From contig JAIPEW010000021.1 of assembly GCA_021736985.1 (NCBI GenBank), positions 1-57,310 of the forward strand: a stretch of 57,310 nt of DNA. The letters run 5' to 3'. The notes below the pieces were generated by a model, which worked only from the letters and a program-made list of their open reading frames with translations, was not told where the DNA came from and searched no databases. The DNA is from Clostridiales bacterium. Its GTDB lineage: Bacteria; Bacillota; Desulfotomaculia; Desulfotomaculales; VENG01. The first letter of the stretch is position 1. Every line of letters begins with the position of its first letter. A program made the translations under genes and the position numbers. Positions 1 through 57,310 of this stretch are shown piece after piece.

Positions 1-189
1 CGTATTTTTACTGGGAGCATAAAGTATGTTTTAGAAACCCGCTCAATGATATTGCACAGCAAGTTTTTTACGCCCTTAGCAGCCGGGGTTTCGAGATTTG
101 ACGGGCTACGCAGCGCACCCAGACTCCGCTACCTTCCGGAAATCCCCCGGCCCTGGCCGTAGTTTTCAGGAAGTTTTCTATTTAAACCC
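1..189. repeat. Dispersed non-coding repeat, copy 1 (A part)
   Basis: This stretch recurs almost base for base at 272-460 (offset 271), with scattered substitutions and no preserved reading frame. Its 3' core, running from GACGGGCTACGCAGCG to CCCCCGGCC, also recurs at 13265-13337. It continues beyond the left edge of the window or starts at it. I recognise no transposase or RNA family. Confidence 0.75.
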
Positions 190-460
190 CCACGAGCTTA
201 GAGCTCACAACAGAGGATGAAAACTCTTCTGACAGTTGGGTGGAGGTCCGGTGGTTTCCTCCAGGAGACTCCGTATTTTTACCGGGAGCATAAAGTATGT
301 TTTAGACACCCGCTCTATGATAGTGCATAACAAGTTTTTTACGCCCTTAGCAGCCGGGGTTTCGGGATTTGACGGGCTATGCAGCGCACCCAGACTCCGC
401 TACCTTCCGGAAATCCCCCGGCCCTGGCCGTAGTTTTCAGGTAGTTTTCTATTTAACCCG
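190..460. repeat. Dispersed non-coding repeat, linker (B part) and second A copy
   Basis: Bases 190-271 are a B part (GATGAAAACTCTT core, then GGTCCGGTGG). Bases 272-460 are the second A copy, parallel to 1-189. Together they make a tandem unit of about 271 bp. The 65-codon open frame inside has no ribosome binding site and is a chance frame in the repeat. Confidence 0.7.
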
Positions 461-660
461 TCATGCTAGCCTAGCACAACCAATGATGAAAATATAGCTT
501 AGACCCTGTGTAAAGGACGGTGGTACTCGGAGCAGACGTGCGGAGGCGCATTCAAAGAGCGAATGAGGCCGATTGAGCTCGAACAATTTTATGTACCGGG
601 ATAGGGAGCAGAGAGTACCACCGGCCTGGCAAAAACAGAGTTCACCAATACAGCGCACAC
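461..660. repeat. Dispersed non-coding repeat, degenerate B part bounded by inverted repeats
   Basis: It starts like the B part at 190 (CACAACCAATGATGAAAA). It then shows GGTGGTACTC near 519 and the inverted GAGTACCACC near 612. Between them is the core TTCAAAGAGCGAATGAGGCC, which also occurs at 13136-13156. The inverted ends suggest a foldable element or a MITE-like unit. Confidence 0.6.
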
Positions 661-671
661 TTAAACATATC

Positions 672-1550
672 TTACACCAGCCTTTTCAGGCCGGATTCAC
701 GGGCAATTCTCAAAGCATCCAGGAACTCTCCCCTGGTAGGACACCGGTTTAACTCGCGATATTCACCAGCCCGGTAAGAAGGAAAATACTGCTCCATTAC
801 ATTCACATAAGTATCTCTGGAAATTTCCCGTGCCAGAAACTCCATAACTTCCCGGGTTCCAGCCAGGTTCTCCGGTAGAACAAGATGCCTCACCAGGAGC
901 CCCTTCACGGCCAGGCCTTTTTCATCTACTTTCAAATCTCCTACCTGGCGGTGCATTTCACGCACTGCTTTCTGAACAACATCAAAATAACCGGGAGCAC
1001 TAGAATATTTTTCACCTGCTTCATTAGTACCAAATTTTATGTCAGGCATATATATGTCTACTACACCATCTAAAAGCTGCAGCGTTTCCAGGGAATCATA
1101 CCCGCCTGTATTATAAACAATCGGTATATTAAGCCCATCCTCTACTGCAGGCACCAGTGCCTCTAAAATCTGCGGGACAAAATGGCTGGGCGACACGAGA
1201 TTAATATTATGACATCCCATTTCCTGCAGCTCCAACATTATATCCGCTAATTCCCCCGCAGTTACTTTCCAACCTTCATCCTGCTGGCTTACTTCGTAAT
1301 TTTGACAAAAAACACAGGCCAGGTTGCAGTGTCCCAAAAATATCGTACCTGAACCGTAGGAATCAGTAAGCACATCTTCCTCCCCGCGATGCGGACCATA
1401 ACTGTTAACCACTGCATTACGAGGCGCGCGGCAAAACCCTAATTCTCCTGCAGCCCGGTTTACACAACATCCTCTTGCACAGGCACTGCATCTTTCAAGC
1501 ATCTTAAAAGCCTGCCCGGCTTTTTTTTGCAGTTGTTCCACACCAACCAC
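672..1550 (-). CDS. Radical SAM protein, PflX/PflA-like (COG1313)
   Basis: 292-aa radical SAM iron-sulfur protein related to pyruvate formate-lyase activating enzymes. The CxxxCxxC cluster (CNLACVFC) is at about residues 75-82 and would bind the [4Fe-4S] cluster that cleaves S-adenosylmethionine. A second cysteine-rich stretch at residues 21-40 (CSACARGCC...C) is typical of the COG1313 branch and may hold an extra cluster. The GTG start at 1550 is chosen because GGGAGG lies nine bases upstream. A TATAAT (1586-1591, minus strand) sits close upstream. It is monocistronic with no glycyl-radical enzyme next to it, so the substrate is unknown. The family is sure; the function is open. Confidence 0.85.
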   Translation of the reverse strand: MVGVEQLQKKAGQAFKMLERCSACARGCCVNRAAGELGFCRAPRNAVVNSYGPHRGEEDVLTDSYGSGTIFLGHCNLACVFCQNYEVSQQDEGWKVTAGELADIMLELQEMGCHNINLVSPSHFVPQILEALVPAVEDGLNIPIVYNTGGYDSLETLQLLDGVVDIYMPDIKFGTNEAGEKYSSAPGYFDVVQKAVREMHRQVGDLKVDEKGLAVKGLLVRHLVLPENLAGTREVMEFLAREISRDTYVNVMEQYFPSYRAGEYRELNRCPTRGEFLDALRIARESGLKRLV

Positions 1551-1726
1551 TGTATTACCTCCCGTGCTTAACTAAATATACATGCATTATATCACAAATT
1601 TCTTACATTATTATTTTATTCATTTGTCTTTCATACATAGTAACAATTATATACATTTTTCAGCAGGAAGTGCTATACCTGAAGTCGAATTATTAAGCCA
1701 GGAAGATTTAGTTTAATCGTTTATCG

Positions 1727-1807
1727 TCCCCCCCACTGTCGAGCAAAAACAAGTAATTCCCGGTAAATTATATACTTCGTTCTGGCAAAAGCCCGTGTGG
1801 GAGGGGA
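1727..1807 (+). other. Long-range inverted repeat in the degS leader
   Basis: TCCCCCCCAC (1727-1736) can pair with GTGGGAGGGGA (1797-1807), leaving one bulged A. The stem closes a loop of about 60 nt just upstream of degS. It fits no riboswitch class I recognise and there is no U-tract. It could be a leader RNA structure, or chance. Confidence 0.3.
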
Positions 1808-1835
1808 TTAATACAGGATATTACAGGAGCATAAA

Positions 1836-2978
1836 ATGACACAATTTCCTAAAATAGATACAATAATAAATGACAGTTTGCAGGCCCTGGAAAATAGTAA
1901 AAAACAAATCTATGACATATATGAAAGCACGCGAGAAGAATCTAATAGAATTAACCGCGAGCTGGAAGAAACAAAACAGGAAGTATCTCAAATAATAAAT
2001 CAAGTGGAACAATTGGAAAAGAAAGAAAAAAAAGCCCGTGTTCACTTGATGCAGGTAAGCCGCAATTTTAAGCAGTATACAGAAGATGATATCAGGAACG
2101 CATATGAACAGGCCCAGGATTTGCAGCTGCAGCTTAATGATCTCCGGCACCGGGAAATTATGGCCCGTTTTAAGCGCGACCAGCTGGAACGCAGCCTGAA
2201 AAACCTGGAAAAAACGCTGGAAAAAGCAGAAAATATGATGTCCCAGTTGAGCGTAGTCTTGAACTATCTTTCCGAAGATCTGCAGTCAATATCAGGTCAG
2301 ATAAATGAAATGCAAAAAATGCAAAACCTGGGTATAAATATTATACGGGCCCAGGAAGATGAAAGAAAAAGGGTTGCCCGCGAAATACATGACGGCCCGG
2401 CCCAGCTGCTGGCCAATATAGTAATGCGTGCTGAATTCTGCCTGAAGCTCCTGGAAAAGGAACCGCAAAAGGCCCAACAAGAACTAAAAGACTTGCAGGA
2501 ACTGGTAAGAAAAAGCTTAAAAGATGTGCGCCAGATAATTTTTGACCTCAGGCCAATGGTGCTTGATGACCTGGGACTGGTTGCAGCAGTCAAACGCTAC
2601 CTGGCCGAATACAAGGTACAAAACAACCTGGAAACTGAACTTGTCTGCTTAGGTACTGACAAACAGTATATCCCCAAAACCACGGAAGTAGCTATATTTC
2701 GCATTATCCAGGAATGCCTGAACAATGCACAAAAACACGCAGAAGCCAGGCATATTACCATAAAGATTGAAATAGCAGAAAAAAAGATTAATGCAATAAT
2801 ACGCGACGACGGAAAAGGTTTTGACTTGCATACCGTCGAAAATGATCAACAAAAAGAAAATTACGGTTTAATCAATATACGAGAAAGAGTGAGCCTTTTA
2901 AATGGAAAACTTGATATACAGAGCACCCCGGGAAGAGGAACAACTATAACTCTGTCTATTCCCATTAGCGACGAATGA
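1836..2978 (+). CDS. degS: Two-component sensor histidine kinase, DegS family
   Basis: 380-aa cytoplasmic histidine kinase with no membrane segment. Residues 1-175 form the long coiled-coil DegS sensor region. The HisKA_3 dimerisation/phosphoacceptor motif REIHDGPAQ places the phosphorylated His at about residue 185. The HATPase domain shows an N box (ECLNNAQKHA, about 293-302), DDGKGF (324-329) and a GRGTT glycine box near 366. Length and order match Bacillus DegS. It is followed 55 bp later by its response regulator and then by the Tad/Flp pilus locus, so control of surface or motility functions is plausible. The start has CAGGAG just upstream. Confidence 0.93.
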   Translation: MTQFPKIDTIINDSLQALENSKKQIYDIYESTREESNRINRELEETKQEVSQIINQVEQLEKKEKKARVHLMQVSRNFKQYTEDDIRNAYEQAQDLQLQLNDLRHREIMARFKRDQLERSLKNLEKTLEKAENMMSQLSVVLNYLSEDLQSISGQINEMQKMQNLGINIIRAQEDERKRVAREIHDGPAQLLANIVMRAEFCLKLLEKEPQKAQQELKDLQELVRKSLKDVRQIIFDLRPMVLDDLGLVAAVKRYLAEYKVQNNLETELVCLGTDKQYIPKTTEVAIFRIIQECLNNAQKHAEARHITIKIEIAEKKINAIIRDDGKGFDLHTVENDQQKENYGLINIRERVSLLNGKLDIQSTPGRGTTITLSIPISDE

Positions 2979-3033
2979 TATATATAAAACTCATAGAAAT
3001 TTCTGCCCCAGAATAAAAAAAAGGAGTATCAAT

Positions 3034-3687
3034 ATGAATAAAAAGAAAATAAATGTCTTGGTGGCAGATGACCACGTGTTAATACGCGAGGGGTTAACGC
3101 GCATACTGTCCCTTGATTCCTCCATAGTACTGGCAGGTGAAGCAGAAAACGGTGAACAATGCGTAAAGATTGTCACGGAAAATAAAGTAGATGTTGTATT
3201 AATGGACGTTAGCATGCCGGGTTTAAACGGTATCGAAGCCAGTAAAATAATAAAAGAAAAATCACCGGATACTAATATAATTGCTTTAACTATACACGAA
3301 GACGATGAATATATTTTCGAGATGATTCGCTCAGGAATTTCAGCTTACCTGCTAAAGGACGTCAGCTCCAATGAGTTAATACAGACTATAAAAGGAACCG
3401 CCCGGGGCGAGTCTTTTATTCCCCCCAGGCTCATGGCCCGGGTTTTTCAAGAATTTAACCGTTTATCTTCAACCCCACCGGATCAATCCTCTGGCTTAAC
3501 CAGGAGAGAAATGGAAATACTGCAGCTAGTAGCCCAGGGTGATAACAACCGCTCTATATCAGAAAAATTATTTATCAGTGAAAAAACAGTTAAAAACCAC
3601 CTGACTAATATTTTTGAAAAACTAGACGTGGGCGACCGTACACAGGCCGCCCTGTACGCCATAAAAAATAAAATTGTAGATGCTTAA
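3034..3687 (+). CDS. degU: Response regulator, NarL/FixJ family, DegU-like
   Basis: 217-aa DNA-binding response regulator, partner of the DegS-like kinase upstream. The receiver domain covers residues 5-125, with acidic residues at about 12-13, phospho-acceptor Asp58 in VLMDVSMPG, and Lys in LLKD near 109. The C-terminal LuxR-type helix-turn-helix (LTRREMEILQLVAQG, then SEKTVKNH) occupies about 150-210. The ribosome binding site AAAAGGAG precedes the ATG. The gene ends at a strong intrinsic terminator, so degSU is its own unit, and the pilin genes begin about 150 bp later. Regulation of those genes by DegU is inferred from position only. Confidence 0.92.
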   Translation: MNKKKINVLVADDHVLIREGLTRILSLDSSIVLAGEAENGEQCVKIVTENKVDVVLMDVSMPGLNGIEASKIIKEKSPDTNIIALTIHEDDEYIFEMIRSGISAYLLKDVSSNELIQTIKGTARGESFIPPRLMARVFQEFNRLSSTPPDQSSGLTRREMEILQLVAQGDNNRSISEKLFISEKTVKNHLTNIFEKLDVGDRTQAALYAIKNKIVDA

Positions 3688-3720
3688 AGCCCTGCTGAAC
3701 AAGCAGGGCTTTATTTTTTA
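3688..3720 (+). terminator. Intrinsic terminator after degU
   Basis: AGCCCTGCT/AGCAGGGCT stem with a short loop, followed by TTTATTTTTTA, immediately after the degU stop codon. Confidence 0.9.
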
Positions 3721-3806
3721 GACTGAAGTCCTATGCAAATGAGTAGTCTTGTCCTTTAAAAATTATTACTGCAGGTTCATGTCGAAAACAACTGAAAATG
3801 CTACAT

Positions 3807-3812
3807 TATAAT
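3807..3812 (+). promoter_or_regulatory. Possible -10 element for the pilin/tad operon
   Basis: TATAAT lies about 35 bp before the first Flp pilin. No convincing -35 hexamer is seen at the usual spacing, so an activator (for example the neighbouring DegU-like regulator) or another sigma factor could be involved. This is inference. Confidence 0.35.
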
Positions 3813-3843
3813 CACAGAAAATACGGGGCAAAAATTAGCGGGG

Positions 3844-4011
3844 GTGTTGCCTACGGAAGCATTCAGGTTGCTATACGAGGAAACCGGCCAGGGTATGGCT
3901 GAATACGCACTAATTCTTTTGTTTATAGCCCTGGCTTGCATTAGCGGGCTTAAGCTGCTTGGAGAAAGTATTGCTAATCCTATTCAAAGTGTTACCAGTG
4001 AACTTTCTTAA
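3844..4011 (+). CDS. flp: Flp-type pilin, first copy
   Basis: Small Flp/Fap pilin of about 55 aa, missed by size filters. The diagnostic prepilin motif GQGMAEYALIL is followed by a hydrophobic helix and a short polar tail. Processing after the Gly before MAEY (Gly-Met junction) by the TadV peptidase would fit, with Glu at the conserved mature position. The start is uncertain: GTG at 3844, TTG at 3847, or TTG at 3868. All keep the motif in frame. It lies 25 bp before the second pilin and opens the tad operon. The helix carries a Cys (LACISG), which is unusual for these pilins. Confidence 0.82.
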   Translation: MLPTEAFRLLYEETGQGMAEYALILLFIALACISGLKLLGESIANPIQSVTSELS

Positions 4012-4036
4012 AATTTTTTAAAAAGGTGGTTTTGTA

Positions 4037-4213
4037 ATGATTAATTTAATCAAAAAATTCTGGAGTGAAGAAGAAGGACAGGGAATGGCTGAATACGGTT
4101 TGATACTGGCACTGGTTGCAGTCGCTGCAATAACAGTTCTCACTACCATGGGAGATAAGCTCACAAGCATATTCTCAGAAGTTAATAGTAATCTAACTAC
4201 ATCTTCAAACTAA
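4037..4213 (+). CDS. flp: Flp-type pilin, second copy
   Basis: 58-aa Flp pilin beginning MINLIKKFW, with a basic N-terminus, the processing and assembly motif EEGQGMAEYGLILAL, an alanine/valine-rich hydrophobic helix and a polar Ser/Thr/Asn tail. The ribosome binding site AAAGGTGG lies 7 bp before the ATG. It is better conserved than the first copy and is probably the major pilin; the first copy may be a minor one. It is processed by the TadV-type peptidase encoded next. Confidence 0.92.
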   Translation: MINLIKKFWSEEEGQGMAEYGLILALVAVAAITVLTTMGDKLTSIFSEVNSNLTTSSN

Positions 4214-4243
4214 TTCCAAGGCTTAAAATACTTTTCTTAATCA

Positions 4244-4278
4244 AGCAGCCCTACTTAACCCGTTTAAGTAGGGCTGCT
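4244..4278 (+). terminator. Strong hairpin between the pilins and tadV
   Basis: AGCAGCCCTACTTAA (4244-4258) pairs perfectly with TTAAGTAGGGCTGCT (4264-4278) around a five-base loop. No clean U-run follows. It is best read as a partial terminator or 3'-stabilising hairpin that keeps pilin mRNA above that of the downstream assembly genes. Confidence 0.65.
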
Positions 4279-4304
4279 TACTAAAAACGGAAGGACGTAT
4301 CACC

Positions 4305-4814
4305 ATGATTATAAACATACTGCTTTTAATAGTTATTATTATCTCGCTTTACACCGATCTGCGCAGCAATAAAATTTACAACAAGGTTGTAATGCCCGGT
4401 GTTGTGCTGGCCCTTGGATATCACCTGTTAAACAGCGGTTTGTCAGGGCTGTTATGGAGCACACAGGGAATGCTTTTAGGTATGGGCCTGTTAATAATAC
4501 CTTTTGTCCTGGGCGGCATGGGCGCAGGAGACGTAAAGCTCCTGGGGTTTGTAGGTGCCTGCGGCGGGCCCGGCTTTGTCTGGGTGGCCTTCCTGGCCAC
4601 GGCCCTGGCCGGAGGAGTACTGGCCCTGTTTGTACTCTTCAAAAACAAGCAGTTAATTTCCAGGCTTAAAACTGCCTGGTACACATTTCTTTCCTTTTTG
4701 GGCCTGGCACCCCGGGTTAATGTGCTCGGCACTATTGAAGCCCGGGATACTATCACGTTCCCGTACGGCATTGCAATAACAGCAGGCACTTTAATTGCCT
4801 ACCTGGTGAGGTGA
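4305..4814 (+). CDS. tadV: Prepilin peptidase, A24 family (TadV/CpaA)
   Basis: 169-aa integral membrane aspartic peptidase that would cleave Flp prepilins and the TadE/G pseudopilins. The two catalytic aspartates are visible: Asp18 in LYTDLRSNKI and Asp76 in the GxGD-type motif GGMGAGDVKLLG. Several hydrophobic segments span the chain. Its length suits the short peptidase-only form without the N-methylase domain of PilD. GAAGGACG precedes the ATG. It overlaps the tadE start by four bases (GTGA), a sign of translational coupling. Confidence 0.92.
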   Translation: MIINILLLIVIIISLYTDLRSNKIYNKVVMPGVVLALGYHLLNSGLSGLLWSTQGMLLGMGLLIIPFVLGGMGAGDVKLLGFVGACGGPGFVWVAFLATALAGGVLALFVLFKNKQLISRLKTAWYTFLSFLGLAPRVNVLGTIEARDTITFPYGIAITAGTLIAYLVR

Positions 4815-5221
4815 GCTACTTGTTTCAATTAATTAATACACTCAGAAAATCCCGCCGGGGTCAAGCCCTGGTTGAGCTGGCCCTGGTAATCCCCATACTT
4901 ATTCTTATCCTTTTCGGGATAATGGAATTTGGCAGGGTATTCCACTCTTATCTTGTGATTACTCATGCTGCCCGGGAAGGGGCCCGAAACGGTGTAATAA
5001 GCAAAGATATTAACGAAATTAAACAAAAAGCACAAAACGCATCTCCCGGATTAAATTTAGATATAAACAACGATATTGCCATAAATCCTTCTACTCCAAC
5101 AACAGGGGACCCTCTTACCGTTACAATAAACCATGAAGTAGAGCTGTACACACCTGTACTGGAGAACATCTTGACTGATCCTGTCCCTCTTTCCACCTCT
5201 TGCACTATGCGAGTTGAATAA
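4811..5221 (+). CDS. tadE: TadE-like pseudopilin
   Basis: 136-aa TadE-family protein. A short basic N-terminus (RKSRRGQALVE) is followed by a single transmembrane segment (residues about 20-40) and the family signature EFGRVFHSYLVITHAAREGAR. TadE is processed like a prepilin and is needed for Tad pilus assembly. The GTG start at 4811 overlaps the tadV stop. It is 13 bp from the next TadG-like gene. The remaining C-terminal domain is extracytoplasmic and rich in Asn/Thr. Confidence 0.9.
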   Translation: MSYLFQLINTLRKSRRGQALVELALVIPILILILFGIMEFGRVFHSYLVITHAAREGARNGVISKDINEIKQKAQNASPGLNLDINNDIAINPSTPTTGDPLTVTINHEVELYTPVLENILTDPVPLSTSCTMRVE

Positions 5222-5234
5222 GGGAGGCAAATAA

Positions 5235-6302
5235 TTGATTAAAAAATTTCTGTATGAAGAAAAAGGACTTGCCATAGTAATAGTATCTGCAGCAATGACA
5301 GCAATCATGGGGGTTACAGCCCTGGTCGTTGATATAGGCACACTATACCTGGCAAGAAACCAGCTTGTAAATGCATGCGATGCTGCAGCCCTGGCTGGCG
5401 CATGGGAATTGCCGGACGGCAGCCCGGGATTAACAGCTAAAAACTACCTGGAAATGAACACTGACCCGCAAAACATGCAAATAACAGTAGACACTGCAAA
5501 TAACCAGATAAAAGTAAAAGCAAGCGAAGAAGTAGAACTTATTTTTGCCAGAGTACTCGGATTTAACTCGGGCCAAGTAAGCGCCAATGTTAAGGCAGAC
5601 AGGGGTAGAATGCCTCCCCTGGCTGATTACGCATTATTTTCTAAGAGCAGCGAAGACCCCTTGTATATAACCACTGATATGTGCGTAGTTAACGGTGATG
5701 TTCATACCAACGACGTAATTCAGGTAACCGGAGATAATAACACTTTTAATGGTGTAGTTGAATATGTAGAGGGTGTCCCCGATTTAAAAGAAGAAAACGG
5801 AAACGAGTACCTGGAAGGATGCATCGAAACCGATCATGTATCTATGCCTGATTATTCACCAGAAATAGAAGCCCTGTGCAGCGGGGCAGATATAATATAC
5901 GGCAACCTTACTATTAATGAAGGATATAACCTGGACCGGGGTATATATGTCCAGGGCGACGTTACCATAAATGCAGATAACCTCAATTGTAACGGGGGAT
6001 ATATTCTGGCTGACGGCGATATTAATATTAACGGCAATGAAGGTGATTATTTGTTTCAAGATGACAGTATATGCTTTTATTCCAAGCACGGCAATATTAA
6101 CTTATACGGAGACAATCTGGATTTTAACGGCATATTATACGCGCCGGAGGGCCAAACATCCCTAACCGGAGATAATATTACTATAAATGGTTCAGTCATG
6201 GGAAACACAATAAGCTATACTGAAGCTGCCCAAATAAACCGCGATCAGGATATTACAAAATCGATATTTAGCCTGTTTGGGCAACCCAGGTTAATCAGCT
6301 AA
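5235..6302 (+). CDS. tadG: TadG-like protein with C-terminal repeat domain
   Basis: 355-aa protein with an N-terminal TadG/TadE-like segment: short basic tail, transmembrane helix at about 12-35, then DIGTLYLARNQLVNACDAAALAGA, a typical Tad pseudopilin signature. From about residue 130 it has a region of short beta-type repeats rich in Asn/Gly/Asp (DVTINADN, DININGNE, NINLYGDN, NITINGS), like the polymer-forming or right-handed beta-solenoid parts of bactofilin-like proteins. It lacks the von Willebrand A domain often seen in TadG. The TTG start at 5235 is supported by GGGAGG eight bases before it. It is probably exported and surface or pilus associated. Confidence 0.82.
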   Translation: MIKKFLYEEKGLAIVIVSAAMTAIMGVTALVVDIGTLYLARNQLVNACDAAALAGAWELPDGSPGLTAKNYLEMNTDPQNMQITVDTANNQIKVKASEEVELIFARVLGFNSGQVSANVKADRGRMPPLADYALFSKSSEDPLYITTDMCVVNGDVHTNDVIQVTGDNNTFNGVVEYVEGVPDLKEENGNEYLEGCIETDHVSMPDYSPEIEALCSGADIIYGNLTINEGYNLDRGIYVQGDVTINADNLNCNGGYILADGDININGNEGDYLFQDDSICFYSKHGNINLYGDNLDFNGILYAPEGQTSLTGDNITINGSVMGNTISYTEAAQINRDQDITKSIFSLFGQPRLIS

Positions 6303-6361
6303 TAGAATTTTGACTTAACACAGCCCATGGACAGAAATTTCCTTTACAAGGAGTCAACAAT

Positions 6362-7051
6362 ATGAAAAACAAACTTATTTTATTGATAGCTATTTTGTTT
6401 GCAATTATAGCTGCCTTCGGAACGTACAAATATTTACACAATGTAAAAGAAACTTATCGTGAATCCGGCAACTATTCTAAAGTAGCAATAGCCGCTAAAA
6501 ATATACCTGCAAAAACACCTATAACCGGGCAAATGCTCAAATTCAAGGATATGCCGGCAAAATACATACTTCCCGGTTCCATAATGAATGCCAAAGATGC
6601 AGTGGGTAAAATTTCTCGCACGGATATCTATGCCGGTGAACAGTTATTACAAAAAAAGTTGATTAGCAAAAACAGCTCTGCCGGGGGAATCTCTTCTAAA
6701 ATAAAACCCGGCATGCGGGCTGTAACTATACCTGTAGACAACGTCTCTGCAGTAGCCGGGTTGGTCACCCCCGGTGACAAGATAGACATATCATTAACCA
6801 TGGGCGACAAGGGAGATATGGTCACTGGAACTATACTTCACAAGATCCCTATACTGGCAATAAACCAGACTACCTCACATAAAAACAAAAAATTCGAGCC
6901 TGCTACAGCTACTCTCATGGTAAAACCGGAACAGGCTCAAAAACTGATTTTGGCCAGTAAATCTGGTTCAATACACTTTATGCTTCGCTCACCCAATGAT
7001 GATAAAGCAGCCGGAATTCCACCTGCTAAGAAAAAAGAGCTATTGCATTAA
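6362..7051 (+). CDS. cpaB: Flp pilus assembly protein CpaB/RcpC
   Basis: 229-aa protein with an N-terminal membrane anchor (residues 4-22) and an SAF domain at about 40-110 (VAIAAKNIPAKTPITGQML), then the CpaB-specific region (GMRAVTIPVDNVSAVAGLVTPGD). CpaB proteins are periplasmic or extracytoplasmic modulators of the Tad machine. It sits between the pseudopilins and the TadZ/TadA motor genes. AAGGAG lies ahead of the ATG. No secretin gene follows, as expected for a monoderm. Confidence 0.9.
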   Translation: MKNKLILLIAILFAIIAAFGTYKYLHNVKETYRESGNYSKVAIAAKNIPAKTPITGQMLKFKDMPAKYILPGSIMNAKDAVGKISRTDIYAGEQLLQKKLISKNSSAGGISSKIKPGMRAVTIPVDNVSAVAGLVTPGDKIDISLTMGDKGDMVTGTILHKIPILAINQTTSHKNKKFEPATATLMVKPEQAQKLILASKSGSIHFMLRSPNDDKAAGIPPAKKKELLH

Positions 7052-7160
7052 CCTGGAAACCACCAGAAAGTTAATTCAAAAATTCTAAACCCAAACAAAG
7101 GGCCGGGGGATTTACGAAAAAACAAGTAATTATTTTCTTTAGAAAAGCCGAGGTGTAAAA

Positions 7161-8384
7161 ATGGAAACTATCAAAGTGATGATAGCAGATGATATAGAAA
7201 ACACCAGGGAAGATATAAAAAGGCTCCTTTACTTTGAAGATGACCTGGAAGTAATTGCAGAGTCAGGAGACGGTGAAGAAACAATTGCAATGGCCCAGGA
7301 AATACGGCCCAATGTAATACTTATGGACATAAACATGCCAGAAGTTGACGGAATCAGCGCAACTGAAACTATATCAATGGAAGTTCCCGAATGCGCCATT
7401 ATCATCATCTCCATCCAGGGAGAGCAAGAATACCTGCGCAAAGCTATGATGGCCGGGGCCCGGGAATTCCTGGTCAAGCCTTTTTCGGCCAGCGAACTGG
7501 CCGAAACCATACGGAAAATACACTATACCCACCAGAAGCGTGTTCACTTTAATACTGGCGGGAGCAATCCCACAGCAATTTCGACAAAAAAGCGCGGTCA
7601 ATTAATCACTTTTTTTTCCACTAAGGGAGGTACGGGTAAAACCACCCTGGCTGCTAACATGGCTGTCTGCCTATCCCAGGAAACCGGTAAAAGCGTTGCA
7701 CTGGTAGACCTGGATCTGACAGCCGGCGACTGTGCCATTTTATTAAACATAAGCATAAAAGAAACAATTGCTGACCTGGTGCAGGAAGATCAAAATAACC
7801 TTGATTACGAAATGGTAGACTCTTTTTTAATTCCACATCTCTCAGGAACAAAGCTGCTTGCCGCACCTGCCAGCCCGGAACAAGCAGAACTGGTTCACTC
7901 CGGGCAAGTAGAACAAATTATCAGCACATTGCGGGATAATTTTGATTATGTCGTTGTTGATACAGCACCAGTATATACCGAAACAAACCTCGGGGTATTA
8001 GAAGCCAGCAGCCATGTATTACTTGTACTTACCCAGGAACTGCCTTCTCTTAAACAGACAACCACTGCCCTGGAAATATTAAAAACGTTAAATTATACTC
8101 CGCGGGTACAGGTTATACTCAACCAGCACAGTAATGATGCCGGTATTAAAGCTGCTGACCTGGAAAAAAACATCAACCAGAGCTTGTGTACTATAATTCC
8201 CGACGATCGTAAAACTGTTCGCAGTGCTATAAATAAAGGTCTTCCTTTTGTAATGGCCCAGGCTTCAAGTAGAATGGCTGAATCAACACGTGAACTTATT
8301 AATACTCTTGGACTAGCTTCTCCGGAAGATATTTGTAATGACAATAATAAAAAATCTGTTATAAGTAAAATCTTTAGTTTTTAA
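7161..8384 (+). CDS. tadZ: TadZ/CpaE: receiver domain fused to a MinD/ParA-type ATPase
   Basis: 407-aa localisation ATPase of the Tad pilus. Residues 1-120 are a receiver domain that keeps the catalytic residues (DD at 10-11, Asp56 in VILMDINMP, Lys106 in LVKPFS), so it may be phosphorylated, unlike many TadZ proteins. From 148 a SIMIBI ATPase begins with a deviant Walker A KGGTGKTT (155-162), followed by LVDLDLTAGD and VVVDTAP. It would mark the assembly site at the membrane and recruit TadA. The start codon follows GAGGTG. It is 20 bp from tadA. Confidence 0.92.
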   Translation: METIKVMIADDIENTREDIKRLLYFEDDLEVIAESGDGEETIAMAQEIRPNVILMDINMPEVDGISATETISMEVPECAIIIISIQGEQEYLRKAMMAGAREFLVKPFSASELAETIRKIHYTHQKRVHFNTGGSNPTAISTKKRGQLITFFSTKGGTGKTTLAANMAVCLSQETGKSVALVDLDLTAGDCAILLNISIKETIADLVQEDQNNLDYEMVDSFLIPHLSGTKLLAAPASPEQAELVHSGQVEQIISTLRDNFDYVVVDTAPVYTETNLGVLEASSHVLLVLTQELPSLKQTTTALEILKTLNYTPRVQVILNQHSNDAGIKAADLEKNINQSLCTIIPDDRKTVRSAINKGLPFVMAQASSRMAESTRELINTLGLASPEDICNDNNKKSVISKIFSF

Positions 8385-8404
8385 ACCGGGAGGAATGACT
8401 TAAT

Positions 8405-9763
8405 ATGTCTCTTTTACAAAGGCTGGAAGCAAAAAAAACCACGGTTACCGGAAACGAAACAGGAAAAGAAAAAAAACACTCTTCTATAGATCCCTACGAA
8501 GAAATGAAAACCAGGCTGCATAAAAGTGTAATTGATAAACTTAAGGATGTTCCAGAGGAAAATAAAGAAGACAATAATACACTGGCCAGGCATATTGAAG
8601 AAATAGTTGATGAAACACTTAAAGAAGATGAAACATCACCCCACATACCGCGGGGTGACCGCCAGCGCATAGCCGGGGAAATAATTGACGAAATAACTGG
8701 TTTCGGGCCCATTACGCCCCTATTAAACAATGCCGATGTAAATGAAGTAATGGTAAACGGGCCCTATAATGTATACGTAGAAAAAGGCGGGCGTTTAATT
8801 AAAACTGATGTACACTTTAAAGATAATGATCATGTAATGCACGTAATAGAGCGTATTGTTTCACCCCTGGGCAGGCGCATAGACGAGAGTATGCCCATGG
8901 TAGATGCACGCCTACCCGACGGGTCCAGGGTGAATGCCATTATACCTCCCCTGGCCCTGCACGGGCCCACCATAACAATACGCAAATTCTCCCAGGAAGC
9001 GCTGTGCATGGAAGACGTTATTAATTTTGGCACATTGACAAAGCAGATGGCCCAGTTCATAGAAGCCTGCGTAAAATCACGGTTAAATGTAATCATTTCC
9101 GGTGGTACCGGCAGCGGAAAAACTACTTCATTAAATATAATATCTTCTTTTGTTCCAGGCAGCGAGCGAATAGTTACTATTGAAGACTCTGCAGAACTGC
9201 AGCTCCTTCAAGAACACGTGCTAACCCTGGAAAGCCGCCCGCCAAATATTGAAGGTAAAGGAGCCATAACTATAAGAGATTTAGTGCGAAACGCGCTGCG
9301 CATGCGCCCTGATCGAATAGTCGTAGGCGAGGTACGAAGCCAGGAAGCACTGGATATGCTCCAGGCTATGAACACCGGGCACGATGGATCACTTACCACG
9401 GGACACGCTAATTCGCCCCGGGACATGCTTTCCCGCCTGGAAACAATGGTACTCATGGCAGGAATGGACCTGCCGCTGCGGGCTATTCGCGAACAAATAT
9501 CTTCGGCAATTGATCTAATTGTACATCAAAGCAGGCTGCGGGACGGTTCGCGCAAAATCACCCATATCACAGAAGTACAGGGAATGGAAAGCGATGTAAT
9601 TGTCTTGCAGGATCTTTTCCGTTTCCATCAACACGGGGTTAATTCTGATGGTTCTGTTTCAGGAGATTTCCAATCTACCGGAATACGTCCCAAATTTATA
9701 GACCAACTGGAAACAGCAGGATTCAGCTTACCGACTGATATATTTCAATCCTCTATATTTTAG
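8405..9763 (+). CDS. tadA: Tad pilus secretion ATPase TadA/CpaF
   Basis: 452-aa hexameric type II/IV secretion-type ATPase that powers Flp pilus assembly. A charged N-terminal region (1-90) precedes the conserved domain with MVNGPYNVYVEKGG and the Walker A GGTGSGKTT at about 233-241. The Asp box (VTIEDSAEL), Walker B-type GEVRS and the His-box TGHDGSLTTGHANS follow. It ends 11 bp before tadB, with which it forms the motor and platform. Confidence 0.95.
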   Translation: MSLLQRLEAKKTTVTGNETGKEKKHSSIDPYEEMKTRLHKSVIDKLKDVPEENKEDNNTLARHIEEIVDETLKEDETSPHIPRGDRQRIAGEIIDEITGFGPITPLLNNADVNEVMVNGPYNVYVEKGGRLIKTDVHFKDNDHVMHVIERIVSPLGRRIDESMPMVDARLPDGSRVNAIIPPLALHGPTITIRKFSQEALCMEDVINFGTLTKQMAQFIEACVKSRLNVIISGGTGSGKTTSLNIISSFVPGSERIVTIEDSAELQLLQEHVLTLESRPPNIEGKGAITIRDLVRNALRMRPDRIVVGEVRSQEALDMLQAMNTGHDGSLTTGHANSPRDMLSRLETMVLMAGMDLPLRAIREQISSAIDLIVHQSRLRDGSRKITHITEVQGMESDVIVLQDLFRFHQHGVNSDGSVSGDFQSTGIRPKFIDQLETAGFSLPTDIFQSSIF

Positions 9764-9774
9764 GAGGTATCCCC

Positions 9775-10746
9775 TTGGCTCCCTCAACAATAAGCATATT
9801 TATATTTATTACTGTAATTTTAACTATTCTTGGAATACACCAGTTAAAAACAGCGGATCAGCAGCGTGTAGAACACCGCATGCAGTGGATTAACGCTAAA
9901 CAAGTCAGGCAAAAAATAAGCAGCAAGTATTCCAATGAAGAAAACAAGGAATTCTGGCGGCAAATACTTGCTGCATCCAGCCATTTGTTCCTGGCCCGGC
10001 ATCTGGGAAAGCGAGTTGATAAACAACTCACGGAAGCAGATATACCCCTGCGGGGAGAAGAATTCGTTGTTATTATCGCTGCAGCAGGACTAGCTGCAGG
10101 AGCATTTTTTACAGTCCTAACTCTAAACATCAGAATAGGATGCACAGCTTGCATTACTGCCTCCCTGCTCCCTTTTTTGCTATTGCGCACAGCATACGCG
10201 CGCAGGTTAAACGCTTTTAACTCGCAAATCGGCGATGCACTGGCTGTTATAGCGAATTCTCTCCGTTCTGGATTTAGTTTTTTACAAGCGATGGATATGG
10301 TTCGCAAAGAACTCCCTAACCCCATTCGCAAAGAATTCTCTCGGACCTTCCAGGAAATAAACCTGGGAACTTCCACGGAAGATGCGCTGCAAAACATGGC
10401 AAACCGGGTTAATAGCGAAGACATGGAACTGGTGGTAACTTCCGTGCTTATACAACGCCAGGTCGGAGGCAACCTGGCGGAAGTCCTGGATAACATAGGA
10501 AATACAATACGAGAACGTATACGCATAAAACGAGAAATAAAAACCATCACGGCCCAGGGAAGAATATCAGGTCTGATAATAGGGCTTATGCCGGTGGCAC
10601 TAGCATTATTAATGATGGTCATAAATCCTGATTACATAATGATCCTCCTTACTACTACACAGGGACACATTATGCTTTTTACAGCAGTTTTTGGAGAACT
10701 CCTGGGAGTTCTTTTAATTAAAAAAATAGTTAATATCCAGGTATAG
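9775..10746 (+). CDS. tadB: Tad pilus inner-membrane platform protein TadB
   Basis: 323-aa integral membrane protein of the GspF/TadB family. There are hydrophobic segments near 5-25 and 90-135, and at the C-terminus around 262-320. The T2SSF domain in between carries GDALAVIANSLRSGFSFLQAM and LEVVTSVLIQRQVGGNLAEVL-type sequence. The TTG start at 9775 is supported by TAGGAGGT seven bases upstream, overlapping the tadA stop region. It works with TadC as the membrane platform for TadA. Confidence 0.92.
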   Translation: MAPSTISIFIFITVILTILGIHQLKTADQQRVEHRMQWINAKQVRQKISSKYSNEENKEFWRQILAASSHLFLARHLGKRVDKQLTEADIPLRGEEFVVIIAAAGLAAGAFFTVLTLNIRIGCTACITASLLPFLLLRTAYARRLNAFNSQIGDALAVIANSLRSGFSFLQAMDMVRKELPNPIRKEFSRTFQEINLGTSTEDALQNMANRVNSEDMELVVTSVLIQRQVGGNLAEVLDNIGNTIRERIRIKREIKTITAQGRISGLIIGLMPVALALLMMVINPDYIMILLTTTQGHIMLFTAVFGELLGVLLIKKIVNIQV

Positions 10747-10757
10747 GGGGGATAACA

Positions 10758-11681
10758 ATTTTTTATTTAGCTGTGCTCGGGATATTTGGCTTTGTTTTGA
10801 TATTTACTTTAATATTATATAAAGTTATTTTCGGTGAACGCATTATAATGGCCCGGCGTGTAGAAGAAGTGGTAAAACAAGAAACCAAAGTTTCGGCCAG
10901 GGATCAGGAGTTATCACTCCCTCTTTATAAAAGGGCAGTAAAACCAGCTCTTTCTTCTCTGGCCAGTCACCTCTCACGTTTTGTCCCTGCAGCCAGGGAA
11001 GCTTCCCTGGCACAAAAAATGATCGAGGCAGGCAACCCGGGAAATTTAACTCCAAGAGAACTCCTGGTCATAAAATACCTGCTAGCAGCAGGATGCACGG
11101 GTGGTCTATGGTCATGGGCAGGTCTACTTAATATGCATACCGCCCAGTGCATATTGATGGCTGCCGCCGGTGCACCGCTGGGATGGCTGGGACCAGACTT
11201 CTTTTTAAAATACCGGGCCCAGAATCGAAAAGACGATGTAGAAAAAAATCTTCCCGATGTCCTGGACCTGTTGACAGTAAGCGTAGAAGCCGGGCTTGGT
11301 TTTGACGGCGCTCTGATGAAAGTCGTTGAAAAAGCCAGGGGAGTGATTGCAGATGAATTTATTATCATGCTGCAAGAAATCAAAATGGGTAAACCCAGGC
11401 AAGAAGCACTGCGCAATATGGCCGACAGGATAGCCGTAGACGACATGTCCAACTTCGTAGGTTCAATAGTACTTGCAGACAAGCTTGGCATCAGTATAGG
11501 CAATATTTTACGCATGCAAAGTGAACAAATGCGTCAAAAACGCCGTCAGAGGGCCGAAGAAAAAGGCATGAAAGCTCCTGTAAAAATGCTTATCCCCATG
11601 GTACTATTTATATTTCCTGCTATATTTATAATCCTGCTGGGCCCGGCAGTAATGAAAATAATGAAAGCCTTTACCATGTAA
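10758..11681 (+). CDS. tadC: Tad pilus platform protein TadC
   Basis: GspF/TadB-family membrane protein with the T2SSF motif DVLDLLTVSVEAGLGFDGAL, then GNILRMQSEQMRQKRRQRAEEKGMKAPVK-like sequence and C-terminal hydrophobic helices. A GTG at 10773 would lie 22 bases from the only Shine-Dalgarno (AGGGGGG, 10745-10751). An in-frame ATT at 10758 stands about six bases from it and adds FYLA to the N-terminal helix. I therefore start at ATT, a rare initiation codon; GTG 10773 is the alternative (302 aa). Last of the core tad genes. Confidence 0.88.
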   Translation: MFYLAVLGIFGFVLIFTLILYKVIFGERIIMARRVEEVVKQETKVSARDQELSLPLYKRAVKPALSSLASHLSRFVPAAREASLAQKMIEAGNPGNLTPRELLVIKYLLAAGCTGGLWSWAGLLNMHTAQCILMAAAGAPLGWLGPDFFLKYRAQNRKDDVEKNLPDVLDLLTVSVEAGLGFDGALMKVVEKARGVIADEFIIMLQEIKMGKPRQEALRNMADRIAVDDMSNFVGSIVLADKLGISIGNILRMQSEQMRQKRRQRAEEKGMKAPVKMLIPMVLFIFPAIFIILLGPAVMKIMKAFTM

Positions 11682-11701
11682 GAATATAGGAGTATAGTTA
11701 T

Positions 11702-12034
11702 ATGTCTATTACAAACCTGAATACTGCGCACATACTGGCCTATAATGTTGAATATGCTTATACATTTAAAAGCCGTTTAAAGGGTCTTATGGGAAGGGCC
11801 GGTCTTGAAGGGGCCCTTGTACTTCACCCCTGTTCTTCTATTCATACCTGCTTCATGAGATTTCCCATAGACGTACTTTTTCTAGATAAAAACTACTACA
11901 TCTTAGCAGCAATTAAGAACATGAAGCCGTACCGGTTTTCCAGAATAATAAAAAGCGCAAACACTGTTGTAGAACTGCCTGCCGGGATGATTGAAAAAAC
12001 CGGCACTCAATACGGCGACTACATAAAATTTTAA
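11702..12034 (+). CDS. DUF192 protein (COG1430)
   Basis: 110-aa DUF192 protein. The family core is present: FKSRLKGLMGR, then SIHTCFMRFPIDVLFLD and VVELPAGMIEKTG. DUF192 proteins are small beta-rich domains of unknown function, and in Firmicutes and Actinobacteria they often sit beside tad genes. Here the gene follows tadC by 20 bp and is likely co-transcribed. This copy has no signal peptide, unlike many family members, so it is probably cytoplasmic. Confidence 0.88.
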   Translation: MSITNLNTAHILAYNVEYAYTFKSRLKGLMGRAGLEGALVLHPCSSIHTCFMRFPIDVLFLDKNYYILAAIKNMKPYRFSRIIKSANTVVELPAGMIEKTGTQYGDYIKF

Positions 12035-12053
12035 CCCCAAGAGGTGAACTCAA

Positions 12054-13022
12054 GTGAAATTATTTAACAGCAGCCTGTTTAAAAAATCCTCTTTAACTTT
12101 CAGGCTCAGCCTGGGCATCACCATACTGATAATGTTCATTATGGGAACCGCAGGAATAGCTACTTTCATGCGCGACCGCGATATGTTTATAGAAAAAACA
12201 TATTCCCGCGGGTGGTCTACGGTTGAAACAATACAAACAATGGCAGCTGCACCATTAAAAAACGGAAATATTAAACTGCTTAATAAATTAACGTCCCAGC
12301 TCGCAGATGATGCATTTATAAAAAGGGCAGTGATCACGGATAAATCTGGTAATATTATAGCACACAACAAAATAGAGCACGTAGGTTCTTCCCTTAAAGA
12401 TATTAATATAAAAAAAGTTCTTTCCAACAAAGAAAAACATGTTGGACAGCTTTATAATAAAGAAGGAACAGTCACTGCCCTAACTTTTTCAGCCCCTGTA
12501 AAAAGTGAAAAAAATAAAAACCAGGGATATATCTACCTGGCCGCAGACCTTACCCTGCTGCAGAACTACCTGCAGGAAACAATACAAAGATTAATTTTAC
12601 AATTTGTACTGGCCAGCATTGCCGGAATGATCTTAACCCGATTAATTATACTGCGTTCTGTTAACCGCCCGGTACAATCACTGGTAAAAGCAAATGAACA
12701 ACTTGCCAACGGAAACTTTTCTCAAAAAGTTGATATAAATACCAGGGACGAGCTGGGGACCCTGGCTAAATCTTTTAACGGCATGACTGACCAGCTTGAA
12801 TTTTTATTTCAGTCAATACGTAAAACTGTTTCTGACATTAGCAGTGCCTCCAGCTCTATAGTAAAACAAACCGACAATTTAAAAGATACGGAATATGAAA
12901 CTGACAGTTCTAGACCAATAGAAACAGCAAAAGAGATAAATACAACGGCCCGCCGCCTTACTCGCATGTCAGACAAGTTAAACGCTCTTGCCCTGCAGTT
13001 CAAAACCAGGGATGGTCAGTAA
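12054..13022 (+). CDS. Membrane sensor-like protein with extracytoplasmic and HAMP domains
   Basis: 322-aa protein: transmembrane helix at about 18-40, an extracytoplasmic sensor region (about 40-175, with the double-Cache-like stretch AVITDKSGNIIAHNK and VTALTFSAPVKSEK), a second helix at about 180-200, then a HAMP domain (NRPVQSLVKANEQLANGNFSQKV, about 205-255) and a short coiled-coil tail. There is no kinase, methyl-accepting or cyclase output domain, so the signal must pass to a partner. GTG start after GAGGTG. It lies last in the tad operon and may link a stimulus to pilus activity, which is inference. Confidence 0.82.
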   Translation: MKLFNSSLFKKSSLTFRLSLGITILIMFIMGTAGIATFMRDRDMFIEKTYSRGWSTVETIQTMAAAPLKNGNIKLLNKLTSQLADDAFIKRAVITDKSGNIIAHNKIEHVGSSLKDINIKKVLSNKEKHVGQLYNKEGTVTALTFSAPVKSEKNKNQGYIYLAADLTLLQNYLQETIQRLILQFVLASIAGMILTRLIILRSVNRPVQSLVKANEQLANGNFSQKVDINTRDELGTLAKSFNGMTDQLEFLFQSIRKTVSDISSASSSIVKQTDNLKDTEYETDSSRPIETAKEINTTARRLTRMSDKLNALALQFKTRDGQ

Positions 13023-13039
13023 TACCGGGGACGGTTCTT

Positions 13040-13340
13040 GACTTGAATTGCTCATAACTAACACAACGGAGAATGAAAACTCTTTGAGCAGCCGTATTAA
13101 GGCCGGTGGTACTAGGAGCGAACGTACGAAGGCACATTCAAAGAGCGAATGAGGCCGAGGAAAAGCGCCGGGGCAAAGGGCAGGGGTGAGAAGTGGGAAA
13201 TTAGAGGTGGGAAAAAGAAAAGTCTACGCAGCAGACTTCCTCAAATTGTCACACTTCCCACCTCCCACATTACACTTCGCAAATGACGGGCTATGCAGCG
13301 CACCCAGATTCCGCTACCTTCCGCAAATCCACCGGCCATT
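13040..13340. repeat. Dispersed non-coding repeat, third copy with inverted ends
   Basis: Carries the same blocks as 1-660 but in the order B then A: GAATGAAAACTCTTTGAG, then GGCCGGTGG (13101-13109), the core TTCAAAGAGCGAATGAGGCC, and finally the A-part core ending CCACCGGCC (13329-13337). The outer GGCCGGTGG and CCACCGGCC are exact inverted repeats, so the unit can fold. Between them, AAGTGGGAAATTAGAGGTGGGAA (13193-13215) is mirrored by TTCCCACCTCCCAC (13254-13267). Confidence 0.65.
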
Positions 13341-13520
13341 TTAATTTGATCTGCGTTTAGGACCAACGGAGCGAACGAGGATCAATGGCAAGCAGCTAAA
13401 ACTAGAATTTTCTGGAAACCGTTGATATTTAGTGCGAATCCTTTTAACCCAAGAGCAGGAATCATATATCAAAAATAGAACAAGTTAAAATAAACTACTA
13501 TACTAACTGGAGGAATAGTT
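13341..13520. other. Intergenic region before the DsbA-like gene
   Basis: AT-rich spacer between the repeat and the start codon at 13521. It holds the Shine-Dalgarno GGAGG near 13509 but no promoter I would defend. Confidence 0.4.
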
Positions 13521-14099
13521 ATGGCAGTAAGAATTCTCGCTTTTTCTGATTACCTTTGACCGTTTTGCTATATCGGGGAGAAGAGGTTAGAAAAACTGCA
13601 GGGGGAATATGATATAGAGATTGATTGGAAAGCCTTTGAAATCATGCCGGAAGGAAGGCCGCGGCCCAGCAAGGAAGACCTGGAAGAAGGCTTTGCAGGT
13701 TTTCAGCGCATGGCAGAAAAAGAAGGCATAAAAGTTAATTTCAACCCTCACTTTAATTCTTCCCGTCTGGCCCTGGAAGGTGCCAAACATGCCCAGCAAA
13801 AAGGTAAGTTTCATGAATATAATAAAAGAGTGTATACGGCCCAGTTCATAGACAGCCAGGACATCTCAGACATAAACGTTTTAACTGAAATTGCTGAACA
13901 AGCAGGATTAGACCGTGCTGAATTTAAAGAAAAACTGGATAAACGCCTCATGAGTGATTACGTAGACGCAGACATGGAGGAAGCAAAAAGGCTGCAGGTC
14001 AAGGCTGCACCGACCTTTTTTATTGGAGAAAGTGAAAAAATTGTAGGATCTAAAACAGATGAAGCATTTGAAAACGCCATGCAAAAAGTACTTTCATAA
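13521..14099 (+). CDS. DsbA/FrnE-family thiol oxidoreductase, probable selenoprotein (in-frame TGA = Sec13)
   Basis: 192-aa thioredoxin-fold protein of the DsbA/2-hydroxychromene-2-carboxylate isomerase group. Reading from ATG 13521, with GGAGG eight bases upstream, the frame gives MAVRILAFSDYL, then TGA (13557-13559), then PFCYIGEKRLE, and runs open to the TAA at 14099. In the family this place is the CPFC (CxxC) redox motif, so TGA stands exactly for the first, attacking cysteine, giving U-P-F-C. A SECIS-like hairpin follows at once. The cis-proline motif AAPTFFIG sits near residue 170. No signal peptide, so cytoplasmic. The alternative is a pseudogene with translation from ATG 13644, but that would lose the active site and the first strand. 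Confidence 0.85.
13562..13596 (+). promoter_or_regulatory. Candidate bacterial SECIS hairpin
   Basis: Starting two bases after the TGA codon, GTTTT (13562-13566) pairs with AAAAC (13592-13596) and CTA (13568-13570) with TAG (13588-13590). A G/A mismatch lies between them. TC/GA can close an apical loop GGGGAGAA that starts at 13575, about 15 nt after the TGA. Bacterial SECIS elements typically place a G at the start of the apical loop at about this distance. The folding was done by eye. Confidence 0.6.
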
Positions 14100-14120
14100 A
14101 TTCACCCGCTAATAAATTAG

Positions 14121-14157
14121 GGCCGGAGATAATGCCACCATGGCACAACCTCCGGCC
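14121..14157 (+). terminator. Inverted repeat after the selenoprotein gene
   Basis: GGCCGGAG (14121-14128) pairs with CTCCGGCC (14150-14157) and encloses a smaller TGCC/GGCA hairpin. It lies between convergent genes. There is no U-run on either strand, so this is a weak or factor-assisted terminator at best. Confidence 0.5.
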
Positions 14158-14167
14158 TGAAACATAT

Positions 14168-14938
14168 TCATACCCCGCACAATAACCTTTTTTGCAGCAT
14201 ACCCCCCAGGGGCATAATCCTGTCAACCTTCACTTTAAGCCTTTTTCCATCCCTCAGTTTAAGCAAAAAGTTTATAAGCATTTCTATCAAGGGATCTGCT
14301 GTTTTAATCATAAATAAATTATTCTTAAAACTTTCATCCTGAGGTTTGTCCATAAAAGCCCTCTTTAAAACCGGCCTGTCATAATAATTTTTTAGTTTGT
14401 CTAAATTATCTTCCAGCAGCAGAATTATATCGTTTAAAGCTAATTCATTTTCAAATATAAACTTGAATTGTATTAAGAAGCAATAAATAAAGCGTTTTAT
14501 TTCAAAACCATTTGCTACAAAAGGACCATAATCATACAATTCCATTTTACATAAAGAACACCGGTCATTTGGAGAAACTATAATGTGATCAACTAACTTA
14601 ATGCCCAGCAGTGCCAGTTGCCACTTTAACACTTCTGTAAGCACAATATCATCCTGGGAAGGTATTATACCACTGAACCATGGTTCTTCCGGGTGATTGT
14701 GTATAATAACAGCTTCCTTAATCGTGATACCCCTGCTTATGAGCCAGTCAAGAACAATGTTTAGAGGCGGTATCACTGCCCACCTTGTTCCGCCGCTCTC
14801 CCCGTACAACGTATGCAGGACATTATTATCATCCATGAATACTAAAATTACCTGTTCCTCAGATTTTGTTGAAATTTCTTCCACTTCTTTGATATAAAAA
14901 ATGTCCTCCCTTATATTAGAGGATACCAAAAAAGCCAC
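14168..14938 (-). CDS. RadC/JAB-like (MPN) domain protein
   Basis: 256-aa protein whose N-terminal 140 residues resemble the RadC-type JAB domain: VIIHNHPEEPWFSG then PSQDDIVLTEVLKWQLALLGIKLVDHIIVS. That gives the HxH and S-x-D zinc-binding pattern of JAMM metalloproteins and the LGI-x-LVDHIIV stretch of RadC. The remaining 115 residues are not recognised. It lacks the helix-hairpin-helix N-terminus of true RadC. GTG start, preceded by AGGTG. Its promoter carries a perfect Fur box, so expression should rise when iron is short. It may be a metal-dependent isopeptidase or hydrolase; the substrate is unknown. Confidence 0.72.
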   Translation of the reverse strand: MAFLVSSNIREDIFYIKEVEEISTKSEEQVILVFMDDNNVLHTLYGESGGTRWAVIPPLNIVLDWLISRGITIKEAVIIHNHPEEPWFSGIIPSQDDIVLTEVLKWQLALLGIKLVDHIIVSPNDRCSLCKMELYDYGPFVANGFEIKRFIYCFLIQFKFIFENELALNDIILLLEDNLDKLKNYYDRPVLKRAFMDKPQDESFKNNLFMIKTADPLIEMLINFLLKLRDGKRLKVKVDRIMPLGGMLQKRLLCGV

Positions 14939-14995
14939 GATCTCACACCTAACTTGAAAAATTTTAATTTGTGTCCAGTTTATTGCATTTGATGT

Positions 14996-15024
14996 ATTAT
15001 ATTACAAATGATAATCATTATCAA
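14996..15024 (-). promoter_or_regulatory. Sigma-A promoter overlapped by a Fur box
   Basis: On the minus strand, -35 TTGATA (15019-15024), a 17-base spacer and -10 TATAAT (14996-15001) drive the JAB gene. The 15-base TGATAATCATTATCA (15009-15023) is an exact match to the 7-1-7 Fur/PerR-type consensus TGATAATNATTATCA and covers the -35 and spacer. Iron-dependent repression is therefore expected. Confidence 0.85.
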
Positions 15025-15035
15025 TCATAAAATAT

Positions 15036-15066
15036 AAAAAAAATAGGCCTAAATGCCTATTTTTTC
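15036..15066 (-). terminator. Intrinsic terminator after ychF
   Basis: AAATAGGC/GCCTATTT stem with A- and T-runs on both sides, so it can work in both directions. It stands downstream of ychF, between it and the Fur-controlled promoter. Confidence 0.85.
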
Positions 15067-15097
15067 TTCAAATATTTACAATTTTTGTATATAAATT

Positions 15098-16186
15098 TTA
15101 CACGTTAAACCTGATGTTTAATATATCCCCGTCTTTAACAATATATTCTTTACCTTCCAGCCTTACAAGCCCGTTTTCCCTGGCTTTTGCCATAGTGCCA
15201 TTTTGCTCAAGATCATCAGAGTTTATCGCCTCTGCCCTGATAAAACCTCTTTCCAGGTCCGAGTGTATTTTACCTGCCGCCTTGCGGGCACTTGTTTCTT
15301 TCTTTATAGTCCAGGCTTTTACTTCATCTTCACCTACTGTAAAAAATGATATCAGCCCCAGGTAATCATAGGCAGTTCGGGTAAGGCGATCAATTCCCAG
15401 TTCTTCAAGGTTAAGATCCTCCATGAAAAGTTCCCTGTCTTCAGATGGCAGTTCGGCTATCTCCATTTCAGCCTGCCCGCATATCTCTATAAGCCTGGTA
15501 TTTTTTTCGCGGGCCAGTTCTTCCAGGTCTTTTTTTCGAGGATAATCACCATTTTTAAACTGCTGTTCATCCGTGTTTACTGCTATAATTAATGGTTTCT
15601 CACTGAAGAACTTGTAATTCTGCAGCATTTCCTGTTCTTGTTCACTTAATTCCAGCTGGTGCAGGGGTACTTCGTTTTCCAGTGCTTCCAGCAATTTTTT
15701 CAAGACATCTAATTCTGCAAGAACCTCTTTTTTAACTTTTTTAGCGCTTTGTATTCTTTCTATCCTTTTTTCTACAAGATCCATGTCAGCTAAAAGAAGC
15801 TCCATGTATATTGTTTCTACGTCCCGCACCGGGTCTATTGTATCTTCTACATGTATCACATCCGGATCATCAAATGCTCTTACAACATGTATTAATAAAT
15901 CCGAGTGGCGGATGGAGTCCAAGAACTGGTTGCCAACACCCTTGCCCTGGCTTGCTCCCTGTACCAGGCCCGGGACATCACTAAACTCAATTTGCGCATA
16001 TGTAGTTTTTTTAGGATTATACATCCTGGAAAGAAAGTCTATTCGCCTGTCCGGTACTTTAGCTGTACTTTCATTAGTTTCGGTTTTTCCTGTCAAGTAT
16101 TTAGATGTATCGACCCCGGCATTTGTTACCAGGTTAAATAAAGTAGTCTTGCCTACCATGGGTAGGCCTACCAATCCAATTTGCAC
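15098..16186 (-). CDS. ychF: Redox-regulated ATPase/GTPase YchF (OLA1 family)
   Basis: 362-aa cytosolic P-loop protein of the Obg-related YchF/OLA1 family. Walker A GLPMVGKTT is at residues 6-14, switch II DVPGLVQGASQGKGVGNQFL at about 70-90, and the deviant G4 motif NTDE (which favours ATP in this family) at about 205. The C-terminal TGS domain ends NIRFNV. Full length. YchF associates with ribosomes and the stress response. It is transcribed toward its own terminator; the next gene upstream lies 87 bp away. Confidence 0.95.
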   Translation of the reverse strand: MQIGLVGLPMVGKTTLFNLVTNAGVDTSKYLTGKTETNESTAKVPDRRIDFLSRMYNPKKTTYAQIEFSDVPGLVQGASQGKGVGNQFLDSIRHSDLLIHVVRAFDDPDVIHVEDTIDPVRDVETIYMELLLADMDLVEKRIERIQSAKKVKKEVLAELDVLKKLLEALENEVPLHQLELSEQEQEMLQNYKFFSEKPLIIAVNTDEQQFKNGDYPRKKDLEELAREKNTRLIEICGQAEMEIAELPSEDRELFMEDLNLEELGIDRLTRTAYDYLGLISFFTVGEDEVKAWTIKKETSARKAAGKIHSDLERGFIRAEAINSDDLEQNGTMAKARENGLVRLEGKEYIVKDGDILNIRFNV

Positions 16187-16273
16187 GACCAGTCACTCCC
16201 GGTTTGTTAAGTTCCTTTTGGATTGTAGCACTAAGAAGCTGCAGCTGTAAAGTATAAACCGTAACATATAAGT

Positions 16274-17104
16274 TTATTTTTTCCACTTCAGGTCATAGAG
16301 ATCGGAGCGGCGCAGATCCAATAGAGGAATTTCGCGGCGTACTTTTTCTACATGGTCCAGGTCAATTTCAGCAGTTATAATTTCTTCGCCCTCACCTGCT
16401 TCGACCAGCACCTGTCCCCAGGGCTCTACAATCGTAGAATGACCGTATACCACGTAGCCCGGCTCACGACCGCGCGCCGGGGATGCTGCTGCAATATACA
16501 CCTGGTTATCAACTGCCCGCGCGCGCATGGTTATCTCCCAGTGCGCGGGCCCGCTGGTTGTATTAAAAGCAGCAGGAATTACAATTAACCGGGCCCCACT
16601 TAATGCCAGCGCGCGCATAAGTTCGGGGAAACGCACGTCAAAACAGATTGCCACGCCAAAACGACATAATTCTGTGTTTATAAAAGTTAAATCCTCCCCG
16701 CGGCCAAGTGTGCTGGACTCCCTGACGCTGGGCCCGCCCGGGAGATCTACGTCAAACAGGTGCATCTTGCGGTGGCAGCCAAGCAAATCACCCCCGGGCC
16801 CGAATATAAAACTGCTGTTGTACACCTGCTGACCTTCCCTTTCAGGAATTGATCCCCCTACCAGGTAAATATTATTTTCACGGGCTGCATCTTTAAGCAT
16901 GGCTGTCGTTTCCCCGTCCTCAAAACTTTCTGCATACTCGGGAAAAAGTTCTGCCTTAAAAGGGCAGTTAAACATTTCCGGGAGCACAACCATTTTTGCC
17001 CCTTCGCCTGCAGCACGGTTCACTGCTTCCCGGGCCCTGCCTATATTATCTTTTTTGTCCCTGCCAACAGCAACCTGGCAAATAGACAGCTTAAAACCAG
17101 ACAT
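16274..17104 (-). CDS. Carbon-nitrogen hydrolase (nitrilase family, omega-amidase/Nit2-like)
   Basis: 276-aa cytosolic amidase. The Glu-Lys-Cys triad is visible: Glu43 in LPEMFNCPF, Lys113 in CHRKMHLFD and Cys154 in VAICFDVRFPE. Length and motifs resemble Nit2/omega-amidase, which hydrolyses 2-oxoglutaramate and similar amides; the exact substrate is not set by sequence alone. It follows an nfu terminator by about 20 bp and lies 88 bp before ychF, so it probably has its own transcript or is read through. Confidence 0.9.
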   Translation of the reverse strand: MSGFKLSICQVAVGRDKKDNIGRAREAVNRAAGEGAKMVVLPEMFNCPFKAELFPEYAESFEDGETTAMLKDAARENNIYLVGGSIPEREGQQVYNSSFIFGPGGDLLGCHRKMHLFDVDLPGGPSVRESSTLGRGEDLTFINTELCRFGVAICFDVRFPELMRALALSGARLIVIPAAFNTTSGPAHWEITMRARAVDNQVYIAAASPARGREPGYVVYGHSTIVEPWGQVLVEAGEGEEIITAEIDLDHVEKVRREIPLLDLRRSDLYDLKWKK

Positions 17105-17121
17105 ACTATCACTCCCCGTAT

Positions 17122-17150
17122 AAAAAAACCCCTGCTAAAAACAGGGGCAT
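17122..17150 (-). terminator. Intrinsic terminator after nfu
   Basis: On the minus strand GCCCCTG, a short loop and CAGGGG are followed by seven Ts. It lies between the Nfu gene and the amidase gene. Confidence 0.88.
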
Positions 17151-17159
17151 TATTTTCGT

Positions 17160-17381
17160 CTAAACTTTTACAACTTCCTTGACTTCGGGTATTGACTGCT
17201 TAAGCGCCCGCTCAATTCCATTTTTAAGAGTTACAGTTGCCATAGGACACCCGCCGCAGGCACCTTTTAACTTCACCTTGACTACACCCTCGTCAGTTAC
17301 TTCTACAAGTTCCACGTCGCCCCCGTCTCTTTGCAAAGCAGGGCGCACCCTATCTAAAACTTCATTTACTTTTTCCTGCAC
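17160..17381 (-). CDS. NifU C-terminal-domain (Nfu) iron-sulfur carrier
   Basis: 73-aa protein made only of the Nfu domain: [16 protein letters not shown], then the cluster-binding CxxC in [18 protein letters not shown]. Such proteins carry and deliver [4Fe-4S] clusters to target enzymes. The GTG start at 17381 follows AAAGGAGG. It ends at its own terminator. Confidence 0.93.
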
Positions 17382-17495
17382 TAGTTAAAACCTCCTTTCT
17401 GCATATAAATAGTATATCTTATGAACACAAAATAAATGTGTATAAATATTTTAATTTCTACATATTATACCTGTACATACCTGCAATATCAATAA

Positions 17496-18332
17496 TTACT
17501 TATTTACATCTCTTAAACTAATTTTGATCTCTATAGAATTGTTATCTATACCATCACATTTTTCGTTGATAACTTCCCCGAAACTCAACAAGCGAGCCGT
17601 CAAATCCCTATAATATTCTTTAGAAACAGTTATCTTCATAATTTTTTTGTCATCAATTTTTAAATTACCTTCATACTCTTTAACTGCTTTTTTAATTTTT
17701 TCCCTGGTTTCTTCCAGCTTTTCAACAACAATTGTAAAATTTAATTCATTACCTGCCTCACTTGCAATTCCAGCAGTATTTTGGGGCTTTGACAACAAGC
17801 TGGGCCGGTCACCTACTTCCGGAGATTTATCTTCTGCCTTTTCCCTGTTATTCTCTTCTTCAGTAACTGAAAACGACTGTATTTTCATGTTTTTATCCTT
17901 TTCTGCAGCAGGCATTTCTTTTTCATTTAAGCTTCTCTGTTTAGCCGGCATACCAGCTTTATCTTCAGTTTGTGATAAATTAGTTTTTTGAAATCCTACA
18001 TGACTGTTCCAGATGGAAAAACCTACGGTTAAGCAAATCACCGCAGCAGCTGCAGCTGCTGCAGCCCGGTGCCTTCTTAAAAACTTACCCGGGCCGCCAG
18101 GTTCTTTTGCCTTATCTTTATGTACCTGGCTTATTAAATTATTTTTAAACTGGGAAGGGGGTGAAATCTCGGGTGCATGGCGCATTAAACTAACAGCTTT
18201 TTGAAGCTCTGCCAGTTCTTTGCAGCACTCTTCACACTCATCCAGGTGAGCAGACACTTCTTTGCGACATGCATCATCCAGCTGCCCGTCTATATAACCT
18301 GACAGCAATTCTTTAACTTCCTGGCAGCGCAT
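17496..18332 (-). CDS. Membrane anti-sigma factor with zinc-binding domain
   Basis: 278-aa ZAS-type anti-sigma factor for the ECF sigma encoded 36 bp upstream. The N-terminal zinc motif H-x3-C-x2-C (HLDECEEC, His29/Cys33/Cys36) with Cys3 binds and holds the sigma factor. An Ala-rich transmembrane helix lies at about 90-110. The extracytoplasmic part is Lys/Glu-rich, then shows FTIVVEKLEETREKIKKAVKEY, similar to DUF4349-type regions. Control probably runs through regulated proteolysis as for RsiW. Confidence 0.88.
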   Translation of the reverse strand: MRCQEVKELLSGYIDGQLDDACRKEVSAHLDECEECCKELAELQKAVSLMRHAPEISPPSQFKNNLISQVHKDKAKEPGGPGKFLRRHRAAAAAAAAVICLTVGFSIWNSHVGFQKTNLSQTEDKAGMPAKQRSLNEKEMPAAEKDKNMKIQSFSVTEEENNREKAEDKSPEVGDRPSLLSKPQNTAGIASEAGNELNFTIVVEKLEETREKIKKAVKEYEGNLKIDDKKIMKITVSKEYYRDLTARLLSFGEVINEKCDGIDNNSIEIKISLRDVNK

Positions 18333-18368
18333 TAAGCTTCCCCCCTTTTACCATGCTAGACGTTTATT

Positions 18369-18941
18369 TTATGACCAAAGTTCCCCGTTAGCCTTAATTT
18401 TATTTTTCAAAGCACCCCGGGCCCTGCTGAGGCGGGATTTCACAGTGCCCATGGAACATTTTAATATTGATGCTATTTCCTCGTAAGAAAGTTCCTGTAT
18501 CTCCCTCATTACCAGTATGAGGCGATAATCAGGAGAAAGCTCGTTGAGATATTTTTGTATGCGCTCCTGCAAATCGCGGCTCACCGCAATTTCATCAGGC
18601 GTTCTAGCGGTATCCGGTACAACAAGCTCTCCACCGGCGGGGCCCATTTCCTCCAGCGAAACACTTTTTTTTCTTCGCTGCTTCCTCAGTTCGTCACGAC
18701 AAACATTGGATGCTATCCTGTACATCCAGGTAGAAAAACTGGAATCCCCGCGGAACTTTGATAAAGCCCGGTATACACGAATAAAAGCTTCCTGGGCCAG
18801 GTCTCCGGCATCAGTATAATTTCCTGTAAAACGATAAGCCAGGTTATAAATCTTAACCTCGTAACGAGATACTAATTCTTCAAATGCTTCTACATTGCCT
18901 TTTTTAAACCTGGTTACCAATTGTTCATCAGTAAGATCCAT
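18369..18941 (-). CDS. sigW: ECF RNA polymerase sigma factor, SigW-like
   Basis: 190-aa ECF sigma factor. Region 2 covers residues about 20-95 (AFEELVSRYEVKIYNLAYR, DLAQEAFIRVYRAL, STWMYRIASNVCRDELRKQRR) and region 4 about 130-185 (LSPDYRLILVMREIQELSYEEIASIL, GTVKSRLSRAR). The linker is typical of SigW. It is co-transcribed with the downstream anti-sigma gene. The ribosome binding site GGGGAGTGAG stands ahead of the ATG. Such factors respond to envelope stress; the target genes are not in view. The symbol is by similarity. Confidence 0.9.
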   Translation of the reverse strand: MDLTDEQLVTRFKKGNVEAFEELVSRYEVKIYNLAYRFTGNYTDAGDLAQEAFIRVYRALSKFRGDSSFSTWMYRIASNVCRDELRKQRRKKSVSLEEMGPAGGELVVPDTARTPDEIAVSRDLQERIQKYLNELSPDYRLILVMREIQELSYEEIASILKCSMGTVKSRLSRARGALKNKIKANGELWS

Positions 18942-19065
18942 TTGCTCACTCCCCGCCGGGCTTTATCTAAAAACTAATTATACAATTGAATAATTCAACA
19001 CTTAAATAAACATCCCTGCTTAAATTATTCGATATTATAGATACCAAATACCTGTTAAAATAATA

Positions 19066-19094
19066 TTGACGCTTGTAGATACATAGTATATACT
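19066..19094 (+). promoter_or_regulatory. Sigma-A promoter of mazEF
   Basis: TTGACG (19066-19071), a 17-base spacer and TATACT (19089-19094), 20 bp before the mazE start codon. Confidence 0.8.
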
Positions 19095-19114
19095 TCATTT
19101 ATGAGGTGATATCT

Positions 19115-19354
19115 ATGTACACAAAAATTCAAAAATGGGGAAACAGTCGAGCTGTTAGATTGCCCAAGAATATTCTTGAAATAACAGGACTAAAAGAAAA
19201 TGATGAAGTTGAAATAAAAGTCCAGGATGGTAACCTGGTCATTATTCCCGTAAAAAAACATTTAACTCTTAAAGAAAGAATTGCTAATTACAAAGGGAAT
19301 TACACATGTAATGAATGGGATGCCGGAAAACCATCAGGTAAAGAGGTTTTATAA
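19115..19354 (+). CDS. mazE: Antitoxin MazE (AbrB-type)
   Basis: 79-aa antitoxin. The AbrB-like swapped-hairpin DNA-binding domain is clear (TKIQKWGNSRAVRLPKNIL, EVEIKVQDGNLVIIP), followed by an acidic/basic tail that should wrap MazF. I start at ATG 19115, which follows GAGGTGAT by five bases; a GTG at 19106 would add three residues without better support. It abuts mazF, which starts at the next base after the stop. Confidence 0.92.
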   Translation: MYTKIQKWGNSRAVRLPKNILEITGLKENDEVEIKVQDGNLVIIPVKKHLTLKERIANYKGNYTCNEWDAGKPSGKEVL

Positions 19355-19693
19355 TTGAAATATATACCACACCAGGGTGATATCGTTCTTCTTGAATTTA
19401 ACCCACAAACAGGTCACGAACAAAAAGGCAGAAGGCCTGCTCTTGTTGCTAGTAACAATACTTTTAATCATTTTACCAGGTTAGCTGTTGTTTGTCCCAT
19501 CACAAATACTAACAAAAACTTTCCCCTTCATGTACCTCTGGACGAAAGGACAAAAACAAGCGGTGCAATTATGTGTGAACAAGCTAAATCACTGGATATT
19601 TTAGCAAGAAATGCTTCAGCTATAGAAAAGGTACCCGAAGATATACTAGAAGAAGTTGTTGACATTCTAACAGGTTTTATTGAACGCGCTTGA
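19355..19693 (+). CDS. mazF: Toxin MazF (endoribonuclease)
   Basis: 112-aa PemK/MazF mRNA interferase. Family motifs: GDIVLLEFNPQTGHEQKGRRPALV at the N-terminus, then CPITN and the SGAIMCEQAKSLD stretch. It cleaves single-stranded mRNA at short motifs. TTG start directly after the mazE stop, preceded by AAGAGG. It lies immediately outside the left junction of the tRNA-Leu island; the promoter of the old tRNA gene overlaps its end. Confidence 0.93.
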   Translation: MKYIPHQGDIVLLEFNPQTGHEQKGRRPALVASNNTFNHFTRLAVVCPITNTNKNFPLHVPLDERTKTSGAIMCEQAKSLDILARNASAIEKVPEDILEEVVDILTGFIERA

Positions 19694-19717
19694 CATTCTT
19701 CTAACGTATGTTATAAT
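19690..19717 (+). promoter_or_regulatory. Promoter of the disrupted tRNA-Leu
   Basis: TTGACA (19690-19695), 16 bases, TATAAT (19712-19717), then the tRNA 5' half at 19751. It overlaps the last codons of mazF. This looks like the original chromosomal tRNA promoter. Confidence 0.85.
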
Positions 19718-19750
19718 ATTATTTGCACTATTTTGATCAACTAAAATCAT

Positions 19751-19791
19751 GCCGAAGTGGCGGAATGGGCAGACGCGCGCGACTCAAAATC
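19751..19791 (+). other. 5' half of tRNA-Leu(CAA): left attachment junction
   Basis: The 41 bases from the acceptor 5' strand through the anticodon loop are identical to 38358-38398 of the complete tRNA-Leu. Sequence then diverges two bases after the anticodon. It marks where an element recombined into the anticodon-loop region and cut the gene in two. Confidence 0.9.
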
Positions 19792-19869
19792 ATTTTCAAT
19801 TTTTCAAAGAAAAGATCCAGGAATGACGGGGCTTCAGCTCAGTTCATAGTTTACCTGGTCGTGCGAATA

Positions 19870-19900
19870 GGTCTCACGAACAACACGAAAAAAACGAACC
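19870..19900 (+). repeat. Subterminal direct repeat of the island, left copy
   Basis: GGTCTCACGAAC (19870-19881) followed by CGAAAAAAACGAAC recurs near the right end at 38283-38313. Both stand 65-80 bp inside a junction, in the same orientation. They may be recombinase accessory sites. Confidence 0.55.
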
Positions 19901-19936
19901 CCCTTTTGGAACATTTTATTAAATCCAAGGGGGTTT
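19898..19936 (+). promoter_or_regulatory. Hairpin covering the integrase ribosome binding site
   Basis: CCCCCTT (19900-19906) can pair with AAGGGGG (19928-19934), which is also the only Shine-Dalgarno for the integrase-like gene, and a T-run follows. It could act as a terminator for upstream transcription or hide the ribosome binding site. Confidence 0.5.
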
Positions 19937-19939
19937 TTT

Positions 19940-20353
19940 ATGTCCAAAAAAAGAAGAACCAAAATCAATCCAGTACAACTAGAAACTAAAATTGAACCTG
20001 AACCTAAAAAAGAGAATATCGAAGTAGATTTTTTTAAATGTGTAAGAAAGTTCTCAGACGAATTAGAAATTCAAAACAAGTCAATACACACCATTGACTG
20101 GTACAAAAGGAACCTTAAGGCACTTTATAGGTTTTTAACTCATCTAAAACTGAGTACTGATCCAAACAAAATTGCTGAGCAAGAGCTTAAAGAAGTAATA
20201 GCTTATCTTAAACGAGATAAAAAAGAGTCACCAACAACCATAAATCATAGAATAAAATCAATGAGACATTTCTTCAAAATAATAAACCAATTAAACATAG
20301 TAGACAATCTCCCTACAAGGAATATAGAAAAACTTAAGACTACAAAGTACTAA
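19940..20353 (+). pseudogene. Tyrosine-recombinase N-terminal fragment (SAM-like core-binding domain)
   Basis: 137 aa. After a basic N-terminus (MSKKRRTK), residues 30-135 match the phage-integrase SAM-like core-binding domain: FSDELEIQNKSIHTIDWYKRNLKALYRFL and TINHRIKSMRHFFKIINQ. The catalytic domain with the R...HxxR...Y residues is absent, so the protein stops after the DNA-binding half. It is either a decayed integrase or a stand-alone core-binding protein. It sits 149 bp inside the left junction, the usual place for an island integrase. A near-identical gene start recurs at 38629. Confidence 0.75.
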
Positions 20354-20632
20354 AGGCAAATTTCCTCGACTGATTTGTGAAATCACCTAAAGTCACTATC
20401 AAACCATATTCTTTTTCCGTAACCTTACCATATAAAGCAAAAACAATGGGTTCTCCAATAGAACCTTCTCCACTTTTCACCTGTACCTTTATCATTGGCG
20501 GTTGAAAACCTAGGTCATCAGGAGATGAACAATTATATCTATACCTCCATCAGGACCTGGCGAACTAATCCTTGTCTTGTAACCCATGGCTTCTAAAAGA
20601 TGTGCTATAGATTGTAAAAAATATAAAACCAA
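20343..20632 (-). pseudogene. Mrr-family restriction endonuclease remnant, frameshifted
   Basis: On the minus strand the reading LLEAMGYKTRISSPGPDGGIDI continues after a one-base shift near 20535 as PDDLGFQPPMIKVQVKSGEG, and then EYGLIVTLGDFTNQSRKFAF. These are the Mrr_cat signatures (D-G-G-I-D...K-V-Q-V-K, then G-x-F-T-x-x-A-like). The N-terminal winged-helix half is missing. Mrr enzymes cut methylated DNA. Broken by both the truncation and the frameshift. Confidence 0.75.
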
Positions 20633-20645
20633 TATTAAAACTTGT

Positions 20646-20951
20646 CTACTTTTGAGACTCCCAAATAAAACTCTCTATTTTATTTACAATTTCATGACCT
20701 TTTTCCATGTTAAAAAAAAGTACTCCCCATACTACTCCTTGAAAATACTTGGAGGCTTTGTATTTAAGAGTATGAGTCTCTTCGTCAAGAAACTCTTCTC
20801 TTTTCCAGTGCAGCCAATTTTCAAGAGGAGAAAGAACCTTAACATAAATTTTAAAACATTGAGGATGCATTTCCGTATATAAATGAAATAGATAATTCTC
20901 TATAAGACAATTGTACTTCCGTTGTCTAACTGGTAATTTGTTCTGTTCCAT
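20646..20951 (-). CDS. Small hypothetical protein downstream of the helicase
   Basis: 101 aa, rich in aromatic and charged residues (YLFHLYTEMHPQ, PLENWLHWKREEFLDEE, YFQGVVWGVLFFNMEKG). No family recognised. It starts 38 bp after the helicase stop with AAAAGGAG in front, so it is probably co-transcribed. It may be an accessory to the helicase-nuclease. Confidence 0.55.
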   Translation of the reverse strand: MEQNKLPVRQRKYNCLIENYLFHLYTEMHPQCFKIYVKVLSPLENWLHWKREEFLDEETHTLKYKASKYFQGVVWGVLFFNMEKGHEIVNKIESFIWESQK

Positions 20952-20989
20952 AGTTTTTTTACTCCTTTTATGAGAATAAAATCTATTTA

Positions 20990-23900
20990 TTAGATATTAT
21001 AAGAAGTTGGGTCAAATCCATTTTCTATTGCATCATCCCATAGGTTTTTTGCGAGCTTTTCTTGTTTAGGTGTTAAAGTATAACCTTCAATTAAGTATAT
21101 ACCCACTTTATAACAGAACTGATTATATCTTTTTATAAAATGTCCTGATAATTTACTCCAACGACTTAAGGAAAACCAAACATTAGGTTCCCAGATAGGC
21201 TCACAATCTTTATTGCTCATACTCTTATCTATTGACTTTCTTTTTTTATCATTTAAATTTTTCTTTTTCCCAAGTTCTTTATTTTTTTTACTTTCTTTTT
21301 CTTTAATATTTTCTACAGCTATTGTAATAGGTTCATCAGGTATCCATATTTGTAGTCCCTCATCTTTTAAAGCAGTTTGCTGCTTTTCCGCTTGGTAATC
21401 TTCGTTTGTTACTATATCAGATACATTATCTTGTTTTTTAATAGATTTGCTTATCTCTTCCTCGTAATTAATACTCATATTTACTTCTTCATCACTAGAA
21501 TCATCATTACTAACTTTTACCTCGGAAACTGGTTGATTCATTAAATCATCTAATACTCTATTTATTGAAGCTTCTGGGTTTGAGTAATAACGTCTAGCAG
21601 GTATCCGATGAACAAACCAACCACTCCGCTCAATAATGTCCTGCCTTTGATAATCTTCAGCTCTTAAATCCCCATCTTCTTCGTAATGAAAATCACCGTC
21701 ACATTCCACAGCCATACATCTGCCTTCTTGATCAATTATTACCATATCTATATAAAAACTTGAACATGGCACTTGGGTATATACAGTTACCCCTCTTTGC
21801 CTCAAATCGGAACATACATGTTTCTCGAACTCACTATCAAATTTATCTTCATTTACTAATCCTAAACGGTCTGTTGGATTTTTGTGTTCTCTTTCAGCCA
21901 ACTTAAGAAATTCCTTAATTATGCCTTTCGGAAACTCATCAACAGGTCTAGAAATATAACAAATTAACTTACACTTTGCCCTTGAAAAAGCAACATTTAT
22001 TCTTTCAGATACTAACTGGATAGCATTTATTGTACCTGGTGAACTGCTAGGCCCAAAGCGGAAAGAATATATTATAATGTCTCTCTCATCACCTTGAAAA
22101 CCATCAGCAGTAGAAGCAATTAATTCATACTTTTTTAACCATTCAGGGTGGTCTTCAATTTTTTCGTATAATAGAGATTGTAATAAATTTGCCTGCTCAC
22201 GATATAAAGTCATTATTCCTATACTAAGTCCTTCAGCTTCTCCACTTGTAATTAACCTGATTGCTTCATTAATTGCAACCTCAGCTTCAATCTTATTTTG
22301 TTTTTGTTCAGTATCATCATCTGCTCCTTTAACAAGGTGTACTTCCATACATGGCTTAAATCTTTTTCTTCGTATTGGTGTTAACACCCGTAATTTATCA
22401 TCATAAAAATTATGGTTACTCCAAGCTATTATAGGTGGCTCGCATCTAAAATGCTCATTTAAAAACTCATCACAGTTTGATGAATAATTCGATAATGCTA
22501 ATAAAGATTCTCTTCCATGTAAAAATTCTGCTTTTGGATGATTATTTAACCCATGTTTCCCCATGAGCATTTTGACATTATCATTAGAAAGAAAACGAAT
22601 ACTAGGATTTTTCATTTGTTTTTCATCACCAACAACAATCATCCGCTTAGCTCTGTATGCTAAATGCAAAGTAGTTGCTTGGTTACATTGCGAGGCTTCG
22701 TCAACAATTAAATAATCAAACAATCCTGCCTGTAGTGGAAATATTCTTGCCACATCCTCAATATTCATTATCCAGCATGGGAAGACGTTTAAAAGTTTCT
22801 CAAAAATTACTCCTTCTTTTAACTGAACTAAAGAGGTTGTTTTTCTTTTACGTTGTAATATCTTATTAAGTTTCATAACTTGTTGTTTGACCGCATTATC
22901 TTTTGAAGCTTTTTTTAAATCCGCTTTTCTTTGTAAACCCAAGGCCTTGATGATATCTTCACATTTTTGGTCACTTATTTTTCTAATGCTCTCAGCAACT
23001 TCTGATATATCATCTGGATTTTCTAACAAGTCATGCTCAATAAATTTATTTAATCGATATGCTTCAATCGCCTTATTTAATTCATGTAACCAATATGGTT
23101 CTTCATAAGTTAATATTTTTGAGCGAAGTGCAGATAAAGTTTTAGGCAGAGTTTTTAATTGATTTTCCTCAAGTTCAAAAAGCTTCTTATATTCAGGGTA
23201 TATTATTATTAATTCTTTCAAATAGTTAACTAATTTATCTTGCTCTTCACTGAAATCTAGTTCATAAATACTAATACACAAGGAATTTATTATAGATGCA
23301 ATTTTTAAATTTTTATCCCAGCTCAACTCTAGATTTTGGTATTCAATAACTAACTCTATATAAGTTTCTCCGTCTTCAAAAATAGACTTTAAATTTGGTA
23401 GAGTTCCATAGTATAAATTATTTTCTAATAATTGTATAGAACTATTCACCAAAGATTCTGGTGCTGCAGTAGGTACTTTATCGCTCATTTCTAATATATT
23501 TAAGTAACTTGAAGTAACATTTGCTTGTCTAGCAATTTCAGCTATAGAACTATCATTGTCAATTTTATCAATAGGAATATTTAGCTCTCTGAGAGTATTA
23601 TTAATTTCTATTAATTTTAATTTCGTACGCCAGTACTTAGACCAAAATTTCAATAAATTTAAAATTTCACCACGTGTTTTATATGTTAAGTTTAAGATAC
23701 CCTGCTTTTTAATTACTTTTTTTGCCTCTATACTCTGTGGCGAGAAATACCACATTACCCAGTTTACTTGTTCCAATCGCGCTACAGCTTCCTCAATAGA
23801 GGATATATCTGCTACACTTGGATTTTGAGGCAAACTGTTAAAAATGGATGTAATATTTAAAATCTCATGCACATTATCATTGTAGCTTTTGGCATTATAG

Positions 23901-25747
23901 AGTAAATTATCCCAAATTTCTTTATTGAAAGAAGCTAATATTTTTTTGCTTTCCGCTATACTAGGTACATTTACTTCTTGATTATTAAGTTTTTCACACT
24001 CTTGAATGTATTTTTCACCGTAATTAGAAAGCCAATCCTTAATACCTTTAATAAATTTCAAGCTGTCATTATAATTTGATTTACCTTTCTCTGATATTTC
24101 TTTTATTGAATTAATATTCTTTCCAGTTCCAATATTTACAAGCGCCTCATATATATCTACAAGTTTAGTAAGAGTTGAAACTATATCAAGGGACTTATCA
24201 TCTTGTTTCTCCAATTCTTCGTGAAATAAAGCATTTAATTTATTATAATGTTCGCGCACTTTTCTTAATAAGTTACACCATTCTTGCAAACTATCTGAAA
24301 CCAATTTTTCCTTACCTTCTTCTATGATATCTTCAGAAGATATTTGGTTATAGTCTTGTATTTCATAATATTTAAAATAATATGATAATCTGTCACGCTC
24401 AAGAGTTTTTAGCTCTGAAAAGCGTGCTTTAAGGCGCCTAATCTCATTTTGTTTTTCAATAATTGATTTTTTATTTGCTTCAAAAGATTTTTTTAGTCTT
24501 TCTAAAGATATACCAGATACATATGTATCAAAATATTTCAACTGATTAGTAAGACGTTTAACTGAAGCCTTTTCACCCTTCAGTAAAGACATTGCTAAAT
24601 AATCGATTTGAGGGATTTTCTGCTCTACAACTTCTAATGCCTTATTTTGATGACTGGCCATCATAACAGTTTTTCCTTGAGATACAAGATCACAGATTAA
24701 ATTTGCAATCGTTTGCGACTTCCCTGTACCAGGTGGGCCATGAATTACCATTAAAGATGCTTGTTCTGCTTTTCTTGCAGCTCGTTTTTGTGCCATATTG
24801 CTTTGAAGTGGAAATAAAAGCGGCCTTTCATATGAAGCGCCCTCAGGATCTTCATCTTCTATAGAAACATTCTCTGGGACATCTGATAATATAGTTTCAA
24901 TAACTGACTTACCATCAACATCCTTAAGATTACAAAGCTGCGATAATTCATCAACTAAAAAAGCATTGCTTCTTGAAGCATTTACAATAGATAAAGTATT
25001 AAAAACCTTCGCTCCATTTTTTTCCCTAGCTTCTAGGGGTTTTTCTAAATCAGTATGTTTATCAGTATCTCTTTTCAAACCTTTAAAAGCATCTACCAAT
25101 TCTCCACTCATTTGAATAGCTTTTTCTATTGTCTGCCAAGTAAATTCTTCTTCATGGATTAAAGGTAAAATTTTTTGCCTCACTATTTCTGCTTCTTCAT
25201 CTGTATTAACTAACTTAGCGATAAGAGTAAAATTAAATACTGGTTTATCAAAATTCTTAACCAGAGTGACTTTACTCTCTAGAGGGTCATAAATAACCTG
25301 AACAGTAAAATAAAATAAAGGAGCGCAAAATTTCTTATTACCATACTTGCCTGCTACAACAGGAAAACCAACAGTTGTCTCCCTATTAAATCGGTCTTGT
25401 TCTTGTTTCCTATAAATAGCTATTAACCGTGAGGATGCAGTTCTCTTTTCTATTTCTTCTTTTTCTTCCGAACCATCTTCGTTATTTTCCTCATCTTCTT
25501 GTTCCATGTTGGACCTAGCCACTGCTTCTGATACAAACTCTGGTGATACACGTTCTATTTCAATTGTTAATTCTTCATTCTCCAAAACATACTGAAAATC
25601 ATTAATAAAAAGGCCTAGGTCTGTAGTTAAACCATATTTTAAGGTTGTCTTTAAATCCACCAAATGTTTTCCTGCCTGTTGAGAAATTGCAGATAATAAA
25701 TCCCTATAATACCCTGCTAATTGCTGTAATTGTTTAACAGAAACCAT
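20990..25747 (-). CDS. SF1 helicase (UPF1-like, COG1112) with C-terminal endonuclease domain
   Basis: 1585-aa cytosolic protein. Walker A GPPGTGKSQ is at about residue 338-346, Walker B in LIVDEASQCNQ near 1013, and helicase motifs V-VI in TADGFQGDERDIII (about 1210) and SERINVAFSRAK (about 1247). The two RecA cores are separated by a coiled-coil insert of roughly 600 residues. Residues about 1290-1410 form a Vsr/DUF559-like nuclease (YTQVPCSSFYIDMVIID, MAVECDGDFHY, DIIERSGWFVHRI). A Lys-rich linker and a small C-terminal domain end it. The architecture is common among anti-phage helicase-nuclease proteins; the defence role is inferred from this and the island setting. ATG at 25747 follows GGGGGAAGG. 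Confidence 0.85.
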   Translation of the reverse strand: MVSVKQLQQLAGYYRDLLSAISQQAGKHLVDLKTTLKYGLTTDLGLFINDFQYVLENEELTIEIERVSPEFVSEAVARSNMEQEDEENNEDGSEEKEEIEKRTASSRLIAIYRKQEQDRFNRETTVGFPVVAGKYGNKKFCAPLFYFTVQVIYDPLESKVTLVKNFDKPVFNFTLIAKLVNTDEEAEIVRQKILPLIHEEEFTWQTIEKAIQMSGELVDAFKGLKRDTDKHTDLEKPLEAREKNGAKVFNTLSIVNASRSNAFLVDELSQLCNLKDVDGKSVIETILSDVPENVSIEDEDPEGASYERPLLFPLQSNMAQKRAARKAEQASLMVIHGPPGTGKSQTIANLICDLVSQGKTVMMASHQNKALEVVEQKIPQIDYLAMSLLKGEKASVKRLTNQLKYFDTYVSGISLERLKKSFEANKKSIIEKQNEIRRLKARFSELKTLERDRLSYYFKYYEIQDYNQISSEDIIEEGKEKLVSDSLQEWCNLLRKVREHYNKLNALFHEELEKQDDKSLDIVSTLTKLVDIYEALVNIGTGKNINSIKEISEKGKSNYNDSLKFIKGIKDWLSNYGEKYIQECEKLNNQEVNVPSIAESKKILASFNKEIWDNLLYNAKSYNDNVHEILNITSIFNSLPQNPSVADISSIEEAVARLEQVNWVMWYFSPQSIEAKKVIKKQGILNLTYKTRGEILNLLKFWSKYWRTKLKLIEINNTLRELNIPIDKIDNDSSIAEIARQANVTSSYLNILEMSDKVPTAAPESLVNSSIQLLENNLYYGTLPNLKSIFEDGETYIELVIEYQNLELSWDKNLKIASIINSLCISIYELDFSEEQDKLVNYLKELIIIYPEYKKLFELEENQLKTLPKTLSALRSKILTYEEPYWLHELNKAIEAYRLNKFIEHDLLENPDDISEVAESIRKISDQKCEDIIKALGLQRKADLKKASKDNAVKQQVMKLNKILQRKRKTTSLVQLKEGVIFEKLLNVFPCWIMNIEDVARIFPLQAGLFDYLIVDEASQCNQATTLHLAYRAKRMIVVGDEKQMKNPSIRFLSNDNVKMLMGKHGLNNHPKAEFLHGRESLLALSNYSSNCDEFLNEHFRCEPPIIAWSNHNFYDDKLRVLTPIRRKRFKPCMEVHLVKGADDDTEQKQNKIEAEVAINEAIRLITSGEAEGLSIGIMTLYREQANLLQSLLYEKIEDHPEWLKKYELIASTADGFQGDERDIIIYSFRFGPSSSPGTINAIQLVSERINVAFSRAKCKLICYISRPVDEFPKGIIKEFLKLAEREHKNPTDRLGLVNEDKFDSEFEKHVCSDLRQRGVTVYTQVPCSSFYIDMVIIDQEGRCMAVECDGDFHYEEDGDLRAEDYQRQDIIERSGWFVHRIPARRYYSNPEASINRVLDDLMNQPVSEVKVSNDDSSDEEVNMSINYEEEISKSIKKQDNVSDIVTNEDYQAEKQQTALKDEGLQIWIPDEPITIAVENIKEKESKKNKELGKKKNLNDKKRKSIDKSMSNKDCEPIWEPNVWFSLSRWSKLSGHFIKRYNQFCYKVGIYLIEGYTLTPKQEKLAKNLWDDAIENGFDPTSYNI

Positions 25748-25750
25748 CAA

Positions 25751-26549
25751 CCTTCCCCCGTTACAATAAGATAATAGACAAATAAAATAACTTTATATAA
25801 TATATGTTTTAACTAATCCACATTTATAAGAACAGCAACAGTTTCTTTCCTGGGAATAACATTTCAAAAATTTTGACTACTTCAAAAAAATTTGATTGTT
25901 GTTTTATTGTTCTTTTAAATTTGGCAAATTCCTGTTTTAATAACAGAATGAGACATATATTAACATTATTTTTTTCTAAACATTTTGAAAGTGAATAAAT
26001 ATAATATACCGTTTCTTTTAAAAAAGAAACGCTATATTATCCTACTCAAAAGATAATTTAATTTTTTCCAAGTCTAATACCACCTAATATAAATTGACAG
26101 GAATTTATAGATATATGTGGAAAATAATCAAAAATGGATTGAGGAGCTCATTTATGAATTACTGTGAAAAGAACGTTAATTCATTCCTCTCCAGTGTAGC
26201 TTCACATATGGTAGCTGTTTATCTTCCTGCTTTTTTTGCTTCAATAAAACCTTGTATATGCTTGCCATGACTGTAACAGCGAGAAGTCAAATAAACTACC
26301 TGCTATATCTATTTTTAACAGGCTAATCCAGAAAAACACCATTGAAAGCGACTTTTGGAAGGAGTTTCCTGAGCAAATTCCTAATCTAGACAGAAAATTG
26401 ATAAATTGGAAAGAAATTATCATCAAGCTTCGGAACAATTAAGTACTGGCTGGAAGCCTGACAGAAGTGCGTAATATACAAACGTAGGATTGCTCCAAGA
26501 GCAACTTTTTAAAATCTAGATAAAAATTTAAAACAGGGGTAGAAATAAA
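25751..26549. other. 800-bp gap with decayed sequence
   Basis: No confident gene. GTTTCTTTT/AAAAGAAAC (26011-26030) is a short palindrome. A frame from ATG 26155 breaks after 38 codons, and a second open stretch (26312-26442) reads DFWKEFPEQIPNLDRK without a recognisable family. Probably the remains of an insertion. Confidence 0.4.
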
Positions 26550-27137
26550 ATGCAAGAACAACACACAGTTGGTGCTAAGAAAGAAGACCTAAAAAGGTCA
26601 AAGTACATAATGAAGATTTGGTTACGGGATATTGAACCACCAATCTGGCGCAGGTTTCAAGTACCAGGTAATATCAGCTTATATAAACTCCACCAAATTA
26701 TTCAAATAGTTATGAGATGGCAAGATTATCATTTATTCCAGTTCACCATTAAAAACAAAGCCTATGGTGAACCTGACCTAGACTATGGTTATTGAGTTAA
26801 AGAGGCCAAGAGAACTACAGTAGGACAGATAATTCAAAAACCTAATACCAAGATTATGTATGAGTATGATTTTGGGGATAACTGGGTCCATGACATGGTT
26901 ATAGAAGAGATTTTACCTGCGTCCCAAAAAGTAGAACCTATATGTTTTGAAGGAGAACGTGCTTGTCCGCCAGAAGATTGTGGTGGTTTTTGGGGATATC
27001 AAAATTTTCTTAAAGCCATACTTAATCTATACAGTGCGGAACACAAGCAAATGGTAGAATGGGTAGGAAAAGATTTCCATCCAGAACATTTCGGTTTAGA
27101 AAAGGTAAATGCAGAGTTAAAAAAGCTGAGGGTTTAG
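26550..27137 (+). pseudogene. pRiA4b ORF-3-like protein interrupted by an in-frame TGA
   Basis: The family (IS1096 TnpR/pRiA4b ORF-3 type) is clear on both sides of the stop: YIMKIWLRDIEPPIWRRFQVPG before it, YEYDFGDNWVHDMVIE, ERACPPEDCGGFWGY and a C-terminus after it. A single TGA at 26796 follows DLDYGY, and the frame is otherwise intact for 195 codons. The position is not a cysteine site in the family, so a nonsense mutation is likelier than selenocysteine. The role of these proteins is unknown. Confidence 0.8.
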
Positions 27138-27394
27138 ATGGGTTTGAATGCGTACTCTTTTACCAGTTTCACGTTTTACCTAACCAAAGCAGCATATTCC
27201 TACTCCAACCAAGCAATAACAGATATAGCTGTAATCTCATAAAACAACAAAGCCCTGCAGAATAAGAAACATAGAAAACCTCTAGTACCAACTATTTTAT
27301 TGAACAGTCAGAGAGAATAATTCAACCGCAACTTGAGCTGCACCCAGGACTTGGACCAACTACCCACATCTATTATACATTATAAATATTACTG

Positions 27395-28123
27395 CTATCG
27401 TATTGAATAATACTGAGCTAAGTATTTTTTTACCACATCCTTATTTGATATATTGCTAGCATCAACGAAGTCAAAAAGTTTATTTAAAAATTCTTCACGT
27501 TGATCATCTTTTAGTAAAGAATGTAAAAGAAAATCTATTCTAATTTCATTTGCTTCCTCATATACATTTTTTTCGGTCACTAGAATTTCATTATATGTGT
27601 TTGTTATATGAAATATTTTAATGACATTGGACATAATGCTTATAATGTAAAACAATGTAAAGCTTAACCAATAAGATATGAATCCAAATATTACATAGAA
27701 CAAAAATTCACATACAAGTGGTTTTGGGCTGAAAAGAATAAAATATATCATCAAAAAAGCCATAACCTGAACGCCGATATTGAAAGCTAGATACTCAAAA
27801 CTAACAAGCATTCTTTCAGTTGTATTTTTTCCGTTTAACTTGTCAATTAATTTTACAACATTATGGTCTAGTTTACCTATAACAATTGCTAGACCAGCCA
27901 ATATTATTCCAATCATGCCAAATAATGTGGTAGCAATAAACAATGTTATGTTTTGCATAGGCACTAGAAAGACATCAATGCTATTGTATACATCAAGGTA
28001 ATACGCCAAGAGCAACATTATAACAGCAAACATTAATCCCATACGGCATTCTATTGTACTTAAACTAACAACGTCTAACCATTTATTATATTTTGAAATC
28101 CTTGCAAAAACCGAACTCTTCAT
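27395..28123 (-). CDS. Four-helix membrane protein, partner in a two-gene module
   Basis: 242 aa. Hydrophobic segments lie at about 30-48, 58-82, 112-133 and 140-165, followed by a cytosolic C-terminal domain of some 75 residues (VTEKNVYEEANEIRIDFLLHSLLKDDQREEFL). No family recognised. It starts 8 bp after the stop of the 314-aa gene upstream and follows an AGGAGAT ribosome binding site, so the two are one operon. A soluble protein paired with a small multi-helix membrane protein inside a defence island resembles the logic of abortive-infection systems such as Kiwa, but I cannot match either protein to a named system. Confidence 0.6.
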   Translation of the reverse strand: MKSSVFARISKYNKWLDVVSLSTIECRMGLMFAVIMLLLAYYLDVYNSIDVFLVPMQNITLFIATTLFGMIGIILAGLAIVIGKLDHNVVKLIDKLNGKNTTERMLVSFEYLAFNIGVQVMAFLMIYFILFSPKPLVCEFLFYVIFGFISYWLSFTLFYIISIMSNVIKIFHITNTYNEILVTEKNVYEEANEIRIDFLLHSLLKDDQREEFLNKLFDFVDASNISNKDVVKKYLAQYYSIR

Positions 28124-28131
28124 ATCTCCTC

Positions 28132-29076
28132 CTATGACATCCCAAAGAGAGACAACACCTTATCCTTACATGTTTGAGCAAATGTATACATATTATCAGC
28201 CCATGAGTCATCAATCTTATCCTTTATTGGTTTATTTTCATTAGTATTAAAAACACGTCCAGCTTTATTTTCAGCTTCAACACTGGCATATCCTTTAGCT
28301 ATAGCATCTTTAGCGCTTAACATTGATTGAATGTCATTAATTCTATTGATTTCAATTTTAATATCATTAGAATTTAAATTTAAGCCGTCAGTAGCTTTTG
28401 AAGTAAATAATATACTTCTAGATGTTACATTTCCTTCCTTAAGTGACTCTAAATACCCATCTCCACGCTCTTGAATATCTTCTAAAAATTCGTCATCAGG
28501 GTTTGGAGGAATTATCTCAATTTTCAAGCTTTCTAAATAACCTAAGCTTCTTAATTCAGATTCAATTTCTGTAATATCTAAACCTTCTCTTTTTAAAGAA
28601 ACTTCAAAGTTATATTTTTCTTCTGCATTAGATATACATTCATTTAACAACTCCTTGAAAGCTAAATTAAACTCATTATACCCAAATCTATTGGTTGTAT
28701 AAAATACTATTGTCTCTCTGTAAATATCGTAATAAAATCTGATTATTTCTGAATTGTCAACAGGCACCTTTACAAGCTCCCCACTTTTCTCATCAACATT
28801 ATTAGCAAATAATACTGAGTCTTTTATAATACTACCAACTATTGAATAATTAAAGCTTACATCTAATTTATTTATATTGTTAAACCTATAAATGGCATCA
28901 TAATAATAATTCTCCCCGTCCTCTTTTAGCCTTAAATTTTCTCGTCTATGCTTAATATTATCCTTAATCTTTATTAATAACAGATCTAATATTTTATTTA
29001 GCTTTTTGGGATCCTTATAAATATCAAAAATATGTGAATTAATATTTACTTTTGAAAAATATAAAGTTATAGACAC
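28132..29076 (-). CDS. Soluble protein of unknown family, first gene of the two-gene module
   Basis: 314 aa, no signal peptide or membrane helix. The N-terminal half has beta-type sequence (MSITLYFSKVNINSHIFDIYKD, YYYDAIYRFNNINKLDVSFNYS, IVFYTTNRFGYNEFNLAFKELLNECIS). The C-terminal third is helical and charged (NDIQSMLSAKDAIAKGYASVEAE). Some resemblance to DUF4747-type defence proteins is possible but unproven. It stands alone with its membrane partner between the pRiA4b-like pseudogene and the hsd terminator. A ribosome binding site AGGTG precedes the ATG. Confidence 0.6.
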   Translation of the reverse strand: MSITLYFSKVNINSHIFDIYKDPKKLNKILDLLLIKIKDNIKHRRENLRLKEDGENYYYDAIYRFNNINKLDVSFNYSIVGSIIKDSVLFANNVDEKSGELVKVPVDNSEIIRFYYDIYRETIVFYTTNRFGYNEFNLAFKELLNECISNAEEKYNFEVSLKREGLDITEIESELRSLGYLESLKIEIIPPNPDDEFLEDIQERGDGYLESLKEGNVTSRSILFTSKATDGLNLNSNDIKIEINRINDIQSMLSAKDAIAKGYASVEAENKAGRVFNTNENKPIKDKIDDSWADNMYTFAQTCKDKVLSLFGMS

Positions 29077-29273
29077 TGTCTATTCACCTCTTCCACGCTT
29101 TGCAATTCATGATTAAGCATACGCTTTATACTATAGAGTTGTTTGCGTATCAAATCAATCTTACAAACTACCTATTTTAAATATTAATAAATAATTATAG
29201 AGCAAAACTGTTAAGAGTCTTCCATTGCCTTCTTTTTTATTTAGAATATCTTAATATTTTATAATCTCACACT
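29077..29273. other. Intergenic region between the two-gene module and the hsd terminator
   Basis: AT-rich. It presumably holds the promoter of the minus-strand module. Nothing else is seen. Confidence 0.3.
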
Positions 29274-29314
29274 AAAAAAAGCAGCCAAGCATTATGTTTT
29301 TGCCTTAGCTGCTT
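29274..29314 (-). terminator. Terminator of the hsd operon
   Basis: On the minus strand, AAGCAGCTAAGGC pairs with GCTTGGCTGCTT, and seven Ts follow. It lies about 110 bp after the last gene of the restriction operon. Confidence 0.82.
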
Positions 29315-29422
29315 AATGATAAATACGATATATATTATGCTAATTCCTTTCTATTAGCAAGTTTTTTCATAAAATTAACTAAGCACGAATTTTAGCAGTC
29401 AATCCATCTCGACAATTATTAT

Positions 29423-30004
29423 TTAAATACTCTCATCCCCATCCTCAAAAGTTTGCAGCTTAAAATTAAATCCTTCATAGCTCATAAGCATTTCTCCAAG
29501 TTGCTCCCAGGAATAGGTTTCTCCATCAATAACCAGCTTAGGAAGTCTACCATCATGTTCCTCGTCCCATTCAATTCGTCCTACTGCTTCTTCCTGAAAA
29601 AGCTGATAAAATAACTGACCGTTCAATTCATCTGTTGTAATATATTTTTTTGATAGTCCTTTGTTAATTTTTTGATACAACTTGCGTAGACATTTGTTAG
29701 GATCATCTTCAAAACTTGCATGGACCTTAAATTCGTACCCTCTTTCTTCATCATCTTTTATTTCCACGGCCTGCCACAAAATGCCCCCTGGGGTGAATAG
29801 CTTCCTAATGTTAAAATTATGTACCTTCCCCCGAACATCTTTTGCAAAATAATTCCTATTAAAGTCTTTATAATTTTTTATTCCAAGTTCTTTAGCTACC
29901 ATGTCATTATGGCAGTCGTTACACAAGTGAATACTTTCGCCTGAATCAAAACTCAGATGAACTCTCGCTCCTTTTTTCCCACAATGTTCGCATATTCCGC
30001 TCAA
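29423..30004 (-). CDS. Zinc-ribbon protein linked to the type I R-M operon
   Basis: 193 aa. The N-terminus has two CxxC pairs (CEHCGKKG and CNDCHNDM) that form a zinc ribbon. The rest is a soluble domain (GILWQAVEIKDDEERGYEFKVHA, LVIDGETYSWEQLGEMLMSYEGFNF) with no function I can name. It follows the metalloprotease gene by 26 bp and is the last gene before the operon terminator. Proteins of this kind recur beside hsd genes, which suggests an accessory role. Confidence 0.65.
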   Translation of the reverse strand: MSGICEHCGKKGARVHLSFDSGESIHLCNDCHNDMVAKELGIKNYKDFNRNYFAKDVRGKVHNFNIRKLFTPGGILWQAVEIKDDEERGYEFKVHASFEDDPNKCLRKLYQKINKGLSKKYITTDELNGQLFYQLFQEEAVGRIEWDEEHDGRLPKLVIDGETYSWEQLGEMLMSYEGFNFKLQTFEDGDESI

Positions 30005-30030
30005 GGTTTCACCCCTAATTGTTGAATTTA

Positions 30031-30744
30031 TTATAACTCCATCTTAACTCCATGTTTTTTAAGCCATTCTCTTCTATTTTTATAATCAGGCAATATCGAA
30101 GCTACCATATCCCAAAAGTCCTGAGAATGGTTTCTGTGAACTAAATGGCTCATCTCATGTACAACAAGATAATCCAGCACTGGTGATGAGGCCATAATTA
30201 AACGCCAGTTAAACAGGAGTTCATTCTTGCTGGTACAACTCCCCCAGCGCCGTTTCTGTTCTTTAACTCTTACTTTTGTGGGCTGTACTTTAAAGTAATA
30301 CTGATAGTACTTTACTCGTTCTTTGATTTTTTTAAGAGCCTTGTCCCGATACCATTTTTCCATGGCTTCTCGGATTATTACTTCATCTTTTGATGGGGTA
30401 GTTACTTTGAATTTTCCTTGGTAAAGTTTTACCTCTGGCTTTTTTAGTGATTCGTCAATATATAGCTGCAGGGAGTAATTTCTCCCCAGATACATAAAGG
30501 ATTCGCCGTTAACAAATTCCTTATTACGTGTTCGATACTCTATATCCTTAATCTCAAACAGCTTCTGTACAATCCATGAACCCTTATTTTTTACTTTGTC
30601 TAAAATGACTTGCTCAGGAGTATCTTTAGGTGCTATGACAGCTATTTTATCAGGAGGTTCTACCCTGATTTCCATGTTCTTTCGCTTGCGATAGATTACT
30701 TCGAAGGGAATATCCCTGGTCCCGTACTTTACTGTTAATTTCAT
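30031..30744 (-). CDS. YgjP/SprT-like metallopeptidase (M48-related, COG1451)
   Basis: 237 aa. The zinc-binding HExxH is HEMSH at about residue 192, in VVHEMSHLVHRNHSQDFWDMV, with the third ligand in the downstream NHSQDFW. RRWGSC earlier in the chain is also family-typical. It starts 7 bp after hsdR and is in the same operon. The family is often coupled to type I restriction genes; whether it processes HsdR or a phage product is unknown. Confidence 0.88.
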   Translation of the reverse strand: MKLTVKYGTRDIPFEVIYRKRKNMEIRVEPPDKIAVIAPKDTPEQVILDKVKNKGSWIVQKLFEIKDIEYRTRNKEFVNGESFMYLGRNYSLQLYIDESLKKPEVKLYQGKFKVTTPSKDEVIIREAMEKWYRDKALKKIKERVKYYQYYFKVQPTKVRVKEQKRRWGSCTSKNELLFNWRLIMASSPVLDYLVVHEMSHLVHRNHSQDFWDMVASILPDYKNRREWLKKHGVKMEL

Positions 30745-30751
30745 AATTCCC

Positions 30752-33700
30752 CTACCCTAGTTGTGCAAAATGTTTTTTAGCAAGTTGTAATAAAGGCTGC
30801 ACCATTTTTTTCCTTGTTTCTATGTTTAATTGCTTAAAATAATTTTTTGTAAGCATCATATAAATAGCCCGTTCAATATCAGCAGTTTTGGTAGGATTAG
30901 TAGTCCAATCGATAACATAATTATCCCTTACTATTTCGGAAACATCTTGGGCGATATCCTTGGATAAATCTATAATATCATTGCTTATATATTCTGCCTC
31001 TGCTTCTTTCACTACATCACCCTGCTGCTGTTCTTCAGGCAAAAGATTTTGTTTTACCACTTCAAAAAATGCATATTCTTCTGTGGCAAGCCCCAGTGCT
31101 TCTGCCTCTTTTTGTTCTCCTTGTTTAATGTCGTTCTTTATAAATTCTTCTAACTTTTTCTTGCGTTCTTCCCAGTTATGTTTAGTTTCTTCTAAAATAT
31201 TTTGAAGTTTTTCGTACAGGCTTGTGTAATAAACAGGATTATCATCCATTCTGATTTGAATCACGTTCTTTACAGCATGTTCCATGGAAGAAGCCCTAGC
31301 TTCATCTGTTTGTAGAGAATTTACCTTCTCTTCAAAATCAGTGTCTGACAGAGTAATTGGTTTAATCCATTGCTTTACTCCATGGGATTCAAGATGTTCA
31401 CTGATTATTTCTTTTACCTTATCGCCACAATCAGAAATATCCATTTGTTTTTCAGGCTCAAACCTGGCTTTAGCAGCAGCTTTTACATAGGTAAACCATT
31501 TCAAGTCGTTAATATTTTGTGTAGTTACATTATTAGGCATTAACTGTTCCATGGCTGATACGAATTTTTTGTAAGCTACTTCAAATTCAGCCCTTTTATC
31601 TTCTGGTTCAAGTTTTTTGACTACAGCATCTAAATCATTTTTATCTACACCGTTAAATATACCCATTACGGCTTCACGGTAGGAAAGCATCTGGTGGTAT
31701 ACTTTTTCTATTGATTCCATGGGCTGTCCGAGTTCTTCTTTATCAAATACAGCAAGAGCTTCTTCCATAAAATTAGAGATACCGTAATAATCTATCACGT
31801 ACCCGCATTTCTTGCTTTTTCCGCAGGTTCTGTTCACACGGGCAATTGCTTGAAGCAAGTTATGTTCTTTTAAAGGACGGTCGAGATACATTACTTGCTC
31901 CATAGGGGCGTCAAAGCCTGTTAAAAGCATATCCTTTACTATTATAAAACACAGTTTGTCTTTCTCTATTGGCTTATGAAAATGTTTAATGAGTCTTTCC
32001 TGTTCTGCTTTCGTTGTATAATGCTCTTTTAAATGCGGTTTGTCTTTTAAACTACCTGAGAATATTATTTTTACCTCAAGTGATTCGCCTACTATATCTT
32101 CCATGTGTTTAGTCAAGAAGTTATAGTATTTTACACAGGCATCTCTTGATACGCACACTACTTGCGCTTTAAAACTATTTGGATAAATCTGTTCTTTATA
32201 GTGCTGTAAGATATCTCTGGCTATATCCTCAATACGGTCATCTGCTTCTACCAGGGTTTTCTTGTTGGCGTATTTCTGCTTGATAGCTTCTTTTTCTTCA
32301 TCTGTTTTTTCTTCAAAAGCCTGTTCAAAAAGGTCTTCCAGTGTATCCCCTTTTATCTGCAGTTCTGGTTTTCTGCCTTCGTATACAATCCTCACTGTAG
32401 CACCATCTTCCACAGCCTGCTGAATTGAATATTTATCAATATAAGAGCCAAAGGTTCTTGGAGTTGATTTGTCTTCCTTTTCAACAGGTGTTCCAGTGAA
32501 ACCTATAAAAGCAGCATTAGGCAGGGCATTTCTCATATTTCGAGCTAATCCCTTGTATTGACTGCGATGCGCCTCATCAGCTAGAACTATTACATTTGAT
32601 TTTGTAGTAAGTACGGGAAATTCTTTTTCTAAACGTAAAGCTGATTTCTGATGCGAATCATTCAATGTTTCCTTTTCTTCTTTATCAGGTTGGAACTTGT
32701 GTATAGTGGTCATTATTATCTGTGGTTGGGCTTTAGAAAGTAAATCTTTCATATCATCTACCGTTCCAGCACGCTTAGGAGTGGTTATATTAGAGACAGT
32801 TCTAAGGAATGTATTGTAAATTTGCTTGTCCAGGTCAATTCTGTCAGTCACTACCACAATAGTCGAATCAGATAACTCAGATATTCTGCGTATTTTGCGT
32901 GCTAAAAACACCATGGTTAAAGATTTACCTGAGCCCTGGGTATGCCAGATAACTCCCCCGCGGGTTAAAGAATCTTTACCGTGCATCAATCTATGTAACG
33001 CCTTATTTACCGCCCTGAACTGCTGGTAACGGCATATCTTTTTGATGCGTACACTTGATTCTTTTTCTGTTTCAAATAAAATAAAGTTCTGCATTATATC
33101 CAGCAAACAACTTTTATCCAGTACACTCTGCAAGAAAATATTTTGCCCGTTATCATCCACTTTCTCAATATCTTCTTTTCTAAAGGGGTACGGGTCTTTC
33201 CACTCAATGTAGTGTTCATACCTGGAGCTAATAGTACCTACATAAGCATGATATTTATTTAATATACCCGTAAAAAAATTAGTATAAAAAAGCCTGGGAG
33301 CACCTTCTACCTGGTTATGCCCCCTTGAGTCCATGTACCACAAAAGCTGGTCATAAGCTTCATATTTTCCAATGTTTTCAACTTCACTCTTTTCCAAAAA
33401 AGGAGATTTGCACTCTAGGACAACAACAGGTATACCGTTAATAAAAATAACTATATCGGGGATAGCCTTTTCATTTGGCCCCTGTACCATGAACTGCCTG
33501 CTTACTAAAAATTCATTGTTGTCTATATTATCCCAATCGATAAACCTTACTGTATGATTATATTTTTTGCCACTGCCGTCTAAGTCCTGGTCTAAGGCAT
33601 AATTTAAGTTAACAATTGATTCATAGATTTGTTCATTGATTTCTAAATAAGATGCTCCTAAGTTATCAGGCCTGGTTAAATAACGCACTGCTTTATTAAC

Positions 33701-33907
33701 ATTGCTCTCATTCATCCACGGGTTGATGCGTTTTAAAGCCCTCTTCAAACGGTCAACGAGAATCACTTCGGTGTATGTATCCCGCTCACCATATTCAGGA
33801 GTTAACTTTTCACCATGGACAAATTCATAGCCATTTTTATTTTTAAGATATTCAATTGCAGGCAGTTCAACCAGGGTTTCTTCATTACCCATGTATCCCG
33901 TGGGCAT
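30752..33907 (-). CDS. hsdR: Type I restriction enzyme, R subunit
   Basis: 1051-aa motor and nuclease subunit. The N-terminal nuclease domain has the D...ExK motif (IPDIVIFINGIPVVVLECKSP, about residues 145-170). The SF2 translocase follows with Walker A TQGSGKS at about 325, DEAH in VLADEAHRSQ near 445, and FTGTP. The C-terminal helical region binds the methylase core. It is complete, with no stop or shift. It starts 2 bp after hsdS, so it depends on translation of hsdM and hsdS. Confidence 0.95.
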   Translation of the reverse strand: MPTGYMGNEETLVELPAIEYLKNKNGYEFVHGEKLTPEYGERDTYTEVILVDRLKRALKRINPWMNESNVNKAVRYLTRPDNLGASYLEINEQIYESIVNLNYALDQDLDGSGKKYNHTVRFIDWDNIDNNEFLVSRQFMVQGPNEKAIPDIVIFINGIPVVVLECKSPFLEKSEVENIGKYEAYDQLLWYMDSRGHNQVEGAPRLFYTNFFTGILNKYHAYVGTISSRYEHYIEWKDPYPFRKEDIEKVDDNGQNIFLQSVLDKSCLLDIMQNFILFETEKESSVRIKKICRYQQFRAVNKALHRLMHGKDSLTRGGVIWHTQGSGKSLTMVFLARKIRRISELSDSTIVVVTDRIDLDKQIYNTFLRTVSNITTPKRAGTVDDMKDLLSKAQPQIIMTTIHKFQPDKEEKETLNDSHQKSALRLEKEFPVLTTKSNVIVLADEAHRSQYKGLARNMRNALPNAAFIGFTGTPVEKEDKSTPRTFGSYIDKYSIQQAVEDGATVRIVYEGRKPELQIKGDTLEDLFEQAFEEKTDEEKEAIKQKYANKKTLVEADDRIEDIARDILQHYKEQIYPNSFKAQVVCVSRDACVKYYNFLTKHMEDIVGESLEVKIIFSGSLKDKPHLKEHYTTKAEQERLIKHFHKPIEKDKLCFIIVKDMLLTGFDAPMEQVMYLDRPLKEHNLLQAIARVNRTCGKSKKCGYVIDYYGISNFMEEALAVFDKEELGQPMESIEKVYHQMLSYREAVMGIFNGVDKNDLDAVVKKLEPEDKRAEFEVAYKKFVSAMEQLMPNNVTTQNINDLKWFTYVKAAAKARFEPEKQMDISDCGDKVKEIISEHLESHGVKQWIKPITLSDTDFEEKVNSLQTDEARASSMEHAVKNVIQIRMDDNPVYYTSLYEKLQNILEETKHNWEERKKKLEEFIKNDIKQGEQKEAEALGLATEEYAFFEVVKQNLLPEEQQQGDVVKEAEAEYISNDIIDLSKDIAQDVSEIVRDNYVIDWTTNPTKTADIERAIYMMLTKNYFKQLNIETRKKMVQPLLQLAKKHFAQLG

Positions 33908-33909
33908 AA

Positions 33910-35181
33910 CTAGCCCTCCTCAGAAACTTTTACACGTGTTTTTCCAGTAAGGAGTTTTTGCATAAGGCCTTTTTTAAGTTGTTGGAGGTATTGTTTCTTG
34001 GACTCATAATAGTTTTGTTGCTGGTCTATCTCAGATAAAATATCTGCTATCTTCTTTTGCTCGGATTTAGGGGGAATAGCTATTTTAAATTCTTTTATTA
34101 TCTGTTGACTTATATTCGGTTGTGCTCCTCCAGCACTCATCTGAATTAATCTAAACCTATTAAATATAAGATTATAATAAATAAATTCATGTTCTATATC
34201 ATCAGATTTGGCTTGTATTGCACAGCATGCCTGATTAGTAGTTGCTTTAACTTTTATTATAGATAATTGACCTATTGTTGCGCCATACATAGCCATAATA
34301 ACAGAATCTTCAGGAAGCAATTCCACAGATGTTTCATTTAAAGCTTTATCATTTATTTTTTCTTCTGTATCATAAATATATTTTGCATACAATTCTCCAG
34401 TTTTTATCCACGGATAAATTCCATTTTTATAATAATCCTTTCTTCTTCTACTTGGAGTACTACCACTTGTAGTAGCACAAACTTCTTTAATAATTTTTAC
34501 TTCCCATTCAACAGGAATCTCTCCAACTTCCGTCTTCTTTAATTCTGTATGCCCGATTCCTTTTGTTAGCAGTTTCTGCATTAATCCTTTTTTTAGTTCT
34601 TTTGTCTTTTCTATTAATGCATCTGTTTGTTCGATTTGCTGGTCTACAGTGGAAAGGATATCGGCAATTTTCTTTTGTTCTGGAAGTGGCGGTAATACTA
34701 TTTTTAAAGAATCAAAAAAACCTAATCCTAGTGTTTTTATAGTACTTCCAATACTAAGTCGCTCAAACATTGGCTTTCGGTAATAAAAATCACAATAAAG
34801 ATACATATTATATAAATTATCATTACAGACATAATTAATAAAATGCTGACTTGTAGCCATTTCCCTTCCTGTAATTCCTACTTTTCCGATTGTTGCATCT
34901 CTTGATAGTACTACAGTTTCTTGAGGTAATATTACTGCTGAAGAGTTATTAATCCCCTCTTGAGTAGTATAATCTTCCGTTTCATTAATGTATCTTTTGT
35001 CTAAACGATGCAAGTCTTTTAAAGAAATCCAAGGAATATTTCCATCCCAATAAGCAGTCTTTTTTTTGTCAGGTGTATGTCCAGAAAAACGTTTTGCAAC
35101 TTTATCAATATAATCTACTTCCCAATCAACAGGTATCTTTCCTAACTCTGTATCCTTATATTTCTCATCCATTATACCCAT
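33910..35181 (-). CDS. hsdS: Type I restriction enzyme, specificity subunit
   Basis: 423-aa DNA-recognition subunit with two target-recognition domains (about 1-150 and 215-360). Each is followed by a conserved helix region. The two copies are PLPEQKKIADILSTVDQQ and PKSEQKKIADILSEIDQQ, each ending LKKGLMQKLLT. The repeated helices set the spacing of the two half-sites. It is 15 bp downstream of hsdM. Both domains appear intact; the recognition sequence cannot be read from the protein. Confidence 0.93.
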   Translation of the reverse strand: MGIMDEKYKDTELGKIPVDWEVDYIDKVAKRFSGHTPDKKKTAYWDGNIPWISLKDLHRLDKRYINETEDYTTQEGINNSSAVILPQETVVLSRDATIGKVGITGREMATSQHFINYVCNDNLYNMYLYCDFYYRKPMFERLSIGSTIKTLGLGFFDSLKIVLPPLPEQKKIADILSTVDQQIEQTDALIEKTKELKKGLMQKLLTKGIGHTELKKTEVGEIPVEWEVKIIKEVCATTSGSTPSRRRKDYYKNGIYPWIKTGELYAKYIYDTEEKINDKALNETSVELLPEDSVIMAMYGATIGQLSIIKVKATTNQACCAIQAKSDDIEHEFIYYNLIFNRFRLIQMSAGGAQPNISQQIIKEFKIAIPPKSEQKKIADILSEIDQQQNYYESKKQYLQQLKKGLMQKLLTGKTRVKVSEEG

Positions 35182-35196
35182 GTCACCTTCTTCAAC

Positions 35197-36714
35197 TTAT
35201 ATTTCTTCAAATCCAAGTTCTTTTAGGTATCTATTTAATTTGTTCTCAGTTTCCTTGGTTTGTTTATTCAAATCCTTTATCTCTGCAATTACACCAGGAA
35301 TATCTACTACTTCTTCTTCCTCAGTAGTATCTACATAACGACTGATATTCAGGTTATAATCGTTTTCTTCAATGGTTTCCGAATCTACAACAGAAGCATA
35401 CTTTTCTACATCCTGAAAATCATCAAAAGCTTTTACTATATGCTCAATATCTTCTTCCCGAAGTTTATTTTTATTTCCATCTTTGACGTAACCATGACTT
35501 GCATCTACAAAGATAATTTTCCTCTTCCGTTCCTGTGTTTTAGTCTTATTTATTATTAACAATGCTGCAGAGATACCAGTGCCGTAAAAAACATCCTCAG
35601 GCAAACCAATAATGGCTTCAATAAGGTCATCCTTTACAAAGCCTTTTCGTATTTTCCCTTCTGCTCCTCCTCTGAATAGTACCCCGTGAGGGATTACGGT
35701 TGCCATTTTTCCTTTAGCATTCAAACTTGCCACCATATGGCTTACAAATGCTAAGTCGCCCTGGGTTTTAGGAGGTAATCCATAAGGAAATCTATTATAA
35801 GCATCAGCCTCAGCTTCTTCTTTTCCCCAATTTTTCATTGAAAACGGTGGATTTGCCAATACTTTATCAAAAGTTTTTAGTACTCCACCTTCTACATGCA
35901 TTGGTTCCATCAAGACATCGCCTTTTTTGATGTCCGCTCCTTTAGCATTATGTAAAAGCATATTAATTTTACAAACAGCCCAGGTGGATAAGTTAATTTC
36001 CTGGCCGAAAAGAGATATATTTCTCCAGTTTCCACCCTGCTCCCTTATATACTTTAAGCTTTGAATTAGGAACGAACCACTGCCTACTGTGGGGTCATAT
36101 ATCCTATCCCCTACCTGTGGCTTTAATATCTTAACCATTGCCATTACCACATGCTGAGGTGTGTAAAACTCGCCACCACGCTTACCGCCTTCGTCAGCAA
36201 ATTGTTTGATTAGATATTCATAAGCGTCTCCAAGCACATCATCTCTTTCCAGGTTATCACTGGCAACGTTTATATTATCAAAAAGCAGCAGGAGCTGAGA
36301 CAACTTCCTATCAGGGACTCTTTCCTTGTCATTATAGTTTGCAGTAGTTAAAACTCCGATTAGCTCATTATTTTTTGGTTCGTCCTCTATTGATTTGAAA
36401 GCTATGTCCAACTGTGGGCCGATATCGATTGTAAGGTCTTTTAGTTTATGCCATCTTGCTCTTTCAGGCACATAAAAGGTTTCAAAAATAGCAGGGTCAA
36501 TCAAGATTTCTTCTATTTCCTCTTCACTCATGCCCTGCTGCAAAAATTCTTCTTTTTTCTTATTCCTCTCCGAATTAAATTCATCGTTCATCCTTTTTAG
36601 AAAAAGCATTCCGAATATGTAATCCTTGTATTCAGCAGCTGTTAATTCGCCCCTTAATATGTCAGCAGCACTCCATAGAGTAGATTCAAGTTCCTGTAAA
36701 GTTAATTTTGCCAT
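35197..36714 (-). CDS. hsdM: Type I restriction enzyme, methylase subunit
   Basis: 505-aa N6-adenine methyltransferase. The SAM-binding motif I is [11 protein letters not shown] at about 210, and the catalytic NPPF is in [12 protein letters not shown] near 290. An N-terminal HsdM_N helical domain and a C-terminal coiled coil complete it. First gene of the hsdMSR operon. ATG preceded by GGAGCG. Confidence 0.95.
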
Positions 36715-37117
36715 CTATATTTTCACGCTCCTAAGGATTAGTTATTTTCAGCAATAATTTCCACATTTTTTATTATAATATACATTTTTGTCAACCGTAA
36801 GTAATAACCCAAAATTTTCTTAGCAATTATTATGTATAACTATCAGGCTATCACATTTGACTATGTGCAATCGTAAACGTTGCCTATGATTATAGCCTTC
36901 ACCAGAACAACCCTTAGCTTTATAAAGGATTCTGTGACTTTACTTTAGTTGGCCAGGACAAACTTGTCCTTGTATGGCTTGAGTGGAGCGGCTTCAGAGG
37001 AACGACTTGAGCTGGTCTATAACAAAACTTTCACCTTCGTATATACAAAAGAAAGATGCCCATAGTCAGACATCATTCTTTGTTCTAACTTATCAAGCTT
37101 TTTACTGTTGCTTACCT
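36715..37117. other. 400-bp gap upstream of hsdM
   Basis: Must hold the hsd promoter. It also carries the near-palindrome GGACAAACTTGTCC (36957-36970) and TGGAGCGGCTTCAGAGGAACG-like degenerate repeats. No gene seen. Confidence 0.35.
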
Positions 37118-37366
37118 TTAGGCGGCTTCGAAGTAGACATTGTTAATTACAGGCACAAATAATAACAGTATTGGCATAACCATCAAAATGGCTATTTTTC
37201 TTCCCATATTCTTTTTCTGCTTCGGTAGTTTTCCTTGAAGATATATCCCCAATGAAATAGCAAAACCTATCCAGGGGAAAATAACAAAAAATCCCCACCA
37301 ACCAATAGTGAAAAATAATGTTGTTGCAACTGTTATACCTATTACAAAAGGAATTAAGTTCTGCAT
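37118..37366 (-). CDS. Small membrane protein
   Basis: 82 aa with three hydrophobic stretches (FVIGITVATTLFFTIGWW, FFVIFPWIGFAISLGIYL and IAILMVMPILLLFVPVI) and a short Lys-rich loop between the second and third. No family recognised. It sits alone inside the island. Confidence 0.5.
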   Translation of the reverse strand: MQNLIPFVIGITVATTLFFTIGWWGFFVIFPWIGFAISLGIYLQGKLPKQKKNMGRKIAILMVMPILLLFVPVINNVYFEAA

Positions 37367-37784
37367 ATCATACTCTTATTTTTATTATCATAATCGATAT
37401 ATCATCTTATCAATTAACTATTCTTTAATTTAATAATGCTTTGAGTTATTTCATATTTACTTTCTAATTATATTTCATAGCATATGCAACCACCGATTGC
37501 ACTTCAGGTTTACATCATGTTGCTTTATTTTTAGTAAGACACTCCTTACCAGTGTTTGCCTTAGTATATTTTTCAATATAATTTATATCTTTACAGCATT
37601 TTTGATTGGCAATGTGCTCAATGAATTGTTAGTTAAATCTTAATATAACAAGTTTCTAAAAACAACAATAGTAGTTTTTCTAGGACCTCTCCAGCCCAAG
37701 ATGAAAAATATCTTTAATTTGAGCAAGTAAGTATTTTCATACTGGACAAAATAAACGTAATTCTTGTCCAGTAGAGTGGTTTAC
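37367..37784. other. 417-bp gap
   Basis: ACTGGACA (37741-37748) and TGTCCAGT (37765-37772) form an inverted repeat just before the Spo0E remnant and may be an operator or hairpin. Otherwise nothing is seen. Confidence 0.35.
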
Positions 37785-37962
37785 TTGTGTTTTAGAGATT
37801 TTGATGAAATATTAAGAGATATCCAAGAATTACGGAGCAAGTTAAATGAATTAACACAGGATAAAAGTCTAATAGATGAAGAAGTACTAGTCATTAAGCA
37901 GAACGCTTGATGCAGTGCTTAATGAATACGAACAAGCCCTTAGGAAGAAATATGATAAATAG
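37785..37962 (+). pseudogene. Spo0E-family phosphatase, frameshifted
   Basis: Reading from TTG 37785 gives FDEILRDIQELRSKLNEL, then DEEVLVI. After one extra base near 37898 it continues SRTLDAVLNEYEQALRKK to a stop at 37962. SxxLDxVLNxY is the Spo0E-type aspartyl-phosphate phosphatase signature; such proteins dephosphorylate Spo0A~P and delay sporulation. The frameshift splits helix 1 from helix 2, so it is likely inactive. Confidence 0.7.
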
Positions 37963-38227
37963 TAAGAGGGAGTGTTTTTCTCCAATGAAATACAGTTGGT
38001 TCAAATGCTATGCTGAGCTTTTTTAGTGTTCTATAATAACTAATTACTTAGCACAGCTATCCTTTTCTAGGCCTTGACAAGCATGGTCCATTAACCTTGC
38101 TTTTTTTATGGGCTTTTCTATTAGCAATGGATAAAGATTATTTCTTGTGTTAAAGTATAATAGCATTGCGCACAATTCTGGGTCGTGTGATTTAGTTTTG
38201 TTGTTTATACCAAGGCTCAAGTCAACC
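37963..38227. other. 265-bp gap before the tRNA promoter
   Basis: AT-rich. No coding frame or structured RNA recognised. Confidence 0.3.
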
Positions 38228-38255
38228 TTGACAATAGTACTCAGAATGTTATAAT
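38228..38255 (+). promoter_or_regulatory. Promoter of the intact tRNA-Leu
   Basis: TTGACA (38228-38233), 16 bases, TATAAT (38250-38255), about 100 bp before the tRNA. It was probably brought in by the element to restore expression. Confidence 0.85.
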
Positions 38256-38282
38256 AGATGCGTAGTTTCCATAGGGGGTTCG

Positions 38283-38313
38283 GGTCTCACGAACTGATCC
38301 GAGAAAAACGAAC
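38283..38313 (+). repeat. Subterminal direct repeat of the island, right copy
   Basis: GGTCTCACGAAC (38283-38294) plus CGAGAAAAACGAAC, matching 19870-19900 at the left end. Confidence 0.55.
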
Positions 38314-38357
38314 TACCAAGAATAGGCCTCAGGTCAACAGTGCCATAGCTTCATCAT

Positions 38358-38442
38358 GCCGAAGTGGCGGAATGGGCAGACGCGCGCGACTCAAAATCGC
38401 GTGCCTCCGGGCGTGTGGGTTCGACTCCCACCTTCGGCACCA
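38358..38442 (+). tRNA. tRNA-Leu (anticodon CAA)
   Basis: Complete cloverleaf: acceptor GCCGAAG/CTTCGGC, long variable arm (type II), anticodon stem CGCGA/TCGCG around loop CTCAAAA with anticodon CAA, T-loop TTCGACT, discriminator A and encoded CCA. It reads UUG codons. It is also the middle attachment junction: its 5' half repeats 19751-19791 and its 3' half repeats 38862-38884. Confidence 0.95.
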
Positions 38443-38454
38443 TAAGCGAATTGA

Positions 38455-38489
38455 GCCAAACGGGTAAAAATACCACGTTTGGCTTTTTT
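38455..38489 (+). terminator. tRNA-Leu terminator
   Basis: GCCAAACG/CGTTTGGC stem followed by TTTTTTA. A decayed copy stands at 38897-38932. Confidence 0.88.
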
Positions 38490-38628
38490 ATTTATAGTCG
38501 TGTTGTAGAATCGTGTGTCGTATTATTGTGTATGGTATAAACACGTCTATACGGTTTAAACGAAATTTCCCGCCGGGTTTTAAAACAAAAACACCTTAAT
38601 AAAAATTAAGAAAGAAGGGGTTTTTGTT

Positions 38629-38658
38629 ATGGGTAAAAAGAGAAGAACAAGTTCTTGA
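38629..38658 (+). pseudogene. Integrase gene start, remnant of a second element
   Basis: AAGGGG, a T-rich spacer, then ATG and GKKRRTSS before a TGA. Leader and first codons match the integrase-like gene at 19940 (MSKKRRTK). This is all that is left of the recombinase of a second, collapsed element in the same tRNA. Confidence 0.65.
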
Positions 38659-38861
38659 AATAACAACTTATTTAATTAAAAGGTTGTCCATACTGTGGAC
38701 GCCCCAAGTAACGAACTTATTTAGACAACTTTCTAATAGTCTGACCCGGTGTGATTACTACTCATACCCTTTTAAATTCCCGTATGCAAGCGTTCTCAAC
38801 AGTAGTCAGCATGTCTACCGTTGAGTTAGAACAAATTTAACCCCGCTTTGGTTCCGGTATT

Positions 38862-38960
38862 TCGACTCCCACCTTCGGCACCATAAGCGAATTGAGCCAA
38901 AACGTAAAAAATGCCATGTTTGTTTTTTTTTATTTTTAATCGTGTTGTAGAATTGTGTGC
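38862..38960 (+). repeat. 3' half of tRNA-Leu with decayed terminator: right attachment junction
   Basis: TCGACTCCCACCTTCGGC, ACCA, then the downstream AAGCGAATTGAGCC repeat the intact locus at 38427-38525, with losses in the terminator stem. It marks the far right end of the second element. Confidence 0.85.
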
Positions 38961-38994
38961 CATTTTAACGTATCACTTTAAAAGCTAATTTTAG

Positions 38995-39329
38995 TGGAAA
39001 AACAACAGTACAGCAATGAATTTAAAGAACAAGTAATAAGAGAAGAATGCATTGAAAACAGGTAATGTGGCTTTAGTAGCCCGCAAACACACGAGATTTC
39101 ACCTAATACTATTCATACTTGAATGCTTACATAGAGTCGTTCCATGCATGATTGTTATAAACGGCATGAGTTCCAGAGTTTTTCTGAGGCCTACCAGTCA
39201 ATAGCTGAATATATGGACTATTATAACAACAGACGCAGACATAGTAGTATTAATTACAAAGCCCCAAATGAGTTTTATAAGCTAGTATCTGGCCTTCAGA
39301 TACTAGCCTCAGCATTAAGAGCTGCATAA
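38995..39329 (+). pseudogene. IS3-family transposase remnant, internally deleted
   Basis: An OrfA start (QQYSNEFKEQVIRE, then GNVALVARKH in another frame) passes directly into the last 60 residues of the OrfB integrase core (YKRHEFQSFSEAYQSIAEYM, DYYNNRRRHSSINYKAPNEF). The DDE catalytic core is gone. Several stops and shifts. Confidence 0.85.
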
Positions 39330-39739
39330 TCTTTTTCATTGGTTTTTTAAAATATGTTTTTGGTGAGTACGCGGGGTGGCTGTCATGACCGTTACTTTAT
39401 TCTTTTTTGATTTATTTATATCAATAAGCATGGAAATGTTCTCGCATTATTATGAATGCTGAAGCACTAAGTGGATATTCTCCAATCTTCGGGGGGTCAA
39501 CTCGTGTATAAAATGGTAATACCTATTGGATAAAAAACATGCCTATCTATTTGTGCAAACAGCTTACACATACATTTTTCTAGTTGCTTGCCTTTTGCGT
39601 GGGCTTTTTGTTTTTTTTGATAAAAAATGACATTATTTTGCAAAGGTGTGTACTTTTACAAAAAGAATTTTTATATTACATATTTTTTTCTAACACGTTA
39701 GGCCATTTTTATAATATAATTTAAAGGGAGGAAATTTTT
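39330..39739. other. 410-bp gap before the DUF3467 cluster
   Basis: AT-rich, with T-runs near 39610-39620. It likely holds the promoter of the following cluster. Nothing else recognised. Confidence 0.3.
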
Positions 39740-40030
39740 GTGGATAGCCAGAAGCCCAACTATTATTGTAATATTGCAACAGTTCAAGGACTAGGTGTTA
39801 ATGATATAAAAATAGGTCTTGGTATAAAAAAGGACCATACACAACCGCCAAATGAAGAGGATTATGATTTTTATGTTTTAGTTAGCCCTCAACACTTAAA
39901 ATCGTTAGTAAGATTATTAACTGACCAATTAAAGACTTATGAGAAAATTTTTGGTGAAATCAATTTAGAACCTAATGAACAAAGTTTACAGGAATTAGGA
40001 GATAGAGTTGAGGTCGTGAGGAATACATGA
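39740..40030 (+). CDS. DUF3467-like protein, first gene of a three-gene cluster
   Basis: 96 aa. YDFYVLVSPQHLKSLVRLLTDQLKTYEKIFGEI matches the DUF3467 pattern (SPQHAK-like, then YExxFGEI). Its function is unknown; DUF3467 proteins are small beta-rich domains. GTG start after GGGAGG. It overlaps the next gene by four bases (ATGA), so the two are translationally coupled. Confidence 0.75.
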   Translation: MDSQKPNYYCNIATVQGLGVNDIKIGLGIKKDHTQPPNEEDYDFYVLVSPQHLKSLVRLLTDQLKTYEKIFGEINLEPNEQSLQELGDRVEVVRNT

Positions 40031-40401
40031 TTTTTTCTTCTACCGACCCAATGCATAGAAAAGTAATCTTAAAAGAACATACATGGAATAATAAAATTTT
40101 ACAAGATCATCCGGAAGTAGAACCATATATAAATGAGATTAAATCATTAATGACGTGTCCATACTATATTTTAAGAGATTTACATGAAGTTGAGCCTGGA
40201 AACAAAGAAGTACATCCTACTCGAGAAGAGTATATTGATTTAATTCGTTCGAAGACTAAACCTAATATGATACTTTTGCGTGCTATAGTTGACCATGTGA
40301 CAAACCCAGGTGAAGTTGTAACAGTTATTAAAAGTAATAAATTAAGAGGTCTTACAACGGAAGGTGGGGTGGTTTATGTTAAGTCGAAAACTACCACTTA
40401 A
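40027..40401 (+). CDS. Possible BECR/RelE-like nuclease-fold protein
   Basis: 124 aa. The layout (WNNKILQDHPEVEPYINEIKSLMTCPYYI, then LLRAIVDHVTNPGEVVTVIKSNKL) resembles phage-type BECR (barnase-EndoU-colicin-RelE) nuclease domains. Conserved His-Pro-Glu near residue 29 and a C-terminal beta strand set are visible. Assignment by pattern only. It overlaps both neighbours, suggesting a toxin-antitoxin-like operon. Confidence 0.5.
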   Translation: MIFSSTDPMHRKVILKEHTWNNKILQDHPEVEPYINEIKSLMTCPYYILRDLHEVEPGNKEVHPTREEYIDLIRSKTKPNMILLRAIVDHVTNPGEVVTVIKSNKLRGLTTEGGVVYVKSKTTT

Positions 40402-40639
40402 AAAAATACAAAAAACTTTAAAAATAGACTATGATAAAGAGCATGACATCCTTTATATTTCAATTAACAAACCAACCCCTTCATATTCTAACGAAGAAGG
40501 ATGGAAAGGTGTTTTTATTAGACGAGAAATTGATAGTGATATTATTACTGGAGCAACCATATTGGATTACTCAAAACGAAGTATAAATTCTTTAAAAAAG
40601 CATATCCCTTTTAATGTAGATTTTCACAAAGTTGTTTAA
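40376..40639 (+). CDS. DUF2283 protein, third gene of the cluster
   Basis: 87 aa. IDYDKEHDILYISINKPTPSYSNEE, then GATILDYSKRS, is the DUF2283 signature. DUF2283 genes often pair with DUF4258/RelE-like genes and may be antitoxins. I start at ATG 40376, six bases after AAGGTGGGG, and not at the GTG 40364 inside the ribosome binding site. It overlaps the upstream gene by 26 bp. Confidence 0.78.
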   Translation: MLSRKLPLKKIQKTLKIDYDKEHDILYISINKPTPSYSNEEGWKGVFIRREIDSDIITGATILDYSKRSINSLKKHIPFNVDFHKVV

Positions 40640-40974
40640 TCCCTTACTGGGGATTATCGTATTACTCCCTGAACTTCGTACCTGCCCCGGGTGCACGAGC
40701 GTGGAAGTATTCGGACCGTAAGCCCAACTTCGTACCGGTACACAGAAGGACCTTATATACCGGATTACGTCGCAATTTACCGGGTGCAAATGACCAGCGG
40801 GTTCGAGCTTGATCCACTATACCACCAAAACTGCCATTCTAATGAAATTCCTATCGAATATGACTTACTTTAAAGCTGTCATATAGTATAGGTGGCATGG
40901 ATGCTCTGCTGTTACCAGCAAGGACTTCCGGCACAATCTTGGGGATCGGCCGGCCTGAGATTATGTTTATGGCA
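40640..40974. other. Region downstream of the tnpB remnant
   Basis: In IS200/IS605 elements this side of tnpB usually carries the guide-RNA-like right end, and GC-rich inverted segments are present (CCGGTACACAGAAGG, GATCGGCCGGCC). ACTTCGTACC occurs twice (40673 and 40728). I cannot define the IS end. Confidence 0.35.
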
Positions 40975-41523
40975 TCAGGCACAGTGTTTTAAGATAAAGT
41001 TTGTGCCTACACCTGAACTGCCTACATAGTCTGCGTTCATCCCTTGTGTATTGCAATTGGTGCACCGGGCCAGGCCAACACCGTTTTTCTTACCCTGGCT
41101 GTAGCGTTTAATACTGACCTGGCCGCAGTACGGGCACCGTTTGGAGGTGTTCCTGGGGCTGACCTTACTAGTCACAATCCCCCGATGCAACCCCTTATAC
41201 CGGGTATATTTAACGATACGACCCTTGACCCAGTGGTTAAATTTACTATTCAGCCAGCGTGATTTGCTGCCCTTTTGGGGTTTGAGGTTTCCCAGGTGCT
41301 CGAACACAATTACCCTTGCGCCATGGTGCACGGCAAAGTCTGTAATTTGTTTGGATACCCGGTGGGCAATATCGTTATTGAGGTTGCTTACCTTATTCCA
41401 CAAGTCTTTGGCAAAGCGTTCACCTTCGGGTATAACCCTGGTCTTTTGCTGCAGGTTAACAATCTTCTCTAAAAGCCTCTTCCTAAGGTGGTTATCCTTC
41501 TTACCGCTAATGAACTTAACGCA
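40975..41523 (-). pseudogene. tnpB (OrfB) remnant of an IS200/IS605 element
   Basis: The C-terminal two thirds of a TnpB RNA-guided nuclease: VKFISGKKDNHLRKRLLEK, LWNKVSNLNNDIAHRVSKQI, RuvC-II glutamate in RVIVFEHLGNLKP, the zinc finger CPYCG...CTNC, and RuvC-III with Asp in NADYVGS. The N-terminus with RuvC-I is missing and the frame lacks a proper start. GC content is higher than the neighbourhood. Confidence 0.85.
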
Positions 41524-41529
41524 TCCCGG

Positions 41530-41647
41530 GTTAAAAGAACAACTTTGGGGTGGGCACCTGTGGAACCCTTCTTACTATGTCGGCACCGTAGGCCAAATAT
41601 CCGAGGAAACTGTTAAGAAGTATATTGATGCCCAGAAGACAAGGTAG
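41530..41647 (+). pseudogene. tnpA (Y1 transposase) C-terminal fragment
   Basis: GGHLWNPSYYVGTVGQISEE, then KKYIDAQK, is the tail of an IS200/IS605 TnpA (the W-x-P-S-Y-Y/F-V region). It runs on the plus strand, against the tnpB remnant and against the tnpA N-terminal piece that starts at 41778. Confidence 0.8.
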
Positions 41648-41649
41648 GT

Positions 41650-41778
41650 TATCTTATATAAAAGTTCTCTCACATCGCTTGCGACTTCCCCATTGAGTAT
41701 GGGTTTTCGGTATTTTGTGCACCAGACCATATGATAACCAATTTGGTACACACTATTTCGGTTACGTTTAAGCTCCAT
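41650..41778 (-). pseudogene. tnpA (Y1 transposase) N-terminal fragment
   Basis: MELKRNRNSVYQIGYHMVWC, then TKYRKPIL, is a TnpA N-terminus. After some 43 residues it meets the inverted C-terminal piece at 41647. The HUH and catalytic Tyr region is lost, which indicates an inversion or deletion between IS copies. Confidence 0.8.
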
Positions 41779-41857
41779 AGATTACAACTCCTGCATTGCA
41801 CTTGTTGTATATATTATAACATATGATTAGGTTGATACCACTAAAAACAAGTAAAAA

Positions 41858-41903
41858 GAAGCGGCCTTACTCCTGACTAAAGTCAGAAGAATGCGGCCGC
41901 TTC
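41858..41903 (-). terminator. Hairpin at the end of the ecfA remnant
   Basis: GAAGCGGCC and GGCCGCTTC flank an inner CTGACT/AGTCAG hairpin. On the minus strand it is followed by TTTTT, as for an intrinsic terminator. Confidence 0.75.
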
Positions 41904-42280
41904 TATATCTTCAACTCTATTGCACACTTCACCCGGAGGTAAATCAAGGTTCTCCGGGCCCAAACGCAGCATCTTCTTCTACACGTGCTGCCACCAGCTG
42001 GTTTTCCGGGTTTTGCAGTACCAATCCTATGCAGCGCCTGATAGTGTTTCTATTCTCCAAATTTGTTGTATCCATCCCGTTTACGAAAACTTGTCCATTT
42101 CCCGGAAGCAGCAAGCCAGCTATTAGCTTTGCCAGTATAGATTTACCTGAGCTATTAGCACCTACTACTGAAATAAACTCACCTTTATTCACTGTTATAT
42201 TAATGTCGTGCAGCACTTGATACTTGCTGCCGGGACAAGTATATGAAACACCTTTTAATTGTGGAAATTTTCTTACTTTA
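41886..42280 (-). pseudogene. ecfA-type ABC ATPase, truncated and frameshifted
   Basis: N-terminal half of an ECF-transporter ATPase: KFPQLKGVSYTCPGSKYQV, ISVVGANSSGKSILAKLIAG (Walker A with Ser and Ile changes), the Q-loop IGLVLQNPENQLV and EEDAAFGP. One extra base near 41946 shifts the frame; the reading continues as ENLDLPPGEVCNRVEDIE and stops before the signature and Walker B. The start codon is unclear. It cannot be active. It resembles the intact EcfA at 54173. Confidence 0.8.
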
Positions 42281-42293
42281 ATAATAATACATA

Positions 42294-42581
42294 TTATGAA
42301 AAATGATCTATAATTCCCTTCATAACATCTTCAAAAGGCATATCTTCCATTTTTTCAAGTATTTTATCCAGTTCTGTTTTTCGCTTTAAAGAACCGGACA
42401 GGACTATTTGAATCAACTGGTCCCTATCTACCAGGATAGAATCTACACTTAGCACATTTCCAAGTAATCCTGCTATCACCAGTATTTCAGAGGTAGTTAA
42501 TTTACTTTTTTGTTTATCATTACACTCCATGTTATCCATTATTTTTTCTAACATTGCATCGATTTGTTCAGGTGATAACAC
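42294..42581 (-). CDS. Hypothetical small helical protein
   Basis: 95 aa, mostly helical, acidic, no membrane helix or cysteine motif (one Cys). Family not recognised. The GTG start at 42581 follows AAGGAGGATC. It lies 23 bp after the 44-aa gene upstream, as one operon transcribed away from hsp20. Confidence 0.6.
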   Translation of the reverse strand: MLSPEQIDAMLEKIMDNMECNDKQKSKLTTSEILVIAGLLGNVLSVDSILVDRDQLIQIVLSGSLKRKTELDKILEKMEDMPFEDVMKGIIDHFS

Positions 42582-42604
42582 GAGCTGATCCTCCTTACCC
42601 TTGC

Positions 42605-42739
42605 CTATGGAATTATTACGTCGTCATCAATTCCGCCCGTTTCCTCGGCAAGCCCGGTACTAAACAAGATAGTTATTGCTGTAGTTATAACCAGTAAAAG
42701 ATCATGCTGGGTCTCTTCAAGACAGTTTTTATCTGACAT
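42605..42739 (-). CDS. Small hypothetical protein (44 aa)
   Basis: Too short for the usual cut-off. MSDKNCLEETQHDLLLVITT, a hydrophobic middle, then a Gly/Asp-rich acidic tail ending VIIP. ATG preceded by AAGGATGTG. It is the first gene of the pair with 42294-42581 and divergent from hsp20. Function unknown. Confidence 0.55.
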   Translation of the reverse strand: MSDKNCLEETQHDLLLVITTAITILFSTGLAEETGGIDDDVIIP

Positions 42740-42835
42740 TTAACATCACATCCTTAAATGTTTAACAATATAATATGTATTATAGGAAATTTTTGTGCCC
42801 CACAGCATGTTAAGAATACCGGGGAGGAAGAAAAA

Positions 42836-43261
42836 ATGTCAGATTCCACCAAACTGCTTAAACAAGTTATAAGCATGTTAAACAAAAATCAAGAGGATAT
42901 ACCTTCAAAAAAAAATGACTACGTAAACAATAATGTAATTGAAGCCGAAGTGCAGGAAACTAATGAAGAAATACATATTACCATGGAAATACCCGGGGTA
43001 CAAAGCAGGGAGGATTTTGGCTTTTTTATTACTTCTACCCATTTAACCATACACGGCAGAAGACAAAAGATCATTAATGATGATACAGATAATACCTCTG
43101 CAAAAAAGAAAAAAATTAAATTTGAAAAAAATTTTAAACTATCCAATCCTATTAGACCGGAAACAGCCAGTGCAGAATACAGCAAAGGAATTTTAACATT
43201 AAAATTAACTAAAAAGAAAGAAACCCCGTACAAAAATATTTATGTACATTTTATCCCTTAA
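42836..43261 (+). CDS. Hsp20/alpha-crystallin-family small heat-shock protein
   Basis: 141-aa chaperone-like protein. The alpha-crystallin domain spans about 35-135 (VQETNEEIHITMEIPGVQSREDF, LTIHGRRQ, AEYSKGILTLKLTKKKE with the G-x-L motif). The ATG at 42836 follows GGGGAGGAAG; an earlier in-frame start at 42758 has no ribosome binding site. Lys-rich and weakly conserved, like spore-coat or sporulation Hsp20 proteins (CotM/CotP type). Confidence 0.85.
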   Translation: MSDSTKLLKQVISMLNKNQEDIPSKKNDYVNNNVIEAEVQETNEEIHITMEIPGVQSREDFGFFITSTHLTIHGRRQKIINDDTDNTSAKKKKIKFEKNFKLSNPIRPETASAEYSKGILTLKLTKKKETPYKNIYVHFIP

Positions 43262-43316
43262 AAGTTAAGCTACCGCAGGTTTCCTGCTGCTGTGCAAAAT
43301 ATAGCCAGGATAACTA

Positions 43317-43344
43317 AAGTTTGTCAGGATCCTGACAAACTTTG
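43317..43344. terminator. Perfect 28-bp palindrome between convergent genes
   Basis: AAAGTTTGTCAGGA is followed directly by its exact complement TCCTGACAAACTTT with no loop. It separates hsp20 and the CGGC gene. No U-run follows, so it may be a bidirectional terminator hairpin or a protein site. Confidence 0.6.
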
Positions 43345-43405
43345 CTGTCATTTTATGTCATAATAAAAAAATAGCTACTAAAACCAGCTTATTATTACAT
43401 TTCAA

Positions 43406-43780
43406 CTAACAAGCAAAAATTTTATCCGGCCGGTAAGAATGAGAGCCTTCAACAACTTCCACCCCGGAATTGGCTTTCACTTTCTCAATAATACTATCTT
43501 TATACGGACAGTTTTCGAGAAGGCAGGTACCTATATGAAGAGCATCAATATTTTCACCTGTGCGTGCCATCCATGCTTTTAGGTTCATCAACCTGGCTAC
43601 CACGCAAGAGCCCGGGCAGCCGCCGCAGTGAAATATAGCCATTATCCTGGCATCTTTACCTTCATATAATACAAAATCGCCTTCTCTTTTATCAAAAGCT
43701 AGCAGGCAGTGGTGACATCCAATTGAGCAATCATCCTTAATGTTTTTGCAGGCCAAGATTGCAATATTCATTCCTGTCAC
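43406..43780 (-). CDS. CGGC-domain metal-binding protein
   Basis: 124 aa. The CGGC motif is in FHCGGCPGSCVVARL (about residue 52). Further cysteines occur in ILACKNIKDDCSIGCHHCLLAF and TCLLENCPYK. CGGC proteins are small cysteine-rich domains thought to bind metal or a cofactor; function unknown. A Shine-Dalgarno AAGGAAG precedes the start. Monocistronic. Confidence 0.85.
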   Translation of the reverse strand: MTGMNIAILACKNIKDDCSIGCHHCLLAFDKREGDFVLYEGKDARIMAIFHCGGCPGSCVVARLMNLKAWMARTGENIDALHIGTCLLENCPYKDSIIEKVKANSGVEVVEGSHSYRPDKIFAC

Positions 43781-43783
43781 TTC

Positions 43784-43815
43784 CTTTCAATCTAACAACC
43801 CTTTCAATCTAACAC
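43784..43815. repeat. Short tandem repeat
   Basis: CTTTCAATCTAACA occurs twice with an 18-base period upstream of the CGGC gene. Confidence 0.6.
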
Positions 43816-43979
43816 TCCTTAAGCTGGTTTAATGTAGCTAATTAATCAAATAAAGAATTTATATGATTAATTAAATGAAATCCTTCACAATGTGATTAAG
43901 TATTCTTTACAGGAAAAAAAATCCCTGTTATTTTTTATACAGATTGTTTGTCGAAAAAGATATTTTATCCTTCCAAGTA

Positions 43980-45404
43980 TTAATAAAAAAACATCCTTCC
44001 CCGGCTGCTCAATTCATAACTGTACTTGCGCGAAACTCCAGTATTTTTTGCCGCTTCTTTTACTGCCGCAGCTGTTGATGAAAAAACTTTGTCATTAAAT
44101 ACTGTTGGGATTATATAATCTGGGGACAACTGCTCTTTTGTCACATTATCAGCCAGTGCTCTGGATGCTGCCATGCACATTTCTTCGTTTATAGTACGGG
44201 CATGACAATCCAGTGCTCCTCTGAAAATCCCCGGAAAAGCAAGCACGTTATTTACCTGGTTGGGATAATCAGACCGCCCGGTAGCTGCAGTACCAACAAC
44301 ATCATAAATTTCCCGTGGATTTATTTCCGGTACGGGATTGGCCAGCGCAAATACTACCGGATTTTCTGCCATATTTCTAATATCTTCACGATTCAGCAAA
44401 CCCGGCCCGGAGACCCCTATAAATACATCAGCACCCTTGATTACTTCTTTCAATGTCCCCTGTACGTTGTTCGCATTTGTATTTTCTGCCAGCCACTTTT
44501 TCATCCCTGTTAAAGATGACCTGTTCCTGTTAACAGCACCTTTTCTGTCGCATACGATAATTTCCCGTACTCCTGCTTTCACCAGCATTTTGGTTATAGC
44601 TGCACCTGCTGCTCCTGCCCCGCTCACTACAGTTTTAACATTAGTTAACCTCTTGTTTACTACCTTTAGAGCATTAATTAACCCTGCCGTGGTCACAACA
44701 GCAGTACCATGCTGGTCATCATGAAAAACCGGTATGTCTAACTTTTCCCTGAGCTTCTCCTCGATCTCAAAACATTTTGGAGCAGATATATCTTCCAGGT
44801 TAATCCCCCCAAAGGATGGTGCTGCAGCAGCAACAACATTTATGATATCTTCAGGGGCCCGGGTATCCAGGCACAACGGAAACGCATCTACCCCGGCAAA
44901 TTTTTTAAACAATAATGCTTTTCCTTCCATAACCGGGAGGGCTGCCCGGGGCCCGACATCACCCAGCCCCAGCACAGCCGAACCATCAGATACTATGGCA
45001 ACTGTGTTACCCTTCATGGTTAACCTGTAAGCCATATCAGGGTGCTTATGTATAGTTTCTGAAACACCGGCAACACCGGGCGTGTACACGAGAGATAAAT
45101 CATCATTATCGCGAATCTCCCTTTTAGAACTTATTTCTATCTTACCACCCAGGTGTTTTAAAAAAACACGGTCTGCAACTTGAATCACTTCTACGCCTGG
45201 AATTCTTTCCAGCGACTGTATCAAATTATCCAGGTAGTCTCTTTTTAAATACACCATTAAATCTCTTATGTTATAACCCGGCATACTTGAAACAAGATCA
45301 ATGGCACCTAAATTTCCACCTTCCCCTGCTACAGCTTCTAACACCTCGGCCAGCTTTCCCGGTTCATTGTTCAACTTCAAGTGCAGGTTTACCCGGTAAT
45401 CCAC
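43980..45404 (-). CDS. NAD(P)-dependent malic enzyme with ACT domain
   Basis: 474 aa. The N-terminal ACT domain (residues 1-75) binds a small regulatory ligand. The malic enzyme core follows: SLVYTPGVAGVSE, GLGDVGPRAALPVMEGKALLFK, the Lys/Asp catalytic region in PVFHDDQHGTAVV, and the Rossmann GAGAAGAAI near 275. It decarboxylates malate to pyruvate, linking C4 acids to fermentation. Length and order fit the short bacterial family. Transcribed alone, with ATG preceded by AAAGGATG. Confidence 0.93.
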   Translation of the reverse strand: MDYRVNLHLKLNNEPGKLAEVLEAVAGEGGNLGAIDLVSSMPGYNIRDLMVYLKRDYLDNLIQSLERIPGVEVIQVADRVFLKHLGGKIEISSKREIRDNDDLSLVYTPGVAGVSETIHKHPDMAYRLTMKGNTVAIVSDGSAVLGLGDVGPRAALPVMEGKALLFKKFAGVDAFPLCLDTRAPEDIINVVAAAAPSFGGINLEDISAPKCFEIEEKLREKLDIPVFHDDQHGTAVVTTAGLINALKVVNKRLTNVKTVVSGAGAAGAAITKMLVKAGVREIIVCDRKGAVNRNRSSLTGMKKWLAENTNANNVQGTLKEVIKGADVFIGVSGPGLLNREDIRNMAENPVVFALANPVPEINPREIYDVVGTAATGRSDYPNQVNNVLAFPGIFRGALDCHARTINEEMCMAASRALADNVTKEQLSPDYIIPTVFNDKVFSSTAAAVKEAAKNTGVSRKYSYELSSRGRMFFY

Positions 45405-45471
45405 TAATTATCATCCTTTCAAAATATAATTTTATCTAGATTAAAGTATTTTCCATTACCCGAGTTTTCAT

Positions 45472-45495
45472 AAGTTGGTGCCTGTCACCAACTTA
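45472..45495. terminator. Hairpin in the malic enzyme-amidohydrolase gap
   Basis: AAGTTGGTG/CACCAACTT with a CCTGT loop, then T-rich sequence. This sequence type recurs as a dispersed hairpin in many Firmicute genomes. Role unclear. Confidence 0.5.
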
Positions 45496-45571
45496 TTTCT
45501 TTACGAATATATCAATATTTCATTTTTTTGTGTATAATAAGTATGTCACTCTGTAAAAAGGAGGAATAATC

Positions 45572-46774
45572 ATGCAAATTATTCTAAAGAACTCTGCTTT
45601 GTTCGACGGCACAGGTAATGATCTAATTAAAGATTCGCTGGTAGCATTTGAAAACGGTATTATTACATACGCCGGCCCTGCAAATGATTTCACTGTTAAG
45701 AAGAATTCGCGCGTTTATAACCTGTCCAATAAATATATTATTCCTGGATTAATAGATGCCCATATTCACCTGGACCTGCACGGCATGGCAGACACCTACC
45801 TGGAAAATCTTGTAGAAAACAAACTTCGCGCCATCAGGGCTGCCAAGGAAATGGAAACAACTATCCAGGCCGGTTTTACCACTGTTAGAAACATGGGTTC
45901 AGTAGATTACATTGATATTGCAGTCAAAGAAGCCATAAAACAGGAGCTTATTACGGGCCCGCGCGTATTAACCAGCGGCAAAATTATTTGCATGCATTCC
46001 TCCGGAGAAAGCTATTTTTCAGGCATGTACAGAGAAGCAGACGGCGTAGATGAAAACCGCAAAGCAGCACGAGAACAGCTGGCAGAAGGTGCCGAATACC
46101 TCAAAGTTATGGCGACAGGAGCAATAATGAATCCAGGCGGAGTCCCGGCAGCACCTCAACTGGATATAGATGAAATAAGAGCTGTTGTAGAAGAAGGGAA
46201 AAAACTGGGCAAACACACTGCTGCCCATGCTCACGGCGCACAGGGAATAAAAAATGCCATCAAAGCAGGAGTAAGAACCATTGAACATGGAACCATGGCT
46301 GACGACGAAGCAATAAAAATGATGGTAGATAACGGTATATACATGATTCCTACCCTGTCTTCCAATTACTTAATGCTGCTGCACGGGGAAAAAGACGGAG
46401 TTCCACAATTTATGATGGAAAAAGCAAAAGAGATCTCGGAAATACGAAAGAAAGTTACCCGCAAAGCCATAGATGCCGGGGTCAAAATTGCCATGGGGAC
46501 TGATGCAGGAACTCCGTATAACTATCACGGCAAAAACAGCCTGGAAATAACCAGGTTTGTAGATGAGAACTTAATAAATGAAAAAGATGCTGTTATTGCC
46601 TCTACCCGGAAAGCAGCAGAAGCACTCGACCTGGGGGATAAACTGGGTACTATAGAGAAAGGAAAATTTGCTGATCTAGTAGTTTTAGAAAAAAACCCGC
46701 TGGAAGATATTCACTGCCTGCTGGACCCGGAAAATATAATCATGCGTTTTAAAGAAGGTGTTTTGATAACCTAA
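45572..46774 (+). CDS. Amidohydrolase-family metal-dependent hydrolase (imidazolonepropionase-like)
   Basis: 400 aa. Metal ligands: HIH in GLIDAHIHLDLHG (about 62-70), Lys in EYLKVMATGA, His in HTAAHAHG and IEHGTM, Asp in MGTDAGTP near 310. It belongs to the prolidase/imidazolonepropionase-like branch and probably opens a cyclic amide or cleaves a dipeptide; substrate unknown. GGAGGA ahead of the ATG. It lies 31 bp before an ATP-grasp gene and is probably co-transcribed with it. Confidence 0.88.
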   Translation: MQIILKNSALFDGTGNDLIKDSLVAFENGIITYAGPANDFTVKKNSRVYNLSNKYIIPGLIDAHIHLDLHGMADTYLENLVENKLRAIRAAKEMETTIQAGFTTVRNMGSVDYIDIAVKEAIKQELITGPRVLTSGKIICMHSSGESYFSGMYREADGVDENRKAAREQLAEGAEYLKVMATGAIMNPGGVPAAPQLDIDEIRAVVEEGKKLGKHTAAHAHGAQGIKNAIKAGVRTIEHGTMADDEAIKMMVDNGIYMIPTLSSNYLMLLHGEKDGVPQFMMEKAKEISEIRKKVTRKAIDAGVKIAMGTDAGTPYNYHGKNSLEITRFVDENLINEKDAVIASTRKAAEALDLGDKLGTIEKGKFADLVVLEKNPLEDIHCLLDPENIIMRFKEGVLIT

Positions 46775-46805
46775 AAACATTTAGAAACAGGGGGTATGAC
46801 AATAC

Positions 46806-48080
46806 ATGAAGCAAAAGAATATACTAGTTTTATGTGACCAGAGTGACGTGTACGTTATAAAAAACAGTTTTAAAGATAATCACAATTACAACATTACCAT
46901 TGATACTACAGAAAACATTTTAAGCACAGGTGCTAAGAAATACCTGCAAGATACAATACGGCTAATAAAAGAAAACCCCTATATGTTCGACGGCATTACA
47001 GGAACCCACGATTCTTCTGCCGTATTTGCCTCTATTATCTGCCAGGAAACCGGTAAAATTTTCACCCCGGTAGAAGGCGTAATAAGCTGCCAGAATAAAT
47101 ATATCTCCAGAATGATTCAAAAAGAATGCGTTCCTGAAAACACTCCTGACTTTTACCTCGAGGAAGAATATTTACAAGGTACTTGTGATATTTTTCCGGT
47201 ATTTGTTAAACCGGTTCATTCCAACGTGTCATTTTCCAGCCACCATGTAAATTCATTAAAAGAACTGCAAGCATTAATTCATAAAAACAGCCAGTTACTA
47301 TCTTCATATAACCAGTATTTTATCGATTCGCTCGCTGTCAGCAGTGAGCCTTCTAACAGTTTAAACTTAAAAACCTGCAACCGGTTCATCTGTGAAGGAA
47401 TAGTATCCGGGGACCAGGTTACAGTAGACGGTTTTATCTTTGATAACAATATTACTATTTACGGGATTACTATGGCTGTGTTTTTTGAAGGTAGTATCAG
47501 CTTCAGCCACCACGAGTTTCCTTACGAACTATCTCCTAAAATGGAAAATAAACTGCATCACTTGTTAAATAAACTGATCCCCGCCCTTGCCCTGAACAAT
47601 ACATTTTTTAACGTAGAGCTCAGAATAGATAAAGAAGAAGGGCAGATATATATAATAGAAGTTAACAGCAGAATTGCCTTTCAATTTTCTAAAACCATAG
47701 AAGCAGTTAGAGGATTCAACTCCTTGCACTGCCTGTGCGACATTGCTGCAGGGAAAAACCCGGCACTGAAAGTAAATTCTAAAAAAACTAACTTTAAATA
47801 CTGCTACAACTTCGAACTGAGAACATTCAATGATAAAAAAATTATCAAAACACCAGTTCAAGCAGACATAGACCGTATAAATACTTTTTACCCGGAAATA
47901 GAAATAAGAAACTTAATAGATAACGATACGCAGCTTTCCGATTACAAGCAAAATCCGGAAAGTTTCAGGTACTGCATAATCGATATACCGGGCAACAGCC
48001 AGAAAGAAATAATGGATAAATTTGAACAGGTAAAATCAATGCTCGATTACCAGTTTGCAGATACTGAAGTTATATGCTAA
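46806..48080 (+). CDS. ATP-grasp domain protein
   Basis: 424 aa. ATP-grasp ligase fold: FPVFVKPVHSNVSFSSHHV (nucleotide-binding Lys), EGIVSGDQVTVDGF, then FFNVELRIDKEEGQIYIIEVNSRIAFQ with the metal-binding Glu and Asn. The C-terminal part is unlike known carboxylases. These enzymes form amide bonds by way of acyl phosphates. With the upstream amidohydrolase it may form a make/break pair for one dipeptide-like compound. This is inference. Confidence 0.85.
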   Translation: MKQKNILVLCDQSDVYVIKNSFKDNHNYNITIDTTENILSTGAKKYLQDTIRLIKENPYMFDGITGTHDSSAVFASIICQETGKIFTPVEGVISCQNKYISRMIQKECVPENTPDFYLEEEYLQGTCDIFPVFVKPVHSNVSFSSHHVNSLKELQALIHKNSQLLSSYNQYFIDSLAVSSEPSNSLNLKTCNRFICEGIVSGDQVTVDGFIFDNNITIYGITMAVFFEGSISFSHHEFPYELSPKMENKLHHLLNKLIPALALNNTFFNVELRIDKEEGQIYIIEVNSRIAFQFSKTIEAVRGFNSLHCLCDIAAGKNPALKVNSKKTNFKYCYNFELRTFNDKKIIKTPVQADIDRINTFYPEIEIRNLIDNDTQLSDYKQNPESFRYCIIDIPGNSQKEIMDKFEQVKSMLDYQFADTEVIC

Positions 48081-48086
48081 AAACAG

Positions 48087-50963
48087 CTAAAGTGAAACGC
48101 ACGTGTATTCCGGAATCACTTCAGCAATTAAGTCAAGTACATGTTTATGGCAGGTAAAAAACAATACCTGGTGATGTGGTGTTATCTTTTTTAATATATT
48201 TACAGCCCCGGCCAGGCGACCAGGATCGAAATCTACCATTACGTCATCCAGCATTACGGGCAAAGGCCAGACCGTAGAACTGTAATGCCGGGCCAGGGAA
48301 AGTCGCAGGGATAAATACAGCTGGTTAGCCGCACCCCTGCTCAAATCCCCGGCCTTAACTCTTTCTCCGGCCGGCTGTTCCACTTCTAACTGATCAGGGG
48401 CACCTACGGGAGTAATTACCCGGTTATAGCGCCCTCCTGTCACGGGTTCAATATAAAGCGAGGCTTTTTTGAGCACGGACGGCTGGCGCTCTCTTTCATA
48501 TTTTTGCCTGGCAGCAGAAAGCAGTGCACTGCACAGGGTATACACCCGCCACTGCCGAACAGAATATGCCAGCTGCTCCTCCAGTACAACTTTTTGCTGC
48601 CGGGCCCGGGACAACTCTTCGCTGTTTTCTAACTCCCTGAGCTCCACATTTTTCTCGGCAATATCTTTATTTAACTGCTCCAGATGCTCCCCGGATTTTT
48701 TTAATTCCTCATTTATATCGTCCATCTCTTCATTGTTTTCTTCCCTGCTGGTTTGGTCAAGTTCAGCTAAAAGTTTATCCAGGGCCCCGGCCCCCCCGGC
48801 AATAGATAGAAGGTGCTCGCGCGTTTCCTCCAGCCAGTCCTGGAGCTGTTTTTGCGTGTTCATCACCTCATCATGTTCTTCTACAAGCTTCTCCAGGACA
48901 GCTGCAAGCTCCCCGGCATTTTCTATACCTGTTGTTTCCTTTTGCAGGGCAGCAGCTGTACTGTTTAAACGCTGCACATAATTGTTTACATATTCTTCAA
49001 GCCTGCTTTTTTCCTCCCGGCACAGCTTCATCTTGTTTATTGTCTCCCTTGCCTTGCCGGCCAGGTTTAAAAAAGCCGTCATATCGCGGGGCCCCAGTTG
49101 AGGAAGACCTTTCTCCCGGCAGAAGTTCTGCCACTCGCTGTTCAGCTGGTTAAGCTCTTCCATGCATTCTTCCTGCTTCTCCCCGGCACATTTTAATTCA
49201 TTTTGCAGCTGCTCCAGGACTTTCCGGGTCTTTTCCTTTTGATTTTCCAGCTGCTCTTTTTCCAATTGTTTTCTTTTTTCCCGTTCCAATTCACGGCGGG
49301 CATGGTTCAACTCCTCTCTCGTAAAACCGGGAGAGAAATCTAACTTGCATGTTAATTCCTGCTTCCTGTATTCTATATTATTTAAATCTTCTTCCTTATT
49401 TCCTACAGCATGTTCCAATTGCTCCTGTTCCCGGCTTATCTTTTTTCTTTCCTCCCGTACCTGCTCCTGCCTGGCCGAAACAGCATCATTCCACTTTTTA
49501 CATCTTAAACCCAGCACCAGGGCAAGCACAGCACCGCCTGCAAAAGAAATAAACCCTGCGGGATTAAAACCAAGCACGTAAAAAGCCGCCCCGCCTACTG
49601 CAGCAAAAAAAAGGCATGTCCAGGCAGGTTTCCTGCTGTTTTGCAAGTCTTCAAGGCTGCGCTCTATAAATTCTTTTCGCGAGTTCAAGTCATCGCTTCG
49701 CTGCCTGTCACCATGCAGTACAGTTTGCAACCTTTCTCTTTCCTGTAATATCCCGTTCAATTCTTCCAGGGCAGACTCTTTTTCCTGCAGTGAAATATCA
49801 CCTTTAGCTGCAAAAGCATCCAGTTTTTTGTCTATATCCCCAAGATCCTTTTTGCAGGCTGCAGCATCTCTACTGCAGTATTTTACGTGCTGCTCAGCCT
49901 GGTTTATATTTTCCCTGCATTTGCTAAACTTTTCCTCGTATCCTTCTACCTGCCGGTACAGCGCAAGAAAAAGATCCAGCGGCAAAACTTTTTCTTCATC
50001 CCAGCCGGGCCCCAGGTCAGCCAATTGCTCTTTTACCTGTGCCTCCAGCTGTTCCAGCCTGGCTTCTTCCTCGCTAATTTTTTGCTTTTTTTCCAGGAAC
50101 AAGTTCTTTTCGCTGCCCAGGGCCTTAATGGCTGCCCTTTGACTTTCTATTTCATTCCCTGCAGCAGTACTCTTCGCCTGTATGTCATCCAGCCGGGCCC
50201 GGGTATTTTGCATCTTAAGCCACGGGCCCCGTGCATTGAGCAAAGATTCCAGCTGTTTTTTACGCTGCTGCAGTTCCTTCTGCCGCCGGTTTAAATTTTT
50301 CTGCTTCTCTTCCAGCCCGGACAAATCTTCTTTTAACTCCCTGTAGCGTGCCGGCTCCCGTTCTAACTGCCTTATTTTTCTTTCTGTTTCCTTGATATTG
50401 TCCAGCAGCTGGTTGATTACCTGCTTTCGCCCCCTGGGATTATACAAATCCCGCGCACCGTTCTGCAGGTAACTGGCCGCGCGCGCCAGCCTATCCGGGT
50501 TTATTCCCGTACCTGCCCCGTAAATATGGGCACTCACTTCTTCCTTTTTCAAATCTTCCATTTTTCGCAGCTCGTCTATCCCTACGCTGAATACATTTTT
50601 AAAAAGGACCGGGCTTACTCCCCCCAGCAGGTTATTCTTTAGATAACCCTCCCCCTCTTTTTCCCCGCCGGGAAGTTCTACTACCAGTTTTCCACGTTTG
50701 CCTGATCGCTGCACGCGAAAAACCTGGCCCGCACTGTCTTCCAGGTAAATCCAGCCCCCCGGAGCTGCTCCATCTACCGGGACAGGTTTTCTACCTTCCC
50801 CTTTAAAACCAAACAATATCCCCCGGATAAAAGACATTAAAGTTGACTTTCCAGCCTCGTTGGGCCCGTATATGATCATGGGAGCACCGCAAAAGCACTC
50901 CCGCTCTAACGTAAAATCTTGCAATACACCGTAATTTTGGACATGCAGGCCGGCCAATTTCAT
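48087..50963 (-). CDS. yhaN: SMC/SbcC-like ATPase YhaN
   Basis: About 958 aa. N-terminal half of a P-loop ATPase (APMIIYGPNEAGKSTLMSFIRG), a long coiled coil (about 190-790) with a short hydrophobic pair near 455-490 (TCLFFAAVGGAAFYVLGF), and the C-terminal ABC part with the signature DLSRGAANQLYLSLRLSLA and Walker B in PVMLDDVMVDFD. ATG 50963 is used because it overlaps the yhaO stop as TAATG. It works with YhaO as a Mre11/Rad50-like complex on DNA ends. Confidence 0.92.
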   Translation of the reverse strand: MKLAGLHVQNYGVLQDFTLERECFCGAPMIIYGPNEAGKSTLMSFIRGILFGFKGEGRKPVPVDGAAPGGWIYLEDSAGQVFRVQRSGKRGKLVVELPGGEKEGEGYLKNNLLGGVSPVLFKNVFSVGIDELRKMEDLKKEEVSAHIYGAGTGINPDRLARAASYLQNGARDLYNPRGRKQVINQLLDNIKETERKIRQLEREPARYRELKEDLSGLEEKQKNLNRRQKELQQRKKQLESLLNARGPWLKMQNTRARLDDIQAKSTAAGNEIESQRAAIKALGSEKNLFLEKKQKISEEEARLEQLEAQVKEQLADLGPGWDEEKVLPLDLFLALYRQVEGYEEKFSKCRENINQAEQHVKYCSRDAAACKKDLGDIDKKLDAFAAKGDISLQEKESALEELNGILQERERLQTVLHGDRQRSDDLNSRKEFIERSLEDLQNSRKPAWTCLFFAAVGGAAFYVLGFNPAGFISFAGGAVLALVLGLRCKKWNDAVSARQEQVREERKKISREQEQLEHAVGNKEEDLNNIEYRKQELTCKLDFSPGFTREELNHARRELEREKRKQLEKEQLENQKEKTRKVLEQLQNELKCAGEKQEECMEELNQLNSEWQNFCREKGLPQLGPRDMTAFLNLAGKARETINKMKLCREEKSRLEEYVNNYVQRLNSTAAALQKETTGIENAGELAAVLEKLVEEHDEVMNTQKQLQDWLEETREHLLSIAGGAGALDKLLAELDQTSREENNEEMDDINEELKKSGEHLEQLNKDIAEKNVELRELENSEELSRARQQKVVLEEQLAYSVRQWRVYTLCSALLSAARQKYERERQPSVLKKASLYIEPVTGGRYNRVITPVGAPDQLEVEQPAGERVKAGDLSRGAANQLYLSLRLSLARHYSSTVWPLPVMLDDVMVDFDPGRLAGAVNILKKITPHHQVLFFTCHKHVLDLIAEVIPEYTCVSL

Positions 50964-52246
50964 TATTCTTCCTCCCACAATAAATCTGCTGCCAGATCCA
51001 GGGCTTCTTCTATAAGCTCGTTGAATTCTTCTTCACCCGGTGATGAAACATGCGGCGAAGCCCGCTTTTCCAGGGAAACCATACTGTCCCGCAGCTGCTG
51101 CCGCAGATCCTCGTTAGCATATGCCTCTTTACCCAGGGATAATAAATCCCCGAGCAGAGTTTCTTCCCGGCCTGCATTTTCAATATCCACGGGCTGGCCG
51201 GTACAACAGCGTATTGACTCAGGCCAGACAAACGGGCCTTCTGCTGCAGTAAAGTTGCGGCGCAGCTCGGTCAATATATCACTTGCAGTACTGCCGTGCC
51301 GGAGATAACTGTGCAAGGACCCGCGCCCGGTCAAGTTAAACCGGCATACTACCGAGCGCCCGCTGAAATCGCCTGCAACACGCCGCAGTTCCGCATCCAG
51401 GTGCTTTAACAAGTCTTCTTCTACCTGCATATCATCTATAGAAACATTTATTTCTGTCCAGCGAACACTGTCAACGCTTAAAAATGTAAGTTCGACCGGG
51501 CCGCCCCCGGAAACGTTAACAAGATAGCATCCCTTCTCCCCTGCTTCGCGGGGATTTCTCCCCTGGGGAATACCGGGATAAACAATACAGGGCCCGCTGC
51601 CGCGCAGCACTTCCCGCGTATGCACGTGGCCCAGGGCCCAGTAGTCCATGCCCGCATTGATTAAGTTTTCTATCTTACAAGGAGCATAATTTGCATGCTC
51701 AGCAGCACCGCCTGCATTGCAGTGCAGCACTCCAACAGCAAAAGGGTCCCCGGGCTGGCGCTTAAAGCGCAGCGCGTAATTTTCCTGTACATCCCGGCAC
51801 GGGTAGCTTATACCATAAATCCTGGCTATTTCCTTCCCCTGGCGAGTTACAGGGAAGCAGTCCACCTCCCCGGCACTAAAAAAATAAACATTACTTGGCC
51901 AGGATAACCGGGCCCTGTTTCCCCGGTCATAATCATGGTTACCATAAGCAATAAAAACCAGGATACCATGCTCTCCCAGCTTCTCTACTACTTTTTTAAG
52001 ATGCAGCTCGGCCCGCATTCCCCGGTCGCCGGAATCATAAACATCTCCAGAAAGCACCAGGAAATCCACCTGGTACCTGATGCATTCTGCAACTATATTA
52101 TCCAGTGCATCAAAAGTACAGTTCCTGAGCTGCCGCAAAACATTTTCTTTTTCCGGTCCATCTACATCCCCGCACTGCTCAAATCCACTAAAAGGACTAT
52201 CCAGGTGCAGGTCGGCCGCGTGTATAAACGAAAACTCTTCGCTCAA
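50963..52246 (-). CDS. yhaO: Metallophosphoesterase exonuclease YhaO (SbcD-like)
   Basis: 427-aa Mre11/SbcD-type nuclease. Metal motifs: DLHLDSPFSG, VLSGDVYD, AYGNHDYD, HCNAGG and WALGHVHTRE. The C-terminal domain binds the coiled-coil partner. Its stop overlaps the yhaN start, so the two are one operon. Full length compared with Bacillus YhaO. Confidence 0.93.
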   Translation of the reverse strand: MSEEFSFIHAADLHLDSPFSGFEQCGDVDGPEKENVLRQLRNCTFDALDNIVAECIRYQVDFLVLSGDVYDSGDRGMRAELHLKKVVEKLGEHGILVFIAYGNHDYDRGNRARLSWPSNVYFFSAGEVDCFPVTRQGKEIARIYGISYPCRDVQENYALRFKRQPGDPFAVGVLHCNAGGAAEHANYAPCKIENLINAGMDYWALGHVHTREVLRGSGPCIVYPGIPQGRNPREAGEKGCYLVNVSGGGPVELTFLSVDSVRWTEINVSIDDMQVEEDLLKHLDAELRRVAGDFSGRSVVCRFNLTGRGSLHSYLRHGSTASDILTELRRNFTAAEGPFVWPESIRCCTGQPVDIENAGREETLLGDLLSLGKEAYANEDLRQQLRDSMVSLEKRASPHVSSPGEEEFNELIEEALDLAADLLWEEE

Positions 52247-52288
52247 AATTTTCCTCCTGTACCAATAGTAATATCTGTATTTAATATA

Positions 52289-52894
52289 CTAATCTTTTCT
52301 TCTCTTCCTTAAAAAAGGAATTAACATGGGAACTTGCTGCTGGTATTCAATATATAACCGGCCGTATTGTGCTGCCAGTTTATTCTCTTCTCTAAGTATT
52401 CCTATCATTATGTATAAAGTAAGCACAATACTGGCCAGTATTTCTGCAAGGGAATTACTCTGGGCCCAGGCTAAAATAATAACTGAAAGATATGCAGGAT
52501 GGCGAACAATTCTTAAAAGGCCCGTTGTGACAACTCTTGATGAATAAGATGACGAGTTAGAAAAAAAATTAATCACCTGGCGAATACCCGCAAATTCTAA
52601 AATATCATACTGCAAAATAGTGATTACCAGTATCACGGCAGATAAAGCCAGTAATAACGTGGGGACCAGGTTCCACGGGTACGGAATATTAATGACTTGT
52701 ATAGAATCCATACCTTTTGTATAGATTAAAAGCGGAAAAAAAGTAGCTAAAGCTACAAAGTTATAAGCCAGCCGGTAAAATGCATAATATTGCCCGAATT
52801 TATTTTCAATCCAGCTGGTAACACCGGTAGAGGCTAGAACGCTGTGAATTATGCAAAAACTGGCCCAGAGTACAATTAAAAGAACATACTTCAC
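52289..52894 (-). CDS. Isoprenylcysteine carboxyl methyltransferase-like membrane protein
   Basis: 201 aa, five to six membrane helices. The ICMT/NnrU-type signature is in the C-terminal part: RIVRHPAYLSVIILAWAQ, then REENKLAAQYGRLYIEYQQQVP. These proteins use SAM at the membrane face to methylate small lipophilic substrates. Alone on the minus strand. Confidence 0.85.
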   Translation of the reverse strand: MKYVLLIVLWASFCIIHSVLASTGVTSWIENKFGQYYAFYRLAYNFVALATFFPLLIYTKGMDSIQVINIPYPWNLVPTLLLALSAVILVITILQYDILEFAGIRQVINFFSNSSSYSSRVVTTGLLRIVRHPAYLSVIILAWAQSNSLAEILASIVLTLYIMIGILREENKLAAQYGRLYIEYQQQVPMLIPFLRKRRKD

Positions 52895-53011
52895 TAAAAT
52901 CCCTGCTTATTTAATATTTTATACTTTTTCCATTTTAACACAAAGAAAACATCATAAAAATTTTATTTCAGTACAAAATAAAAAAGATCATAACAAGAAG
53001 GAGGAATAAAT

Positions 53012-53260
53012 ATGTCAGAAGTATATTGTACAGTTAATGACTGCCACTACTGGGGGCAGGGAAACGTGTGTAAAGCTAATAAAATACTGGTAGCATCTGA
53101 CGATTTCGGAGACAGCCAGCCTGACCAGATTGACGCCACCATGGCTTCTCAATATTCTCCTACTCCATCAAAAGGCTCCTGCATGTCCACCTGCTGCAAA
53201 TCATATGTTCCCAGGGGTACAAATAAGATTAATAATGACAACATTACTAAAATGACTTAA
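53012..53260 (+). CDS. DUF1540 cysteine-rich protein
   Basis: 82 aa. The family pattern is C-x5-C-x8-C...C-x3-CC (CTVNDCHYWGQGNVC near the N-terminus, then SCMSTCCKSY), probably a metal-binding domain of unknown role, common in spore-forming Firmicutes. AAGGAGG lies ahead of the ATG. It ends at a bidirectional terminator shared with the convergent 45-aa gene. Confidence 0.88.
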   Translation: MSEVYCTVNDCHYWGQGNVCKANKILVASDDFGDSQPDQIDATMASQYSPTPSKGSCMSTCCKSYVPRGTNKINNDNITKMT

Positions 53261-53263
53261 TGA

Positions 53264-53293
53264 AAAGACCCGGCTAAAAAACCGGGTCTTTTT
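53264..53293. terminator. Bidirectional terminator
   Basis: AAAGACCCGG/CCGGGTCTTT stem with A- and T-runs on both sides. It serves DUF1540 (+) and the small gene on the minus strand. Confidence 0.9.
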
Positions 53294-53431
53294 CTAATAC
53301 CTCTGTACTGCCAGCAGGTATACCTCATGGTTTGCACTTTTATTAATAGTAGTTTCAGCATCCATTAAAGACTGCAGCTGTTCATCACTTAATTTTGCTA
53401 CATTCATACCTTTTGTATCAATTTGTTCCAT
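53294..53431 (-). CDS. Small hypothetical protein (45 aa)
   Basis: Too short for standard cut-offs. MEQIDTKGMNVAKLSDEQLQ, then SLMDAETTINKS and a C-terminal EVYLLAVQRY. The ATG is preceded by a perfect GCAGGAGGT at ideal spacing, and the gene ends at the shared terminator, so it looks real. Family unknown. Confidence 0.6.
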   Translation of the reverse strand: MEQIDTKGMNVAKLSDEQLQSLMDAETTINKSANHEVYLLAVQRY

Positions 53432-53530
53432 GATCAACCTCCTGCTCATGTTTATTTCTTACACCTATGTTTTTCCCCGTAAAAAAAAGAAAAATTACTA
53501 GCTTGATCATCCAATTTTTTTATGGTATTT

Positions 53531-53567
53531 TATAATTGTCAACCAAGTTAAAAGTAATGGTTAACAA
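53531..53567 (+). promoter_or_regulatory. Promoter -10 and BirA operator of bioY
   Basis: TATAAT (53531-53536) runs into TTGTCAACC (53536-53544), 14 bases, then GGTTAACAA (53559-53567). The two half-sites are inverted and match the BirA biotin-operator consensus. Biotinyl-AMP-bound BirA would shut the operon when biotin is plentiful. Confidence 0.9.
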
Positions 53568-53571
53568 CAAT

Positions 53572-53606
53572 AAGTAAAAAAATGTACCCGGCACGTTTTT
53601 TTACTT
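53572..53606 (+). promoter_or_regulatory. Leader hairpin of bioY
   Basis: AAGTAAAAAAATGT (53572-53585) pairs with ACGTTTTTTTACTT (53593-53606) around a short GC loop. The 3' arm is a T-run, so it could attenuate transcription. It stands right behind the BirA site. Confidence 0.5.
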
Positions 53607-53630
53607 ATTGCATATTAGGAGGGAAAAAAT

Positions 53631-54161
53631 ATGCGTAAAATGACTGTACGAGGAATGATTTATGCAGCCATGTTCGGGGCTGTCACTGCAATAGGAGCAT
53701 ACATAGCTATACCGGCGGTACCGGTACCAATAACATTACAAACACTTTTTCTAAACCTGGCAGCAGTACTTTTAGGAGGTTCACTGGGAGCGCTGAGCCA
53801 GGTAATCTACGTTCTTTTAGGTATAATCGGGCTGCCTGTTTTTTCAGGGGGCACGGCGGGACTGGGAGTACTCTTTGGCCCTACCGGCGGTTATCTACTG
53901 GGCTTTATAGCCGGTGCTTTTATAATTGGCAAATTAGTTGAAATGAAAAAAAATCCCGGCATCGCCTGGATTATAGTTTCTATGCTGGCAGGCATGGTTG
54001 TAATCTACATCTTCGGAGCACTGCAATTATCTATCGCAGGCGGGCTTTCCATAAAAAAAGCTGCTGTTGCCGGGGTGCTGCCTTTTTTGCCGGGAGACTT
54101 TTTAAAAATTATTATAGCTGCGCTTACTTCTGTTAAAATAAAAGATAAAATAAATATCTAA
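53631..54161 (+). CDS. bioY: Biotin transporter substrate-binding component BioY
   Basis: 176-aa membrane S component with about six helices. Family motifs: AIPAVPVPITLQTLFLNLAAVLLGG and GLPVFSGGTAGLGVLFGPTGGYLLGF. It takes up biotin with EcfT and EcfA. The BirA operator upstream supports the biotin role. GGAGGG is ahead of the ATG. The following ecfA begins 11 bp later. Confidence 0.95.
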   Translation: MRKMTVRGMIYAAMFGAVTAIGAYIAIPAVPVPITLQTLFLNLAAVLLGGSLGALSQVIYVLLGIIGLPVFSGGTAGLGVLFGPTGGYLLGFIAGAFIIGKLVEMKKNPGIAWIIVSMLAGMVVIYIFGALQLSIAGGLSIKKAAVAGVLPFLPGDFLKIIIAALTSVKIKDKINI

Positions 54162-54172
54162 GGAGTGCAGGC

Positions 54173-55003
54173 ATGATTAAAGCTGAAAATCTTTTCTACC
54201 TGTATGATAAAAACAGCAGCCCGGTGCTTAAAGATATCAACCTGGATATCCAGCAGGGTGAATACACAGCTGTAATCGGCCCAAACGGGTGCGGGAAATC
54301 AACACTGGTAAAACATTTTAACGGCCTGTTGTTTCCTGCTAACGGCAGCGTTCAGGTAGACGGAATAAATACCACGGATTCTTCTTCTATTCATCAAGTA
54401 CGGCAAAAGGTAGGTATGATATTCCAGAATCCTGACAACCAGGTTGTAGCCATGACAGTCGAAGAAGATGTCGCTTTCGGGCCCGGAAATTTAAAACTTC
54501 CCCCCGGTGAAATACAAAAAAGAATTTATGAAGCCATGGAAACTGCCGGTATAAGCAAATATGCACAGCATCCCCCCCATAATCTTTCCGGGGGAGAAAA
54601 GCAGCTCCTGGCCCTGGCCGGAATACTGGCCATGCATCCCAGCTATATAATTTTAGATGAGCCAACTTCTTCTCTTGCTCCTGATGAAAGGCAAAAAGTT
54701 GCCCGGCTGCTGCAGCAGCTGCATAAGAAAGGTATAACCATAATCCATATAACGCATAACATGGACGAAATTGTTCACGCAGACCGCATCATAGTCATGG
54801 AAAGCGGAAAAATATTTTTGGAAGGACCCCCGGGAGAAGTTTTCAGCCGGGTTGACGAGCTAAAAAAAATTGGTATAGGGCCCCCGAAGATAACAGAATT
54901 AATGTGGCAGCTAAAAAAAGCGGGTATAGATGTGTCTACCAGCATACTTACCGTTGAGGATGCATGCAAAGAGATAGCCTCAAAGGTGAACACACATGTA
55001 TAA
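54173..55003 (+). CDS. ecfA: ECF transporter ATPase EcfA
   Basis: 276-aa ABC ATPase. Walker A GPNGCGKST (about 39-47), Q-loop IFQNPDNQVV, signature LSGGEKQLLALAGILA, Walker B YIILDEPTSS, His switch in IIHITHNMDE. Only one ATPase gene is in the operon, so it would form a homodimer; the second copy at 41886-42280 is broken. Overlaps ecfT by 8 bp. Confidence 0.95.
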   Translation: MIKAENLFYLYDKNSSPVLKDINLDIQQGEYTAVIGPNGCGKSTLVKHFNGLLFPANGSVQVDGINTTDSSSIHQVRQKVGMIFQNPDNQVVAMTVEEDVAFGPGNLKLPPGEIQKRIYEAMETAGISKYAQHPPHNLSGGEKQLLALAGILAMHPSYIILDEPTSSLAPDERQKVARLLQQLHKKGITIIHITHNMDEIVHADRIIVMESGKIFLEGPPGEVFSRVDELKKIGIGPPKITELMWQLKKAGIDVSTSILTVEDACKEIASKVNTHV

Positions 55004-55784
55004 TATTGGCCAGTATATACCGGGAAATTCGCCCGTGCACAGGCTGGACCCGCGGGTTAAAATAATACTTCTAGTAATACTGAGCATTTTTATTTTCAGG
55101 GCAGATCTGACAGTTAGCGCTTTAACCACGGCATTTTATATAATTGTAATTGCTGTTTCCCGCCTGGGGTTTTTACGTGTAATAAAGTCCTTAAAGCCTG
55201 CTGCCGTATTCTTTGCTTTTTTATTTTTAATACACCTCTTTTTTACGGAAGGGACCCCGGTATTCTCATTCTTGCCTCAATATGTAAGCATTACCTTTGA
55301 AGGCCTGCACCGGGGAATTTTATACACGTGGCGGTTTATTTTACTGGTTTTAAGCGCCTCTGTCCTTACCATGACCACCCGGCCCTCCGGGCTGGTAAGC
55401 GGTATAGAAAGATTATTGCGCCCGCTTAACTTTACAGGTATTTCATCACATGACACAGCCATGATGATTTCTCTAGCCCTAAGATTTGTTCCTACCCTGC
55501 TAGAAGAAACGCAAAAAATCAAGGAAGCACAGGCAGCAAGAGGGGCAAATATTTCATCCGGTTCTATATTCTATAAAATAAAATCTGCAGCTGCACTGGC
55601 CATGCCGCTTCTAGTAAATTCCTGCCGGCGGGTGGATGAACTGGCTGATGCAATGGAAGGACGGGGCTACCAGAGGGGCCCGAGGACATACATGTATGAA
55701 CTGCAATTAACCCGGCTGGATTACGCAGCACTGCTAATTGGTTTTATTTTAGTATTTGCAGCATGCGCGTACAAATATTTTTAG
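54996..55784 (+). CDS. ecfT: ECF transporter transmembrane component EcfT
   Basis: 262 aa with several membrane helices. The two coupling-helix ARG-type motifs are seen: QAARGANISSG (about 185) and MEGRGYQRGP (about 222), which couple to EcfA. The overlap with ecfA suggests translational coupling. Confidence 0.95.
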   Translation: MYNIGQYIPGNSPVHRLDPRVKIILLVILSIFIFRADLTVSALTTAFYIIVIAVSRLGFLRVIKSLKPAAVFFAFLFLIHLFFTEGTPVFSFLPQYVSITFEGLHRGILYTWRFILLVLSASVLTMTTRPSGLVSGIERLLRPLNFTGISSHDTAMMISLALRFVPTLLEETQKIKEAQAARGANISSGSIFYKIKSAAALAMPLLVNSCRRVDELADAMEGRGYQRGPRTYMYELQLTRLDYAALLIGFILVFAACAYKYF

Positions 55785-55796
55785 GGAGCACTACAC

Positions 55797-56192
55797 ATGA
55801 TAAAATTAAGAGGCCATCACCTGGTATGCCTGCATTTTTTTGAAGGCAAGGGTTATAACGAGCAATTTATTAAAAACATGCAGGATACATCTGCCAGGTT
55901 GGAAAACGCTGAAATAATAGAAATAGTAACCGGGGCAGATGACATATGCTTTTTTTGCCCCCATTTAACAAATAACCGCTGCACTCGTAAAGCAAGCTCC
56001 CATATAGAAATAGAGAACATGGACAATACGGCCATGAAAAAATTCAACGTTACCAGCGGAGAAAAAATATACTGGCAGGATGTAAAAAAGAAATTTTATT
56101 CCATGTCCGGGGAATGGCTTGATGAATTCTGCAAGAACTGCCCCTGGAAAAATATTTGCATTAAACATACTAGCAACTTTCTAAATAGTTAA
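55797..56192 (+). CDS. DUF1284 iron-sulfur-like protein
   Basis: 131 aa. KLRGHHLVCLHFFEGKGYNEQF is the DUF1284 start. Cysteines occur at CFFCPHLTNNRC and FCKNCPWKNIC, consistent with a metal or [Fe-S] site. 12 bp after ecfT, so in the bioY operon. Function unknown. Confidence 0.85.
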   Translation: MIKLRGHHLVCLHFFEGKGYNEQFIKNMQDTSARLENAEIIEIVTGADDICFFCPHLTNNRCTRKASSHIEIENMDNTAMKKFNVTSGEKIYWQDVKKKFYSMSGEWLDEFCKNCPWKNICIKHTSNFLNS

Positions 56193-56329
56193 GAGTTGTC
56201 TTTTGAAACGCGTATATTTGGTTATTTTCAAATGATTAAACGCTATTTTGGGTTTAGACAATAACAAAGCTGCACAATATAATAATTAGAGGGCAACGTT
56301 AGTATTTGTCACTCCTTTCACTAATTTAT

Positions 56330-56354
56330 ACCGGGCAGGGCCCGGTTTTTTTTG
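56330..56354 (+). terminator. Intrinsic terminator
   Basis: ACCGGG/CCCGGT stem with a CAGGG loop and an eight-T run. It lies 138 bp after DUF1284 and is probably the end of the bioY operon. Confidence 0.85.
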
Positions 56355-56482
56355 TACTTTTTTAAATTTATCTTTAAAAAAACCATTGTGGAAATTCGTG
56401 AAAAATTTTCTTGTAAATCATCCTAATTATATTATAATAAAAAAAATACATGATTAAGATATCTTGCCAAAGGAGGATCTAC

Positions 56483-57199
56483 TTGGAATCGAAATTTTGT
56501 ACAAATTGTGGGTGCAAACTGGAAGATGATAGTATAAATTTTTGTACAAATTGCGGCCAAAAGTTAGAAGACAGTAATATAACATTCTGCCCCAATTGTG
56601 GCAAGAAATTGAACACAGAGAATGATGCCCACCAATTAACTAAAACAACAACTAAAAAACCACTTCCTAAAGGTATTTTAGTTGGTATTGGCAGCGTATT
56701 TATAGTTCTGCTTCTGCTTTTTGTTTTTGTAATGGGCCCGGAAAGTAATTCGATAGAAAATACAAAAGATAACGTGCAAGCAAGTAAAAATGCTAACAAT
56801 ACTGAAACCAGTGCCAGTAAAGCAGCAGCAAACAAAGAGAAAGAAACTGCTAATAATAAAACTTCAACAGCTAAATCTTTACGGGGGATGTACTATGCTG
56901 AAACCACCATAACAGAAGTAACAAGAAATAACAAAGAACAAAAAGAATATACAGGGAAAACAAAAGAACAACTAATAACTGTCAAAAAATCTGATATAAA
57001 CAGCAAAGATTGTATTATAAATTTAAAATCACTGCAGGACTTCAATATTCCTGTTTATGTAGAACTTGATGAAAAGAACTGCGTTGGAGAATTTGTATCA
57101 GAAAAATACGCAGTTCAGTTCAACGCTGAACTTACTCCAGCAAAAGAGACTGTCATGGTAGGTCATTTTACAAGTGACATACTCCCCTACCTACGCTAA
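56483..57199 (+). CDS. Membrane protein with three N-terminal zinc ribbons
   Basis: About 238 aa. Three CxxC-x-CxxC-type units in a row (FCTNCGCKLEDDS, FCTNCGQKLEDSN, FCPNCGKKL), then a membrane helix at about residues 70-90, a Ser/Asn/Lys-rich stalk and an extracytoplasmic domain. The TTG start at 56483 is placed by AAAGGAGG; an ATG at 56450 has none. The last codons run into a sequence that looks like an insertion-sequence end, so the natural C-terminus may be lost. Confidence 0.8.
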   Translation: MESKFCTNCGCKLEDDSINFCTNCGQKLEDSNITFCPNCGKKLNTENDAHQLTKTTTKKPLPKGILVGIGSVFIVLLLLFVFVMGPESNSIENTKDNVQASKNANNTETSASKAAANKEKETANNKTSTAKSLRGMYYAETTITEVTRNNKEQKEYTGKTKEQLITVKKSDINSKDCIINLKSLQDFNIPVYVELDEKNCVGEFVSEKYAVQFNAELTPAKETVMVGHFTSDILPYLR

Positions 57200-57310
57200 C
57201 GCTTAGAGGTGGGGGCTTCTTGGGACGTACTAGCTAACGCCAGTATAATTACCAAGCTAACCCCGTTTGCCCAACGGTTCTTAATTATTGATTAGGCTAT
57301 GCCAAGCAAG
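57183..57310. mobile_element. Possible IS200/IS605-type element end
   Basis: CCCCTACCT (57184-57192) and AGGTGGGG (57207-57214) form a subterminal hairpin around ACGCTAACGC, followed by GGCTTCTTGGGACG. Hairpin ends of this type are usual in IS200/IS605 elements. The rest would lie beyond the window. Confidence 0.4.

Follow-up and report, generated by a model that had tools for sequence, protein, structure and literature searches.

An in-frame TGA at the active site of a FrnE-type DsbA protein very probably encodes selenocysteine in a Clostridiales bacterium

DsbA-like proteins in which selenocysteine (Sec) occupies the first position of the redox motif (UxxC) have been described before: one, assigned to COG2761, was predicted in the 2005 survey of the Sargasso Sea selenoproteome (PMC1088965), a 2006 paper (PMC1794560) lists one for Desulfotomaculum reducens, and a 2026 review includes a 'DsbA-like protein form 1' (PF01323, UxxC) (PMC13188914). 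FrnE of Deinococcus radiodurans (DrFrnE; DR_0659; PDB 5cnw, 5cp1 and 5xwh) is described in PMC8945050 as a disulfide reductase of the cytoplasm, with a mutant sensitive to cadmium and diamide; our search of the literature for FrnE as a selenoprotein returned nothing relevant. Here we analyse a gene in a 57,310-nucleotide stretch of DNA from a Clostridiales bacterium (the window) that is very probably a genuine selenoprotein gene of this already known kind. Its product resembles the published DsbA-like selenoproteins (COG2761/PF01323) in its Pfam domain, in a UxxC motif with Sec first and in its widespread Cys homologues, a match made by description and not by sequence alignment. What is new is the window member itself, its membership of a subclade that differs in lacking the SECIS stem of its relatives in the order, and tree evidence against a single clade of Sec forms.

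A FrnE-type reading frame with one TGA

The frame that opens at ATG 13521 and closes with the TAA at 14097–14099 contains a single in-frame TGA (Table 1). A complete DsbA/FrnE frame with the TGA in place of the first active-site Cys had been claimed in the original prediction, and both the coordinates and the alignment are correct: the TGA is position 1 of a UPFC motif (residues 13–16), the counterpart of the CPxC redox motif, and when homologues are aligned it falls on a TGA in the relatives from the order and on a Cys in 17 Cys homologues. The read-through product matches the Pfam DSBA family (PF01323) over residues 5–188 (E 6.1e-37; 127.7 bits against a cut-off of 25.6) and FrnE in sequence (E 9e-16). 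A conserved proline, P164, precedes the last strands, and from the thioredoxin fold we take it to be the cis-proline.

A predicted model of the read-through protein (pLDDT 92.2, pTM 0.88) has a complete DsbA-type thioredoxin fold with a helical insertion, in which residue 13 directly precedes a helix (14–29) and Pro164 directly precedes a strand (165–168). The solved structure nearest to this model is that of Deinococcus FrnE (Z 25.8 over 192 residues, rmsd 2.1; Foldseek TMq 0.90). The two proteins share their fold over the whole length at 25% identity and have the CP(W/F)C motif at matching places, whereas DrFrnE has a Cys at the active-site position where the window protein has the predicted Sec, and carries a C-terminal CXXXXC, proposed to regenerate its active site, that is absent from the window protein, in which C16 is the only Cys. 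Some other FrnE proteins are also without this C-terminal motif (PMC8945050), which is thus common but not universal in FrnE and therefore not a defining feature of the subfamily. The HCCA isomerase, kappa-class GST and YjbH group of the DsbA superfamily shares the fold as well (Z about 21–23), but with a lower Z than the FrnE match and 13–23% identity.

Standard annotation had been expected to report a truncated gene beginning at 13644, and the mechanical ORF is indeed 13644–14099, with the redox site missing. As the real start of the gene, ATG 13644 agrees with that ORF and would give a 151-residue protein devoid of a redox site. We regard such a start as exceedingly unlikely: ATG 13644 is preceded by no Shine-Dalgarno-like sequence, whereas a strong GGAGG precedes 13521; the product would, according to the model, lack beta1-alpha1-beta2 of the thioredoxin fold; and codons 1–41 are under purifying selection. 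None of the NCBIfam selenoprotein models scores above its curated cut-off for this protein (NF041057, 42.5 bits against 190), so an automatic pipeline would probably overlook the Sec and give a truncated gene without the redox site.

No neighbouring gene is conserved beyond close relatives, and none stands out as an operon partner. A repeat upstream of the gene recurs near the start of the window, with 86–98% identity (99–152, 370–423 and 13284–13337; 508–572 and 13094–13158). A search of 13000–14300 with Rfam gave only a sub-threshold AdoCbl-II match (E 0.31).

Table 1 Features of the predicted selenoprotein gene in the window
Feature	Position	Strand	Remarks
Shine-Dalgarno GGAGG	13509–13513	+	7-nt spacer before ATG 13521; read from sequence
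FrnE/DsbA-type selenoprotein gene (predicted)	13521–14099	+	192 residues including Sec13; PF01323 match, homologues and model
In-frame TGA, predicted Sec13 (U of UPFC)	13557–13559	+	opposite TGA in relatives from the order and opposite Cys in 17 Cys homologues
Candidate SECIS stem-loop	13562–13596	+	best fold with G in the loop; -5.1 kcal/mol for the hairpin alone
Cys16 (C of UPFC), presumed to be resolving	13566–13568	+	sole Cys in read-through protein
Apical loop GGGGAGAA of candidate SECIS	13575–13582	+	first base is the 16th nt after the TGA
Truncated ORF expected from a standard gene caller	13644–14099	+	151 aa, without redox site; mechanical ORF listing
Pro164 in APTFF, expected cis-proline facing active site	14010–14012	+	invariant in 13 aligned relatives

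Selenocysteine machinery and conservation of the TGA

The source genome (2.84 Mb in 65 contigs, 100% complete) was searched for selA, selB, selC (tRNA-Sec) and selD, and counterparts of all four were found. SelB (379 bits, 637 aa) adjoins a SelA-like ORF of 470 aa (L039:5233–6645) that is named by its sequence and place and not by a profile; SelD scores 396 bits; and tRNA-Sec, with anticodon UCA, scores 71.4 bits, above the cut-off, with ARAGORN in agreement. SelD (locus L042; G000:C44:161461–162393) is itself a TGA-containing selenoprotein; its gene has an in-frame TGA, downstream of which lies a strong hairpin, GUCGCAG-GUA-CUGCGAC. Across the order, SelB is found in 110 of 113 genomes.

Since homologues have Cys at the TGA position, one might suppose that a suppressor tRNA or a recoded genome translates the TGA as Cys, Trp or some other residue. 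Such decoding is highly improbable in a genome that possesses the Sec machinery, uses TGA as an ordinary stop (it ends 3 of the 37 window ORFs of at least 150 aa) and has tRNA-Sec as its sole tRNA with a UCA anticodon among the 41 distinct tRNAs examined, some tRNA hits being untyped.

A homologue of the gene is detectable in 28 of the 113 genomes of the order, and the matching codon is TGA in 28 of 28, the residues and codons at this position having been read for most of these homologues. The homologues that carry the TGA are 28–62% identical to the window protein, the nearest (from G001, a genome of another genus in the same family) being 61–62% identical. In codons 14–41, pS between the window and G001 is 0.93 (nearly saturated) and pN is 0.10, which indicates that the protein is under purifying selection both before and after the TGA. 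In a draw of 398 genomes from the phylum, all nine TGA forms outside the order sit in SelB-positive genomes, whereas of the 21 Cys forms 15 belong to SelB-negative genomes and 6 to SelB-positive ones (Fisher p = 0.0007). This distribution is the classical pattern of Sec/Cys exchange.

These comparisons also bear on whether the TGA is a TGC or TGT that became TGA in the assembly through recent pseudogene formation or a sequencing error. The weakness of the window's own hairpin (see below) and the presence elsewhere in the gene of lesions in two other copies of the subclade would suit that explanation, but a recent nonsense change is contradicted by the retention of the TGA in 28 genomes of the order and in nine others of the phylum; with selection flanking the TGA at a near-saturated synonymous rate, and with the Shine-Dalgarno sequence and the frame intact, we give a pseudogene or an error very little credence.

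The two broken copies carry the same TGA and lie in near-identical loci of different genomes: L092 (G150:C35), at about 1190–1850, and L093 (G098:C36). An extra in-frame TAG appears to interrupt the first and a frameshift the second, possibly as a result of decay or of contamination of G098 (8%). In G150, an ORF (L092:431–919) directly upstream of the FrnE copy matches the C-terminal portion of selenoprotein B of glycine reductase (GrdB, PF07355). A search of the class to which G150 belongs added no further members of the window's subclade.

Hairpins downstream of the TGA

The SECIS hairpin of the order-wide relatives is strongly conserved and covarying. It consists of a 7-bp stem, UCGGCAA/UUGUCGA, and a 5-nt loop (e.g. 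AGGUA) that starts 21 nt after the TGA. Across 29 distinct sequences 99% of cells are paired, compared with 26–55% in slid controls, both partners have changed in two of the pairs, and none of 500 shuffles has a covariation score as high. Synonymous differences among the order relatives amount to 10% (0.10) in codons 18–24 as against 59% (0.59) in codons 27–192, a dip after the active-site codon that is absent from Cys homologues.

Fitted to the window copy, the stem of the relatives forms only 4 of its 7 pairs, the level of the Cys controls (2–5), and was rejected as the window's own element. The original prediction had instead placed a hairpin with a G-rich apical loop just after the TGA, and this stands in part. 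A hairpin with the loop GGGGAGAA, laid out as GUUUU-G-CUA-UA-UC [GGGGAGAA] GA-GGU-UAG-A-AAAAC, is the minimum-energy fold of a 56–58-nt stretch (-13 kcal/mol); on the other side, it is unexceptional against shuffled sequences (z about -1), and rival hairpins with a loop closer to the TGA come out at a similar energy. The window, G001 and G150/G098 have the loop region AUCGGGGARAAG in common, and with so few sequences sharing it the structure of the window's SECIS is unproven. Between the window and G001, 6 of 8 codons are identical in codons 15–22 as against 43 of 100 elsewhere, which is suggestive only of synonymous constraint after the TGA. We therefore did not use the fold of the window copy as proof, and the case rests on conservation; a SECIS with the GGGGAGAA loop, weaker than and different from that of the relatives, is a plausible candidate. 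According to a 2022 review (PMC9312934), the proposed SECIS elements of certain established selenoprotein genes deviate from the consensus bacterial model.

Taken together, the machinery, the conservation of the TGA, the distribution with SelB, the SECIS of the relatives and the confident FrnE fold make the gene very probably a selenoprotein gene, in support of the original prediction: Sec genes are present, and the TGA is no recent nonsense change. We are accordingly highly confident that it encodes a cytosolic DsbA-type selenoprotein of the FrnE subfamily in which UGA 13557 is decoded as selenocysteine.

Origins of the Sec forms and a proposed mechanism

On an unrooted protein tree of 49 rows, which include long Cys rows, the Sec rows do not form one clade (AU p = 0.0027), and the starred branches require three or more changes. 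Most Sec forms lie in the order-wide clade; the window and G001 sit apart from it, near the Sec forms of G115, G263 and G191. G115, G263 and G191 have a possible hairpin of their own, CUUGACC-AGUU-GGYCAAG, read from three sequences without a covariation test. It is conceivable, though we would stop somewhat short of calling it probable, that in this phylum the FrnE family gained Sec more than once at one active-site position, and that every gain brought a separate, non-homologous SECIS: UCGGCAA/UUGUCGA with an AGGUA loop in the order-wide clade, CUUGACC/GGYCAAG with an AGUU loop in G115, G263 and G191, and the GGGG-loop element in the window's clade. Several Cys-to-Sec gains, an early Sec state followed by losses and by turnover of the SECIS, and horizontal transfer are all possible.

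For the selenoprotein itself we propose that SelB with Sec-tRNA-Sec would decode UGA 13557, aided by the stem-loop directly downstream, and that the resulting U-P-F-C active site would be placed at the N-terminus of helix 1. By analogy, the Sec13 selenolate would attack a substrate disulfide, Cys16 would resolve the mixed selenosulfide, and the Se-S bond would then be re-reduced by thioredoxin or a low-molecular-weight thiol; with the C-terminal CXXXXC of DrFrnE absent, regeneration would have to use another donor. We infer both this redox direction and these partners. Like DrFrnE, which is cytoplasmic, the window protein is probably cytosolic, since it starts at the first strand and leaves no room for a signal peptide. 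It would act there as a selenol/thiol-disulfide oxidoreductase, most likely reducing or isomerising disulfides and shielding an anaerobic cell from oxidative or metal stress.

The window gene adds a well-supported and probably mis-annotated member to a FrnE/DsbA-type UxxC selenoprotein family that recurs across a Sec-using order. With Sec and Cys forms side by side and differing hairpins after the TGA, the family offers a tractable case for studying the origin of Cys-to-Sec exchange and of SECIS elements.
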